Assembly: GCA_001898255.1 (NCBI GenBank)
Contig: MKTK01000010.1
Span: 1-64,000 of the forward strand
DNA: 64,000 bases
Origin: Chryseobacterium sp. 39-10
GTDB lineage: Bacteria; Bacteroidota; Bacteroidia; Flavobacteriales; Weeksellaceae
Direction of reading: 5' to 3'
Below are positions 1-64,000 of the stretch, piece by piece. Made by a program: the position numbers and the translations under genes. The notes under the pieces are model-generated. The model ran no database searches. It was not told where the DNA came from and saw nothing but the letters and a program-made list of their open reading frames with translations. Numbering within the stretch: position 1 is the stretch's first letter; every line of letters starts with the position of its first letter.

Positions 1-103
1 CAAAAATACTTTGTGAAAAAATTACCCATTATTGTTAACGACCTGATAGCGTGTAATAAAAATTTTAAAAAAATTAGTATTTATCATGGATCGAATAAAT
101 GAA

Positions 104-138
104 CAAAAAAAATCCCGCTGAATACAGACGGGATTTTC
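104..138 (-). terminator. Rho-independent terminator downstream of the TPR gene
   Basis: aatcccg...cgggatt hairpin; on the minus strand it is followed by T7. Confidence 0.7.
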
Positions 139-156
139 TATTAATTTTGGTGATTT

Positions 157-1821
157 CTACTTATTAAGTTGCTTGTTTAAGTTAATGGCATCTTGATAAC
201 CTGGGTTCAGGTTTACAGATTTGGCAACATAATCTTTCGCTTTATCAAGATTTTTATCTTTAACCAAATAGGCTACGGCAAAGTAGGCATACGATAAAGT
301 TTCTTTGTTGGCATCCAATTCAGCTGGTTTTACTGCAGCAATATATTTCTCATAAGCGGATACCGCTAATTCATTTTGTTCTGCATGTTGATAAGCTAAA
401 CCCTGACTGTAGTAAGCGGGTGCCCAATCTGGCAATAGGCCAATCATCTTCTGCCACGTCAAAATAGCTCCATTCCAGTTCTTAGCTTCTTGATAGGCAT
501 TGGCAAGATGGAACAATGCGTCTGTATCTTGCGGATTGGCTGCAACCTTCTTCTTGAATTCCTCGATCTTTGGAGTCGTTGGTCCCGCATCAACTGCTGC
601 CTGGTTCACCGTGCCTCCTCCATTAATCTTCATCAGCTCTTCATCCCATTTCATGGTTTCATCCTTTGCTGCTTTTACAGTGGCAATTTTTTGCCTTGAT
701 TCTGCGATTAGAGCATTCTTCTTAGTCTCATCTTTTTCATTTTTCGCCAAAGCCGCTGCCAGCAGCCCTTCTAAACCCTGATCCGCAGGCAAGACCCTCA
801 TCTTGTCCGCCTTAGAAATAAAAGTATCCATATCAGTTTTAGCTCCTGCGTATTCGCCATCGGCATACCGCAAATAAGCTCTTAACTTATACTTGATAGG
901 ATCTTCCACTTTATCGAAAACTTTATCTAAGAAAAGTTTTGAATTACCATAATCTTCATTGGTAAAAAACAACTTTGAAATTTCCAACTGGGTATCACTA
1001 TCTTCATCCGCATATTTGGCATAACTCACCAAATCTTGCGTCGCTAATGCGTTCTGTTGGTACTTAATATCGTAGGCAGCTTTTGCTTTATAAGCCGGTG
1101 CATAGGTTGCATCTGTTGCAATAGCGCGATCTATATTCTGTTTGGCTTGTTGCCATTGCTGTGCTTGCATCCATAACGTACCAATGCGTGTATAAACAGA
1201 TGCTTTATTACTTGCGGTTGGCAACGCTTTTTCATAAGCGGTCATTGCAGCTCCTGCCACCTGCGGACTTGCGGTTAGTTTTAACCGATAAGCATCTCCC
1301 AATGTATAATAGTAATTAGCAGGTGTACCATTTTTGGCTGACCTATCAATGGCTTTATTCAATAAATCAATTGCTAAATCGGCATTAGTTGCACCGCCAA
1401 ATAATGTAAGTGCTTCTGCTGCTCTGTATAATACTTCTGCGTCTTTCTCTTTAGAGTCTCTTACAATGTTTTGAATTTCGTTGACTGCTGATTTATCACC
1501 TTTTCCCAATTGAACAGATGCTAAGCCAATTCTATTCAGGTAACTTTTTTTATCAACCTGAAGTCCCTTGGTAAATTGTTCTGTGGCTTTCTCATAATTG
1601 GGTTCAAACTGCGTGAGGTAAGAATTTCCTAAATAAAAATAATTCTCAGCGGATGGATTTTTATTCACCATGTCTGTAAAAATCTGTCTTGCTGCAGCAT
1701 ATTTATGGCTATCTGCATTGGCGATCCCTTCTTGCAAGGTCTGCGCAAAGGCAAACCCCGAAAGGAGTGCAACCGCGACCCCTAAAGTGATTCTCTTTTT
1801 AAAATTCATTATATTTTTCAT
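157..1821 (-). CDS. TPR-repeat exported protein
   Basis: Signal peptide (MNFKKRITLGVAVALLSGFAFAQ) and multiple TPR-like repeats; start trimmed from the ORF track to MKNIMNFKKR. Confidence 0.85.
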   Translation of the reverse strand: MKNIMNFKKRITLGVAVALLSGFAFAQTLQEGIANADSHKYAAARQIFTDMVNKNPSAENYFYLGNSYLTQFEPNYEKATEQFTKGLQVDKKSYLNRIGLASVQLGKGDKSAVNEIQNIVRDSKEKDAEVLYRAAEALTLFGGATNADLAIDLLNKAIDRSAKNGTPANYYYTLGDAYRLKLTASPQVAGAAMTAYEKALPTASNKASVYTRIGTLWMQAQQWQQAKQNIDRAIATDATYAPAYKAKAAYDIKYQQNALATQDLVSYAKYADEDSDTQLEISKLFFTNEDYGNSKLFLDKVFDKVEDPIKYKLRAYLRYADGEYAGAKTDMDTFISKADKMRVLPADQGLEGLLAAALAKNEKDETKKNALIAESRQKIATVKAAKDETMKWDEELMKINGGGTVNQAAVDAGPTTPKIEEFKKKVAANPQDTDALFHLANAYQEAKNWNGAILTWQKMIGLLPDWAPAYYSQGLAYQHAEQNELAVSAYEKYIAAVKPAELDANKETLSYAYFAVAYLVKDKNLDKAKDYVAKSVNLNPGYQDAINLNKQLNK

Positions 1822-1914
1822 TTTGATTTGTTTAAATATTAAGGCGGATGTAGTTATTCCAATTTTATACCAAAAAAAATAAACCATCCTTTGCTTTAGC
1901 TCGTAAAAATGATT

Positions 1915-2790
1915 TTACTTCATCTGCACTTCCCTTTCAAATATATTATAGGGCTGTAGACCTTCTTTTGCAACAACAATTTGACCAAGTTGCATACAAG
2001 AAAAACGAATTAATCCATTGCCTAACCCATAATAAGCTTCATTGGTCAAGAAATACAATACTCTTGTGAAAGGATAACTCATATTCCTTAAATTGGGGAT
2101 ACTTGGTTCAAAGGAACCTTTACTATCAGAGACTGAAAGTATTTTGATGGAATTTCTTAATTCTTCAGAGGCCTTATCATAGGGCCTGCTTATCGTATTC
2201 AAACTGATCACTCCAATTTTATCGGGATGCTGATTAAGTTGCTGGACCACATTTTTATTTCCGCTAATAACAGAAAACTTTAACTTAGCCGGCGCAGTTC
2301 CTAACTTTTGTGCAACGAAATTGAGATTGCTGGAATTGGTTCCATCGAAAATAATTCTTTTGTTCTCCGATTGAAGTTCCGCTTTTAATTCTTCTAAAGA
2401 TATGCTGGTTCTGTCTGCATTTTTTGGCACCACAAACACCACTGCATCTGCCGCGAATTTCGCTGGCAAGGGATCCATATCAATTTTTTTCTTGTAGGCA
2501 TCTCTTTCTTGTTCGCTTAAGTCGCGCGACATCATGATGACCCGCACTTTTCCCTCTAGCAGATCAAGAAATCCCAGATCTTCTTTCTTAATGACCAAAT
2601 TAATTTTCGTTTCCGGATTAAGTGCCATATAGCGGTCAGTAAGAGCTTCCGCCACACTTTTAAAACTTTCGTCGGCTGACATTGTGATTTCCCCAAACTG
2701 AGGATTATCAACCAAACGTTTTGCTTTTTTCTTACAGGAAACGGCCACCAGCAATATACTGAGTATAATGAGCGTTAAACTATTCTTCAT
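1915..2790 (-). CDS. PstS-like substrate-binding lipoprotein
   Basis: Lipobox-like N-terminus (LLVAVSCKKK) and PBP-like/PstS-family sequence; located in a TonB operon. Confidence 0.75.
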   Translation of the reverse strand: MKNSLTLIILSILLVAVSCKKKAKRLVDNPQFGEITMSADESFKSVAEALTDRYMALNPETKINLVIKKEDLGFLDLLEGKVRVIMMSRDLSEQERDAYKKKIDMDPLPAKFAADAVVFVVPKNADRTSISLEELKAELQSENKRIIFDGTNSSNLNFVAQKLGTAPAKLKFSVISGNKNVVQQLNQHPDKIGVISLNTISRPYDKASEELRNSIKILSVSDSKGSFEPSIPNLRNMSYPFTRVLYFLTNEAYYGLGNGLIRFSCMQLGQIVVAKEGLQPYNIFEREVQMK

Positions 2791-2983
2791 TCTTGTCCTG
2801 TCTTATTCTGAAAATTGCTCTTATTATTCTGAAAGCACCATAAAGGATCAGCAAAAAACCAAGAGGATATGCCACATTTGCTTCCAAATAAATCACAAAA
2901 AATTTATAGATAATCACTGTGATTCCTAAAATGACATAGAAAATCCCTGCGACTACTGATAACCAGTTAAACATAGAAAGCAA
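2780..2983 (-). CDS. Small membrane protein, hypothetical
   Basis: 67 aa, two hydrophobic segments, overlaps the start of the downstream PstS-like gene. Confidence 0.7.
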   Translation of the reverse strand: MLSMFNWLSVVAGIFYVILGITVIIYKFFVIYLEANVAYPLGFLLILYGAFRIIRAIFRIRQDKNEE

Positions 2984-2997
2984 AAATACGAAAAAAA

Positions 2998-3028
2998 TAA
3001 AAAGAGAAGCGTTAATGCTTCTCTTTTA
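2998..3028 (-). terminator. Rho-independent terminator after tonB
   Basis: aagagaagc-gttaat-gcttctctt hairpin with T-rich tract on the minus strand. Confidence 0.7.
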
Positions 3029-3049
3029 ATATAAGTTTCATATTGAAAT

Positions 3050-3892
3050 TTACTCAAACTGCATGGTAAGTGGCAATCTGTATCGATAACGTACTGCCTG
3101 ACCATTAATTTTCGCAGGGGTCCATTTATTTCTAATGGATTTTACAGTTCGCACTGCTTCTGCGTTCATAGTTGAGTTGGATCCTGTTGCTTTCACATCG
3201 GTAATACTACCATCTCTTTCTACTACGAAAGTAACCTCGGATTTTACTACTCCTTCATCACCACTCATTACTGAGGTATCGAAGCCACTGTTCACTTTAC
3301 CTCGGAAAGCATTAAGCCCTCCAGGGAACTCGGCCAACTGTTCTACTTCGGTATACACCTGGGTTTCGGAAACCTGTGGCTTCACTTCTACCGTCTGGCT
3401 CTTAGTACCTGTTGAAGGTGGTGGAGGCGGTGGTGTATAACTTGGTGTTTTTACCCCTTCCTGATTAACCAATCCTGTTGTTGTTTCCAACTGCTTGGTA
3501 ATTGGTGGCGGCGGCGTTTCCACTTTTGGCGCTTTTACCGGTTCTGGAACCACGTTCTGAATCACTTCCTGTTTAGGTTCTTCTTTTGGTGGCGGCGGTG
3601 GTGGAGGTGGTTCATCTTTCGGCTGCTCAATAATTTGATCCTTTTCAGGAATAATATCGATCAGCTTGGCATTAACCTCGGTGGTTTCTTTTGCATTCAT
3701 CTGTTTGATTTTCATGATTACAAACGGGGTTACCGCTGCAATACAAAACAAAACCGTTCCAAGAATAAATGCTTTAGTGAGTATTGATCTGTACTTAGTT
3801 CTCAGATCATATGCACCGTACTCCTTATTTCTGTTTTCAAATACAATTTCATCCAAACCGGGATGAGCATTGTATGCATTTTCTTCTGCCAT
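3050..3892 (-). CDS. Energy transducer TonB family protein
   Basis: Single TM, long Pro-rich linker (PPPPPPPP), C-terminal TonB domain (ATGSNSTMNAEAVRTVKSIRNKWTPAKINGQAVRYRYRLPLTMQFE). Confidence 0.92.
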   Translation of the reverse strand: MAEENAYNAHPGLDEIVFENRNKEYGAYDLRTKYRSILTKAFILGTVLFCIAAVTPFVIMKIKQMNAKETTEVNAKLIDIIPEKDQIIEQPKDEPPPPPPPPKEEPKQEVIQNVVPEPVKAPKVETPPPPITKQLETTTGLVNQEGVKTPSYTPPPPPPSTGTKSQTVEVKPQVSETQVYTEVEQLAEFPGGLNAFRGKVNSGFDTSVMSGDEGVVKSEVTFVVERDGSITDVKATGSNSTMNAEAVRTVKSIRNKWTPAKINGQAVRYRYRLPLTMQFE

Positions 3893-3925
3893 TTTTATTC
3901 TTTTAGAAATTAAATGTAAATACGT

Positions 3926-4495
3926 TTAGTTGGATGCCGGTGTTGTAGCAGCAGCAGATTCTCCAACCTTTTTCTTATAAACGGCTTCTTCCCATGGCTT
4001 GACGTCGGTAATCCCGTAAATCTCGTTTTTGGTAATAGCCATTTCATCCAGAATATCTACAAAATTCTTATATACGGCATCGTCTGTTGGTTTGATAATT
4101 ACAGTAAATTTGCTTTTATCTTTTGCATTCGCTTTTGCCTGCTCGATTACTTTCGTAATCCCATTTCTATCAAAAGTTGTTTCTTGCAGGGTTTGCTCAT
4201 TGAGTCCCGCGCGATCCATTTGATGATAGAAAACTCTGTTATCTTTTCCTATAATAATAGAAATAGAGTTCGATAGATCAATTTCCGTATTCGGTGGTGG
4301 AGTGTCTCCTTTCGGTTTTGCCGGAAGGCCTAAATCCATCACGTTGGGTTTATTGAAGGTGGTTACCAACATAAAGAATGTGATCAAAAGGAACGCTAAA
4401 TCCACCATTGGGGTTAAATCCACGTGTGGTACCTGCTTTTTGGAGCGTACCTTGCCGCCTTTCCCGCTGTTGTCTTTTACTTGTACTTCTGCCAT
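3926..4495 (-). CDS. ExbD/TolR family biopolymer transporter
   Basis: VDLTPMVDLAFLLITFFMLVTTF motif typical of ExbD. Confidence 0.92.
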   Translation of the reverse strand: MAEVQVKDNSGKGGKVRSKKQVPHVDLTPMVDLAFLLITFFMLVTTFNKPNVMDLGLPAKPKGDTPPPNTEIDLSNSISIIIGKDNRVFYHQMDRAGLNEQTLQETTFDRNGITKVIEQAKANAKDKSKFTVIIKPTDDAVYKNFVDILDEMAITKNEIYGITDVKPWEEAVYKKKVGESAAATTPASN

Positions 4496-4498
4496 TTC

Positions 4499-5107
4499 TT
4501 ACTTATTTGGTGCAACCTCTTGGCTTGTTATTAACCAGAATTTCAAGAAATCTATATCTCTTAATCCTTCGAAAAGTGATTTTACTTTAGGGTACTTGGT
4601 TTCCACGTCGCCCTTGATTGCTAATTTGTAATCAGGGTTTACCGCGAGACTTTGTTGTACCCAGTCGATCAGCTGTTTGTTTGTGCTGTCCATTGGGATT
4701 CCCGTTTTGCTTTTGAAAGCTTTTCTATCCTCATCGCTGAGATCCAGATAACCTTTAAGCTGATTCATAGGAACACCAATTGACTGTGATTTAGTAAACG
4801 CTACTTTCTCCTTGTCTGTAAATGCCATACCATATTTCTCTCCCATCTTATTCAACAATGCGATTCTTTCGCTTCCATTGTCAACGGGTGTGAAATAGAA
4901 TCTTCCGTCGGTGGTGCTAAGAATAGTCATTAAACTAGCATCTGGAAGTAATTTTTCGGAAATAGATGATGGCGTTGTTATCGTTTCAATATCCGGTTTT
5001 GCAAACTGGGCAGTGAGGATAAAGAACGTAAGGAGCAGGAACGACACGTCTGTCATCGCAGTCATATCTACCCTGATATTATGTCTTTTTGGTTTGACTC
5101 TCGCCAT
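4499..5107 (-). CDS. ExbD/TolR family biopolymer transporter (second copy)
   Basis: VDMTAMTDVSFLLLTFFILTAQF motif typical of ExbD. Confidence 0.92.
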   Translation of the reverse strand: MARVKPKRHNIRVDMTAMTDVSFLLLTFFILTAQFAKPDIETITTPSSISEKLLPDASLMTILSTTDGRFYFTPVDNGSERIALLNKMGEKYGMAFTDKEKVAFTKSQSIGVPMNQLKGYLDLSDEDRKAFKSKTGIPMDSTNKQLIDWVQQSLAVNPDYKLAIKGDVETKYPKVKSLFEGLRDIDFLKFWLITSQEVAPNK

Positions 5108-5190
5108 TATTTACTTGTTTATGAATTAAACTTCTATTTTTGAGTTGGATGAATCCATACGATAATCATCCACAACTCTTGCACCACTTC

Positions 5191-6057
5191 TTAGTGGAAT
5201 TCTGCGAAAGACTGCTGAATAGACATTGCAATCTCATCGATTTTGAATGTCAGTCCGTCAATTTTAGAAGTAAAATAGTTGTAAATAATGATCGCTACTG
5301 CAGAGGTACCAATACCTAAAGCGGTATTTACAAGTGCTTCAGAGATACCGATTGATAATGCTGCAGAGTCTGGAGTTCCTCCTCCTGATCCAAGTGCGTG
5401 GAACGCCTTGATCATCCCGATTACCGTACCAAGAAGCGCAACAAGGGTTGCTACTGTACCTAGCGTAGAAAGGATCATCATGTTTTTCTCCAACATTGGC
5501 ATTTCCAAAGTGGTTGCTTCTTCGATTGATTTATTAAGTGCAACCATTTTTTGTTCTTTGGTCATGGTGCTATCATGAGTAAGTGCTTTGTAGGTAGTTA
5601 AACCTTCTTTCACTACGTTTCCTACTGAACCTTGTTGATTATCACACTCTACGATTGCTTCATCTACTTTATTTCTGTTCAATAAACTTCTTACATTCAC
5701 TACGAAATTGTCTACATTTCCTTTTCCTGCAGCTTTACCCAATACTAAAGAACGCTCAATAGCGAACACAATTACGATAATCATAAAAGAGATCAGGATC
5801 GGTACAATTGGTCCACCCATGTAAATAATTCCTAAGAATCCGTCTGGATGGAGTTCTTTGGTTTCCAGATCAGAAAAAGAAACTGAAGATAAACCGTTAA
5901 GTCTCGGATCGGCCTTGAAATTTCCCGGGCTTCCCAAAACAAATAAATAAATAGTAATCCCAATCGCAATAAGGATAGGAATAATCAGAGCGGGATTTAA
6001 CCCTCCCAATTTTTTAGCAACTACTTGCTCCTCGTTGTTTGAAACATTCATTTCCAT
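5191..6057 (-). CDS. MotA/TolQ/ExbB proton channel family protein
   Basis: C-terminal ExbB-like TMs (LSTLGTVATLVALLGTVIGMIKAF...ISEALVNTALGIGTSAVAIIIYNYF). Confidence 0.92.
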   Translation of the reverse strand: MEMNVSNNEEQVVAKKLGGLNPALIIPILIAIGITIYLFVLGSPGNFKADPRLNGLSSVSFSDLETKELHPDGFLGIIYMGGPIVPILISFMIIVIVFAIERSLVLGKAAGKGNVDNFVVNVRSLLNRNKVDEAIVECDNQQGSVGNVVKEGLTTYKALTHDSTMTKEQKMVALNKSIEEATTLEMPMLEKNMMILSTLGTVATLVALLGTVIGMIKAFHALGSGGGTPDSAALSIGISEALVNTALGIGTSAVAIIIYNYFTSKIDGLTFKIDEIAMSIQQSFAEFH

Positions 6058-6191
6058 ACTAAACTAAATTATAAATTGTTAATTTTTCAATTTTCAGCGT
6101 GTAAAATAAGGGTAAAATATTTAATAATGCAAGCGTTTCAACATGTACTAAATCATTTTTTTCATTGTTACCAATCGTTAACATTGCGTTT

Positions 6192-6220
6192 TTAACAAAA
6201 TATAAAAACAATTTTGTTAA
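6192..6220. repeat. Perfect 10-bp inverted repeat upstream of the exbB operon
   Basis: TTAACAAAAT-ataaaaaca-ATTTTGTTAA. Confidence 0.6.
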
Positions 6221-6314
6221 ATATTTTCAATTCTAAAAATAACTTTAAGCATTCAGATAAAATCACCCTTTTTTTTTGCGATTTTAATCAGAATTAAATA
6301 TTTTTCCTTTTTTT

Positions 6315-9152
6315 TCAGATGACAATATTAATAATTTTTTTCGGAACGATAATTATTTTTTTCGGTGTATTTTCACCTAACTGCTGAGCCGTTCTATCAT
6401 CGTTTATCACTGCTTTTTCAACCTCCGAAACAGGCATTTCTGCGGGCAAAGATAACTTGAATCTCATTTTCCCGTTGAAGCTCACCGGATAATCGATTTC
6501 GTCTTCCACAAGATATTTCTCATCAAAAACAGGAAATGTTTCAAACTCAACCGAGGTATGGTGACCAAGCAATTGCCAAAGCTCCTCAGAAATATGGGGT
6601 GCATAGGGTGAAACTACCACTGCAAGTGGCTCCAAAATTTTTCTCTTGTTGGTTTTAAGTTTCTGAAAATCATTAACTGCAATCATAAATGATGCCACAG
6701 AAGTGTTGAATGAAAAATGATCAATATCTGAAACTACCTTCTTAATTAAAGTGTGAAGTGCCTTATACTCTTCCTTGGTTGGTTCCTCCTCCGAAATTTC
6801 CAGCACATCACCATTGAAATAAAGATTATAAAACTTTTTCAGGAAACCATAAACGCCACTTAATCCCTGCGTGTTCCATGGTTTGCTTTGTTCTAATGGC
6901 CCCAAAAACATCTCGTACAAGCGAAGACAGTCTGCTCCATATTCTTCACAAATATCATCCGGATTGACAACGTTGTATTTGGATTTGGACATTTTCTCAA
7001 CTTCTCTTTCGCAGATATATTTTCCATCTTCCAAAACAAACTCTGCTTCTGCAAATTCCGGCCTCCATTGTTTGAATTTTTCCACATCCAATTCATCGGA
7101 CGTCCCTTTTAATAAAGCCACATCAACGTGAATTTTCTGAGTCTCATACTCTTTCGCCAACCCTTTACTTACATATAGGTTGGAACCGCTAACCCTATAC
7201 ACAAAAGCACTCATCCCCAAAATCATCCCTTGATTGATCAGCTTTTGAAATGGCTCGTTTTGCTCGATAAAGCCGCGATCTTTCAAAAACATATTCCAGA
7301 ATCTAGAATAGAGTAAATGACCTGTGGCGTGCTCGCTTCCTCCAATATAAAGATCAACCTGCCCCCAATAGTCGGACCATTCTTTTTTGCAGAAAACTTC
7401 ATCATCATGCGGATCCATGTATCGCAGAAAATACCAAGAACTGCCTGCCCAACCCGGCATCGTCGATAATTCTATCGGGAACACATTTACCTCGTCAATA
7501 AGTTCCGTGGCCACCACTTTTTGGCCTTTCTCGTCCCAGGCAAAATCCCTTGCGTTCCCCAATGGCGGATCACCATCTTCGGTGGGAAGGTATTTCTGAA
7601 CTTCAGGCAATTCTAAAGGAAGTGCAGACAAGGGTAAAGTATAAGGCATACCATTTTTAAAATAAACGGGCACCGGCTCTCCCCAATAACGCTGACGCGA
7701 AAATATTGCATCACGCTGTTTGTAATTGGTGGTTCCATGACCAATTCCGCGATTGGCAATTTCGTCAATCATTCGAGCTTTGGCCTCGTCATACTTTAAA
7801 CCGTTCAGAAAATCTGAATTAACAACAATGGAATCCTTAGAATCGTAAGACTCTTCCTGAATATCGTTGTCGTTCTCGATGACATTAATGATCTGAAGCC
7901 CAAACTTTTTAGCAAAACGATGGTCGCGCTCATCGTGAGCAGGAACCGCCATTACCGCACCTGTTCCGTAACCCATCAACACATAATCGGAGATGTAAAT
8001 TGGAATTTGTTTATCTTCAAAAGGATGAATTGCATAACTGCCGGTAAATGCCCCCGAAACATTTTTAACGTCGGCCATTCGGTCTCTTTCGGTTTTTTTT
8101 GAAGTTTCTTCGATGTAAAGCTCTACCCGTTCCTTCTGTTCCTCGGTAGTTAGTTGCTCCACCAAAGGATTTTCCGGAGCCAATACCATAAAGGTTGCAC
8201 CAAAAATGGTGTCGGGACGGGTGGTAAAGACTTCAATATGATCGGCAACATTATCTCCATCATTCTTATCTGCTCCAGCGATGGTAAACTTCACCGATGC
8301 GCCTTGCGACTTCCCGATCCAGTATTCCTGGGAATCTTTCAGGGGTTGAGGCCAATCTAATGTTTTCAAACCTTGAAGCAAACGTTCAGAATATGCCGTA
8401 ATTCTCATGCTCCATTGCATCATTTTTTTCTGATAAACAGGGAAACCACCCCGCTCAGATTTACCATCTTTCACCTCATCATTGGCCAAAACAGTACCCA
8501 AACCCGGGCACCAATTCACGGTGGTTTCGGCTCGATATGCCAAGCGATAGTTCAGCAATACATCTTGTTGATCGAGTTCGCTAGCATTAAGCCACTCCTC
8601 ACTGGTAAAACTAAGCTCGTCACTTTGCACCGCATCTAAATTTTGCGTCCCTTGCTTATCAAAATGAGCAATCAATGTTTCGATCGGCTCGGCTTTATTG
8701 GTTGCTTTATTGTACCACGAATGAAAAAGCTGAATAAAAATCCACTGCGTCCATTTATAATAAGAAGGATCAGAAGTTCTTACCTCTCTGGTCCAATCGA
8801 AAGAAAAACCAATTTTCCTAAGTTGCTCCTCGTATCTCGAGATATTCTGTTCTGTAGTTACTGCAGGATGCTGACCAGTTTGTATGGCATATTGTTCTGC
8901 AGGAAGCCCGAAAGAGTCGTAACCCACAGGATGCAGCACATTAAAACCCTGATGTCTTTTGTAACGCGCATAGATGTCGGATGCGATATAACCCAGCGGA
9001 TGCCCAACATGCAGCCCTGCTCCTGATGGATAAGGAAACATATCCAAGACATAAAATTTAGGTTGATTGGTATTGTTTCTGGTTTTATAGGTCTGATTCT
9101 TTTCCCAGTATTGCTGCCACTTCTTTTCAATCTGCTGATGGTCGTAAAACAT
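6315..9152 (-). CDS. leuS: Leucine--tRNA ligase
   Basis: PYPSGAGLHVGHPLGY (HIGH) and KMSKSKYN signature motifs, 945 aa. Confidence 0.97.
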   Translation of the reverse strand: MFYDHQQIEKKWQQYWEKNQTYKTRNNTNQPKFYVLDMFPYPSGAGLHVGHPLGYIASDIYARYKRHQGFNVLHPVGYDSFGLPAEQYAIQTGQHPAVTTEQNISRYEEQLRKIGFSFDWTREVRTSDPSYYKWTQWIFIQLFHSWYNKATNKAEPIETLIAHFDKQGTQNLDAVQSDELSFTSEEWLNASELDQQDVLLNYRLAYRAETTVNWCPGLGTVLANDEVKDGKSERGGFPVYQKKMMQWSMRITAYSERLLQGLKTLDWPQPLKDSQEYWIGKSQGASVKFTIAGADKNDGDNVADHIEVFTTRPDTIFGATFMVLAPENPLVEQLTTEEQKERVELYIEETSKKTERDRMADVKNVSGAFTGSYAIHPFEDKQIPIYISDYVLMGYGTGAVMAVPAHDERDHRFAKKFGLQIINVIENDNDIQEESYDSKDSIVVNSDFLNGLKYDEAKARMIDEIANRGIGHGTTNYKQRDAIFSRQRYWGEPVPVYFKNGMPYTLPLSALPLELPEVQKYLPTEDGDPPLGNARDFAWDEKGQKVVATELIDEVNVFPIELSTMPGWAGSSWYFLRYMDPHDDEVFCKKEWSDYWGQVDLYIGGSEHATGHLLYSRFWNMFLKDRGFIEQNEPFQKLINQGMILGMSAFVYRVSGSNLYVSKGLAKEYETQKIHVDVALLKGTSDELDVEKFKQWRPEFAEAEFVLEDGKYICEREVEKMSKSKYNVVNPDDICEEYGADCLRLYEMFLGPLEQSKPWNTQGLSGVYGFLKKFYNLYFNGDVLEISEEEPTKEEYKALHTLIKKVVSDIDHFSFNTSVASFMIAVNDFQKLKTNKRKILEPLAVVVSPYAPHISEELWQLLGHHTSVEFETFPVFDEKYLVEDEIDYPVSFNGKMRFKLSLPAEMPVSEVEKAVINDDRTAQQLGENTPKKIIIVPKKIINIVI

Positions 9153-9249
9153 AATAGTATTTTCTGATTGCTTTTTTTAAAGTTTACTGTTAATAAACTT
9201 GATTTACACTCCACAAATTTAGGATTTTGAAAGCAATTCACAATTGTTT

Positions 9250-9282
9250 TTGAGCGCAACATGCCCCAAATCTTTATCTTTG
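9250..9282 (+). promoter_or_regulatory. Bacteroidota-type promoter
   Basis: TTG-N22-TATCTTTG (TAnnTTTG) ending 12 bp before ATG at 9295. Confidence 0.55.
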
Positions 9283-9294
9283 CTAAAAATACAA

Positions 9295-10047
9295 ATGCCT
9301 GAAGTTTCCATTATTACGCCTGTTTACAATTCCTCTGCTTTTTTACCGGAAACGATAGCTTCTGTGCTTCATCAAACCTTTGAAGATTGGGAGTGGCTGA
9401 TTACCGACGACTGCTCAACAGACGATTCGGTAAGCATGTTGAAAAAAATTGAAGATCCCAGAATTAAAATCGCGGTAACAAAAAAAAATGGAGGCGCCGG
9501 CCACGCCAGAAACGTGTCGTTGGAAAGAGCCAGCGGAAGATTCATCACTTTTCTGGATGCTGATGATTACTGGAATCCCGAATTTTTAGAAGAAATGATT
9601 TCTTTCATGAAGAAAGAAAAAGCAGAACTTGCCTATTCTAATTATGCAAGATGTGATGAAAATTTAGTTTCTCAGATACAAGATTTTAAAGCAGATAAGG
9701 AGGTAACGTTTAATAATTTACTCAAAACTTGTCGGTTGTCCCTATTGAGTTCGATGTATGATTCCGAAAGAGTGGGAATCGAATTTTTCCCAGAAGGAAG
9801 TAAGCGTGAAGATCATGTTATGTGGCTGAATTTGCTGAAAAAAATTCCGGTCGGGAAGCCACTTCCCAAAACCATGGCGAAATACAGAATGCACGCATCC
9901 AGCATCTCGCGAAAGAAAACCAATATCATGAAAGATCAATATTTGGTTTACAAAGATTTCATGGGGTTCTCCACTTTACAATCGATGTACTATACCGCCA
10001 ACTGGGCATTCAACGGTTTTAAGAAATACTCCAAACTATTCAATTAA
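9295..10047 (+). CDS. Glycosyltransferase family 2
   Basis: MPEVSIITPVYNSSAFLPETIASVLHQTFEDWEWLITDDCSTDDS...FLDADDYW; start trimmed to sit downstream of the promoter. Confidence 0.9.
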   Translation: MPEVSIITPVYNSSAFLPETIASVLHQTFEDWEWLITDDCSTDDSVSMLKKIEDPRIKIAVTKKNGGAGHARNVSLERASGRFITFLDADDYWNPEFLEEMISFMKKEKAELAYSNYARCDENLVSQIQDFKADKEVTFNNLLKTCRLSLLSSMYDSERVGIEFFPEGSKREDHVMWLNLLKKIPVGKPLPKTMAKYRMHASSISRKKTNIMKDQYLVYKDFMGFSTLQSMYYTANWAFNGFKKYSKLFN

Positions 10048-10048
10048 C

Positions 10049-11317
10049 TTAGAGTTTCGCCTGCTTTTTGGCACCATCCTCAACTATTTTTTTAACAATC
10101 ATTTCCGACGCATTGGGTTGAGAATTGATAAACTGTGCAGCATTTTCGCCCATTATTCTCCTTGCATCATCATTCTCTAAAAGCTGCAAAATAAAGGGTG
10201 CCGCAAAAAATTCGTCCTCAAAAGATTTTCCTCCATTTTGAGCAATCAGTTCATCGGCTTCAGGATTTTTGCGATACTGGTTACCAAAAAACACAGGCAC
10301 GCCAAATGTTGCCGCTTCCAAAATATTGTGCAATCCTTTTGAATGAAATCCTCCACCCACAACCACTACATCTGCGTAAGAATAGATTTTGGAAAGCAAA
10401 CCGATACAATCGATAATTAAAACCTGCGCCCGCTCAAATTGTATCGTACTCGAATCTGTAAGTTGGGAGTAAAGCAGCGCGTGTGGAAAAATCGCCTTCA
10501 GATGATCCACTCTTTTAAGGTCGTGCGGCGCAATGATTATTTTAACATCCTTGTTCTTAGAAGCAAGAATTTCGGCAATCCGCTCTTCCACTTCCCAGGA
10601 ACTTCCGAATACAATGGTTTTTTTGTTTTGTTTAAAATCCGCAATGTAAGGCACTTTGTTATCACGATCGCGCAGTTGCTTTACCCTGTCGAATCGCGTA
10701 TCGCCTGCTGTTGATGAATGAGTAAGCCCTAAACCTTTAGCCAGTGCTGTAGAGTGTTGGGTTTGATGAAAAAACCAATCCACATCTTTCTTAAGCTGCT
10801 GCACAAACCAGTTGCCATACATTTTGAAGAAAATCTGGGTTTCATAAAAAAGGGCAGAAACAACGTATATTTTCGCGTTCTGCTTCTTTAGTTCTGCTAA
10901 AAGATTATACCAATATTCATATTTAACGGTGATGAAAATTTCAGTGTTGAAATTCGCGGCAAATCGCTGAACATCCAGTTTCCTATCGAGCGGAAGATAA
11001 CAAACAACGTCCGCAACATTATTTTTTCTTATGACATGATCGTAACCCGATGGTGAAAAAAAAGTGATAAGTATTTTATATTGGGGAAACTGGTGCTTCA
11101 ATTTTTCCAAGACCGGAAGTCCCTGTTCGTACTCGCCTAAGCTTGCAGCGTGCATCCAAATCACCTTGTCCTGTGACGAAAATTTTGAACTTACGATTCT
11201 GTTATTTTGTCGTCTTCCGGCTAATCCTTTCTTCAGTTTATAATTAAAGATAGCGCCGATTTTCATTCCGAAAATCAAAAGCGAAATAAATATGTTGTAA
11301 AGAAATTTCATCATCAT
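10049..11317 (-). CDS. waaA: 3-deoxy-D-manno-octulosonic acid (Kdo) transferase
   Basis: IWMHAASLGEYEQGLPVLEKLK and GGGFHSKGLHNILEAATFGVPVFFG motifs typical of KdtA/WaaA. Confidence 0.9.
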   Translation of the reverse strand: MMMKFLYNIFISLLIFGMKIGAIFNYKLKKGLAGRRQNNRIVSSKFSSQDKVIWMHAASLGEYEQGLPVLEKLKHQFPQYKILITFFSPSGYDHVIRKNNVADVVCYLPLDRKLDVQRFAANFNTEIFITVKYEYWYNLLAELKKQNAKIYVVSALFYETQIFFKMYGNWFVQQLKKDVDWFFHQTQHSTALAKGLGLTHSSTAGDTRFDRVKQLRDRDNKVPYIADFKQNKKTIVFGSSWEVEERIAEILASKNKDVKIIIAPHDLKRVDHLKAIFPHALLYSQLTDSSTIQFERAQVLIIDCIGLLSKIYSYADVVVVGGGFHSKGLHNILEAATFGVPVFFGNQYRKNPEADELIAQNGGKSFEDEFFAAPFILQLLENDDARRIMGENAAQFINSQPNASEMIVKKIVEDGAKKQAKL

Positions 11318-11342
11318 TACAAAGAGGTAACCAATTCGGAAG

Positions 11343-12050
11343 CTACCCTATTCTTTTCAAAAATCTTAATTGATGGGTATGTTGGTTAAGCTCTTTATTA
11401 AAAATACCGGAAGAATCGAGTACGTCAATGCGCACCTTTCCGAAAGCATGAATGATTTTCTGATCTTCCAACATGATCCCAACATGGGAAATTTTTCCTT
11501 CTTTATTTTCGAAAAAGGCCAAATCTCCGGGTACTGCCTCTTCCAAAAAATCGAGCACGGTTCCCAATTCCGCTTGCTGATGCGCTTCACGAGGCAATCT
11601 GATGCCATGAACTTTGTACACCAATTGGGAAAAGCCGCTGCAGTCGATGCCAAAAAAGCTTCTTCCACTCCATAGATAGGGAACATTTAGAAATTGTAAT
11701 GCAGTGCTGGCAACGCTGCCAATTTCTTTTGCTAAAAGATTGCCTGTCTCCGAATGTAACTCACTCCCGATTGATAGCAAAGTTGAACCATCCATAAGGT
11801 CGTAAACACCAAAAAGTCGATTGACAATTTCTGTTTTTCTTTGTGCAAAATCTTCATCGGATATAGGCGCAATCTGCTTAAGATCAACCCATCCTTCATA
11901 ATCATCAAAATCAATTTTAATTTTTGCGAAGCTGCCAATTGTTTCCAAAATCTCACAACTCTCTCCATACAGAAGCTGTGTGGTCATTTCTGATTGATGT
12001 GAATTTTCTGCCCGAATGGGTGCCACAGAAACTGTGCAAAGTGATTTCAT
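11343..12050 (-). CDS. C40 (NlpC/P60) peptidase with N-terminal SH3-like domain
   Basis: PYLWSGRSFFGIDCSGFSQLVYK...GDLAFFENKEGKISHVGIML catalytic Cys/His motifs. Confidence 0.9.
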   Translation of the reverse strand: MKSLCTVSVAPIRAENSHQSEMTTQLLYGESCEILETIGSFAKIKIDFDDYEGWVDLKQIAPISDEDFAQRKTEIVNRLFGVYDLMDGSTLLSIGSELHSETGNLLAKEIGSVASTALQFLNVPYLWSGRSFFGIDCSGFSQLVYKVHGIRLPREAHQQAELGTVLDFLEEAVPGDLAFFENKEGKISHVGIMLEDQKIIHAFGKVRIDVLDSSGIFNKELNQHTHQLRFLKRIG

Positions 12051-12110
12051 GTAAGATTAGTGTTTTGCAAAATGGGTACAACAATGATTATGCTGAAAAC
12101 GGCGCATTAT

Positions 12111-12758
12111 TTACTTCATTCGCATCAAATTTACACCGTCGCGCAAAGGTAAAATAAGATTTTCAAAATCTTCGTCTTGGGCGATTAAACTGTTGAGTTC
12201 CTTAATCCTTTGGGTTGCCTTTTGTTTTGGATTCTCTTCCAACACTTTCCCATACCAAAGTACATTGTCAAACAAAACCACTGATCCACTGCGCAAATGA
12301 GGTTTGATAAGCGCCAAATATTCAACATAATTTTCCTTATCGGCATCGATAAATACTAAATCGAATAAGGTTTTGTTGTCAGCTAAAAAATCTCTGGCAT
12401 CTTGGAGGCGAAAATCAATTTGATTTGAAAAAACACTCTCCTCAAAATATTTTCTTGGTAAATATGCTAACTCCTGATTAACATCCAGAGTGATGATTTT
12501 TCCGTCCTTTTTTAAACCTTCTGCCAAGCAAAGTGTAGCATAACCCGTAAAAGTGCCGATCTCCAGAATATTTTTTGGCTGCAACATTTTCGATAAAATA
12601 CTGAGAAGCCGACCCTGCTGATAACCAGAAATCATGTGAGGTTGTGTTGTCTTTCGGAAGGTTTCCTTGCGGAGCCGCTTTAGGATATCGGGTTCTGAGG
12701 AAGCATGGCTTTCTAAGTAGCGATCCATCTCAGGGCTTATTTCTTCGAAGAAACTCAT
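12111..12758 (-). CDS. O-methyltransferase
   Basis: ILEIGTFTGYATLCLAEGL...LVFIDADKENYVEYL...VVLFDNVLWYGKV, class I SAM O-MT family. Confidence 0.9.
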   Translation of the reverse strand: MSFFEEISPEMDRYLESHASSEPDILKRLRKETFRKTTQPHMISGYQQGRLLSILSKMLQPKNILEIGTFTGYATLCLAEGLKKDGKIITLDVNQELAYLPRKYFEESVFSNQIDFRLQDARDFLADNKTLFDLVFIDADKENYVEYLALIKPHLRSGSVVLFDNVLWYGKVLEENPKQKATQRIKELNSLIAQDEDFENLILPLRDGVNLMRMK

Positions 12759-12794
12759 GATTGAATTTTATTCAAATATAAGGATAAAAAGTAA

Positions 12795-12831
12795 AAAACG
12801 TTGCTGATCAATAAAGTTCAGCAACGTTTTA
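12795..12831 (-). terminator. Rho-independent terminator region upstream of the OmpA gene
   Basis: aaaacgttgctga...tcagcaacgtttt perfect stem with T tract on the minus strand. Confidence 0.7.
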
Positions 12832-12848
12832 GGGTTCAATTATTCATT

Positions 12849-13682
12849 TTATTTTACCGGGGCAATATCCATTAATTTCATAAACTCATCAAGTTTAGGC
12901 ATAATGATAATTTCGGTTCTACGGTTTTCGGCTCTTCCGGAAACAGATGCATTGGTGGTTTTCGGGTTGTATTCGCTTCTTCCACCTGCGGTAATTCTCG
13001 CCGGATTTACGCCAAACTGTGTCTGCAATATTTTCGCCATGGATGTTGCACGAAGCGCAGAAAGATCCCAGTTGTCTTTTGGTAAATTAGCAGAGTTTAA
13101 AGGAACATTATCGGTATTCCCTTCGATGAGTACTGAATAGGTGTCATAATCGTTAATCACTTTTGCCACTTTACCCAAAACGTCCGCTGCTGCAGGTAGC
13201 ACATTGTAATCGCCGGTTTTGTACAACATTTTGTCGGAGAGGGAAATCATCACCACCCCTTTCAAAACTTTTACTTGTACGTCCTGATCTGCGACATTGT
13301 CTAACGATCTCTTCAAACGGTTAGAAAGTGCTAAATTCAAACTATCGTTTTTCGAATTGGTAGAAATAAGCTGTTTGATGTATTTGTTTGATGAATTGAT
13401 TTCACCAATCAGTTTATCAATGTTGGCAGAACCTTTTCCTGTGTTTGCCAAACAAGCGTCCAACGAGGTTTTCAACGCATTATTTTGATCCTTCAGCAAG
13501 TTGTTTTCGCCGGTTAATCCGGAATTGGTGGCTTTCAGATCCTGGATTTCTCTCTGTCGCTCACCAACATTAGTGATGCATTGTTTATAATTTTCATTCA
13601 GTGCGTCGAATTGTTTTTTACTGACGCAGGAAGTCATCGTTACTGCCATTATACCAACGGCAAAAATTTTCCCTAAATTCAT
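12849..13682 (-). CDS. OmpA family lipoprotein
   Basis: Lipobox TMTSC; C-terminal OmpA domain (VLIEGNTDNVPLN...NWDLSALRATSMAKIL...AGGRSEYNPKTTN...NRRTEIIIMP). Confidence 0.9.
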   Translation of the reverse strand: MNLGKIFAVGIMAVTMTSCVSKKQFDALNENYKQCITNVGERQREIQDLKATNSGLTGENNLLKDQNNALKTSLDACLANTGKGSANIDKLIGEINSSNKYIKQLISTNSKNDSLNLALSNRLKRSLDNVADQDVQVKVLKGVVMISLSDKMLYKTGDYNVLPAAADVLGKVAKVINDYDTYSVLIEGNTDNVPLNSANLPKDNWDLSALRATSMAKILQTQFGVNPARITAGGRSEYNPKTTNASVSGRAENRRTEIIIMPKLDEFMKLMDIAPVK

Positions 13683-13740
13683 AACTCTTTATTTTGTAAG
13701 GTCAAAAATAGAGAATTCAATTTAAAGAGATGGCTTATCT

Positions 13741-14691
13741 TTGCTTAAATATTTCTTAAAATTGCTTACCCCAAAAGATTTCGAACACTCGCTTCGTCAG
13801 CTTCTTCCAAATCCGGAGGATCATACTTTTTTGCTTGCTGTGAGTGGTGGAGTAGATTCCATGGTATTGCTTGATCTTTTCAGGTCATTGAATTTTGGTT
13901 TTCAGGTAGCGCATGTCAACTATCATCTTCGAGGTGACGATTCTAATGCTGATCAGCAACTGGTGCAAGATTACTGTACAAAACATCATATCAAGTTTCA
14001 TCTTTACGAAGTTTCAGAGAAAGACGAACGCCCACAGCATTCCATCCAAAATTGGGCAAGAAACCTTCGTTACGCGTTTTTCGCCAAGGTTCGCCACGAG
14101 GAAAAAATAGATTTTTTAGTGACGGCGCACCACCTCAATGATCAATTAGAAACCTTCTTGATTAACCTTTCGCGTGGAACAGGAATTAAAGGACTAACAG
14201 GAATTCCCGCCAATGACAATCAGCTACTTAGACCATTGCTTCACTTTACCAAAGAGGAGCTTTACGATTTTGCCAACCTGCATCAAATTGCTTTTCGGGA
14301 AGATCTCTCGAACATGAAAAATGATTACTTGCGAAACCGCGTTCGACACAATACCGTTCCAGAACTCACCCAACTTAATCCTCAATTCTTGATACAGTTT
14401 GGAGCAACCATTTCTCATCTAAAACAATCTAACCAATTTATCGAAAATAGTGTTAATAAAGCTTTCTCAGCAGTAATTATGAAAAACCTAGACAATGGTT
14501 TTGTCATCGACAAAAAGAAATTGATGGAGCATGATCCTTTCTTGGTGCGAGAAATCATGCGCAAACTTGGATTTGCAGGTGATGAAATCGGTAAAGTAAT
14601 TGGTGCGGAAAACGGCAAATTGTTCCGCAGCAAAAGCTTTGAGCTTCAGATTTCAAAAAACGAAATCACTTGCTGTCGCCGAACGGTTTAG
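13741..14691 (+). CDS. tilS: tRNA(Ile)-lysidine synthetase TilS (true start may be TTG 13762)
   Basis: LLAVSGGVDSMVLLDLF PP-loop, HHLNDQLETFLINLSRGTGIKGLTGI. Confidence 0.92.
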   Translation: MLKYFLKLLTPKDFEHSLRQLLPNPEDHTFLLAVSGGVDSMVLLDLFRSLNFGFQVAHVNYHLRGDDSNADQQLVQDYCTKHHIKFHLYEVSEKDERPQHSIQNWARNLRYAFFAKVRHEEKIDFLVTAHHLNDQLETFLINLSRGTGIKGLTGIPANDNQLLRPLLHFTKEELYDFANLHQIAFREDLSNMKNDYLRNRVRHNTVPELTQLNPQFLIQFGATISHLKQSNQFIENSVNKAFSAVIMKNLDNGFVIDKKKLMEHDPFLVREIMRKLGFAGDEIGKVIGAENGKLFRSKSFELQISKNEITCCRRTV

Positions 14692-14706
14692 TAAAATCAA
14701 ATTGCG

Positions 14707-14714
14707 TATTTTTG
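14707..14714 (+). promoter_or_regulatory. -7 box for the DsbD-like gene
   Basis: TATTTTTG (TAnnTTTG); no clean -33 TTG found. Confidence 0.35.
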
Positions 14715-14736
14715 GCATTCTTAAAGAAAAGTCTAA

Positions 14737-16800
14737 ATGAAACTTAAAAACTTTATTCTTCTGATGCTTGCACTACTTTCTTCTGTAGTTTCTGCTCAGA
14801 TTAAAGATCCAGTCAAATTTAAATATACTGTAAATACTTTGGCCAATGGCGAGTACGAAGCTGTTCTTACCGCATCGGTCGACAAAGGATGGCATATTTA
14901 CTCTCAGGATTTGCCACAGGATTCGGGAATTCCCACCGAGATGAAGGTAAGTTCCAAAGACGGCATCACCCTGATAGGAAAGGTGGTGGAAGCGGGCAAA
15001 AAGCACAGCGAATTCTCGGAAGCGTTTGGTGCACAGATCGTTTATTACTCGAATACCGCGCAGTTTAAACAAAAATTTAAACTCAAAGATAAGGTGAAAT
15101 CGGCCCTTGTTGTTGCAGAAATTACTTATCAAACCTGTGACGACCGCATTTGTCTTGCTCCCAATACCCTTGAGTTTGAACAAAAAGTAACCAACTCTCC
15201 CGAAGCAGGAACCATCGAAGATAAAGCAGCAGCTGCAACCACGTCAGCTGATTCGGCAACTGCCATTCCTGTCCCAGTGGAGACCAATGCTACCGTATTA
15301 CCATCAGTAAAAGCTTTACCTCAAGGATTAAAAGTCGCAAGTATTGATCCTGAAAATCCATTAACAGATTGCGGCGTTGCTCAGCAGAAAAACAGCGAAA
15401 ATTTCCTCACTTATCTTTTATTGGGGTTTTTTGGCGGACTTATCGCGTTGCTTACGCCATGCGTTTTTCCGATGATTCCGCTTACGGTTTCATTCTTTAC
15501 AAAAGGTAAAAAAGATCAGGTGAAAGGCAAAAGAGATGCGCTTATTTATGGATTTTTTATTCTACTCATCTTTGTTTTGCTGAGTGTACCTTTTCATATC
15601 ATCGACGGAATTGCGGGGAATATTTTTAATGAAATTTCCACATCTGTGGGACTCAACATCTTCTTCTTTATCATTTTCCTGTTTTTTGCAGGCAGCTTTT
15701 TTGGCTACTACGACATCACATTGCCGAGTTCAATTGCCAATAAATCTTCAAAAGCAGAGGAAGCAGGTGGGTTAATCGGTATTTTCTTTATGGCACTTAC
15801 ACTGGTTATTGTGTCATTTTCTTGTACAGGACCCATTTTGGGAAGCTTGTTGGGAAGCGCCGTTACAGGTTCTGCCAATGTGCCACTTTTACTTACCTAT
15901 GCTCTGGCAGGGTTCGGTTTAAGCTGGGCTATTGTTTTCGGACTTTTGGCATTGTTTCCGCAAGCACTTCAAAGTTTGCCAAAATCTGGTGGCTGGATGA
16001 ACACGGTGAAAGTAGTGTTAGGATTTATTGAATTGGCATTGGCATTAAAATTTTTGTCGAAAGCAGATTTGGTATCCAAAACGTTCATCCTGAAGCGAGA
16101 ATTGTTCATTATTTTATGGATTATTATTGCGATCGGTTTGGTTCTTTATCTCTTCGGAAAAATAAGATTTCCGCATGATGATAAGAAACCCAAGGTTTCT
16201 TTAACGCGAAAAATATTGGGTGTTTTAGGAATTGGTTTTGTCGTTTACCTTATTCAAGGGTTGTTTCCTGCAGAGCGACCAAAACTTCAACATTTAAGCG
16301 GAATTTTGCCACCAATCAATGTTAGTTATCTGCATGAGGAAAAAGACGGGATTTTAGGAATGCATCCTGCACACGATTACTACAAAGCCATTGAGATCGC
16401 CAAGAAAGAAAACAAACCTTTACTGATTGATTTTACCGGCTATGGTTGCGAAAACTGCCGTAAGATGGAAGAGTTTGTGTGGAGTGAGCCGGATATTCTG
16501 CCAATCCTTCAAAACGAGGTTGTACTTGCTTCCCTTTATGTTGACGATAAAGAACAATTGCCGGAAGGCGAACAAACCGCAGTGGATATGGGCAATGGCC
16601 AAAAGAAAAAAATTAGAACCATTGGTGACCGCTGGTCGCTGTTTCAGCAGCTCAATTTCAACAATAATTCGCAGCCACACTACGTGCTGGTAACGCCAGA
16701 TGGACAGGTGATTAATCGTCCTGTTTCCGGATACATGCCCAAAGAAGATTTCAAAAATTTCCTCAAATGCGGAATCGATTTCTTTAAACAGCGAAAGTAA
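14737..16800 (+). CDS. DsbD-like thiol:disulfide interchange protein (DsbD N-domain, TM domain, C-terminal thioredoxin)
   Basis: Signal peptide; TPCVFPMIPLTVSFF TM motif; DFTGYGCENCRKME thioredoxin CxxC. Confidence 0.92.
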   Translation: MKLKNFILLMLALLSSVVSAQIKDPVKFKYTVNTLANGEYEAVLTASVDKGWHIYSQDLPQDSGIPTEMKVSSKDGITLIGKVVEAGKKHSEFSEAFGAQIVYYSNTAQFKQKFKLKDKVKSALVVAEITYQTCDDRICLAPNTLEFEQKVTNSPEAGTIEDKAAAATTSADSATAIPVPVETNATVLPSVKALPQGLKVASIDPENPLTDCGVAQQKNSENFLTYLLLGFFGGLIALLTPCVFPMIPLTVSFFTKGKKDQVKGKRDALIYGFFILLIFVLLSVPFHIIDGIAGNIFNEISTSVGLNIFFFIIFLFFAGSFFGYYDITLPSSIANKSSKAEEAGGLIGIFFMALTLVIVSFSCTGPILGSLLGSAVTGSANVPLLLTYALAGFGLSWAIVFGLLALFPQALQSLPKSGGWMNTVKVVLGFIELALALKFLSKADLVSKTFILKRELFIILWIIIAIGLVLYLFGKIRFPHDDKKPKVSLTRKILGVLGIGFVVYLIQGLFPAERPKLQHLSGILPPINVSYLHEEKDGILGMHPAHDYYKAIEIAKKENKPLLIDFTGYGCENCRKMEEFVWSEPDILPILQNEVVLASLYVDDKEQLPEGEQTAVDMGNGQKKKIRTIGDRWSLFQQLNFNNNSQPHYVLVTPDGQVINRPVSGYMPKEDFKNFLKCGIDFFKQRK

Positions 16801-16982
16801 GGTTTGTCACCAAGTAGAAGAGAGAAGTACTTTATAACCTCTGATAAAAGATTTGTACAATGATGAATGTACTATTAGATCATCATATAGAAAATTGCAA
16901 AAAGAATTTGGTGGAGGGATGTATCATTTGTTCCGTATTATCTTAATGATTGATAGAGTAACTCCCACTCCCTTTAATATCC

Positions 16983-18507
16983 ATGTACTATTCAAAATCT
17001 ATACTTTTCATTTTCTTTCTTTGGGCTACCCTTTGCTTTGGGCAGCAAAAACTTAATCCCCAAACATCAAAGAGGTTTGAGTATTACAAAACTCTGGTCA
17101 ATACGACCATGAAAGATTATGCTGCGAATTCTGAAGAATTGCTGAAAAACGCACAAACCGCTGAAGAGCAATCGTTTGCCAATTATATCGTAGGGAGTTC
17201 AAGGTATCGGGATGGGCTCTATCTTCAGGCCGTTAATTATTTTGAAAAAGCAGAAGAGTATGGAGAAAAAATCAAACTCGATCGAAACCCAGTTGGGTTA
17301 CACGAATAATTTGATGATGGCGTACCGAAGAGCCGGACTTTTGGAGCAATCCAATGATGCATGGAATAGGTATGTAGAATTAAGTAAGAAGTCTAAAAAT
17401 CCATTTAAAGAAGCAGATTACTATTATAATATTTCGAAGATCTACGATATTGATGGTGAATTTTGTAAATCTTCGGAAGCAAGGAAAAAATATTTGAGTT
17501 TAGTTCCTTCTGATGTCCAAAAGAAAGATCCCGATTACATTTTTGCGGTGTATGCCCAAAATGCTTTTGCACAGATGAAATGCGGAAAGCCAGACGAAGC
17601 CGATCAAAGTATTAAAAAAGCAGATGAAACCATTGTAAGCACTCCTGATAAAAACAATTCGTCTTTATATGAAATTTATGAGTTAGCCAATGCGATGCTT
17701 ACTTTAAAACGTGGAGAAACTGCACAAGCCAAAGAATTGTTCACAAATGCCTATGCAAAATCTAAAGAGAAAAATACGATAGCTGCTACGAAACTGATTT
17801 TAACTGAACGTTTAGCCGCAAAAATAGATTCACCTGAAGAACAATTGTCGTTATTAAAGGAAGTGGATGAAATTGCAAAAAAAGAAACCCTCAGCACGCA
17901 GCAACTTACAAAATACGAAACTGTAAAATCTAAGTCAAAAATTCAGAAAGAAAAGAATAAAACGGCAATTTGGCTTACGGTGAGTGCATTTTCATTGATT
18001 GGAATTATTTCTCTGTTTCTGTATAACCGTCAAAAAAACAAAAAAATCCAAATCGCTTACGAGAAAATTATTAAAAATTTAGACCAAAAAAACAGCCCCA
18101 AACAAAATACATCCATTGTCACTTCCACAGAAAATAAAGATATTGAAAGTGATAAAAAGATTATAAAACAACTGGAAATGTTGGAGCAGAGGCAGTTTTT
18201 CACCACTCAGAATATGTCTGCATCGCAAATGGCCGTTTTGCTTAAAATTACACCCAGAAACCTTAGTTCCATTTTAAAGAAATACAGAAATGAAGATTTC
18301 TATAATTATCTTAATAACATGAGGATTGATTATTTTACCGCCATCGTTCGCAATAATCCGAAATACCGGAATTATAAAATATCAGTTTTGTCGGAGATGG
18401 TTGGTTACAGCTCTCACAGTCAGTTCGCTATTAATTTCAAAAACAGGACCGGTATTACTCCATCACAATACATTTCATTTTTGGAAAAAGAACAGGTTCC
18501 ACTCTGA
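16983..18507 (+). pseudogene. TPR - TM - AraC-type HTH regulator, apparently split by a +1 frameshift near 17266-17271
   Basis: ORF 16983..17309 carries a signal peptide/TPR N-terminus; ORF 17212..18507 carries TPR, a TM (AIWLTVSAFSLIGIISLFLYN) and a C-terminal HTH (MSASQMAVLLKITPRNLSSILKKYRNEDFYNYLNNMRIDYF...GYSSHSQFAINFKNRTGITPSQYI); removing one A from the A6 run joins them. Confidence 0.75.
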
Positions 18508-18694
18508 TTCTACGACATTGAGGTTTATTTTTCTATCTTGCAAACATTGTCCCATTCCCTTACTGCGCAACCATAAAAAGTTAGATTTACAAAAAATTAG
18601 TACTGTAAATCAATATTTTATAAATTATTAGAGTTTTGGGATAAACGCCAAAACCAAATACCTTTCCTTTTAGGGCAAATCAAAATACGTTCTC

Positions 18695-18731
18695 TTTGTG
18701 CCATCAAAAACGATGATTCTTTAGGCACAAA
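18695..18731 (+). promoter_or_regulatory. Inverted repeat abutting a start codon
   Basis: TTTGTGCC-N21-GGCACAAA, whose last A is the A of ATG 18731. Confidence 0.4.
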
Positions 18732-19345
18732 TGAAAATTACATCTACCAAAACGATACATGCAGTATTTTCTGATTACAGAAAATATTCTTGTGTCGTTT
18801 TTTTTATATGCATTTCCGTTTTTTCGCGTGCCCAAATATACCAAGCCAGTAACTCATTACTGTACATTTCAGAGGGCACCTCTATTACTGAGATCAGTAA
18901 TGATAAGCAGACCGATAATACTGAGCAGCAACCGGGAAAAATTTTTGTCTCTAAAAATACATTGATATGTATTGATAACGATGCAACTTCTGCGGAAGTT
19001 GTTTTTATAGAATCTTCTAAAAAGAATTTTCCTGCGGAAAAGAATCTTGCTTCACTTCCCAAGCCGGTAAAAGTAAAATCGGAAGAAGTTGTCAAACCTA
19101 TCACGAATTCAGATTTCAAAATAGCAACCCAAACTTTCGATGCAAACTTTCGGAAGGGATCTGCTCATGAAAATAACGGCATTGTAAACACCAATGATCA
19201 CCTAAGGGGAATTATTGCAAAAATTGTTCTTGTCTATCCTCACCAGACACTTTGCAGACCAACTGATAATTTTTTCATCAAAATTGAAGATAACATAAAA
19301 AATGATGGAAACTCATTTTCCATTCGTCCTCCGCCTGCCATTTAG
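18731..19345 (+). CDS. Hypothetical protein with N-terminal hydrophobic segment
   Basis: 204 aa ORF with signal/TM-like N-terminus (YSCVVFFICISVFSRAQ), in line with flanking + strand genes. Confidence 0.65.
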   Translation: MKITSTKTIHAVFSDYRKYSCVVFFICISVFSRAQIYQASNSLLYISEGTSITEISNDKQTDNTEQQPGKIFVSKNTLICIDNDATSAEVVFIESSKKNFPAEKNLASLPKPVKVKSEEVVKPITNSDFKIATQTFDANFRKGSAHENNGIVNTNDHLRGIIAKIVLVYPHQTLCRPTDNFFIKIEDNIKNDGNSFSIRPPPAI

Positions 19346-19393
19346 CAAAAACGGACCTATTTATACATCTTTACATTTCAAAACAATAAAAAA

Positions 19394-20239
19394 ATGAACA
19401 AAAAAACATATGCAATTATTGCAATTTTACTCTATGGAACTGCTTTTTCCCAAGTTGGAATAAACACCGCAAATCCGCAAGGGATTTTTAACATTGATGC
19501 AGGAAAAGATAATCCTACATCGGGGTCGGCACATACCGCACAACAACAGTTGAACGATTTCACTGTTCTTGCCAATGGAAATACAGGAATTGGAACAATC
19601 AACCCAACTCAAAAATTGGAAATACAAACTAGTGGTACTGCTGCTGCACCTATTACAGGTTTTAAATTGGTGGATGGTAACCAAGGAGATGCAAAAGTTT
19701 TAACAAGCGACGCTAACGGAGTTGGAACGTGGAAGCTGATAACTGTGCCTGCAATTAAAGGTTCTTTTGTCAATGTGGGAACTCCGGCAGGGCGTGCTAA
19801 ACCAGATAAAAATGCAAGTGGTAAACCTTATGTTTACAGTGGTGCTTCAATCACGCTTATGCCGGGAACTTGGGCTGTTAATCTAGGTTTGACGATTCAG
19901 ACTAATATGACCAGCAGCCGAAGATTCTGGATGCATACTTATTCATCTTCCTCCAACACAAACAGAGATGCCATGGAAAATGTTGGGTTCAGCACCAATC
20001 TTCAAGGTGGTAACATTTTGGCTTCCGGCAATGTATTTGGAAGCCCGGACGCAACTACTGGCATGAATAACTATAGCATGGTACAGGGAGCAAAAATATT
20101 TACGGTACCTGCTGGCAGCGCACCTGTAACCATTTATTTTTGGTTTGATAACACCAACGAATCTTCGCAATACTGGGAGTTTTCTGCAGGAAACTGGGAG
20201 AATTATCTATTTGCAACAAAGGTTAACCTAACGAATTAG
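19394..20239 (+). CDS. Hypothetical exported protein (Flavobacteriia 'VGINTxNPQ' surface protein type)
   Basis: Signal peptide MNKKTYAIIAILLYGTAFSQVGINTANPQGIFNIDAG... Confidence 0.8.
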   Translation: MNKKTYAIIAILLYGTAFSQVGINTANPQGIFNIDAGKDNPTSGSAHTAQQQLNDFTVLANGNTGIGTINPTQKLEIQTSGTAAAPITGFKLVDGNQGDAKVLTSDANGVGTWKLITVPAIKGSFVNVGTPAGRAKPDKNASGKPYVYSGASITLMPGTWAVNLGLTIQTNMTSSRRFWMHTYSSSSNTNRDAMENVGFSTNLQGGNILASGNVFGSPDATTGMNNYSMVQGAKIFTVPAGSAPVTIYFWFDNTNESSQYWEFSAGNWENYLFATKVNLTN

Positions 20240-20268
20240 CCACCGTTTGAAAAATTATTATAAATCCA

Positions 20269-20712
20269 TTGATTGAATTCAATAACGCTACGAACTTCAA
20301 AGAAATCCATATCGGACAAATGCTGAAAATAGCAGTAACAGAAAGCGGGATAGAAATATCCCGCATCTGTCATTTTTTGAAATCCGATGAAGAGGAAATT
20401 CAGGAGATGTTTCAGCAAAAAAGTATTGATACACATCTTTTATTAAGATGGAGCAAGCTTCTAGGTTACGATTTCTTCCGTTTATATTCTCAACATCTCA
20501 TTTTCTATGCACCTCCATCTTCGGAAGAAAAGATGCAGAAAAAAGGGAAAACCGTCCTCCCACAGTTCCGGAAAAACATTTACACCAGAGAATTTGTCAA
20601 TCTTATTCTGGAACAAATTTCCACTGGAGAAATGACTAAAAATGAAGTGATGGAGAAATACAAAATCCCAAAAACAACTTTGTATAAATGGATAAGCAAA
20701 TACAAAAATTAG
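20269..20712 (+). CDS. HTH-domain protein, transposase-like C-terminal HTH (TTG start)
   Basis: 147 aa; ...EFVNLILEQISTGEMTKNEVMEKYKIPKTTLYKWISKYKN resembles HTH of IS3-like orfA proteins. Confidence 0.7.
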   Translation: MIEFNNATNFKEIHIGQMLKIAVTESGIEISRICHFLKSDEEEIQEMFQQKSIDTHLLLRWSKLLGYDFFRLYSQHLIFYAPPSSEEKMQKKGKTVLPQFRKNIYTREFVNLILEQISTGEMTKNEVMEKYKIPKTTLYKWISKYKN

Positions 20713-20975
20713 CCATTTGGATCGATTTATTCATGTATCAACCCAAAGAAATCGTAGTGCAAATGTGCGGAAAACCCAATAGGAATTCGGATGACGAGGT
20801 ATTTTTTTACTGCCAATACAAATGGGCTATCTTCAAAAAAAAGTTTGCAGTTATCTTTGATGATGATTGCGTGACAGATATAATCCTTACAGAATTTATT
20901 TTTGGTGTGGAAATAAGAAACATTTATTACTTTGAAAAGCGGAAACCATCCTACACAATTCAGCAAGTATTTTAA
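20688..20975 (+). CDS. Small hypothetical protein (start could be ATG 20733)
   Basis: 95 aa ORF overlapping the end of the HTH gene; not similar to families I recognise. Confidence 0.45.
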   Translation: MDKQIQKLAIWIDLFMYQPKEIVVQMCGKPNRNSDDEVFFYCQYKWAIFKKKFAVIFDDDCVTDIILTEFIFGVEIRNIYYFEKRKPSYTIQQVF

Positions 20976-21103
20976 GCGTATCAATCCTTATCCATTATGC
21001 AGTTTTTTTTTGTGGTTAAACCTATCTGCTGCACGTTCAGCCATGAAACTTGCGCATTGATCTCATACATCAGGATCCCCGAGAACCTTTCTCAAGCGTT
21101 ATA

Positions 21104-21139
21104 AAAAAAGATTCCCTCCAAGTTTGGAAGGAATCTTTT
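21104..21139. terminator. Bidirectional terminator between the + strand block and pckA (-)
   Basis: aaaaagattcc...ggaatctttt hairpin with A/T flanks. Confidence 0.7.
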
Positions 21140-21185
21140 CATTCAATTCAATGATGAGGAGCGATCAACTCCCTGTCAATGTGTA

Positions 21186-22790
21186 TTACAATTGTGGACC
21201 TGCTGCAACTAATTTCTTAGCTTCATCATTGTCACAGTATTGTTTAAAGTTTTCAACATATTTAGCACCTAATTCTCTTGCTTTTGCTTCCCATTCTGCA
21301 GCACTTGCATAAGTTTGACGTGGATCAAGGATTCCTTCAGAAACATGTGGAAGTTGAGTTGGGATTTCCAAGTTAAGAATTGGAACAGTTGTTTTCTCCG
21401 CTTTATCAATGCTTCCATCAATGATAGAGTCAATGATAGCACGGGTATCTTTCAGCGAAATTCTTTTTCCTGTTCCGTTCCATCCGGTGTTTACCAAATA
21501 AGCTTTTGCACCGTGCTCTTTCATTTTTCCGATTAATGTTTTAGAGTACATTGTTGGGTGCAAGGTTAAGAATGCCTCACCAAACGCTGGAGAGAAAGAA
21601 GGTTGCGGTTCTGTAATTCCTCTTTCTGTACCTGCCAATTTGGAAGTATATCCACACAAGAAGTGGTATTGTGCTTGCTCCTCATTCAAGATAGAAACTG
21701 GAGGCAATACACCAAATGCATCAGCAGAAAGGTAAACGATTTTTTTCGCATGTCCTGCTTTTGAAGGTAACACAATTTTATTGATATGATAAATCGGATA
21801 AGAAACTCTGGTGTTTTCGGTAATTGAATTATCAGTATAGTCGGTTTCACCATATTCATTCACTACCACATTTTCTAGCAATGAATCTCTTCTGATGGCA
21901 CGGAAGATGTCTGGTTCTTTCTCTTCAGTCAAGTCGATTACTTTTGCGTAGCATCCACCTTCATAGTTGAATACGCCATGGTCATCCCATCCGTGTTCGT
22001 CATCACCAATTAAATATCTTTTAGGGTCTGCAGAAAGTGTAGTTTTACCTGTTCCTGAAAGTCCAAAGAAAAGTGCAACATCGCCTTCTTCTCCTACGTT
22101 GGCAGAGCAGTGCATAGAAGCCATTCCTCTTAATGGAAGGTAATAGTTCATCATTGCGAACATACCTTTTTTCATTTCGCCTCCGTACCAAGTTCCACCA
22201 ATAATCTGCATTTTTTCGGTCAGGTTAAACATCACGAAGTTCTCAGAGTTCAATCCTTGTTCTTTCCAATCTGGATTGGTTGTTTTTGAACCGTTCATCA
22301 CCACGAAATCTGGCTCGCCAAAATGGTTCAGTTCATAGATAGAAGGACGGATGAACATGTTGGTCACAAAATGCGCTTGCCATGCAACTTCCATCACAAA
22401 ACGTACTTTAAGACGTGTATCAGGATTGGTTCCGCAGAATGCATCTACTACGTATAATTTTTTGGATGTAGAAAGCTGTTTCAAAACCAATTGCTTGCAG
22501 CTATCAAAAATTTCTGGAGTTGTTGGAAAGTTTACTTTGCCATCCCAATTGATGGTATCTTTACTCACATCATCCTTTACAATATAGCGGTCTTTTGGTG
22601 AACGACCTGTAAAAACTCCGGTTTTTACGGCTACTGCTCCAGACTCAGTTACTGCCCCTTTTTCATACCCTTTGTTCTTGCTTGACATTTCTGCGTTGAA
22701 CAACTCTTCATAAGTCGGATTGTAAACTACTTCATGATACCCGGTGATCCCTAAGTCATGTAACTGCTGAATGATTTTGATGTTTTTCAT
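21186..22790 (-). CDS. pckA: Phosphoenolpyruvate carboxykinase (ATP)
   Basis: [47 protein letters not shown]. Confidence 0.97.
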
Positions 22791-22916
22791 AATGTCTTAT
22801 TTATCTTGTTATTTTCGTAAGCAAATTTACGCTTAAATTAACTTGGTTAAGGTTTTAAAAATACTGATATTCATCAGATTTTAAAAGAAAAATTACAATA
22901 TTTAACAACTTGATAA

Positions 22917-23825
22917 TCAGTCAATTAAATCATCCCATCCCCATAATGTAGAAAATCCTCGTTCCGAAAAATATTGCGAATACCCAGAAAATTTTCTACT
23001 CATTACAAAATCGCCACCCCATGCACCCAAAGATTTAACGAATACAGGGCAACTGGCGAAGTATTGGTCTTTAACTTTTTCAATTCCGAGAAAATTTGCC
23101 AGTTCATTTTCATGTTGCTCCATCAAATCCGAAAAAATCCCCAAATCCTGACATGATTTTACTTTTTCCGTAATTTTTGTTAAACTTTCAATCAGTAATT
23201 TCGACTTGTTTTTGGACCGATACATCTCAATACCCTGCCTGCTGTTTTGTTTCTGATTAAGATGAATAAAAAGCAATTCGTTCTTAAAATCCGGGCTATA
23301 ATTAATCTGCTCGGTGAATCTCCCATGATCTGTCAGCTGATACAAAATAGAAGTTTTCTCGCGTGCCACAGCAATATCATAACCGCTTCCGCCCAATGTC
23401 ATTTCATTAAGCTCAAAAGCGTCCACTCCTGCCCATTCCGCTAAATTGTTCATTAAGGTAGAACTACTTCCCAAGCCGTAATCGGGAGGAAACTGCAAAT
23501 TGGTTTTAAGGATATACGAGCGATCCGACCGAAATTTATATCCCGACAGCGCTTGTACCTGCTTTAGCACCTTCATGATAAATTCGGCTTGCTCCGGAAG
23601 GTTGGTGTACTCCATCTCCCAACGCTGATAATCAATCTCGGCTTGTAGCCACAACTCGCCCTGGTGCAGTGCCAACCAAGAAACATGTCCACGCTGATCA
23701 TCCAATTCTTCAAAAAAAAACTCCTGCCCCAATTTGGCTGGAATGGCAAGAGCTAAAGCACCGTCTAAAACGGCATATTCTGAAGTGATGAGTAATTTCC
23801 CGGGAGAAAAAATCTTTCCGTTCAT
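22917..23825 (-). CDS. GHMP kinase (GYDIA family)
   Basis: FSPGKLLITSEYAVLDGALALAIPA; GLGSSSTLMNNLAEW; GGSGYDIAVA motif. Confidence 0.88.
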   Translation of the reverse strand: MNGKIFSPGKLLITSEYAVLDGALALAIPAKLGQEFFFEELDDQRGHVSWLALHQGELWLQAEIDYQRWEMEYTNLPEQAEFIMKVLKQVQALSGYKFRSDRSYILKTNLQFPPDYGLGSSSTLMNNLAEWAGVDAFELNEMTLGGSGYDIAVAREKTSILYQLTDHGRFTEQINYSPDFKNELLFIHLNQKQNSRQGIEMYRSKNKSKLLIESLTKITEKVKSCQDLGIFSDLMEQHENELANFLGIEKVKDQYFASCPVFVKSLGAWGGDFVMSRKFSGYSQYFSERGFSTLWGWDDLID

Positions 23826-23830
23826 GTTAT

Positions 23831-24706
23831 TTAAATCGCAGATGAAACAAAAACTTCGCTGTCAATCTTTTTTATTAATCCCTGAAGTGTTTTTCCGGGG
23901 CCCACTTCCACAAAGTTGTCTGCTCCATTTTTAATCATATTCCTGATCGATTGTGTCCATTTTACCGGTTCCGTTAACTGGGCAATCAGATTTTTCTTAA
24001 TCTCATCCGGATCCGAAACCGCCGTGGTGGTCACATTTTGATACACCACCATTGTTGGCTTATAAAATTTTGTACTGTTGATGGCAGCAGCCAGCTTTTC
24101 CTGTGCCGGCTTCATCAGCGGTGAATGAAACGCACCGTTTACCGGAAGTAGCAATGCCCGTTTCGCACCCGCTTCTTTTAATTTTTCGCAGACCAAAGTT
24201 ACCGCAGCGGTATCACCGGAAATCACCAACTGACCGGGACAGTTATAGTTGGCAGGCACCACGATTCCGGGTGTTTCCTCACAAATTTTTTCTACCACTT
24301 CATCGGCAAGTCCCAAAATAGCAGCCATTGAACTTGGATGGGCATCACAAGCATCCTGCATGGCTTTAGCTCGCGCAGCCACCAACTTTAAACCGTCCTC
24401 AAAGGTGAGAACGCCGTTGGCCACCAACGCCGAAAATTCTCCTAGGGAATGACCAGCAACCATCTCGGCACCGAAACCATCTACTGCCTTAAGAGCAGCC
24501 ACAGAGTGAATAAAAATGGCGGGCTGAGTAACTTCTGTCTTTTTTAGATCTTCATCCGTTCCTTTAAACATAACAGAGAGAATGTCGAATCCTAAGATTT
24601 CATTGGCAGATTCCATTAAGTCTTTAATGTCTTTTCGGGAATCGTATAACTCTTTTCCCATCCCCACAAATTGTGAACCTTGCCCAGGAAATACAAGTGC
24701 TTTCAT
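23831..24706 (-). CDS. fabD: Malonyl-CoA:ACP transacylase
   Basis: FPGQGSQFVGMGKELY; GHSLGEFSALVA active site; NGAFHSPLM. Confidence 0.95.
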   Translation of the reverse strand: MKALVFPGQGSQFVGMGKELYDSRKDIKDLMESANEILGFDILSVMFKGTDEDLKKTEVTQPAIFIHSVAALKAVDGFGAEMVAGHSLGEFSALVANGVLTFEDGLKLVAARAKAMQDACDAHPSSMAAILGLADEVVEKICEETPGIVVPANYNCPGQLVISGDTAAVTLVCEKLKEAGAKRALLLPVNGAFHSPLMKPAQEKLAAAINSTKFYKPTMVVYQNVTTTAVSDPDEIKKNLIAQLTEPVKWTQSIRNMIKNGADNFVEVGPGKTLQGLIKKIDSEVFVSSAI

Positions 24707-24779
24707 ATACTTATCTGATAATAATAAAATTTATTTTTTTAGCCAACAAAAGGCCGTTACATTTTGCGATAGAAAACCG

Positions 24780-26720
24780 CTACGGAACCAGCCGTACTAC
24801 ACGGTAACCTTTATTCACGTATGCACCTGCTTTGGATTTTTCAAATTCAAACTTGGTTGCAAGCTGAGTTTGCACTTTATTCATCTGTTTAAACAGCTCT
24901 CCTTTTTTGTTTTCACGGGTCAACATGTCATTCACAACGTCAAAACCAATTACCGCATACTTTGAAGGTGTTTTACAGTACTTATTTTTGAAAGACTCTA
25001 GAATTTCTTTTTCAAAACTGCCACTGGTATCAATTTTTCTGTCCATTAAATAGACGAAATTGGCCTGGCTCAGCTCATCAACTTTTTTCTCGAAAGCAGG
25101 GGAATAAAACATACTAAAAGCTTTAATTCCTTCCACTTCTTTGCTGAGTGCTATTATTCTGGATGCAAACGCATCACCTTCTGCATCGGCATTGCCTGCA
25201 AAAATAGCCACAACTGGTGCAGATTGCCCAGTCATCATGTTCTTGTCACTCTGGATATCTGCCGGCGAATCAACGATGACGACCTTGGCATTTTTTAATG
25301 ATTTCTCCAGATTTGTTTTTAAGTAATTCGCATTGGTTTTATCCGCCCCTGCTGCGATGTAGATTTTTTGATCAGAAAAGACATCTTTCACCTCTTTAAC
25401 GATGCGGTCTGCATAAACCTGATCACTGGTCTCGACAATCACGAGATTAGAATACTGCATCAACTCATCAGAATTTGCAAATGGTGCCACAACAGGAATC
25501 TTCTTATCCTTTACAAAATTCAGTACATCTAATACATTAGATTTAAAAAAAGGGCCTATAATAAGGTCAGTATTGTCTTTGTTGATTTGAGTTAAAGAGT
25601 TTTTAAAACTGTTTTCGTTTCCGGCATCCACTACTTTTACGTCAATTTTCTGCCCGTTCATGGCATTTCTTTCAATGGCGAGTTTTGCACCAGAAAGAAA
25701 GTCTAAAGAGAGCGTACGGTATTTAGAATCGTTGGTATCGAATCCGAAAGGAAGCATCAGTACAACACTCAGTGCATCGCCCGATTTTTTCACATAAGCC
25801 GCATCTAGCTTTTTAATTTTAAGCACCATCCCGGATTTCAAACCCTGCGAAAGTGAAGGGTTCAGCGACAACAAATCATCCAACGTAACACCATACTTGT
25901 TGATAATACCAAAAACTGTATCGCCGTCCTGCACAGTATAATTTACATAATCGTCACCCGTTGCTGCCGCTGCCGTGCTGCTGCTCGTTACCGTAGGTGT
26001 AGAAACAGGGGCAACTGTATTTCCTGCAGAAGAAATTTCACCTTTAATTCTAATCACATCTCCAGGTTGCAGCCCTTTTGCTTCCAATCCTGGGTTAAGC
26101 GCAAAAAGTTCCTTCTGGGTAAGGTTGAATTTCTTGGTCAGTTTATAGTAGTTGTCTTTGGGTTCTACAAGGTAACGATCTTCCGCCACGGATTTTTCGT
26201 CTTTGTTCACAATCTCAGTTTTGGCTTCCACCTCTGGCGCTTCTTTTACCGGCTCGTTAGGTTTAACAGCCGTCGCTTGGTGACCACCAAATTTTTTAAT
26301 ACTTTCTAAAGGCAACGTCACTTCGTCACCAATTTTCATGTGAGAATCAAGTTCAGGATTCAGCTGACGAAGCTCGGCTTCGGAAATTTGGTATTGCTTG
26401 GTGATGCCATAAATCGTTTGTTTGGGTTGCAAGACAATTTTGCCTAACTCTTTGGAAACTTTTTTTGGCGAAACAGCTTTCACTGGTTCTGCGGTAACCT
26501 GTTTTGTAGTTGTCGCAGTTTTATTCACCACTAAAACATCGCCAATGGCAATTTTGCCGTCTTTCACTTTGGGGTTCAGTTTCAGAAGTTCGTCTGTAGT
26601 CATCCCGTATTTTTTCGAGATATTGTATGGATTGTCGCCTTTGGCAACCGTATGGGTTTTTTGGGCAGCAATGGCCGAAAATGCGATTAAACCCGATAAA
26701 ACAAAGATTTTCTTCATCAT
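24780..26720 (-). CDS. LysM-repeat protein with C-terminal type-1 periplasmic-binding (PBP1-like) domain
   Basis: Signal peptide; multiple LysM repeats (HTVAKGDNPYNISKKYGMTTDELLKLNP; YTVQDGDTVFGIINKYGVTLDDLLSLNP); C-terminal PBP1-like region. Confidence 0.85.
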   Translation of the reverse strand: MMKKIFVLSGLIAFSAIAAQKTHTVAKGDNPYNISKKYGMTTDELLKLNPKVKDGKIAIGDVLVVNKTATTTKQVTAEPVKAVSPKKVSKELGKIVLQPKQTIYGITKQYQISEAELRQLNPELDSHMKIGDEVTLPLESIKKFGGHQATAVKPNEPVKEAPEVEAKTEIVNKDEKSVAEDRYLVEPKDNYYKLTKKFNLTQKELFALNPGLEAKGLQPGDVIRIKGEISSAGNTVAPVSTPTVTSSSTAAAATGDDYVNYTVQDGDTVFGIINKYGVTLDDLLSLNPSLSQGLKSGMVLKIKKLDAAYVKKSGDALSVVLMLPFGFDTNDSKYRTLSLDFLSGAKLAIERNAMNGQKIDVKVVDAGNENSFKNSLTQINKDNTDLIIGPFFKSNVLDVLNFVKDKKIPVVAPFANSDELMQYSNLVIVETSDQVYADRIVKEVKDVFSDQKIYIAAGADKTNANYLKTNLEKSLKNAKVVIVDSPADIQSDKNMMTGQSAPVVAIFAGNADAEGDAFASRIIALSKEVEGIKAFSMFYSPAFEKKVDELSQANFVYLMDRKIDTSGSFEKEILESFKNKYCKTPSKYAVIGFDVVNDMLTRENKKGELFKQMNKVQTQLATKFEFEKSKAGAYVNKGYRVVRLVP

Positions 26721-26757
26721 CTTTTGAATAATAATTTACAAAAATAATGCTTTAAAA

Positions 26758-28368
26758 TTAAATGGAAAGGATTATTAATTCGGACTTTTCAACATCCATT
26801 TCATCATAGCAATAGCGTAGCCACTCGCGTCCCAAAAGGGAATAAAATACCGAGAAATTGTACACTCTTTCTTGCCAAGAATTTCCCGGATGTACCGTGA
26901 GAAAAAGATTTTCGAGACGCTCGAGTTTTTCATGTTGTTTCATTTTTTCGGCACGCAAAAGTCGTTTTTTCATTCGCTGAAAAGAGTTCAGCTGACGGCG
27001 CTCCTCTGCACTCACCAGGTTTGCGAAACTTTTGTCGGTTTTTTTGGCTTGTTCTGCAAGGTTTTCAAACTGCTGTTTGAGATGTACTTCCTGTTCATCT
27101 AATAGCTGTAGAATTTCATTGTTGATCATCACCATTTCCTTCGAAACCGAAGCAAAATTTCGAAACAAATCATGAATCTCAATACCGATTTTCTCCGTTT
27201 TTAAGAGTGTTTTCTCGGAGATGAAAACCAACGAATCACGAGGGATGAGTACCGGAAAAGGAAGATCCAACTTTTCAAAATATTCCTTCAGCTCCAGCCA
27301 GTACATCACCTCAGCATTTCCCCCAATGTAAGCCAAATTGGGAAGCACCGATTCCTGATAAACAGGGCGCATCAAGGCATTTGGACTGAACTTTTCAGGA
27401 TGCTTGTCGAGCTCCTCCAGCATTTCTGTTGCTGTAAACACGATTGCTGTATCCACTATCCGGTATTGCTCCTTATCGTAGCTTATTCTGTTTCGTGTAT
27501 CTGAAAGGTAGAAAAGGTTAATTTCCCGAGGGTTTACCTGAACTTTACCGTATTTCTTCTCCAGAAAATTTACTGTTTCTTTAGTTGATTCCTGTAATTC
27601 GTGATGAAGCAGTTCGCCTCTGAAAACGTTTTTCATTTCCACTTTCAGTGCGGCATCATTGCCATCAATCACTACTAAACCATACTTTGAGAACAGTTCA
27701 TGAACCAAGCTTCTGGTAGCAAAAGCCAACGAATTTCCTTTTCGGTAGGCACGTTTCATCATCAGAATCAGTTCGGTGCCAAAAACGGTGTCTTTAAATT
27801 CGCGCTCAAATTCAGAGATGAAAAAATCATCCTGCACTTTTATATCTCCAACTGCACCTCCCGATTTTGCTTTGGTTTCATAATAAAAGTTTTCGGTACT
27901 GAAATGGTTAATTTCTTCAAAATCGTGATCTTCAGTCGCCATCCAAAAAACCGGAACCACTTTGTTGTCCGGGAAACAATCATTAAGCAATGCTGCCGTT
28001 TTGATTGTTTGAAGAATTTTATAAATAAAAAAAACAGGACCCGCAAAAAGATTGAGCTGATGGCCAGTGGTTACCGTAAAAGTACCAGCATTGCGTAATG
28101 ATTCTATATTTTTCAGCTGTAGCTCGCTACAGGTTATGTCATTAGACTGCTTTTTCAACGTTTCTACCAGAACATTACGTTGCTGCTGCGAAAAGGTTGT
28201 CGCCTTCCGCATAATTTGTTGCGCTATATGCTGCGTTGAGAAAATGGACTCTTCGAATCCCGGAACTTTCTGCTGTAGAAAATCCTTGATGAGAAGCGGT
28301 ATGCTTTCAATTTCAGTAAATGGTATGGTGGTGATTTTTTTCAAAATAGGGATAAAAAGTGTTGACAA
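26758..28368 (-). CDS. bshC: Bacillithiol biosynthesis cysteine-adding enzyme BshC
   Basis: VTTGHQLNLFAGPVFFIYKILQTIKTA; FWMATEDHDFEEINHF, characteristic of BshC. Confidence 0.92.
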   Translation of the reverse strand: MSTLFIPILKKITTIPFTEIESIPLLIKDFLQQKVPGFEESIFSTQHIAQQIMRKATTFSQQQRNVLVETLKKQSNDITCSELQLKNIESLRNAGTFTVTTGHQLNLFAGPVFFIYKILQTIKTAALLNDCFPDNKVVPVFWMATEDHDFEEINHFSTENFYYETKAKSGGAVGDIKVQDDFFISEFEREFKDTVFGTELILMMKRAYRKGNSLAFATRSLVHELFSKYGLVVIDGNDAALKVEMKNVFRGELLHHELQESTKETVNFLEKKYGKVQVNPREINLFYLSDTRNRISYDKEQYRIVDTAIVFTATEMLEELDKHPEKFSPNALMRPVYQESVLPNLAYIGGNAEVMYWLELKEYFEKLDLPFPVLIPRDSLVFISEKTLLKTEKIGIEIHDLFRNFASVSKEMVMINNEILQLLDEQEVHLKQQFENLAEQAKKTDKSFANLVSAEERRQLNSFQRMKKRLLRAEKMKQHEKLERLENLFLTVHPGNSWQERVYNFSVFYSLLGREWLRYCYDEMDVEKSELIILSI

Positions 28369-28396
28369 CCGACAAAATTATTTCTTGAGCCCTTCA

Positions 28397-30325
28397 TTAA
28401 CTAAAAAGATACCAAACAATTCCCATATTAACCCTAAAATCGTAAAGGGGATAAGAGGGAGCCGTGAAAGATTCATTCTTCATAAAAGTGGTGTTAAGAT
28501 GTTGTGCCTCGATGAAGAAGAACATGCGTTTTACTTTCAGGTTAAAATAAGCATCACCAATGGGTTGCCCACCGATGGTTTGTCCGTTGGTTCCCGGCAA
28601 AATATACTCGTTGAGCATAGGGAAATACTCGCGGGAAGCAAATTTGGAAAAATAATACAACTTTATACCTGCCTGGATCTCGGCGGCATTCTTAAAGACC
28701 TTCGATTGCCAATACAAGTTGGCCCGCGCCACGACATTTGGCATGGGGAACAAGTCCTTGTTGCTGATCGCTGTCTGAAAGAGCACTCTCGGATTGAGGT
28801 GAAACTGCCCATAGCTGAACGTTGCTTCACCTCCAATTTGTGAAATATTGAGCGAGGATCCACTTTGCTGTGGTTGCGCCGCTGCATCGAGATAGGTGTA
28901 ATGATCTATTCTGAAATAATTCGCAAACACACTACTCTTGAACCATTTTAAATGAACATCGCCACCGATTTCGGTGACAGTCTGGTTCTTGGGCTGTGCA
29001 AAATAGTAATTAAATTTTCTGTAAACAGATGGATTAATCAACAAATTGAATGTGGGAGCCGCGGTTTGAAAATTTACGTGTGCATTAACGAAATAATCTT
29101 TAATAGGTTCAAATTTCAGCAAGTTCTGAGAACGTAGAAAACTTCCGAATTCGCTGCCGTTCGAAAATTCCAGATTGGCATTTAACTCTATTTTGCTCCA
29201 CAGCTTAATGAGTAAATTTCCGACGGCACCCAATCTGTTTTCCGACAGCTCCTGAGGATAGCCGAAGGAATGTGGTAATGCCGCGCCAATACCCAACCTG
29301 ATGAACTGATGACGAACACCTGCATCAAGCTTAAAATTAGGTTTATCGAATAAAACACTTACCGTATTGCTCAGGTTTTCGGAATATTTCTTGGAAGCGA
29401 GCGGATAGTTGATCAGCTCCTTCTGACTGGTGAAATAGAAGTTTTCAGGGTTTGCCTGACCGTAGTAAAATTTATTAATCTGCTGATATATCGTATGGCG
29501 AATTTTAAACGGAAATTTTTCTGACGCAAATGGACGAAACTCATGACTCAAGTAATATCTGCGGTAGGCAAACCTCGAATTGGAGCCCACCAAATTAACC
29601 GGGAGATTCAGCCGGTTATCGTAATTGCTTCCGCCATTAAAAAATAGATTCAGATCGGCAATACCGCCATTCTCTTCATTGTTAACGTTTTGATGAATAT
29701 AATGCGCAAAAGCTTCATACTTGTTATTTTTGGAAACGAAATGTCCAGAAAAAGTAATATTGTTATTGACTGCCAAATTATGCAGGTAATTTCCCAGCGA
29801 ACGTAAAGCCATATATTCCACTGCGAAATTAAAATTTTTGCCAATATTCTGAGTATACATAGATTCCAGCGCCAGACCTGTATTGACCGCGTTGTGGTAG
29901 GCAAATGAAGCAGTGGGTGTTTTTACGTCGTAATACTTAATATCGTCAATTCCTTTAATGAAATAGGATTTATTGGAAGGAAGCAGCGACAAGTTTTGTT
30001 CGGTATTGACCGAGAACACAAGCGGATTAAACCCCTGACCAATATTCGCAAACTGCACCTTGCCGAAATTATCGCGGTTATTATATTGTGTAAAAACATA
30101 GGTTTTCTCATTGGAAAACACGGTATCGAAAATTTTCTTCTCGCCGAAGCGGGTTTGATATTGGTAATCGTAGATGGTAGGTTTAAAGATTTTAAGGGAA
30201 TCTTTTCGTCCAGTATCTACCACGAGGGTATCTTGAGGTTTAATCCTGTTGGAGTCGGTTTTGTTGATCACCTGAGCATGAGCAGTAATGGCGAGGAACG
30301 ATAAACATAACAGAATATACTTCAT
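28397..30325 (-). CDS. Putative porin
   Basis: Signal peptide MKYILLCLSFLAITAHAQ; long beta-rich OMP-like sequence with C-terminal YLFS; start trimmed. Confidence 0.75.
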   Translation of the reverse strand: MKYILLCLSFLAITAHAQVINKTDSNRIKPQDTLVVDTGRKDSLKIFKPTIYDYQYQTRFGEKKIFDTVFSNEKTYVFTQYNNRDNFGKVQFANIGQGFNPLVFSVNTEQNLSLLPSNKSYFIKGIDDIKYYDVKTPTASFAYHNAVNTGLALESMYTQNIGKNFNFAVEYMALRSLGNYLHNLAVNNNITFSGHFVSKNNKYEAFAHYIHQNVNNEENGGIADLNLFFNGGSNYDNRLNLPVNLVGSNSRFAYRRYYLSHEFRPFASEKFPFKIRHTIYQQINKFYYGQANPENFYFTSQKELINYPLASKKYSENLSNTVSVLFDKPNFKLDAGVRHQFIRLGIGAALPHSFGYPQELSENRLGAVGNLLIKLWSKIELNANLEFSNGSEFGSFLRSQNLLKFEPIKDYFVNAHVNFQTAAPTFNLLINPSVYRKFNYYFAQPKNQTVTEIGGDVHLKWFKSSVFANYFRIDHYTYLDAAAQPQQSGSSLNISQIGGEATFSYGQFHLNPRVLFQTAISNKDLFPMPNVVARANLYWQSKVFKNAAEIQAGIKLYYFSKFASREYFPMLNEYILPGTNGQTIGGQPIGDAYFNLKVKRMFFFIEAQHLNTTFMKNESFTAPSYPLYDFRVNMGIVWYLFS

Positions 30326-30365
30326 TGTTTGGTTTTGGAGTACAAATGTAAGAAATATGAGGAAA

Positions 30366-30397
30366 TAAAAAAGCTGCAATCGTTGGATTGCAGCTTT
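30366..30397 (-). terminator. Rho-independent terminator of the SusC/SusD operon
   Basis: aaagctgcaatc-gttg-gattgcagcttt with T tract on the minus strand. Confidence 0.75.
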
Positions 30398-30419
30398 AGG
30401 AATTATAGGTAATGCTTAC

Positions 30420-31913
30420 TTAGTATCCGGGATATTGTTTAAGGTTGGCATTATTATTAAGTGCTGTTCTCGTAATGGGTAGCACAAATCTATAATCATC
30501 ACCCTGAACATCACAGGTTGTACAGTTAGAAGGTCGGTGCACTGGTAAACCGTATCTTTTCAAGTCCAGAAAGCGTTGTCCTTCCGAGAAGAATTCCTTT
30601 GATTTTTCTGTAAGGATATCGTCAAGTAAATTTGTACCTGAATAAGATGTACCTTTTCTTGCTGACGCAAACGCGTTAAGTTCAGAAAGTGCAGCAGTTG
30701 GGTTAGTAAGTCTTAATGCTTCTATACGCAATAATTCTGCTTCAGAGTATCTAAAAATCCGGATATTTCGATTGAAATTCCCTGTACTTGTTGTTCGTGG
30801 ATACTTGTTTACCCAATAACCAGGCGTAGTATCACCGATATTATTACCGATAGTAGAGAACAAGCCAGTGTTAATGTTTCCTCCACGACGGATGTCTGTT
30901 GCAGGAATGCTATTATAAAATGTTGCATTTGCAAGAATACATCTCCGTGTTGCATCACCTACCGAATAATACACAGGTAATGCTCCATTTGATCCAATAT
31001 TCATCACGGGGTTACTGGAAGTTGACATATCAATTTCCCAGATGGTTTCACCATGGCCCTCGTAAATAGCATCATTCTGGTTAACCCAATACTTTTGATA
31101 GTCTGCTGAGCCATACTGACTGCTGTTATTTGATACAAACGACCCGCTATTTGTTGCGGCGTTAATGTCACCCATGGGCGCATGATTTTTAACATCTGTT
31201 GCATACTGCAATGCTAACTCTGCATCTCCTGGCGCTCTTCGTGTTAAATACAATCTTGAAAGAACAATTTTTGCTGCATCAGGACCTACAAATACTTTCT
31301 TCGTGGGTGTGTGAGTGTGAGCAATTCCGTCGTTTAAATCTGCAATAATCTGATCATATACCTGTGAAACAGTAGCTCTCGCGGGCTGAATTGTTACATC
31401 ATAATCATTAAGCACTAAAGGTACTCCAAATTCCTGATTAACACCTGATGCCGGCGTTGGAGAGTAATAACTCACCAAATAATAATAGGCAATACCTCTC
31501 AAGATTTTGGCCTCACCTTTCATTTGCACTACTTCAGGTGTTTGAGGCACCTTAGTATTGTTAATAACCATGTTACAACTCAAAATTACATCATACATAG
31601 ACCGATAAAACTTGAACTGGTTTTGGTCTGCACTAAACGTATAATTATAAGTAAGTAGAAAAACTGAACGGCTTGGTGTATTATAAATTTTGTCACCCAA
31701 AACATCTCCGAATAGCATAACGTCATTCCCTAAAGCGCTTACGTCACCTATTGATAAATAGGCATTAGTAAGGAACATCTGTAGTTTACTGGCGGTATTA
31801 ACTGCATCGAGCAAATCACCGTTGGGCGGCAAAAGCTCCAAATCTCTGTCGCTGCATGAGTTGAATCCACTCAACGTCAATGCTACTGATATCATTAAAA
31901 TATACTTTTTCAT
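30420..31913 (-). CDS. RagB/SusD family nutrient uptake outer membrane lipoprotein
   Basis: Lipobox SGFNSCSD; AKILRGIAYYYLVSYYSPTP...; EKSKEFFSEGQRFLDLKRYG typical SusD motif. Confidence 0.93.
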   Translation of the reverse strand: MKKYILMISVALTLSGFNSCSDRDLELLPPNGDLLDAVNTASKLQMFLTNAYLSIGDVSALGNDVMLFGDVLGDKIYNTPSRSVFLLTYNYTFSADQNQFKFYRSMYDVILSCNMVINNTKVPQTPEVVQMKGEAKILRGIAYYYLVSYYSPTPASGVNQEFGVPLVLNDYDVTIQPARATVSQVYDQIIADLNDGIAHTHTPTKKVFVGPDAAKIVLSRLYLTRRAPGDAELALQYATDVKNHAPMGDINAATNSGSFVSNNSSQYGSADYQKYWVNQNDAIYEGHGETIWEIDMSTSSNPVMNIGSNGALPVYYSVGDATRRCILANATFYNSIPATDIRRGGNINTGLFSTIGNNIGDTTPGYWVNKYPRTTSTGNFNRNIRIFRYSEAELLRIEALRLTNPTAALSELNAFASARKGTSYSGTNLLDDILTEKSKEFFSEGQRFLDLKRYGLPVHRPSNCTTCDVQGDDYRFVLPITRTALNNNANLKQYPGY

Positions 31914-31933
31914 TGTTAGTTACTGTTAAAAAA

Positions 31934-34870
31934 TTAAAACCCAATTTGAATACCTACAGAAAGTGTTCTAAGAACCGGTGAAGAGTACCAGTAGCGACCT
32001 TTACCTAACCAAGACCACGAGTTGCTAGTAGATTCGGGATCATAGTTAAGGTTTTTGTCGAAAGTATAGGTAAGAAGGTTTGTACCACGTAAGTAAACGG
32101 TTAGGTTATTTAATCCTGTTTGTTCTTTGAAAAGACTACCGAAAGAGTAAGATATTCTCATCTCTTTCAAACGGATATGATCTCCTTTGCTTACAAAACG
32201 CGAAGATTCTAAACGTGAAGTACTTGGATTTCCTATCTCAGCCCTGGGATTATCCAGACTGTAATTTTCATTACCCGGGGCATTTGTCCACACATCCAAT
32301 GCCTCTACTACTTGATTTCTGGTTGGGAAAGCTCCATCATGCTGCGTATAAGATCTTACGCCGTTTTGCACATAAAAATCAAACTGACCACTCACCAAGA
32401 AGCTAAGAGAAAAACCTTTGTATTTCAACTCGTTGCTAATTCCAACGTTATACAACGGAAAGGCACTTTTACCCATCCACGCTTTTTGTGCACTTGTTCT
32501 TTTGTTGGTAACATCGCTCATGCTTCCGTCAGTATACCATAATGCATCACCTGCCTTAATGTTCTTACTAGAGTCATCTTGTTGTGCTACACCGGCCCAG
32601 AGAAAAGTAAAATATTCTCCCAGAATATGACCTGGTGCTAATGCAACCAACTCGTTACTTTCACCGCTCGTATCTCCTTCAAATGTTACTAAATTTTGAT
32701 TAAGTTTTTCAACAACCGATTTATTATATGCAAAAGTACCATTAATTGACCATTGGAAGTTATCATTCCTGACTGGTATAGCATCCACCACAACTTCATA
32801 TCCACGGTTTCTAACAGCTGCTACGTTACCATTGAATTCCGTAGGCCCTCCAGCTTCATGTGCAGGATAGGTTTTAAAGATGGCTTTATCGGTATATTTA
32901 TCGTAATAATCCAGATTAAACTTCAAACGATCATTAAAAAAACCAATGTCTGCACCCACGTCAAGATGGGCAGACTCTTCCCAACTTAGCTGCCTGTTCC
33001 CTGGCCTTGCTACATATCCATACCCTGCATTTTCACCATATCCATACTGTGTATTATAAAGAATTAATGCATATTGGTTATATTGGTTGTTCCACTGGTC
33101 TGCATAAGGAATATTACCCAATACCCCATAACTTGCGCGAAGTACAAAAGATGACATTGCCTTCGGGAAGAAAGATTCGTTTGCCACATTCCATGAACCT
33201 CCAACGGACCAAAAGTTACCCCATTTACTATCACCCAAAGTTGAATTTCCATCTCTTCTTAACTGTCCAGATAAAGTATATTTCTTATCTAACGTATAGT
33301 TTAATCGACCAAAGTAAGAAATCTGTCTCCATTGCTGGTCACTATTTCCGCCCAACAATTGCTCGGCAAAAGAGAAGTAAGGTCGTGGATCTGTTTGTGT
33401 CACCGAGAATAATCCTAAATTATTATAGATATGATCCTGATACTCCATTCCCAAAAAGGTCTGCAAATCATGCCGTCCATTAAACATATTTCTGTAGCTC
33501 ACCGTATTTACCCAGTTCCAGTCAAAGATAGTGGATCTTTCGTCGCGAAGTACACCCTTATTAAAATCCTGATTGGTATAGATGGGATGTCCCTTCAAAA
33601 CACTCTGCATTTCCTTCATGAACTGCGCCTGCATTCCATATAATGAATTGAAGTAAAAGTTTTTTGCAAACTGCCAATCCATATTTACAGATCCAATAAT
33701 GGTATTGATGGTAGCCCATTGCTTAGCTTCGTTAACGAGTGCAACAGGGTTCATCCCAGCTGTTGCTCCCTGACCCAGGTCGTCATTATATGCACCAGTA
33801 CCCTTAGGATCGTAAATCTGCCGCAAAGGAGATATCATAATAGCTGATGTAACGGGGTTGGCTACAGATCGACCACCCATATAGGTATCACGTTTAATAT
33901 TGGAATAGTTTAAATTCAACCCAAATTTCAACTTATCTGACGCCTTGTGATCCAACGCTGTATTAATACTAATTCTATCGAAACCAGCACTTTTCATCAG
34001 TGGATCATTCGAGTAGTACGTACCACCTATCCTATAAGATGTATTTGCTGCTCCACCTGAAGCTGAGAAATTATACGTTGTAACAACTGAAGAGTTACGC
34101 GCAACGGTCTTGGTCCAATCCGTACCGGGTGTTCCTTTTACATACTGCGGTTCGTATGTAGTAAGATAGTCATTCACCGCATCCGAAAAAGAAGCATAAG
34201 TTCCAGCGGGTCTGGTATTCCACATCAAAATACCACCGTACTTGATATATTGGTCTGCAGTAAAGACCTGGAGCTTATCATATGCTCTATCCTGAACTCC
34301 AAGTTCTGTAGAAAACTCAAAACGGGTTTTCTGATTAAATTTTCCTTTTTTCGTATTGACCAAGATAACTCCATTTGCACCTCTTGAACCGTATAAAGCC
34401 GTTGCCGAAGCATCTTTAAGCACATTAACCGATTCAATGGCGTTGGGGTCAATAGAGGATAGTGGATTCCATGATTCCATAATGGAAGCATTATCGGCAC
34501 CTTTACCAACCACTACTCCATCAATTACGTAAAGTGGATTGGGTGTACCAATCAATGAACTTACCCCACGAATGGTGATCATGTTGGATGATCCTGCGTC
34601 TCCACTTGCGGAGGAGAAGTTTAGACCTGCCACTCGACCATTCAAAACGTCATCAACGGAAGAAAATGGAGTAGACTCAAAATTTGCTTTCGAAACTACA
34701 TTGTAGGACCCAACCTTTTGAGCAGGATCCAACTTGATCCCTCCAATCAGAACAACTTCCTGAATTTCTCTGGTTTTGGTTGCAGTATCCTTTTTTGTTT
34801 TTTGAGCCATCAGTGTATGACCGGCAAAAAACAGTACGCCCATACTTAAAACTCGTAATTTTACATTCAT
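31934..34870 (-). CDS. SusC/RagA family TonB-linked outer membrane protein
   Basis: Plug motifs [53 protein letters not shown]; 978 aa beta-barrel. Confidence 0.95.
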
Positions 34871-35045
34871 ATTAACACTATTTAATATTTAATGGGGCAA
34901 ATATGTTAATTATTTTTAACATATACAAATCAATATTGAGGAAAAAATAGTACTTTCTTATATTTTCCCAATTAATTCTACCGCTATGACAAATTTATTA
35001 TGAAATGATTGATAATTGCGCGGTCTTTAATAAACATGCTTGAAC

Positions 35046-35075
35046 AAAAAAACCTGCCAATTGGCAGGTTTTTTT
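35046..35075. terminator. Rho-independent terminator downstream of infB
   Basis: Perfect palindrome aaaaaaacctgccaattggcaggttttttt. Confidence 0.8.
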
Positions 35076-35089
35076 GTTCTTCGTAAAAC

Positions 35090-37846
35090 TTATTTAAGTT
35101 TTTTCTTTACGGCCACTTCTTCATAAACCTCAAGAATATCTCCTACTTCGATGTCATTGTATCCTTTGATATTGAGTCCGCATTCGTATCCTTTGGTAAC
35201 TTCTTTCACGTCGTCTTTGAAGCGTTTTAAACTTTCCAGTTCTCCGTCAAACTTCACGATACCATCACGTAGCAAACGGATTTTTGAGTTTCGGGTCACT
35301 TTACCGGAAAGAACCATACAACCGGCAATGGATCCCACTTTTGAAATCTTAAAGACTTCGCGAATCTCAACATTACCTATAACTTGCTCTTTGATCTCCG
35401 GTGAAAGCATACCTTCCATCGCTTCCTTAACATCGTCAATCGCTGCATAAATAACAGAATAGGTTCTGATCTCGATCTCTTCCCTATCGGCTAATTCTTT
35501 TGCGTTTGCACCAGCTCTTACATTAAAGCCAATCATAATCGCATCAGATGCAGCTGCTAACAGCACGTCCGATTCAGTGATCTGACCCACTCCTTGATGA
35601 ATTATATTTACGCTGATCTCCTCAGTTGATAATCCTTGAAGCTGATCAGAAAGAGCTTCCACTGAACCATCCACATCCCCTTTAAGGATAATATTGAGCT
35701 CTTTGAAATCGCCCAGTGCAATTCTTCTTCCCAATTCATCCAAAGTAAGATGCTTTTTGGTTCTGATGGATTGCTCACGTTGTAATTGTTCTCTCTTGGA
35801 AGCAATGGTTTTGGCTTCTCTTTCGTCTTCGAACACCCTGAATTTATCTCCTGCTGTTGGTGCTCCATCCAAACCTAAAATGGTAACCGGAATGGAAGGA
35901 CCCGCCTGCTGCATAGGTTTTCCTCTTTCATCAAGCATGGCTTTTACTTTACCATGATTTTTCCCTGCCAATACATAATCGCCTACATTCAATGTTCCAG
36001 ATTGCACCAACATAGTGGTAACATAACCCCGCCCTTTATCAAGAGAGGCCTCAATAACAACACCTTGTGCATGTTTGTTTGGGTTCGCTTTTAGTTCAAG
36101 CATTTCTGCCTGCAACAATACTTTGTCAAGCAACTGATCCATATTGTTACCAAACTTAGCTGAAACCTCCTGAGACTGAACATTTCCGCCCCATTCTTCC
36201 ACCAAAATATTCATGGCAGAAAGCTGTTCCCGAATTTTATCAGGGTTAGAGTTGGGCTTGTCCACTTTATTCAATGCAATAATCATAGGGACACCCGCTG
36301 CCTGCGCATGCGAGATGGCCTCTTTGGTTTGTGGCATCACATCATCATCAGCAGCGATCACGATAATTGCAATATCGGTAATCTGCGCCCCTCGAGCTCT
36401 CATCGCAGTAAAAGCTTCGTGACCCGGCGTATCAAGAAAAGTGATACGTTGTCCATTTTCTAATTTCACATTATAGGCCCCAATATGCTGTGTAATTCCT
36501 CCAGATTCACCGGCGATGACGTTGGTTTTTCTAATGTAATCGAGGAGAGATGTTTTACCATGATCAACGTGCCCCATTACGGTAACAATAGGCGCTCTAG
36601 GCAGTAAATCTTCTGGCGCATCCTCTTCCTCATCGGTCATGTTCTCTTCTAAATCTGCATCTGCAAATTCTATCTTATAACCAAACTCATCCGCTACAAG
36701 CAATAATGTATCAGCTTCCAGACGTTGATTCATGGTCACCATTACGCCTAAAGAAAAGCATGCTGAAATTACCTCTGTCGGACTCACATTCATTAAACTT
36801 GCCAATTCACCAACGGTGATGAACTCGGTCACTTTTAAAGTTCTGTCCGCAGCATCTATCTCCTGCTGAAGCTCATCTTGTTCTCTTCGGAAAACTCTCT
36901 TCTCTTTTCTGTATTTTGCTCCCTTGTTTTTACCACCTTTGCTGGTAAGCTTCTCGAGGGTTTCTTTAATCTGATTTTTGACCTGTTCATCGGTAAGTTC
37001 CACAGGCATTGTGGGTGCTCCTCTTCTGCTTCCGCCTTTCTTACCACCGTTGCCGCCTTGTTGAAATGGAGGTCTGTTGCCACCTTGTCCATGCGGACGA
37101 TTTCCTTGTGTACCCCCTTGGTTTTGCTGGTTTCCTGTTCCAGGTGTACCAGGTTTTTCGATACGTTTTCTTTTTTTCTTCGCACCTGCTCCTGACGGTT
37201 TAGGTTTGTTGAACTGTGAAAGATCGACCGTTTGTTTTAGAATTTTAGGCCCGTCTAGTTTCTGGTAAACAGTTTCAATTTTTTGCGGCTGGTTATCTGT
37301 TGGCTCAGCAGCTTGTGGAGCGGCAGGTGTTTCCTTCTTTGCTTCGGGTGCTTTCACCTCGGGTGCAGGCGAAGGAGCCGGAGTTTCTTTCTTCGCAGGT
37401 GCTGGCCTGTGACCTTCTATTTGCGAAAGGTCAATTTTATCCAACACTTTGAATTCCTGCTTCTCCGGTGCGGGCTTTTCAACCGGCACTACCTTTGGTT
37501 CCGGCTGTTGGGGTTCCTGAACTTCAGGTTTTTTGGGTTCCAAATCAATCTTGCCCGAAATCTTAATCTCAGGTTTGATGCTTGCTTTGGCTTTAATTAC
37601 TTCTGGTTTCGATGGTTCTATTTCCAGTTTTTCATCTGGAACTTTGGTCATTACCACCTCATGAGAAGCTTTTTTCTGCTCGCTATCTTTTGCGAACTCG
37701 CTTTTCAGAGCATCATATGCCGATTCATCCAATTGAGCGTTGGGATTATTTTCTACGCCGACACCTTTCTCCTGCAGAAAATCTACAAGACGGCTCATCG
37801 AAATATTAAATTCCTTTAACGCTTTGTTTACTCTAATTTTGGGCAT
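35090..37846 (-). CDS. infB: Translation initiation factor IF-2
   Basis: [46 protein letters not shown]. Confidence 0.97.
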
Positions 37847-37917
37847 GTATATTTTATCCTTTTATTAAATTTTTGGCAAAGTTAACGTATTTTAACTTCA
37901 CATATCGCTTTGTGGGA

Positions 37918-39165
37918 TCAGTCTTCGAATTCTTCCCTCAAAATTTGTTTTATTTCTTCTATGGTTTCTTCTTCCAGATCGGTCATATTCACCAAGTCTT
38001 CAGTATCTTTATCCAGTACGCTTTTGGCAGTATTGAGTCCCACTTTTTTCAATTCGTCGATGATCCACTGTTCAATATCTCCCTCCTCTGTTCCTGCAAA
38101 TTCTTTCAGTTCCACATCATCATCTTCGCTGGTTTCACGGTAAACATCAATTTCATAGCCGCTTAGCCACGAGGCAAGACGAATATTTTGTCCTTGCTTA
38201 CCGATTACACGAGAAATCTCTTCCACCGGAGTGTACACCAATGCATAATCGGTTTCAGGATTGATTTCAATCTTGTTGATTACCACATTTCCTAACGCTC
38301 TTTTTACCATGATTTCAGGATTTTTGGACCACTGAATCACATCAATATTTTCGTTTTTGAGTTCACGTACAACACCGTGAATTCTGGAACCTTTCACCCC
38401 AACGCAAGCGCCCACAGGATCGATTCTGTCGTCATAAGCATCTACCGCTATTTTTGCTTTTTCGCCTGGGATTCTCACTACTTTTTTAAGGATAATGGTT
38501 CCATCCTGAATTTCAGGGATTTCCAGCTCAAGCAGTTTTTCAAGGAATTTAGGTGCCGTTCTGGAAACGATGATCTGAGGTTTTGCTCCTTTAAAATCAA
38601 CACTTTCCACAATAGCCCGAACATTTTCACCTTTTTTGAAGAAATCAGAAGGAATCTGATTTTCTTTGGGTAGGATGAATTCATTATCTTCATCATCCAG
38701 CAAAATAACGTGTTTGTGACGAATATGGTGAACTTCACCCACGACAATTTCGCCAATTCTGTCATGAAAAAGCTCATACAGCATGGCATTATTATGCTCC
38801 TGAAGTTTTGTTGCCAAAATTTGCTTTAGTGTAAGAATACTTCTTCTGCCCAATTGCTCAATTGGAATTTCAACAGTATATTCTTCGCCCACCTCGAAGG
38901 TAGCGTCAATTTTTTTTGCTTCTGATATTTCAATTTCAAGATCATCATCTTCCGACATTTCGTCTTCCACGATGGTTTTATTTAAGAAAATCTGAAAATC
39001 TCCTTTATCAGGGTTGACGATGACGTCGAAATGGTCATCAGAGTCAAATCTTTTTCTCAAAAGCGTTTTAAGCGAATCCTCAATAATCGCCATGAGTTCC
39101 GTTTTGCTGATGCTTTTTTCTTCCTTGAAATCGCCAAATGCTTCAATCAATGCTAAACCGTCCAT
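37918..39165 (-). CDS. nusA: Transcription termination/antitermination factor NusA
   Basis: VGACVGVKGSRIHGVVRELKNENIDVIQWS KH-domain motif; S1 region. Confidence 0.96.
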   Translation of the reverse strand: MDGLALIEAFGDFKEEKSISKTELMAIIEDSLKTLLRKRFDSDDHFDVIVNPDKGDFQIFLNKTIVEDEMSEDDDLEIEISEAKKIDATFEVGEEYTVEIPIEQLGRRSILTLKQILATKLQEHNNAMLYELFHDRIGEIVVGEVHHIRHKHVILLDDEDNEFILPKENQIPSDFFKKGENVRAIVESVDFKGAKPQIIVSRTAPKFLEKLLELEIPEIQDGTIILKKVVRIPGEKAKIAVDAYDDRIDPVGACVGVKGSRIHGVVRELKNENIDVIQWSKNPEIMVKRALGNVVINKIEINPETDYALVYTPVEEISRVIGKQGQNIRLASWLSGYEIDVYRETSEDDDVELKEFAGTEEGDIEQWIIDELKKVGLNTAKSVLDKDTEDLVNMTDLEEETIEEIKQILREEFED

Positions 39166-39221
39166 AATATATAAATGATCATTTTGACAGACCGATCTTT
39201 CGTCGATCCACCGTTATTAAA

Positions 39222-39689
39222 TTAAAATTTTATTGCTACTAATGCTTTTTTTACTTCCGAGTACGGAATTTCTTTTTCTTCCACTACATCCATTTTACCC
39301 TTGCCTACTTCTTTAGGTTTTCGATAACGCAGGATCAGCGTGATTTTTTCATCATCGACACCGGCTAATTCACCTTCTATTTTCGTAGAATCGCTCAATA
39401 GAATGTCCAAATCGCGACCAATATTTTTCCGGTATTGTCTTGGCAATGCAAGTGGCTCACTTAGGCCTGCACTCATCACCTGAAGAGAAAAATCATGCTC
39501 TTCCCGATCCATATTGAATTCAATAGCGCGGCTTGCATCTAAGCAATCCTGCACCGAAACACCATTGTCGCCATCTAGAATCACTGTAATATCATCTGCT
39601 GCCGAAAACTTCAGATCGATCAGGAAAAGATCATCTCTTTCCGTAAGAAAACTATTTAATAATTCTTCTATTTTATGTCTAAATTCCAT
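39222..39689 (-). CDS. rimP: Ribosome assembly cofactor RimP
   Basis: Position upstream of nusA; VSVQDCLDASRAIE...DFSLQVMSAGLSEPL; start trimmed to MEFRHKIEELL. Confidence 0.92.
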   Translation of the reverse strand: MEFRHKIEELLNSFLTERDDLFLIDLKFSAADDITVILDGDNGVSVQDCLDASRAIEFNMDREEHDFSLQVMSAGLSEPLALPRQYRKNIGRDLDILLSDSTKIEGELAGVDDEKITLILRYRKPKEVGKGKMDVVEEKEIPYSEVKKALVAIKF

Positions 39690-39787
39690 TCTATTCGCTC
39701 TCAAACCATCATCCAAGCCATTAAACCTCTAAGTCTTCAGTTTAAATTATTCTGTGGATGCTAAGTATTATTTAAAAAATACATTTA

Positions 39788-39818
39788 CGAAAAAAGGCAT
39801 TCTTTCGAAGGCCTTTTC
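39788..39818 (-). terminator. Terminator-like hairpin in the rimP-nusA-infB 5' leader (candidate attenuator)
   Basis: Minus strand AAAAGGC-CTT-CGA-AAG-AAT-GCCTTTTTT: GC-core stem followed by T6, between predicted promoter and rimP. Confidence 0.55.
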
Positions 39819-39841
39819 ATTCTTTTTCCGTAAATCCGTTG

Positions 39842-39872
39842 CAAATATACTAAAAATCGATCAAACAACCAA
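39842..39872 (-). promoter_or_regulatory. Promoter of the rimP-nusA-infB operon
   Basis: Minus strand TTG-N20-TATATTTG. Confidence 0.6.
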
Positions 39873-39969
39873 ATTGCAGCAAAAGATTAATAGGCAGCAG
39901 AATCGATAATTTTTACAGAACCAGAAGAGGACTGACCTCATCATTCCCTCGCCCTCAGCAAAAAAAGAC

Positions 39970-39977
39970 TATTTTTG
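39970..39977 (+). promoter_or_regulatory. -7 box for ugd
   Basis: TATTTTTG (TAnnTTTG) 25 bp before ATG 40002. Confidence 0.4.
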
Positions 39978-40001
39978 TGCTTTAAAACAGAATATTAATC
40001 A

Positions 40002-41315
40002 ATGAATATTACAATTGTAGGAACCGGTTACGTAGGTTTGGTTACAGGCACCACTTTGGCCGAGTTGGGAAATAATGTGTACTGCGTAGATATTGATGAG
40101 AAGAAAGTGGAAGCAATGCGAAACGGAATTGTTCCGATTTACGAACCTAATTTGGAGGAAATGTTTCTGCGAAACATCCAATCCAAGCGGTTGTTTTTTA
40201 CGACTGATCTTAAGGAAGCGCTGGATCAAAGTGAGGTTATTTACCTGGCTTTGCCCACACCTCCCGGCGAGGACGGCTCTGCTGATTTGTCTTATGTGTT
40301 GAACGTAGCCAACCGCATTGGTGAAATGATGACTGAGTATAAAGTAATAGTCAACAAGTCCACCGTTCCTGTGGGAACTGCAGATCGAGTTCGGGATACC
40401 ATCGCAGCAAAAACTTCCATCCCGTTTGATGTAGTATCGAACCCCGAGTTTCTGCGGGAAGGTTTTGCCGTGGAAGATTCTATGAATCCTGCGAGAGTTG
40501 TGGTGGGAAGTTCGTCGGAGAAAGCGAAGGAAATCATGTCGAAAATTTATCAGCCCTTTACCAATACGGGGATCCCGATTATTTTCATGGACGAAAAATC
40601 TTCCGAGCTCACCAAATATGCTGCGAATTCTTTTCTGGCGGTGAAAATTACTTTCATGAATGAAATCGCCAATTACTGTGAAAAAGTGGGTGCTGACGTG
40701 GATAAAGTTCGGCTGGGCATGGGAAGCGACGACCGCATTGGTCACCGATTTCTGTTTCCGGGAATTGGCTACGGTGGAAGTTGTTTTCCCAAAGATGTGA
40801 AAGCACTGATAAAATCGGGGAAAGATGAAAACTTTCACTTTCAAATTCTAGAGGCAACAGAAGAAGTAAACACCTTGCAAAAAGTAATTTTATCTCATGA
40901 TATTGAAAAATATTTCGGTTCGGTTGCCGGTAAAAAAATTGCACTTTGGGGGCTTGCTTTCAAAGCGAATACAGACGATATTCGGGAGGCATCTTCTTTA
41001 GACAATATAAAAATCCTGCTGCAAAAAGGAGCAAAAATTACCGCTTATGACAAGATTGCAGAAGAAAATGTGAGAAAAATCGTGGGCGACAAAATTGAAT
41101 ATGCGAGCGATATGTATAGCGCATTAAACGACGCTGATTGTCTTTTGATCGCCACAGAATGGCCCGAATTCAAGAATCCCAATTTTGATTTGATTGCTGA
41201 AAAAATGAAAAGCAAAGTTATTTTCGATGGCAGAAACATGTATCCACCGGAAACTTTGGAGCAACACGGTTTTTACTATAAATCGATCGGCCGAAAAACC
41301 ATAGAAAAAAGGTAG
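40002..41315 (+). CDS. ugd: UDP-glucose 6-dehydrogenase
   Basis: MNITIVGTGYVGLVTGTTLAELGNNVYCVDID; GYGGSCFPKDVKAL catalytic Cys. Confidence 0.94.
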   Translation: MNITIVGTGYVGLVTGTTLAELGNNVYCVDIDEKKVEAMRNGIVPIYEPNLEEMFLRNIQSKRLFFTTDLKEALDQSEVIYLALPTPPGEDGSADLSYVLNVANRIGEMMTEYKVIVNKSTVPVGTADRVRDTIAAKTSIPFDVVSNPEFLREGFAVEDSMNPARVVVGSSSEKAKEIMSKIYQPFTNTGIPIIFMDEKSSELTKYAANSFLAVKITFMNEIANYCEKVGADVDKVRLGMGSDDRIGHRFLFPGIGYGGSCFPKDVKALIKSGKDENFHFQILEATEEVNTLQKVILSHDIEKYFGSVAGKKIALWGLAFKANTDDIREASSLDNIKILLQKGAKITAYDKIAEENVRKIVGDKIEYASDMYSALNDADCLLIATEWPEFKNPNFDLIAEKMKSKVIFDGRNMYPPETLEQHGFYYKSIGRKTIEKR

Positions 41316-41347
41316 AATACGTTCGACGAAAAACACAAAATGCCACA

Positions 41348-42346
41348 TTGAAAACCACACTATTCACCAAAATCGTTTTTGTAATGCTGCTGGCTTTCAC
41401 CGTCAACACGGTGGTTTATTTTGGTTTTGGAAACGTTTATTCTTCGAGGATCCTCAATATGCAGAATTTTCAGGAGCAGTTTCAGTCGGGGATTTATCAG
41501 TACCGAATTTTGAGTGGCTATCTTTTGGTTTGGATTTATGAAATACTATCTACATTACCTATTGATTTTCAAGTTTTCAAGCTCAAGTTTTTTGCAGACA
41601 ACAGCGACCCGAAAATGTTTCTTTCGTTCTACTTGCTAAACACTTTTTTTCTTTGTTTAAGTGCAGCCCTAATGATGCGGATGATGGAAACGAGAAACTT
41701 TCTGGGAACTTCCACAGAGAAAATTTTTGCAGTAGCAACCGTAGTTTTTAGCATTGTCATTACTCAATTTGTCATAGTTCCTTACGACATTTCCAGTTAT
41801 TTTTTCCTGCTGCTTTTTGCCTGGATTTTCTTTAAATATTACCATCACCAGTCGAGCTTGTTTTTGGGTTTATCGGCAGTAACCCTCATTCTTTCTACCT
41901 TCAACAGAGAAAGCGCTGCAATTTCGGTTGCATTTGCCGCGACTTTATTGTGGAGCAAATTTGGATGGCGCAGAAAAAGCATTTTACCAATTGCTTTACT
42001 TGGCTTTTCATTTTTGGGAACTTATCTCGCAATGCGCTTTTTGGCGCACAGTTTTGCGACCAATGACGGCAATTTACTCGCTCAAAACTTATCGCAGCCG
42101 AAGAACTTTCTGGGGATCTTATTTTGGCTGGTGTTTTTTGGTTTTACCTTATTAGTTTCGAAAAACCTTGAAAACCGAAAAAACATTTTGATTTTTCACT
42201 TGCTCTCGTTGCCCTATGTCGCCATGTGTTTTTATAGTGGAATTATGTACGAAGTTCGGCTTTATATCCCCCTATTTATTAGCGGATTACTGCTTGCATT
42301 CATCAATAACATCGATGATGAAACGCAAGTGAATGTAGAGCGTTAA
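41348..42346 (+). CDS. Polytopic membrane protein, hypothetical (TTG start)
   Basis: 332 aa with many hydrophobic segments, in a + strand cluster. Confidence 0.75.
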   Translation: MKTTLFTKIVFVMLLAFTVNTVVYFGFGNVYSSRILNMQNFQEQFQSGIYQYRILSGYLLVWIYEILSTLPIDFQVFKLKFFADNSDPKMFLSFYLLNTFFLCLSAALMMRMMETRNFLGTSTEKIFAVATVVFSIVITQFVIVPYDISSYFFLLLFAWIFFKYYHHQSSLFLGLSAVTLILSTFNRESAAISVAFAATLLWSKFGWRRKSILPIALLGFSFLGTYLAMRFLAHSFATNDGNLLAQNLSQPKNFLGILFWLVFFGFTLLVSKNLENRKNILIFHLLSLPYVAMCFYSGIMYEVRLYIPLFISGLLLAFINNIDDETQVNVER

Positions 42347-42377
42347 AACATCGATCACAAACACTATAAAAGCTGAT

Positions 42378-42405
42378 TTGCACCTCATAAATTTTATTAA
42401 ATTTG
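42378..42405 (+). promoter_or_regulatory. Promoter upstream of the Wzm-like permease
   Basis: TTG-N17-TAAATTTG, about 17 bp before TTG start 42422. Confidence 0.5.
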
Positions 42406-42421
42406 CAAAAACACAAACATT

Positions 42422-43264
42422 TTGAAAACTACGGTCTATAGTTCAGAAAAAAAGACGCATTTTTTTAAAGAAGTTAAAGAAATTCTTAAAGACCTTAAAT
42501 CTTCGCAGTTTCTTGCCTTCCAAATGACCAAGCGGGATTTAAAAGCAGAATACCGTCAATCGGTTTTGGGATTCTTTTGGGCTTTTGCGCCCATCGTGAT
42601 GAATTCTTTGGTCTGGATTTTCCTCAACACTTCAGGCGTCGTAAAGGTATCTGGTTCCCAATCGATTCCTTACATCGCATTTGTAGTAGTGGGCACCACC
42701 TTGTGGAGTATTTTTACCGAATGCCTGCTTTTGCCCCTTGGTGCGGTGAACAGCAACAAAAGCATTCTCTCTAAAATTAATTTCCCTAAAGAAGCACTCA
42801 TATTATCCGGGATCTATAAAATGGCGTTTAATTTGATCTTAAAACTCATATTGGTGGCGGTCATTTTAATAATTTATCAGATTAGGCCATCTGGAAGTAT
42901 CATCTTTTTCCCGGTTTATGTAATAACGATTGCGCTTTTTGCTTTAGCCATCGGATTATTAGTCACTCCTCTGGGTTTAATCTATACCGATATCAGCAGA
43001 ATAATCAGTAATGCTGTAGCGCTACTTATGTACATCACACCGGTAGTATATGCTGCACCAACCGTAGGTATTTTCAAAAAATTGTTTGCATTAAATCCGC
43101 TCACCTACCTGTTTACAGATGCTAGATCATGCCTTTTTGGACTTCCTGCAGAAAACCTGTATTTTATGATGGTGACGCTCATTCTAAGTTTAATTGTTAT
43201 CTTTATTGGGTTAGTTGTTTTCAGAAAAGCAATGCCAATTATAATAGAAAAAATATCCGGATAA
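42422..43264 (+). CDS. ABC-2 type polysaccharide export permease (Wzm-like)
   Basis: LAFQMTKRDLKAEYRQSVLGFFWAFAPIVMNSLVWIFL; five to six TMs; adjacent ATPase. Confidence 0.9.
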   Translation: MKTTVYSSEKKTHFFKEVKEILKDLKSSQFLAFQMTKRDLKAEYRQSVLGFFWAFAPIVMNSLVWIFLNTSGVVKVSGSQSIPYIAFVVVGTTLWSIFTECLLLPLGAVNSNKSILSKINFPKEALILSGIYKMAFNLILKLILVAVILIIYQIRPSGSIIFFPVYVITIALFALAIGLLVTPLGLIYTDISRIISNAVALLMYITPVVYAAPTVGIFKKLFALNPLTYLFTDARSCLFGLPAENLYFMMVTLILSLIVIFIGLVVFRKAMPIIIEKISG

Positions 43265-43266
43265 CC

Positions 43267-44466
43267 ATGGAGAAGAATGGTGAAGTATTGGTAAAAGTCC
43301 AGAATGTTTCCAAAAAGTTTTCTTTAGACCTTAAGACGGGTTTAAAATATGGGGCATTAGATATTATAAAAAGTACATTTGGAGTTTCTATAAAAAAAGA
43401 GCTTCGCCCTAAGGAATTTTGGGCGGTAAAAGACGTAAGTTTTGAGCTTAGACGCGGAGAATGCATCGGCCTTATCGGCCATAATGGAGCAGGAAAAAGC
43501 ACACTTTTGAAGATATTAAATGGTTTGTATGCCCCCGACAAAGGGCAGATCACCATGAAGGGTAAAATCGGTGCATTAATCGAGTTGGGCGCTGGGTTCA
43601 ACCCCATTCTTACCGGCCGAGAAAACATCTACAATAACGCTTCGATCTTAGGTTTTACGAAAGCTGAAGTGGATGAAAAGATACAGTCTATTATCGATTT
43701 TTCTGAAATTAAAAAATTCATCGATGCACCTGTACAAAACTATTCATCTGGAATGAAGGTACGTCTAGGATTTGCCATCGCATCTCATCTAGAGCCCGAC
43801 ATTTTGATTATTGACGAGGTATTAGCAGTAGGAGATCTAGGATTTGTACTTAAATGCTTTAAAAAAATTGATGAGTTGCTCCCCAAAACAGCGATGATTT
43901 TTGTTTCCCACTCCATGCCCATGGTTTCTCGTATTTGCAATGAAATTATTTTGTTGGATCACGGATCAGCAGAATATCAAGGAAATGATATTGGAAAAGG
44001 AGTACAAAAGTATTATGGCAAGTTTACCAATAATGATGAGAATGTTGTATTTGACAATGCTCAGTTTGAATTAACAGATAAACAAATTCTACTTTCGGAT
44101 GGTGTTGTGAAAAGAAATGAAAATTTTACTATAAAATTATCATTCAAGATTCTTGACAAAAGCGTAAGAGAATTTCCAAGACTTTATTTGGAATTTAAAG
44201 ACAAAGAACAAAGAGCAATTGCAATTATCATTATAGATTCAAAAAGAGAAATAAAATCTTCTGACAGTATAATCACTTATGAATCTGAAGTAATCAATCC
44301 TTTATTTACCTTAGGAAAATACACCGCAGATATAGGACTTTCTACCCTTAAAGAAAATTCACCCATTTTACGTATTAACAACGCTTTTGAGTTCTTTGCT
44401 TCGGGAGACCATGAACAATGGGTTGCCTTTGAATTGGAAACAAAAACCCAAATATTGATGCATTAA
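43267..44466 (+). CDS. ABC polysaccharide export ATPase with Wzt C-terminal domain
   Basis: GLIGHNGAGKSTLLKILNGLYAPDKG; YSSGMKVRLGFAIASHLEPDILIIDEVLAVGD; ~140 aa C-terminal extension. Confidence 0.92.
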   Translation: MEKNGEVLVKVQNVSKKFSLDLKTGLKYGALDIIKSTFGVSIKKELRPKEFWAVKDVSFELRRGECIGLIGHNGAGKSTLLKILNGLYAPDKGQITMKGKIGALIELGAGFNPILTGRENIYNNASILGFTKAEVDEKIQSIIDFSEIKKFIDAPVQNYSSGMKVRLGFAIASHLEPDILIIDEVLAVGDLGFVLKCFKKIDELLPKTAMIFVSHSMPMVSRICNEIILLDHGSAEYQGNDIGKGVQKYYGKFTNNDENVVFDNAQFELTDKQILLSDGVVKRNENFTIKLSFKILDKSVREFPRLYLEFKDKEQRAIAIIIIDSKREIKSSDSIITYESEVINPLFTLGKYTADIGLSTLKENSPILRINNAFEFFASGDHEQWVAFELETKTQILMH

Positions 44467-44476
44467 CAGAAAGATT

Positions 44477-45310
44477 ATGATGAAAAAAATAGAACAGTTA
44501 AAAAAGCTTTATAATTTAAGAAAGAATTATAACAGCAATTTAGGAATAAGCTTTAAAGATTATTACAGTCTTTCTCAATACAGCCAACATAATCAGGTCG
44601 ACTTAACGGTAAATTTCAAAAACAAACCTCTTTCATTCAGCAATCCTTATTGGTTTTTACATAGTTTGGAAGAAATTTTTATTGATGAAGTCTATCAGTT
44701 TAAAAGTGACTCTTTGCCTCATACAATAATTGACTGTGGTGCCAATATTGGCCTCAGTATTATCTATCTAAAAAACATCTTTCCAAATGCTCATATTACA
44801 GGGATAGAAGCTGATGAGAAAATTTTTAATCAACTAACAAGAAACCTCGAACCATACAACTTTAATGGCGTGAATCTCATTAATGCGGCAGCATGGGTTA
44901 ATGATGAGGGCTGTACATTTGTTATAGACGGAAGTTTAGGCGGACATATTAAAAATGACAATTCTCAAGACAAAACAATTCATGTAAAATCTTTACGCCT
45001 AAAAAACATGATTACTTCAAAAATATTCTTTCTGAAGATGGACATTGAAGGCGCAGAGTATCAAGTAATTAAAGACATCAAAGATCAGTTGCATTTCATT
45101 GAAAACTTATTTATCGAATTCCATGTAAAACATGATGAAGAAAACCACTTAGACGAAATTTTAAAATGGGTGAAAGATGCAGGATTCACTTACTATATAA
45201 AAGAAGCTTGGAATGTTATGAATAATCCTTTCACTAAAAAATTAACTGCGAAAGCGGGCTGGTTTCAAAGTCAGCTTAACATTTTTTGTTATAGAAATGA
45301 AAGAAATTAA
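44477..45310 (+). CDS. FkbM family methyltransferase
   Basis: TIIDCGANIGLSIIYLKNIFPNAHITGIEADEKIF...FFLKMDIEGAEYQVIKDI. Confidence 0.9.
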   Translation: MMKKIEQLKKLYNLRKNYNSNLGISFKDYYSLSQYSQHNQVDLTVNFKNKPLSFSNPYWFLHSLEEIFIDEVYQFKSDSLPHTIIDCGANIGLSIIYLKNIFPNAHITGIEADEKIFNQLTRNLEPYNFNGVNLINAAAWVNDEGCTFVIDGSLGGHIKNDNSQDKTIHVKSLRLKNMITSKIFFLKMDIEGAEYQVIKDIKDQLHFIENLFIEFHVKHDEENHLDEILKWVKDAGFTYYIKEAWNVMNNPFTKKLTAKAGWFQSQLNIFCYRNERN

Positions 45311-46442
45311 ACCCTTAGCTCTCTATCTCCCTCAGTACCATCCCACCGAGATCAATGATAAATGGTGGGGAAAAGGATTTACCGAGTGGACTAATGTAAC
45401 CAAAGCAAAGCCTCTTTTCGAGGGACACCAACAACCTTTGTTGGCGGGTGAATTGGGTTATTATGATTTAAGGGTTCCTGAAATTCGTGAGCAACAAGCC
45501 ACCCTTGCAAAGGAGCACGGTATTTATGGCTTTATTTATTACCACTATTGGTTTGGCAATGGCAAACAAATTCTGGAACGTATTGCCAATGAAGTTTTAA
45601 CTTCAGGAAAACCTGATTTCCCTTTTTGTTTTTGTTGGGCGAACGAAACCTGGTCGGGAAGATGGCATGGCCTCGATCACGAAATTATCGCAGAGCAAAC
45701 ATATCCTCATGGAGATGTAAAATTGCATTTTGAATATTTGTTACCATTTTTCAAAGATGATAGATACATCAAAATAGATGGAAAACCTGTTTTCATTGTC
45801 TATGATGCAATCGATTTGGAAGAAAAAAACAACGCTTACCTTTCGGAGTTAAGAAAATTAGCAAAAGAAAGTGGTTTTGAAGATTTGTATTTCATAGCAG
45901 GCAATAAAACAACGGATGATTGCGATTACCAAAATTTAGGATATGTTGGAAAAATATCCTCCGCTTTCAAAGACGCTTGGGTTACTGAAATTAACAAACA
46001 GCAACATAAATTAGCCCGTGAAAGCAATAAAATGTCTTCTTTCGAATATTATAAAAAACGAATACTTGGCATTTTGAATTCTAAAAGTAAAGAAGAAGTT
46101 TTCAAAGTAAATCCATCAGTTAATCAACAAGATATGAATAATATCGTTGATCGTTTAGAATTTAAAGAAACCAATGTTGAAACCTACCCTTGCATTATGC
46201 CCAATTGGGATAATACGCCGAGAAGCGGTTACAATGGAATTGTAGTTTACAATGCGACGGTAGAAAATTTCAAAAAGCAGATAGACAAGGCAGTTCAGTA
46301 TCTAAATAAACAAAACTATGATGAAAATTTCCTGGTGATAAAATCGTGGAACGAATGGGCAGAAGGCAATATCTTAGAACCAGATAAAGAAAAAGGGCGT
46401 AGTTTTCTGGAAACCCTTAAAAAAACTTTATATAATTCTTGA
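45297..46442 (+). CDS. Glycoside hydrolase family 99-like WbsX protein
   Basis: ALYLPQYHPTEINDKWWGKGFTEWTNVTKAKPLFEGHQQP; FCWANETWSGRWHG; SWNEWAEGNILEPD. Confidence 0.92.
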   Translation: MKEIKPLALYLPQYHPTEINDKWWGKGFTEWTNVTKAKPLFEGHQQPLLAGELGYYDLRVPEIREQQATLAKEHGIYGFIYYHYWFGNGKQILERIANEVLTSGKPDFPFCFCWANETWSGRWHGLDHEIIAEQTYPHGDVKLHFEYLLPFFKDDRYIKIDGKPVFIVYDAIDLEEKNNAYLSELRKLAKESGFEDLYFIAGNKTTDDCDYQNLGYVGKISSAFKDAWVTEINKQQHKLARESNKMSSFEYYKKRILGILNSKSKEEVFKVNPSVNQQDMNNIVDRLEFKETNVETYPCIMPNWDNTPRSGYNGIVVYNATVENFKKQIDKAVQYLNKQNYDENFLVIKSWNEWAEGNILEPDKEKGRSFLETLKKTLYNS

Positions 46443-46457
46443 AGTGATTTAAAGCAA

Positions 46458-47342
46458 ATGGATAAAGATTCAAAAAATAGCATTTCGATTCTCATTGCTA
46501 ATTACAATAACGGCCACTTCTTTAAAGACTGTTATGAAAGCTTATTAGCCCAAACCCATCAGGATTTTGAAGTGGTTATTCTTGATGATTGTTCTACTGA
46601 TAATTCGGTGGAAGTCATAAAATCCATTATTGGGAATGATGAAAGATGTAAACTTTTTGAAAACGAACAGAATAGAAAAATAGGGTACACAAAAAGAAAA
46701 TTGGTAGAATTGGCGACTGGCAATATATGCGGGTTTTTAGATCCTGATGATACTTTGACTCCCAATGCCATCGAGAAAGTATTGAACGCCTATCAAAACA
46801 ATACAGAAGTGGGGATGGTGTATTCTAATTTTATTCTTTCTGATGATAATCTGAAACCAATTTCCATCCATAAAGCCAAACAAGTTTCATCATTAGATTC
46901 TTTAGAGTACTATAATTTTGATGGAGAAATCAGCCATTTTGCTACTTTCAGAAAAGATATTTATATTAAAACATCCGGGATAGACCCTTATCTTAAAACA
47001 GCCGAAGACAAAGACTGGTACATGAAAATGTGCGAAGTCGCACCGGTAAAATATCTTGATGAAGACCTTTATTTGTATCGCGTTCATGATGGGGGAATTT
47101 CAACCAACAAAAATGGAGACAAAGCTTACTTCTGGCATTGGGTGGCTTTAATAAAAATGGCGGAACGGCTGAATATCAATATAGAAGATTTGTTTTTAGA
47201 AAAATTTGTACGAAAAGAACAATTCGAAAGTTTAGAAAGGAAATTAGAAGGACAAAAACAAATAATACATCGTCTTAAAAAAAACCGTTGGATAAGATTA
47301 GGAAACAAATTAGGTTTCATTAAAATGTTTAAGAATTTATAA
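46458..47342 (+). CDS. Glycosyltransferase family 2
   Basis: ISILIANYNNGHFFKDCYESLLAQTHQDFEVVILDDCSTDNS...GFLDPDDTL. Confidence 0.92.
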   Translation: MDKDSKNSISILIANYNNGHFFKDCYESLLAQTHQDFEVVILDDCSTDNSVEVIKSIIGNDERCKLFENEQNRKIGYTKRKLVELATGNICGFLDPDDTLTPNAIEKVLNAYQNNTEVGMVYSNFILSDDNLKPISIHKAKQVSSLDSLEYYNFDGEISHFATFRKDIYIKTSGIDPYLKTAEDKDWYMKMCEVAPVKYLDEDLYLYRVHDGGISTNKNGDKAYFWHWVALIKMAERLNINIEDLFLEKFVRKEQFESLERKLEGQKQIIHRLKKNRWIRLGNKLGFIKMFKNL

Positions 47343-48202
47343 TGGACAATCAACCACTCATCTCCGTCATCGTTCCCTGCTACAACCAAGCCCAGTATTT
47401 GGATGAGTGCCTGCAATCGGTTTTGCATCAAACCTACCAAAACTGGGAATGCATTATCGTAAATGATGGAAGCCCAGACAACACCGAAGAAATTGCCCAA
47501 AAATGGATTGAGGAAGATTCCCGTTTTCGTTATCTGAAAAAAGAAAATGGCGGCCTCTCGTCCGCGCGTAATGCCGGAATTGAAGCATCAACAGGTCAAT
47601 GGATACAGTTTTTAGACTGTGATGATAAAATTGCATCTTCAAAATTTGAAAAAGCGCAACCGTACTTTGACCATAATGATGTTATTATCTCAAATTATCA
47701 GTTATTTGATGACACTGGTTACCAAGAAGACTATTGCAATTTTATGGGTGAAAAGCTATCCTATGAAAATTTAGTTTTGAGATGGGACGTTAATTTTTCA
47801 ATTCCAATTCATTGTGCCATTTTTAGAAAATCTCTCATCAAAAAAAAGTTCAACGAATCTTTGAAAGCTAAAGAAGATTGGTTTTTTTGGTTAGACTATT
47901 TCATTCAAGAACCAAACTACATCATTACAGACGAGCGTTTGGCATATTATAGACTTTCACAAAAAACAATGACTCAAAATATTGAGTTGATGCTGGAAAA
48001 TGAAGAAAGAGCATACAGCATCATCTATGATCGGCTTGATGATCAGCTTAAAAAAAGTTTTTTTACAACTAGAATACATTATAAAAACAGCGCTATAAAA
48101 AGTCTTGAAATATTGGAGCGCACAAATCTAAATTTAAATACTAAACTAGCATCCAAAAGATATAAAACACTAGATTCATTTTTAAGAAAATTCGGATTGT
48201 AG
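47342..48202 (+). CDS. Glycosyltransferase family 2
   Basis: PLISVIVPCYNQAQYLDECLQSVLHQTYQNWECIIVNDGSPDNT...QFLDCDDKI. Confidence 0.93.
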   Translation: MDNQPLISVIVPCYNQAQYLDECLQSVLHQTYQNWECIIVNDGSPDNTEEIAQKWIEEDSRFRYLKKENGGLSSARNAGIEASTGQWIQFLDCDDKIASSKFEKAQPYFDHNDVIISNYQLFDDTGYQEDYCNFMGEKLSYENLVLRWDVNFSIPIHCAIFRKSLIKKKFNESLKAKEDWFFWLDYFIQEPNYIITDERLAYYRLSQKTMTQNIELMLENEERAYSIIYDRLDDQLKKSFFTTRIHYKNSAIKSLEILERTNLNLNTKLASKRYKTLDSFLRKFGL

Positions 48203-48206
48203 ATTT

Positions 48207-49103
48207 ATGACAAACCTAGCCATCATCATCCCCTATTACAAAATAGATTTCTTCGAAGAGACGCTACAATCTGTTGCTGCCCAATCCGACAAGAGATTTA
48301 CCTTGTACATTGGCAATGATGCGAGTCCCGATGATCCTAAAAAAATCATAGAAAAATATTTTCTTGAAGGCAATTATCATTACTATAATTACAATGAAAA
48401 TGTTGGTGGCAAAAACTTAGCCCAACAATGGGAACGAATTCTGGAAAATGTAACAGAAGAATGGTTTCAGATTTTGGGTGATGACGATTGTATTTCAGAA
48501 AATTTTGTTGAAGAATTTTATAAAAACCTCAACGAAGTTAAATACAGCAACAGTAGCGTGATCAAGTTTTCGCAATGCTGGATCGACGAAAACGGAAACC
48601 CTTTCACGTCATTTACGCATTATCCGAAACTAATTGATCCTGTTGAAAATTTTATCCATAAGTTTATAGATTACCATCGAGGGAGTCTTTCGGAGTATAT
48701 ATTGAAGACCGCTAAGTACAAAAAATATGGGTTCACGAAATTCCCCTTGGCTTGGCATAGCGATGATTACGCACTATTGCAGTTCAGCAAAAAAAATCCC
48801 ATTTTCTTTGTAGATAAAGCAAAGCTTTACATAAGAGTGTCCATCAAAAGCATATCCGGCAATCAGACATTAGATGCCGAAAAAAAGATAGCGGGTTACC
48901 AATTTTGGGGGTTAATTCTTAACAACTACCACCATTTGCTGCCAAAAGATTTTGTATTGCAGAAGGTAAAACTTCAAGTGGACTATGCCTATAAAAACAA
49001 ACAACAGTTGAATATTAACCTCTTCAAGATTTTTTTATCACTAAAAGAATATAAAAAAATCTTTAAATTGCCTTCCACTTTTTATTATCTCCACCAAAAA
49101 TGA
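48207..49103 (+). CDS. Glycosyltransferase family 2
   Basis: LAIIIPYYKIDFFEETLQSVAAQSDKRFTLYIGNDASPDDP...ILGDDDCI. Confidence 0.9.
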   Translation: MTNLAIIIPYYKIDFFEETLQSVAAQSDKRFTLYIGNDASPDDPKKIIEKYFLEGNYHYYNYNENVGGKNLAQQWERILENVTEEWFQILGDDDCISENFVEEFYKNLNEVKYSNSSVIKFSQCWIDENGNPFTSFTHYPKLIDPVENFIHKFIDYHRGSLSEYILKTAKYKKYGFTKFPLAWHSDDYALLQFSKKNPIFFVDKAKLYIRVSIKSISGNQTLDAEKKIAGYQFWGLILNNYHHLLPKDFVLQKVKLQVDYAYKNKQQLNINLFKIFLSLKEYKKIFKLPSTFYYLHQK

Positions 49104-49960
49104 ATCCGCTAATCTCTGTCATTGTTCCATGCTACAACCAAGCTCAATATTTGGATGAATGCCTGCAATCGGTTCTCGACCAAACCTACCAAAACTGGGA
49201 ATGCATTATTGTGAACGATGGAAGTCCCGATAATACTGCTGAATTGGCGGAGAAATGGGTACAGCAAGACAAAAGATTCAGCTATTATTATTCTGAAAAC
49301 AAGGGCGTTTCCAATGCAAGGAATATCGGATTGGATCAAACGAATGGCAATTTTATCCAATTTTTGGATTCCGATGATACCATGAGTGCTGACAATTTTG
49401 CACAAAAAGTAAAGTTTGCTGAAGATTTCAAAATTATTTTCAGCGATTTTAATATCCTTACCAACAATCAATTATTGCCCGGCTACAACAAGTTAAGCGA
49501 GGAATTACTTACTTTTAATGAAGTTTTTTTCAACTGGGAAACAGTATTTACCATACCTATACATACTGCCATTATTTCAAAAAGTTTGTTTGATAATTTT
49601 AGGTTTAACACTACCCTTACTTGTTTTGAAGATTGGTTGATGTGGCTTTATCTAGCCCACCAAAACCCACCAGTCAGGTTTATTGATACACCTCTGGTTG
49701 CGTATAGAAAAGAAATTGAAGCTCACAAAACAGCATCAGGCAATTTGGAAAAGGTGGTGAAGCAGAGAATCAAAGTGATGCCTCTCATCAAAGAATGGTA
49801 TGGCGAGGAACTACACGACCAATTGGTTTATCATCTTCTTCTTATAAAATCCATCGAAAACATACAGCTGAAAAAAGAATTAAGCAAAATAAAAAACGGA
49901 AGAATAATTTCAACCTACTTAAAATTTAAGACGTATTTGTACAAAAAACGGAATCAATAA
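49100..49960 (+). CDS. Glycosyltransferase family 2
   Basis: PLISVIVPCYNQAQYLDECLQSVLDQTYQNWECIIVNDGSPDNT...QFLDSDDTM. Confidence 0.93.
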   Translation: MNPLISVIVPCYNQAQYLDECLQSVLDQTYQNWECIIVNDGSPDNTAELAEKWVQQDKRFSYYYSENKGVSNARNIGLDQTNGNFIQFLDSDDTMSADNFAQKVKFAEDFKIIFSDFNILTNNQLLPGYNKLSEELLTFNEVFFNWETVFTIPIHTAIISKSLFDNFRFNTTLTCFEDWLMWLYLAHQNPPVRFIDTPLVAYRKEIEAHKTASGNLEKVVKQRIKVMPLIKEWYGEELHDQLVYHLLLIKSIENIQLKKELSKIKNGRIISTYLKFKTYLYKKRNQ

Positions 49961-49972
49961 AAAAAATGGAAA

Positions 49973-50755
49973 ATGACTGAAAAAATGATTGCTGACTTCG
50001 AGAAATCCAATCTCGAATCAGACAAAACTCTGCACCACGGCTATCAAAGATTTTACCCCTATTTTTTGGAACCGCTAAGAACGATTCCCAACCTGAAAAT
50101 GCTAGAATTGGGCTATGACAACGGTTACTCCATCGGTATCTGGAAAAATTATTTCCAGAATCCACAAATTGATTCCATCGACATCATCGATAATCCGAAT
50201 GACCGTCGGCTCGCTCACTTTTTTAATGTGAATCAGGACAAAGCCGAAGAATTGGATCTGTTTGTAAAAAACAACACCCAAAAATATCAGTTCATTATCG
50301 ACGATGCATCGCATATACCAACTCATCAATGGAACACTTTTATCCGTTTTTTCAGTTTGCTGGACGAAGGTGGCGTTTATATTATCGAAGATACGGAAAC
50401 CAATTTCTGGGGACGCGCATGGCAATATGGATATGGTTTTGATTCCAGAATTTTTTCTATCTATCAGAAAATGGATCTGATCAACCAATTTATAAATTCA
50501 GAATTCATCGAAGAAGATCTTCAAAAAAAACACGAACTAAGCGACCTTGAAACCCAGTGCCTTAAACAAATTGAAATGGCAACCATGGGGCAAAACTGTG
50601 TTATATTCACTAAAAAATCGTCAAAATTTAATCCTTACTATCGTACTTTTGCTAACTACAAACAGAAAAACTCGGTGCATTTGGTCGACATTGGAGAAAA
50701 GCCATTGCCAGAGCGCATCATAAGAAAACTCAAAAAAATAGTCGGAAAAAAATAA
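49973..50755 (+). CDS. Class I SAM-dependent methyltransferase
   Basis: LKMLELGYDNGYSIGIWKNYFQNPQIDSIDIIDN...FIIDDASHIPTHQWNTF...DEGGVYIIEDTET. Confidence 0.85.
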   Translation: MTEKMIADFEKSNLESDKTLHHGYQRFYPYFLEPLRTIPNLKMLELGYDNGYSIGIWKNYFQNPQIDSIDIIDNPNDRRLAHFFNVNQDKAEELDLFVKNNTQKYQFIIDDASHIPTHQWNTFIRFFSLLDEGGVYIIEDTETNFWGRAWQYGYGFDSRIFSIYQKMDLINQFINSEFIEEDLQKKHELSDLETQCLKQIEMATMGQNCVIFTKKSSKFNPYYRTFANYKQKNSVHLVDIGEKPLPERIIRKLKKIVGKK

Positions 50756-51660
50756 TGAAAACCTCCGTCGCTCTCTGCACCTACAATGGTGAACAATATC
50801 TTGCCGAGCAACTCGACAGTATCCTTTCACAAAGTGTGAAGGTGAATGAAATTGTGGTGTGCGACGATGGTTCTTCTGATAAAACAAAGGAAATTCTACT
50901 GCAGTATCAGAAAAAATTCCCCAATGTTTTTAAGCTTTATTTTAATACTGAAACCATGGGCTACGTCAGAAATTTCGAACAAGCCATAGAAAAATGCACT
51001 GGCGAACTGATTTTTCTTTCCGATCAGGATGATGTTTGGCTTCCCGAAAAAATTCAGACCATCACGCACTACTCGGCGGCACATCCTGAAATTAAAGTTT
51101 TTGCTCACGAAATAGAACTGCTGCATGAAGATAAAAAGAGGGTGAAAAAATCCTTTTGGAATAACGAAGGATTCGACTCCAGTTTCACCAATGCTGAAAC
51201 CCTGGAATATATCCTTTTTCATAAAAATGTTTTCCCGGGAATGTCTTTAGCAATCACGCAAAAGGCAAAAGAAGAATATTTGCCACTGCAAAAAATTCAT
51301 CCCAAAATCATTCACGATTACGAAATCGTCATCAAAGCTTGCAACGAAAATGCATTGATGCTTATTCCAGAAACGCTAACGCTATATCGCGTTCATGGCA
51401 ATCAGAATATCGGCATCAATATCATTAACTTAGCACAGTCGCCGGAAAATTTACAAAGCATCTATTATAAAAGTTTGCAAAACGGTCTCGTAAAAAATAT
51501 GGTAGAGCATTTTCAACTTCCTGCCGATTTAATTGAAAAATACCGTCTGAAATGTAGAAACGATTACCGCAATTACTTGAACAAACTCCCATTTCTGCAA
51601 AAGATCATTACCCAGTTAAAAGTTAAATATTACTATAAAATCTCTGATGGATTCTCCTAA
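50755..51660 (+). CDS. Glycosyltransferase family 2
   Basis: SVALCTYNGEQYLAEQLDSILSQSVKVNEIVVCDDGSSDKT...FLSDQDDVW. Confidence 0.93.
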   Translation: MKTSVALCTYNGEQYLAEQLDSILSQSVKVNEIVVCDDGSSDKTKEILLQYQKKFPNVFKLYFNTETMGYVRNFEQAIEKCTGELIFLSDQDDVWLPEKIQTITHYSAAHPEIKVFAHEIELLHEDKKRVKKSFWNNEGFDSSFTNAETLEYILFHKNVFPGMSLAITQKAKEEYLPLQKIHPKIIHDYEIVIKACNENALMLIPETLTLYRVHGNQNIGINIINLAQSPENLQSIYYKSLQNGLVKNMVEHFQLPADLIEKYRLKCRNDYRNYLNKLPFLQKIITQLKVKYYYKISDGFS

Positions 51661-52603
51661 AACTCACATCATCATCGTCACCTACAACGCCATGAAATGG
51701 GCAGAAAAATGTTTTTCTTCTTTAAGGAAATCATCTGTTCCTGTGAAAACAATTGTGGTAGATAATGGTTCTACAGATGGGACACAAGATTATATTCAGA
51801 GAAATTTTCCAGAAATAGATTTTATTCAAAGTCCTGAAAATTTAGGTTTTGGCAAAGCCAACAATCTCGGAATTGAAAAGGCCTATAAAGAAGGAGCGGA
51901 TTTCTTTTACTTAATGAACCAAGATGCGTGGATTTTTGAAGACAGCATTCAAAAAATGATCGATGTTTACGAAAACTATCCTAACAAAGGTGAAATCGGG
52001 ATCATCAGTCCCATGCATTTGGACGGAAGTGAGCAGAAACTAGATTTACACTTTGAAAACTATCTAGGAAAATATGCCAAAAATAATCGACTAATTTCCG
52101 ATCTGTACACGGAAAATTCGAAACCATACTACGAAATTGATTTTGTAAACGCCGCGCATTGGTTTCTGCCCAAACAAAGCATTGAGGAAATTGGCGGCTT
52201 CAATCCTTACTTTTTTTACGGAGCTGAAGATTATGATTATATCCATCGTGCAAAGTTTCATCACAAAAAAGTATTTATAGCAACTCAAGCTAAAGTGGTA
52301 CACGATGCTTTTCAAGGTTTCTTGAAGCCCAATCATATCGACAAAGAAGAAGCAAGGCAAGAATCTCTAAGAATGCAAAGAGAAACCCGATATCTGAATC
52401 CCAACATCGTCTTCGATGTGAAAAGAGAGAAAAAAGAATTTTATTCCAACATCATCAAATTAGCCATTAAAGGAAATCATGCAGAAAGCAAGTTTTATAA
52501 AGAAATGTTCAGCTTCTTTAAACCCAAATTTGAAACCTTCGAAAAATTAAGAAAACAAGTAAAAAATGAAAGACACGCATTTCTAAACCTCGAAAAGTCA
52601 TAA
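51647..52603 (+). CDS. Glycosyltransferase family 2 (rhamnosyltransferase-like)
   Basis: HIIIVTYNAMKWAEKCFSSLRKSSVPVKTIVVDNGSTDGT...YLMNQDAWIFED. Confidence 0.9.
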   Translation: MDSPKTHIIIVTYNAMKWAEKCFSSLRKSSVPVKTIVVDNGSTDGTQDYIQRNFPEIDFIQSPENLGFGKANNLGIEKAYKEGADFFYLMNQDAWIFEDSIQKMIDVYENYPNKGEIGIISPMHLDGSEQKLDLHFENYLGKYAKNNRLISDLYTENSKPYYEIDFVNAAHWFLPKQSIEEIGGFNPYFFYGAEDYDYIHRAKFHHKKVFIATQAKVVHDAFQGFLKPNHIDKEEARQESLRMQRETRYLNPNIVFDVKREKKEFYSNIIKLAIKGNHAESKFYKEMFSFFKPKFETFEKLRKQVKNERHAFLNLEKS

Positions 52604-52612
52604 AAAACGAAA

Positions 52613-53401
52613 ATGGAGAAACTCCCAATCAGCATTTGCATTCTTTCTTGGAAAAATGAAATCACGTTGGAAAATACCTTAAAATCCTATAAGAAAAATG
52701 GATTATTAAGTATTTCCACTGACATTACCGTGCTTTTTCAGGAAGTTTCACCTAAGGATATCCGAATTGCTGAAAAGTTTGGAGTAAAGCATATCGATTT
52801 ACTAGAAAATATTGGCATCGGAAAAGGAATTATTCAGCTTTTAGAAAATGCCCAAAATGACATAGTTCTTTTCTTAGAAAATGACTGGGAACTGATCGAA
52901 AACGAAACAACAACGAAACAACAACTTTCACAAGGTGTACAATTATTGCAAAACGGATTCGATGTAGTGCGATTTCGAAGCCGAAAAAAACCAGGACATC
53001 CGCTTCACTCTTTACGACACCAAGGAAACGAACTCAATTATTATGATGATTGGCATCAATGCACATCTCCACATCTATTAGAATCCCTGCATTGGCTGGA
53101 TCCTGCAAAAGAGTTCCCGGATAAAATTCAAATGAAAGACGGCTTTTTTATCACGACTTCCCGTTGGGCCAATTGGACCAACAATCCATTTATGCTGAAC
53201 AAAAATTTTTATTTAAAAAAATTGACGCCATTTTCCGGTGAAGGTGTTCATTTTGAAAAGAATATAGCGGCTTGGTGGGTGAAACAGGATTTCAAAATCG
53301 CTCAGGGCGAAGGACTTTTCACGCATAATGATTTGACGAAATACCCTAAGAAAAACTTCTTCAGCAAAGTCATTAACCAACTGAAAAGATTACGGTCATG
53401 A
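52613..53401 (+). CDS. Glycosyltransferase 2-like protein with ENDW motif
   Basis: PISICILSWKNEITLENTLKSYKKNG...DIVLFLENDWELIE, GT-A-like N-terminus. Confidence 0.7.
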   Translation: MEKLPISICILSWKNEITLENTLKSYKKNGLLSISTDITVLFQEVSPKDIRIAEKFGVKHIDLLENIGIGKGIIQLLENAQNDIVLFLENDWELIENETTTKQQLSQGVQLLQNGFDVVRFRSRKKPGHPLHSLRHQGNELNYYDDWHQCTSPHLLESLHWLDPAKEFPDKIQMKDGFFITTSRWANWTNNPFMLNKNFYLKKLTPFSGEGVHFEKNIAAWWVKQDFKIAQGEGLFTHNDLTKYPKKNFFSKVINQLKRLRS

Positions 53402-54363
53402 AAATACTTTTCCACGAAAATGAACTCAATTATAGGGGAACTTCTATTGCGCTCTACGATTATGCCGACTTCAACGAAAAGTATTTGGGGAACGAATCTC
53501 TAATCGTTTACGATAAAAACTGTAAGACCAATCATCCAGCTGGAATAGAAAAATTTCGAAATAGATTTCATGTTTTCGCTTATGAAGATTTCAGCGAGGT
53601 AGACGAAATCATCAAGAAAAATCAGGTCGATTTGTTTTATGCCATTAAAAACGGAAATGTAGATGGAATAGATACTCAAGAATGCAAGAGCGGAATGCAC
53701 GCTGTTTTCAAACATTACGAACCTCATGGCGATGTGTATGCCTATGTTTCAGAATGGCTTTCGCAAGAAATGACTGGTGGAAAATCGCCTTTTGTTCCGC
53801 ACATGGTCAATTTTTATGATGATACAGATGCAGATTTAAGAACAGAACTCAACATTCCAAATAGCGCAAAAGTATTTGGTTATTACGGTGGAGCACAAAG
53901 TTTCAATATTGATTTTGTGCGGAAAGAAGTAGAAAAAATTGCCAGAAAATACAAAGACATTTTCTTTATATTCATGGGCGTTGATTCTTTTGTTGCTAAA
54001 AAATGGTGGAAATCGGATGTAAAAAATATTATTTTCTTACCGCCATCCTCTGATTTGCTGTACAAATTAAAATTTATTAATACGTGCGATGCTCTTTTAC
54101 ACGCCAGAGAACGTGGTGAAACTTTCGGAATTACGGTTGCAGAATTTGCCCTGAAAGGAAAACCAATCATTACCTTTGCTAATTCACCTGAGAAAAACCA
54201 TCTTCACGAACTGAAAGAAAATGCCTATTATTACAGAGATAGCAAAGAGCTTAATCAAATTCTTTTGGACGGGAATTTAGCGCTTACTGCAACTAAAAAT
54301 TATCAGAAATTTCTGCCAGAAGCGGTGATGGAGCAGTTTAAAAAAGTATTTATTGCCGACTGA
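53398..54363 (+). CDS. Glycosyltransferase (GT-B/family 1-like)
   Basis: KVFGYYGGAQSFNIDFVRKEVEKIARKYKDIFFIFMGVDSF...CDALLHARERGETFGITVAEFALKGKPIITF. Confidence 0.85.
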   Translation: MKILFHENELNYRGTSIALYDYADFNEKYLGNESLIVYDKNCKTNHPAGIEKFRNRFHVFAYEDFSEVDEIIKKNQVDLFYAIKNGNVDGIDTQECKSGMHAVFKHYEPHGDVYAYVSEWLSQEMTGGKSPFVPHMVNFYDDTDADLRTELNIPNSAKVFGYYGGAQSFNIDFVRKEVEKIARKYKDIFFIFMGVDSFVAKKWWKSDVKNIIFLPPSSDLLYKLKFINTCDALLHARERGETFGITVAEFALKGKPIITFANSPEKNHLHELKENAYYYRDSKELNQILLDGNLALTATKNYQKFLPEAVMEQFKKVFIAD

Positions 54364-54498
54364 TGAACTGTCAATTTAATTTTGATGGCATTGGACGAGG
54401 TTTTAAAGTTTTGCATGTTTTTCCATCATATTAATAGGTGAAAAAGAAAATGCTTATGAACTGTTTTTCAGAAAGGCAAGCTTAATTAACAACAAAAA

Positions 54499-55446
54499 AT
54501 GAAACTAAACATTTCGGTGATCATTCCGGTTTACAATGCAGAACGCTTTCTGGAAAAGGCGGTGGAATCTGCCTTAAAACTAGACGAGGTAGCCGAAATC
54601 CTTCTTGTAGAAGATTGTTCTACAGACAATTCTTTACAAACTTGTGAGGTTTTAGCAGCCAAGAATTCAAAAATTAAACTGCTTCAGCATCACGACAAAG
54701 GAAATCACGGCGCAGGTGCATCCCGAAATTTAGGATTGCAAAAGGCAACTCAGCAGTTCATCGCTTTCCTGGATGCGGATGATTATTATCTTCCCAACCG
54801 TTTTGAGGCCGAAAAAATACTTTTCGAAAACCCAGCAATTGAGGGCGTGTTTAATGCCATTGGAACCGATTTTATTTCGGAAAAAGGAAAACGTGAGTTT
54901 CACGATAAATTTAAAGAAAATACGTTAACGACCGTTAGAAAACATGCCGAAGGAAAAAATGTTTTTCTTGGTTTAATAGGCGTTGACAAAGATTTTGGCA
55001 GCTTTTTTCACCTCAACGGATTGACCATTCGAAAGTCGAGCATAGAAAAAAAACGCCTGTCTTTCAACCAAGATTTACGCGTGCATCAAGACAGCGACTT
55101 TATCATAAAACTCTCCTATCATTGCCATTTAAAATCCGGAAATATTACGGAAGCAGTTGCAATGAGAGGCGTTCATGATAATAACCGAATTACAAAAATC
55201 AAATTATACTCTTCGGAATATTATAAAAAACAATTTTTACTCGCAAAATCACTTTATGCGTGGAGTTTAAAGGAAAAAAAGCTTTCAAAGGACATCATAA
55301 AACAGTTGAAACTATCTTATCTTTCTTTCAAAATAGCAAATGAAAAAGGGTTGAAAAAGAGATTGAATTTCGCAGTCATTTCTTTATTTAATCCAGAATT
55401 TTTGAAAACCAAATACCGTTTTAATGCATTAAAAAAACACGAATGA
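54499..55446 (+). CDS. Glycosyltransferase family 2
   Basis: ISVIIPVYNAERFLEKAVESALKLDEVAEILLVEDCSTDNS...FLDADDYYLPNRF. Confidence 0.93.
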   Translation: MKLNISVIIPVYNAERFLEKAVESALKLDEVAEILLVEDCSTDNSLQTCEVLAAKNSKIKLLQHHDKGNHGAGASRNLGLQKATQQFIAFLDADDYYLPNRFEAEKILFENPAIEGVFNAIGTDFISEKGKREFHDKFKENTLTTVRKHAEGKNVFLGLIGVDKDFGSFFHLNGLTIRKSSIEKKRLSFNQDLRVHQDSDFIIKLSYHCHLKSGNITEAVAMRGVHDNNRITKIKLYSSEYYKKQFLLAKSLYAWSLKEKKLSKDIIKQLKLSYLSFKIANEKGLKKRLNFAVISLFNPEFLKTKYRFNALKKHE

Positions 55447-55637
55447 TCAGGAAAAAAATTCATCAAATACTGCTTCTTATAAATGATTCTACAGCATTTA
55501 TCCGCCAGCAATCTGAATTTGAAACTTCATTGAAGAAGAATCTCTTATTTGCAAATTTCAAAAATTCAAAGATTTTTCATGAATCTTCTTATTACATATT
55601 TAAAGAATATCAACACCAAATTCAGGAACACTCTTAA
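55443..55637 (+). CDS. Small hypothetical protein in the glycan cluster
   Basis: 64 aa ORF with 4-bp ATGA overlap with the upstream GT gene. Confidence 0.45.
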   Translation: MIRKKIHQILLLINDSTAFIRQQSEFETSLKKNLLFANFKNSKIFHESSYYIFKEYQHQIQEHS

Positions 55638-55670
55638 TCTTTTCAGGAGTTTAACAAAAAATACATAGCC

Positions 55671-57473
55671 ATGTGCGGAATCGCCGGAATCATAACACCC
55701 AACGCCAGAAATTATCAGGAAAACCTTCAGAAAATGACTGATACCATTGCACATCGCGGTCCCGATGCGCAAGGTCATGAATTTTATGACAGCGCCGCTA
55801 TGGGTCATCGCCGGCTGTCGATTGTCGATCTTTCCGAAACCGGAAAGCAACCCATGTTTTCCAATACCAAAAACGAATGCATTGTTTTTAATGGAGAAAT
55901 ATACGGTTATCAACCCCTGAAAAAAAAATACGGCGACTATCCGTATCGTGGAAGTAGTGATACAGAAGTGATTCTCGCCATGTATCAAAACAAGGGAAAA
56001 GATTTGCTGAAGGAACTTCCGGGCATGTTTTCTTTTGCCATCTGGAACAACGAAAAACAGGAACTTTTCTGCGCGCGCGATCGTTTCGGAGAAAAACCGT
56101 TTTATTTTGCCACCGGAAAAAATGGGGAGTTTGTTTTTGGTTCAGAGATAAAAGCTGTGCTGGCATCGGGGTTAATTACACCTGAGGTCAACAACGAAGC
56201 GCTTTACCATTTCTTACAATATGGGTATGTAAGTGCCTACCAAAGCATATATTCCAACATTCATACGCTTCCGCCGGCTCATTCTTTGGTTGTTACAAAT
56301 GGAGAAATTTCTATAGAAAGATATTACAACATTCCTAAAAATGACATAATCATTTCATTGTCTGAAGCTAAAGAAGAATTCACCTCTTTACTGAAAAATG
56401 CCGTTGGAAAACAGCTGATTGCAGATGTAGAAGTGGGCAGTTTTTTAAGCGGCGGTCTGGATTCCAGCACCATTGTGGCCATGGTGAATGAATTTAAAAA
56501 CCAGCAAACCACGATCAGTTTTGGCTATTCCGGTGAAGACAGCGAACTTAAATTTGCAGAAGAAATTGCAGAAAAATACCATACCAATCATATTGAAATC
56601 TACGAGAACCGCGGTGATATTGCAGAGGAACTGGTGAAGGTACAGCCCTATTTCGACGAGCCATTCGCCGACATGAGTTATGTTCCGCAGTACAAAATAT
56701 GCCAAGCTGCTGCCCGACATTTGAAAGTTGTTCTGGCAGGTGATGTGGGCGATGAATTGTTTGGCGGATATAGTTTTTATCAGGTCGAGAATCAATTAAA
56801 AAACCATTTCAGTTACCGCAACCAACTGGTTAAATTCGGGTTGAAACAATATGGTAAACTGAAGGAAGTATCGTTTTTAACAAGGCAAAATATTGAACAT
56901 AACAGCATGCTGGATTTTCATCAGAATCATGTTCGAAACTACTTTAATACCAAAGAAATAGGGAAACTCGGAATTCGTGAAAAACACCATCAAACCTATA
57001 GTTTTCAACAAAATCCACATTCTTTGAATGATGTGATGCGTACAGATCTGGAAAAATATGTGCCTGGAAATATGCTTGTAAAATCGGATCGTATGGCGAT
57101 GGCCAATTCTCTCGAGGTGCGCACTCCTTTCCTTGATGTTGATTTTGCCGAATTTTGCATTCAGCTTCCTGAAAATTTAAAGGTAAATACAGACAACGAT
57201 AAAATCATCCTTCGAGAAGCCATGCAAAATTACTGGACGGAAACGATTCGGAATCGCCATAAGCAAGGATTCGGCTCATCCGTAAGTTCATGGTTCGAAG
57301 AAAAAAGCATGATGGAATTATCTCATAACTTGCTCAGTCAAAAAGATGCCGCTATTTTCGATTATCTCTCATTTGATGAAGCGCAGCGATTTCTTACAAA
57401 AGATAAAAAACACTGGAATCTGCTGCAGCTCGCACTTTGGGCACAAAAAAACAAGGAACTTAAACCGTCGTAA
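55671..57473 (+). CDS. asnB: Asparagine synthase (glutamine-hydrolysing)
   Basis: MCGIAGIITPN N-terminal Cys; VGSFLSGGLDSSTIVAMV; 600 aa. Confidence 0.95.
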   Translation: MCGIAGIITPNARNYQENLQKMTDTIAHRGPDAQGHEFYDSAAMGHRRLSIVDLSETGKQPMFSNTKNECIVFNGEIYGYQPLKKKYGDYPYRGSSDTEVILAMYQNKGKDLLKELPGMFSFAIWNNEKQELFCARDRFGEKPFYFATGKNGEFVFGSEIKAVLASGLITPEVNNEALYHFLQYGYVSAYQSIYSNIHTLPPAHSLVVTNGEISIERYYNIPKNDIIISLSEAKEEFTSLLKNAVGKQLIADVEVGSFLSGGLDSSTIVAMVNEFKNQQTTISFGYSGEDSELKFAEEIAEKYHTNHIEIYENRGDIAEELVKVQPYFDEPFADMSYVPQYKICQAAARHLKVVLAGDVGDELFGGYSFYQVENQLKNHFSYRNQLVKFGLKQYGKLKEVSFLTRQNIEHNSMLDFHQNHVRNYFNTKEIGKLGIREKHHQTYSFQQNPHSLNDVMRTDLEKYVPGNMLVKSDRMAMANSLEVRTPFLDVDFAEFCIQLPENLKVNTDNDKIILREAMQNYWTETIRNRHKQGFGSSVSSWFEEKSMMELSHNLLSQKDAAIFDYLSFDEAQRFLTKDKKHWNLLQLALWAQKNKELKPS

Positions 57474-57535
57474 AAGAGATAATTTCCTTAATTTTGTGGC
57501 TTTGCAAGCATTAACGCTTAAATTTAAAACCAGCT

Positions 57536-58504
57536 ATGTCAAGAATCCTTACCGGAATACAAGCCACCGGAACACCTCACTTAGGCAACCTTCTCGGAGC
57601 CATTATTCCCGCCATCGAACTCTCCAAAAAACCTGAAAATGAATCTTTCCTTTTCATTGCGAACCTGCACTCGTTGACCCTGATTAAAAACGCCGAAGAA
57701 CTAAAGAGAAATACCTACGAAATTGCAGCGGCTTGGCTGGCCTGTGGATTAGATACAGAAAAAACTTTCTTTTACAGACAGAGCGATGTGCCAGAAGCAT
57801 GCGAGTTGTCTTGGTATTTGGCGTGTTTTTTTCCATACTCCCGGCTTCAGCTCGCACACTCGTTCAAAGACAAAGCTGATCGTTTAGATGACGTTAATGC
57901 GGGACTTTTCACCTACCCCGTCCTGATGGCAGCCGACATCCTGATGTATGATGCCGAAATTGTTCCCGTTGGGAAAGACCAGCTGCAGCACCTGGAAATG
58001 GCACGCGATATGGGTGCCCGATTTAATCATCAAATGGGTGAAGTGTTTGTGCTTCCGAAAGCAGAACTGCAGGAAGATACTAAATATGTACCCGGAACCG
58101 ATGGTCATAAAATGTCGAAATCAAGAGGGAATATCATTAATATTTTTTTGCCCGAAAAAGAGTTGAAGAAACAGATCATGTCGATTGAAACGGACTCTAC
58201 ACCATTAGAAGAACCCAAAAACCCTGATACCGACAAAGTATTTGCTATATACGAATTGATTGCCACAGCCGAACAAACAGAAACCTTGCGCACCAAGTAT
58301 TTAGCAGGAAACTTCGGATACGGACACGCCAAAACCGAACTCCTTAATCTTATTTTGGAAAGGTTCAAAACCGAAAGAGAAAAGTTTGATTATTACTTGA
58401 ACAACCTCCCCGAGCTGGATGCTAAACTGCTTGAAGGCGCAGCAAAAACAAGAAAAATTGCAGCTGAAACGCTGAAACGCGTACGCAACAGCTTAGGCGT
58501 CTAA
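57536..58504 (+). CDS. trpS: Tryptophan--tRNA ligase
   Basis: TGIQATGTPHLGNLLGAI; KMSKSRGNII. Confidence 0.96.
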   Translation: MSRILTGIQATGTPHLGNLLGAIIPAIELSKKPENESFLFIANLHSLTLIKNAEELKRNTYEIAAAWLACGLDTEKTFFYRQSDVPEACELSWYLACFFPYSRLQLAHSFKDKADRLDDVNAGLFTYPVLMAADILMYDAEIVPVGKDQLQHLEMARDMGARFNHQMGEVFVLPKAELQEDTKYVPGTDGHKMSKSRGNIINIFLPEKELKKQIMSIETDSTPLEEPKNPDTDKVFAIYELIATAEQTETLRTKYLAGNFGYGHAKTELLNLILERFKTEREKFDYYLNNLPELDAKLLEGAAKTRKIAAETLKRVRNSLGV

Positions 58505-58519
58505 GATGAGAGGAAATTA

Positions 58520-59209
58520 TTAGAAAATACTTTGCAATTCACTTAGATTTTTGATGACGGTAACGCCGTCTGCATGGAAATTATCTTTAAAGACATCAAA
58601 GAAAACCACTTGCATGCCGTAGGATTTTGCGCCTTGCACATCAGCAATCCAATCGTCGCCGATCATCACTGAGTTTTCGGGAGAAGCATTTGATTTTTGC
58701 AATGCATATTCATAGATTTCCACCTGCGGCTTCCGAACATTAATTTCATCTGCTGAAGTGATGGTTTTAAAATAATTTTTGATACCCGAAAGCTCACACT
58801 TTCTGTAGGTTACCTCTTTAAAACCATTAGACAGAATATGGAGTTGATAATTGTTCTGTGATAAATACTCCAGTGTTTCGAAAGCACCTTCTACCAAGTC
58901 GTTGTAGTTGAGGATTTCATCTAAAAAGTTTTCCTCAAATACTTGTGCAAGTTCAAAATCATCAATCCCGAAAAAGAGAAAAGAGTCGTAAAAACGGTGT
59001 TTCCTAAGATATTCTTTGTTAATCTCCCCATCACGAATTTGCTCCCAAAGTCGCTCGTTGATGGTGAAATATTGCCGGTGAAAGTCTTCAAATTCCAGGT
59101 TGTATTTTTCTTCAACCTTCTCGCGGATAAAGATTTCTTTTAGGGTATAGTAGGCGTTTTTGCGGTGATCCCACAGGGTATTGTCAAGATCAAAAAAAAT
59201 GTGCTGCAT
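58520..59209 (-). CDS. YjjG family noncanonical pyrimidine nucleotidase (HAD)
   Basis: HIFFDLDNTLWDHRKNA; ITSADEINVRKPQVEIYEYAL; MIGDDWIADVQGAKSYGMQVVFFD. Confidence 0.9.
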   Translation of the reverse strand: MQHIFFDLDNTLWDHRKNAYYTLKEIFIREKVEEKYNLEFEDFHRQYFTINERLWEQIRDGEINKEYLRKHRFYDSFLFFGIDDFELAQVFEENFLDEILNYNDLVEGAFETLEYLSQNNYQLHILSNGFKEVTYRKCELSGIKNYFKTITSADEINVRKPQVEIYEYALQKSNASPENSVMIGDDWIADVQGAKSYGMQVVFFDVFKDNFHADGVTVIKNLSELQSIF

Positions 59210-59241
59210 ATTCATACGGCACAAATTTAAGTAAATTACAT

Positions 59242-59376
59242 TTAGTTCTTCGAAACAAGGTGGTATTTGTTTTTAATCTTTAACACCTCGATACTTCGGG
59301 AAAAACTAAGCAAGAAATCGATTGTTTGTTTTTTGGGCTTCAAGCGCTTTTCGTTTAAAGTGTAATCTTTTTTCAT
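59242..59376 (-). CDS. 44-aa small protein, hypothetical
   Basis: Not in the ORF track (below size cut-off); ATG...TAA encodes MKKDYTLNEKRLKPKKQTIDFLLSFSRSIEVLKIKNKYHLVSKN, same strand and 49 bp after the sigma-factor gene. Confidence 0.65.
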   Translation of the reverse strand: MKKDYTLNEKRLKPKKQTIDFLLSFSRSIEVLKIKNKYHLVSKN

Positions 59377-59425
59377 AGGCAAATCCTTAATTACCCTAAA
59401 AACGAAAGTATTTTGAAAATATTAT

Positions 59426-60016
59426 TTAGCGTGTTAAAATAATATTATGGTCGCTCATCATTTTTCGCAAGTTGATAAGTGCATAGCGTACCCGCCCCAG
59501 AGTTGTGTTGATGCTGGTTTCTGTTTGCTCAGCAATATCCTTAAAACTAAGCCCATCAAAAAAACGAAGTTTGATGACTTCCCGCTGATTCTCCGGAAGG
59601 TATTCCAAAATTTTCATCAAGTCATCTTTGATCTGGATACTGATCAGTTGTTCTTCTATATTTTCTTCCTGATTGGCAAGCAAATCAAAGATTGAAAACT
59701 CTTCATTATCATAGCTAGATTCCGATATTTTGTTGTGTTTGGATACCAACCGATAATGATCGATAATAAGGTTGTGCGCAATTCTTTTTGCCCAGAGGAT
59801 GAATTTTCCTTCCTCATTGTAGCGCCCTTCCTTCAGCGTTACAATAATTTTCATAAAAGTATCCTGAAAAATATCATTGGCCAGACTCTCGTCCATAATT
59901 TTATAAAAGATAAAGGAGAACAGGTCTTTTTGGTGTCGCTCAATGAGGACAGCAAGTGCTTTTTCGTCGCCGTTTTTGAATTGGGAAATCAGCCAACTAT
60001 CTGTTTTTGTCGTCAT
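59426..60016 (-). CDS. RNA polymerase sigma-70 family (ECF-type) sigma factor
   Basis: DIFQDTFMKIIVTL region 2; LEYLPENQREVIKLRFFDGLSFKDIAEQTETSINTTLGRVRYALINLRK region 4; start trimmed to MTTKTDS. Confidence 0.92.
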   Translation of the reverse strand: MTTKTDSWLISQFKNGDEKALAVLIERHQKDLFSFIFYKIMDESLANDIFQDTFMKIIVTLKEGRYNEEGKFILWAKRIAHNLIIDHYRLVSKHNKISESSYDNEEFSIFDLLANQEENIEEQLISIQIKDDLMKILEYLPENQREVIKLRFFDGLSFKDIAEQTETSINTTLGRVRYALINLRKMMSDHNIILTR

Positions 60017-60193
60017 AACTTTCTCTCTTAATTGTTCCACGAAATATGACTCACCTTTTCATCGTGTGCCTCAAAAATTTCGTGTTGATTAAAAATGAGT
60101 AAAGTTTATTCGATAGTTGTGCTTTTAGGAGTTGGCTAAATTAATAAAAAAAGTTAATGTATTGTTAAAAAAATAATAAAAAAACAATAATCA

Positions 60194-60682
60194 CTATTTT
60201 AAGTAATCCTGAAGCATTGGGATGGGCATATTCAAGGTAAAATTGAGGTTAAAACCGTTCATCTCTTTGCCGTTCAGTCCATTGCCTCCTAAAGAAAAAG
60301 CGTAGCCCGCCGCTAAATCCATCAATCCAAATAATGAAAACCCTACTTTTGGTGCAATGTATTTTGTTGTTGCTTCGGCACCTGCTAAGAAATAATAACT
60401 GTGGTACAAATCGACGCCCTTTTCAAAATTTAAAAGGACATCACCCTGAATTTTTGGCATGATGCCCAACTGCGAATTCACACTCCCCATCACGGCAGAA
60501 GCACCTATCCTGTAAAGCACATCATCGTTATTAAGAAAAAGCAACTTGCCTCCTATTTCTCCAAAACTCTGATTTTGGTACACATACCCCACACTCACCA
60601 ACTTATGCATGGTGAATTGCGACTTAGCCGAAACCCCTAAAAAAAGCAGCACTAAAAGAAAAAAACGGTATTTAAAATTCAT
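60194..60682 (-). CDS. Hypothetical exported protein
   Basis: Signal peptide MNFKYRFFLLVLLFLGVSAKSQ; beta-rich. Confidence 0.75.
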   Translation of the reverse strand: MNFKYRFFLLVLLFLGVSAKSQFTMHKLVSVGYVYQNQSFGEIGGKLLFLNNDDVLYRIGASAVMGSVNSQLGIMPKIQGDVLLNFEKGVDLYHSYYFLAGAEATTKYIAPKVGFSLFGLMDLAAGYAFSLGGNGLNGKEMNGFNLNFTLNMPIPMLQDYLK

Positions 60683-60715
60683 TTTATGAATCAATTTTTG
60701 TGGTTTTAAAGTTAA

Positions 60716-60754
60716 AAAAAAACTGCTTCATCAATTTCTGAAAAAGCAGTTTTT
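60716..60754 (-). terminator. Rho-independent terminator of metK
   Basis: aaaaactgctt...aagcagttttt, T9 on the minus strand. Confidence 0.8.
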
Positions 60755-60770
60755 ATCTCTATGTAATATC

Positions 60771-62051
60771 TTACAGGTTAAATGCCTTTTTTACTTCATC
60801 CACCTTATCGAGTTTTTCCCAGGTAAAAAATTCGAGGTCTTTTACCGTGAACTTTTCACCATTAGATCCTTTAAACGTTTTATCGGCAACGTAAGGTTCT
60901 CTTCCCATGTGTCCATAAGAAGCAGTTTCCTGATAAATCGGATTTCTAAGTTTCAGGTTTTTTTCAATGGCGTAAGGACGAAGGTCGAAGATTTCCTGCA
61001 CTTTCTTCGCAATTTCACCGTCAGTAAGATCTACTTTTGAAGTTCCGTAGGTATTGATATAAAGTCCGCAAGGTTCTGCAACACCAATGGCATAAGAAAC
61101 CTGCACCAATACTTCGTCGGCAACACCTGCTGCCACAAGATTTTTGGCAATATGGCGCACTGCATAAGCGGCACTTCTGTCAACTTTTGAAGGATCTTTT
61201 CCGGAGAAAGCGCCTCCGCCATGTGCTCCTTTTCCACCGTAAGTGTCCACGATTATTTTTCTTCCAGTTAATCCTGTATCGCCGTGTGGGCCGCCGATTA
61301 CAAATTTTCCAGTCGGGTTAACATGGTATTTAATCTGATCATTAAAAAGCTCCTGTATTTCTCTTTTCTGCTTTGCTTTTACTTTCGGGATCAGTATTTC
61401 GATTACATCTTTTTTAATCTTCGCCAACATTGCTTCTTCACTTCCGAAGTCATCGTGCTGAGTAGAAACTACGATAGAATCTATTCTAATCGGTTTATGA
61501 TTATCAGAATACTCAATTGTTACCTGTGATTTTGCATCAGGTCGCAAATACTTAATAGCGCTGTTCTCGCGACGCAGCTCCGAAAGTTCTTTCAGAATGG
61601 TGTGCGCCAAATCTAGCGCAAGGGGCATATAATTTTCGGTTTCGTTGGTGGCATAACCAAACATCATTCCCTGGTCGCCTGCTCCCTGTTGGTTGGCGCG
61701 GGTTTCAAAATCCACATCATCTCCCACACGGTCAACGCCTTGGTTGATATCGGGCGACTGCTCATGAATGGCAGAAATAACACCACAAGAATCGCCGTTA
61801 AACATATACTCTCCCTTGGTATACCCGATTCCGTTAATAACCTCTCTTGCAATATTTTGAACATCCAGATATGCTTTGGACTTTACTTCGCCCGCCAAAA
61901 CCACTTGCCCCGTCGTCACCAACGTTTCACAAGCCACTTTGGAATTGGGATCATTTGCCAGGAAATTATCGATAAGTGCATCCGAAATCTGGTCGGCTAC
62001 TTTGTCTGGATGTCCTTCTGATACTGATTCAGAAGTAAATAAATAAGACAT
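60771..62051 (-). CDS. metK: S-adenosylmethionine synthase
   Basis: [56 protein letters not shown]. Confidence 0.97.
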
Positions 62052-62125
62052 GTTTCTTTGTTTTAGTTAAACTTTTTGTTGAGCAAAAACGAGAACGATT
62101 ACAAGGAAACTAAAAGAGAGCAATT

Positions 62126-62180
62126 CTGTTTTAGCATTTTTTATGGAGGTTGCAATCAGTTCAAATTTTTCCTCTTGAAT
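62126..62180 (-). ncRNA. SAM-II-like riboswitch aptamer in the metK leader
   Basis: Minus strand TTCAAGAGGAAAAATTTGAACTGATTGCAACCTCCATAAAAAATGCTAAAACAG: GAGG/CCTC P1, TTGCAA, GCTAAA and a CTG/CAG pseudoknot in the SAM-II order. Confidence 0.75.
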
Positions 62181-62191
62181 AATTCGTGGGC

Positions 62192-62221
62192 AAATTTAAA
62201 GACTATTTGCCGAATCTCAAA
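62192..62221 (-). promoter_or_regulatory. metK promoter
   Basis: Minus strand TTG-N19-TAAATTTG; predicted transcript start a few nt before the riboswitch. Confidence 0.65.
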
Positions 62222-62226
62222 ATTTA

Positions 62227-63177
62227 TTATTGGGGTTTAATGGCTACATAATCTTTCGGGCTTTTGCCGAAATTCAGTTTATGATCTACTGCCGCAGAAA
62301 TAAAGCTCTTCAACTCGTCAAGAATTTTTTGCTTATACGTTGGTTTATAATAAATGAGGGAAATTTCACGGTAAGGAAATGGAGCACGGAAACGTTTTAC
62401 TTTTTCTTTTTGTTCCTCTGAAAGCTGTTCCACTGCAAGTTCGGGCAAAATGCTTACGCCGCCTAGTTTATCCACCATCTGGATCAGCGTATTGATATTC
62501 GATGCCACAAACTCCAAGTTTTTTGGTTTCATTGAATTTTCGCGCAGTTCACAAATATTCTCAAACTGGGTTCGCAGGCAATTCCCTTCTTCCAGAAGCC
62601 ACACTTTCTGCACATCAATCTCTTCAGGCACCACAAAGCTATCTTCCTTTTCCGCGCCTGCTTCGCTTGTATAAAGCATCAACTCTTCATTAAAGAGGTG
62701 ATCGTGGTAAAACTCATTGGAGGCCGCATACGGTGTAGAGATAATTCCGGCATCAAGTTCACCTGTTTTTAAAGCTTTAATGATGTTGTCGGTAGTCATT
62801 TCTTTCACCTGGAGCTGAATTTTGGTATGAATTTTCAGAAAATCAAAAATTTCGCTTGGCAAAATAAAACCGGATACGGTAGGGATTATTCCCAGGTTCA
62901 GTTTTCCTGCAAGAACATTATTAAGCAAGCTGGCTTTATTCTTCAACTCATTTATAGAATCTATCACTTTCTTCGCTTCCGCGATAATCTGAATCCCTAC
63001 ATCGGTAGTGCGAATAGGATGTGTAGTTCGGTCAAAAATCTTCACTTCAAGCTCGTCTTCGAACTTTTGGATCATTGCACTTAATGTAGGTTGGGTAATA
63101 AAGCATGCCTGTGCTGCATTACCGAAATGTTTATATTTATCTACTGCGATAAGATATTCCAGTTGTTGAATGTTCAT
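62227..63177 (-). CDS. oxyR: LysR-family regulator, OxyR-like
   Basis: MNIQQLEYLIAVDKYKHFGNAAQACFITQPTLSAMIQKFEDELEVKIFDRTT HTH; divergent from catalase; start trimmed from GTG 63198, which overlaps the promoter. Confidence 0.85.
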   Translation of the reverse strand: MNIQQLEYLIAVDKYKHFGNAAQACFITQPTLSAMIQKFEDELEVKIFDRTTHPIRTTDVGIQIIAEAKKVIDSINELKNKASLLNNVLAGKLNLGIIPTVSGFILPSEIFDFLKIHTKIQLQVKEMTTDNIIKALKTGELDAGIISTPYAASNEFYHDHLFNEELMLYTSEAGAEKEDSFVVPEEIDVQKVWLLEEGNCLRTQFENICELRENSMKPKNLEFVASNINTLIQMVDKLGGVSILPELAVEQLSEEQKEKVKRFRAPFPYREISLIYYKPTYKQKILDELKSFISAAVDHKLNFGKSPKDYVAIKPQ

Positions 63178-63191
63178 TTGATTAATAATGT

Positions 63192-63206
63192 CTATCACAA
63201 AGATAG
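63192..63206. promoter_or_regulatory. OxyR-like half-site pair CTAT-N7-ATAG overlapping the oxyR -7 box
   Basis: CTATCACAAAGATAG; the oxyR -7 TATCTTTG on the minus strand is 63198-63205, with TTG (63225-63227) 19 nt upstream. Confidence 0.45.
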
Positions 63207-63213
63207 GGCATAT

Positions 63214-63246
63214 TTGCCGTACTTCAATAATTTTTAAATAATTTTG
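63214..63246 (+). promoter_or_regulatory. Catalase promoter
   Basis: TTG-N22-TAATTTTG, ATG at 63267. Confidence 0.5.
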
Positions 63247-63266
63247 AGCAATAAAATGATCTCATC

Positions 63267-64000
63267 ATGAAAGACAAAAAACTCACCAACTCAGCGGGCA
63301 TTCCCTATTTCGAACATCAAGATTCGCAGACAGTAGGCGCAAGAGGACCTGTGTTATTACAGGATTTTATACTTCAGCAAAACTTGGCGCATTTTGTTCG
63401 TGAAAGGATTCCTGAAAGAATTGTACACGCCAAAGGCACCGGTGCCTACGGAACTTTTACCGTGACACATGATATTTCTAAATATACCAAAGCAAAGTTA
63501 TTTGATAAGGTTGGAAATACTTGTCGCATGTTTGCTAGGTTTTCAACCGTAGGTGGTGAAAAAGGAAGTGCTGATACAGAACGGGACCCACGCGGTTTTG
63601 CCCTTAAATTCTATACTGAAGATGGCAACTGGGATTTGGTGGGAAACAACACCCCCGTTTTCTTTATAAAAGATGCCAAAAAATTTCCTGACTTTATCCA
63701 TACCCAAAAGCGGGTGCCTAAAACGAACCTGAAAAGCGCAACCATGATGTGGGATTTCTGGAGTTTAAACCCGGAATCTCTTCACCAGGTTCTCATTTTA
63801 ATGTCGGATCGCGGAACACCTCACGGATATAGACACATGCACGGATTTGGCTCTCATACCTTCTCGATGATCAATGCCGATAATGAACGAATTTGGGTGA
63901 AATTCCACTTTAAATCTAAACAAGGCATTAAAAATTTTAGCAATGACGAGGCCGTAAAAATGAAGGGTGAAAATCCTGATTTTGCACAGGAAGATTTAAT
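63267..64000 (+). CDS. Catalase, N-terminal part (truncated by window end)
   Basis: ATGAAAGACAAAAAACTCACC...: [67 protein letters not shown], clade-3-type catalase; no stop in window so absent from the ORF track. Confidence 0.93.

Follow-up and report, generated by a model that had tools for sequence, protein, structure and literature searches.

SAM-II is a textbook small riboswitch, and a crystal structure of the metX representative was reportedly described by Gilbert et al. in 2008. In strand-exchange riboswitches, as in many SAM-I riboswitches, one aptamer strand is shared with an alternative helix. Two outputs have been described for SAM-II: an intrinsic terminator, chiefly seen among alpha- and beta-proteobacteria (PMC2258182, PMC1273637), and occlusion of a Shine-Dalgarno sequence that lies within a pseudoknot strand (PMC10907184, PMC9373788). 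These outputs are ill-suited to Bacteroidota, where Shine-Dalgarno sequences are rarely used. A family of “SAM-II long loops” (RF01726) has been reported from Bacteroidetes and marine sequences (Weinberg et al. 2010, PMC2864571), and its model ends at the aptamer, without any downstream tail. In the open-access literature we found no description of the expression platform of a Bacteroidota SAM-II riboswitch, and we claim no priority, given the limits of that scope.

A representative of this family is located upstream of metK, whose product synthesizes the cellular methyl donor SAM, in the window, by which we mean the whole 64 kb stretch of DNA that was analysed. Among 4227 Rfam families searched with cmscan, RF01726 was the only one above threshold in the window, with a full-length match (model positions 1-60) of 62.7 bits, compared to a gathering score of 44 bits (E = 1.1e-9, computed for the whole 64 kb). 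The P1 stem and the conserved blocks ATTGCAACC and TGCTAAA are present, and the same blocks recur in relatives. In the window, the two strands of the P2 pseudoknot are complementary, with CTG and TTGC of the loop facing GCTA and CAG of the 3′ strand. An earlier note, made from the letters of the window, had claimed a SAM-II-like aptamer 5′ of metK on the minus strand. All of the sequence that it quoted is present, the covariance-model search that it proposed gives the above-threshold match to RF01726, and the aptamer, whose TTGCAA and GCTAAA blocks it expected to be conserved, is found in every member of the genus and in most of the family and order. One detail changes: the match is to the Bacteroidota long-loop family. 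SAM_alpha (RF00521), which it had named, gave no match when the genome was searched, but this result is uninformative, as the control genomes gave none either.

It is near certain that the aptamer belongs to the long-loop family, with which it shares a full-length match above the curated threshold, a Bacteroidota host and an association with metK, and from which the aptamer itself does not differ. Since the aptamer is widespread and the family was reported from Bacteroidetes, it is best viewed as an ordinary member, and its ligand is presumably SAM. We also weighed a change of ligand of the spermidine-riboswitch kind and set it aside: the variants on record arose from SAM-I rather than SAM-II (PMC10853860). 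Sub-threshold Rfam matches nearby, among them rliB and SpR14, score far under the respective cut-offs and were dismissed as chance. In one branch of the genus (L103-L108, L110 and L171-L173) the 3′ pseudoknot CAG is replaced by CCG, and in L101 by CAA. The loop CTG is mostly kept in these members, in which the outer pairs of the pseudoknot might be shifted or not needed.

On the minus strand, a LysR-type gene is followed after a few nucleotides by a promoter of the Bacteroidota type, the aptamer, a 74-nt tail and metK (Table 1). Close full-length relatives of the metK product share 66-85% identity and are found across Bacteroidota, the nearest named ones being from Planobacterium and Chryseobacterium, in keeping with the Weeksellaceae named in the earlier note. 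The TTG-N19 promoter that the earlier note placed ahead of the aptamer is present and recurs among relatives: TAnnTTTG occurs 28-42 nt (middle half 32-34) upstream of the aptamer core in all 93 family leaders, and 71 of these additionally carry TTG at a spacing of 18-20 nt. Transcription would thus begin near 62185, about 10 nt ahead of P1. The aptamer CAG ends 74 nt upstream of the metK AUG, in agreement with the distance of ~70 nt that had been estimated for the expression platform. The range originally assigned to the element, 62126-62221, ends ahead of the platform, which runs on to the AUG at 62051. On the plus strand, a terminator-like hairpin with a T-rich tail (TTTCGGGCTTTTGCCGAAA, 62254-62272) lies inside the 3′ end of the opposite-strand LysR-type gene.

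Table 1. Features of the metK leader and its surroundings, in window coordinates.
Feature	Position	Strand	Sequence or remark
LysR-type gene	62227-63198	-	
Promoter, Bacteroidota type	62191-62221	-	TTTG (62221-62218), N19, TAAATTTG (62198-62191)
SAM-II aptamer (RF01726, long loop)	62121-62180	-	P1, pseudoknot, core blocks
P1 strands	62174-62171, 62149-62146	-	GAGG, CCTC
Aptamer loop CTG	62159-62157	-	CTG
Core	62157-62150	-	GATTGCAA; TTGCAA at 62155-62150
GCTAAA	62135-62130	-	within TGCTAAA block ending at 62130
3′ pseudoknot CAG	62128-62126	-	CAG
Anti-aptamer strand H3	62110-62118	-	CTCTTTTAG, complement of CTAAAACAG (62134-62126); TTTTAG at 62115-62110
Anti-aptamer strand H2	62097-62104	-	TTGTAATC, complement of GATTGCAA, one G-U
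Anti-aptamer strand H1	62081-62096	-	GTTCTCGTTTTTGCTC, complement of GAGGAAAAATTTGAAC (P1 5′ strand and loop, 62174-62159)
Strand B	62101-62110	-	GTTTCCTTGT, located between H3 and H2, with overlap on either side; predicted partner of C when SAM holds the aptamer
Strand C	62052-62061	-	ACAAAGAAAC, purine-rich, adjoins AUG; start region predicted occluded in OFF state
metK	60771-62051	-	SAM synthetase, 426 aa, regulated gene; contains SEGHPDK

The tail (62118-62081) is complementary to three parts of the aptamer in nested order, pairing CTCTTTTAG with CTAAAACAG, TTGTAATC with GATTGCAA, and a U/C-rich strand with GAGGAAAAAT. When leaders are read side by side, the tail takes the conserved form CTnTTTTAG-TT(T/C)C...TTG(T/C)AATC-...-TTTTTCTT, and TTTTAG is present 3′ of the aptamer in 62 of 93 leaders, representing 16 of 29 genera. 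In the free fold of the window leader all three helices combine in one long hairpin of -27.7 kcal/mol, wherein the core is predicted to pair with the tail at a probability of 0.97. A mutually exclusive fold between TTTTAG and CTAAAA had been suggested in the earlier note, and this pairing is supported, although it represents only the innermost of the three helices; the two others and a further complement adjacent to the AUG (see below) had been missed.

Because the leader is very A/T-rich, the complementarity could in principle be a by-product of composition, leaving an aptamer that functions alone or acts by direct occlusion. The CTAAAA:TTTTAG helix by itself is indeed significant against shuffles in just 7 of 92 leaders because it is so A/T-rich, and therefore we do not rest the case on it. 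The core:tail pairing ranks among the best 5% of shuffles in 52 of 92 leaders (p = 0.02 for the window), and when aptamer and tail are folded together and compared with tails shuffled so as to keep their dinucleotides, the window gives z = -4.8 and the 29 genera a mean z of -2.66 (p = 1.9e-9). RNAalifold applied to a MAFFT alignment of 35 leaders recovered P1 and a small hairpin only, because the spacing of the tail varies, and covariation was consequently assessed by swapping partners between leaders.

The swaps used 81 leaders, comprising one per genus of the family and 52 more from other parts of the order and phylum. Aptamer arms prefer their own tails by -3.4 kcal/mol (p = 3e-14), and the arm from the window binds its own tail (duplex of -21.9 kcal/mol) better than all 80 others. 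The preference persists at -3.6 kcal/mol (p = 5e-12) after tails more than 70% alike are removed, with 60 of the 67 remaining leaders negative, as expected. It vanishes in two controls: substituting untranscribed upstream DNA for the arm leaves -0.4 kcal/mol (p = 0.09), and substituting metK codons for the tail yields +0.2 kcal/mol (p = 0.92). A compensated change can also be seen directly, where CUGAUUGC:GCAAUCAG in L115 corresponds to CGGGUUGCAA in the core and UUGCAAUCCG in the tail of L162 (genus g34). The dinucleotide shuffles, the partner swaps and the two negative controls all go against the by-product reading. Direct occlusion is also unlikely, as the 3′ strand reads GCTAAAACAGAATTG, with no Shine-Dalgarno sequence in or next to it and with the AUG 74 nt away, and occlusion of this kind was rejected as the output. 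We consider it very improbable that the tail pairs by compositional accident. That the tail is an anti-aptamer, with one long hairpin as the predicted SAM-free fold, is well supported; such tails are widespread in our Bacteroidota sample and apparently undescribed.

A second complementarity connects the tail to the start site. Many members of the genus carry TTTCTTTTGT, a perfect 10-nt complement of ACAAAAGAAA located directly upstream of the AUG. We term the two strands B and C. Over the genus, B fits its own C better (mean -9.3 kcal/mol) than the C of other genera (-4.8 kcal/mol), and the preference for the own partner is significant over 29 genera (Wilcoxon p = 0.0046), nine of which rank in the top tenth. 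Moreover, none of 2000 permutations among 33 haplotypes reaches the observed mean pairing, and in g9, g32 and L109 a U-A pair has become C-G through changes on both sides (TTTC/GAAA to TTCC/GGAA).

The window itself carries a weaker version of this helix. Its B and C form 8 of 10 pairs ungapped, versus 10 of 10 in a typical genus member, and in the predicted fold GUUUC:GAAAC and UUGU:ACAA flank one mismatch; the pairing is modest against shuffles (p = 0.215, z = -1.29). With a blocked-aptamer fold standing in for the SAM-bound state, as the programs handle neither pseudoknots nor SAM, the predicted openness of the start region falls from 0.57 (SAM-free) to 0.37 in the genus mean, and barely changes in the window, from 0.54 to 0.52. 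Across genera, tail and start region folded together gain nothing in energy over their shuffles (p = 0.22), and B:C is therefore claimed only for the genus of the window and some others. Blocking of the start site is the likely output in this genus, as modeled, and would be weaker in the window's own copy.

No B:C helix is visible in many genera, chiefly the short-leader genera g10, g22 and g28. In their leaders (L116, L117, L118, L123, L126, L127, L129, L131, L157 and L169) only 42-56 nt separate GCTAAA from the AUG, and the TTTTAG/TTGYAATC tail is absent. Some carry other complements of the aptamer instead, such as ACAG...CTGT, or TCAGTT matching AACTGA. These genera possibly use a different expression platform.

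We consider it fairly likely that the metK leader is a SAM-II long-loop riboswitch that turns translation off in response to SAM without a Shine-Dalgarno sequence, by way of the anti-aptamer tail and the B:C helix. The aptamer would be transcribed first, in a leader starting about 10 nt upstream of P1. With SAM bound, P1 and the pseudoknot would persist, strand B (GUUUCCUUGU) would pair with the AUG-adjacent strand C (ACAAAGAAAC), and ribosomes would be kept from starting. When SAM is scarce, the tail would invade the aptamer stepwise, with CUCUUUUAG pairing to CUAAAACAG, then UUGUAAUC to GAUUGCAA, and finally the U/C strand to P1. The resulting hairpin would end 29 nt upstream of the AUG, consume strand B and free strand C, permitting metK to be translated. 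The direction of control (SAM turning metK off), translation as the controlled step and the order of events are presumed here.

Minimum free energy folds of the transcript, grown from the putative start near 62185, show P1 alone up to about nucleotide 74, the hairpin with CTAAAACAG (H3) at 74-78, pairing of GATTGCAA (H2) by about 90, and invasion of P1 (H1) by about 105. SAM could accordingly hold the aptamer during a stretch of perhaps 20-30 nt of transcription. If P1 is kept and the pseudoknot strands are reserved, the rest of the leader folds to only -13.6 kcal/mol, versus -27.7 kcal/mol when free. The pseudoknot together with SAM would have to supply this difference, or else the decision may be kinetic.

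What is known of translation in this phylum bears on the model. Bacteroidota generally lack Shine-Dalgarno sequences, and in F. johnsoniae initiation is aided by adenines at -3, -6, -12 and -13 and by low structure (PMC6847099). In a study on Prevotella bryantii, expression fell fivefold with a hairpin at the start region, and strong structure 20 bp upstream is reported not to be inhibitory (PMC3155529). The predicted SAM-free hairpin, which ends 29 nt from the AUG, and the predicted SAM-bound helix, which abuts the AUG, fit the needs of the model.

The same aptamer and anti-aptamer could also serve another output, in which the folded aptamer lowers ribosome access by different means, for example if the freed U-rich tail is bound by a protein or cut by an RNase. 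Such an arrangement would account for the anti-aptamer being near universal and B:C not, and for short-leader genera that retain the aptamer although no B:C helix can be seen in them, but neither protein binding nor RNase cleavage would call for B to co-vary with its own partner, as it does in the genus of the window and several others. We regard this alternative as rather unlikely.

Transcription attenuation, in which an intrinsic or Rho-dependent terminator would form in the leader once SAM is bound, is reported for many proteobacterial SAM-II RNAs. Among alpha- and beta-proteobacteria, no SAM-II platform is more common than the terminator (PMC2258182), and the leader tail does contain U-rich stretches. 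Yet a search of the minus strand between 61900 and 62400 revealed no GC stem with a U-run between aptamer and gene, nor any other terminator-like site between aptamer and AUG, and on this evidence an intrinsic terminator, though not a Rho-dependent one, was rejected as the output. Furthermore, the hairpins that do run into U-rich sequence belong to the SAM-free fold, such that under attenuation SAM would activate the very enzyme that makes it. This mechanism strikes us as quite improbable, and a translational switch remains the preferred reading.

Comparison with described systems reveals both likenesses and differences. The metK leader resembles SAM_alpha (RF00521; Corbino et al. 2005, PMC1273637) in the order of core and pseudoknot, a promoter just before P1, a gene of the methionine/SAM pathway and presumed repression by SAM, but it differs in that 74 nt separate the aptamer from the AUG, a Shine-Dalgarno sequence is lacking, no terminator was found, and the tail is predicted to invade the aptamer. 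The metA SAM-II riboswitch of Sinorhizobium meliloti (PMC9373788) likewise acts on a start codon ~70 nt downstream, but it needs a Shine-Dalgarno sequence in the riboswitch, which the metK leader lacks. As in strand-exchange riboswitches the helices are mutually exclusive; here, however, the alternative helix takes up the two strands of the pseudoknot together with the P1 5′ strand, and the site that would be protected is a purine-rich stretch near the AUG.

Whether this architecture extends to much of Bacteroidota is, in our estimate, evenly balanced; if it does, SAM-II would share there a lineage-wide, co-varying tail that takes apart P1 as well as the two strands of the pseudoknot, along with a translational platform independent of Shine-Dalgarno pairing that covers or frees a purine-rich stretch at the AUG. 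The conserved, co-varying tail offers a concrete and mutable model for riboswitch control of translation in Bacteroidota, and what the ribosomes of this phylum recognize near the AUG becomes testable on a natural switch. The leader also represents a compact gene-control part for Bacteroidota.

The aptamer is present as one copy in each of the 36 genus genomes, and in 139 of 150 family genomes (31 of 34 genera) and 137 of 195 order genomes. Where the start of metK was readable in the retrieved loci, the aptamer nearly always stands ahead of it. The 11 family genomes without a match are nine of genus g17 (L181-L189), L180 (g16) and L190 (g8). Most g17 genomes have a TAAATTTG-type promoter only ~30-45 nt upstream of the metK AUG, and thus have no room for a riboswitch. 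The g17, g16 and g8 cases look like lineage-specific losses and serve as natural controls; SAM-I is kept elsewhere in g17 and g16.

The genome of the window also carries a SAM-I riboswitch (RF00162, 76.9 bits; L204:1501-1607, corresponding to contig C15:35914-36020, plus strand). It precedes a gene that, read by eye, resembles homoserine O-acetyltransferase (metX-like), so that SAM-I and SAM-II serve different genes within one genome. Flavobacterium-type SAM-II matches span 80-110 nt, versus the 60 positions of the model, and often score only 44-50 bits; they contain a large insertion in the aptamer (L008:1335-1441, L029:1319-1426, L015:1351-1430 and many of family f4). Leaders from Sphingobacteriaceae, Mucilaginibacter and Pedobacter (L012, L018, L026 and L031) are divergent and SAM-II-like, and differ in their 5′ arm around GATTGCAACCACG...GCTAA; L018 exceeds the RF01726 cut-off at 48.1 bits, and the other three were recognized by pattern only. 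Finally, the metK leader of an Emticicia MAG (L006:1322-1426) contains a SAM-I/IV riboswitch (RF01725, 47.9 bits) in the position occupied by SAM-II in relatives, an instance of one riboswitch class being replaced by another at the same gene.
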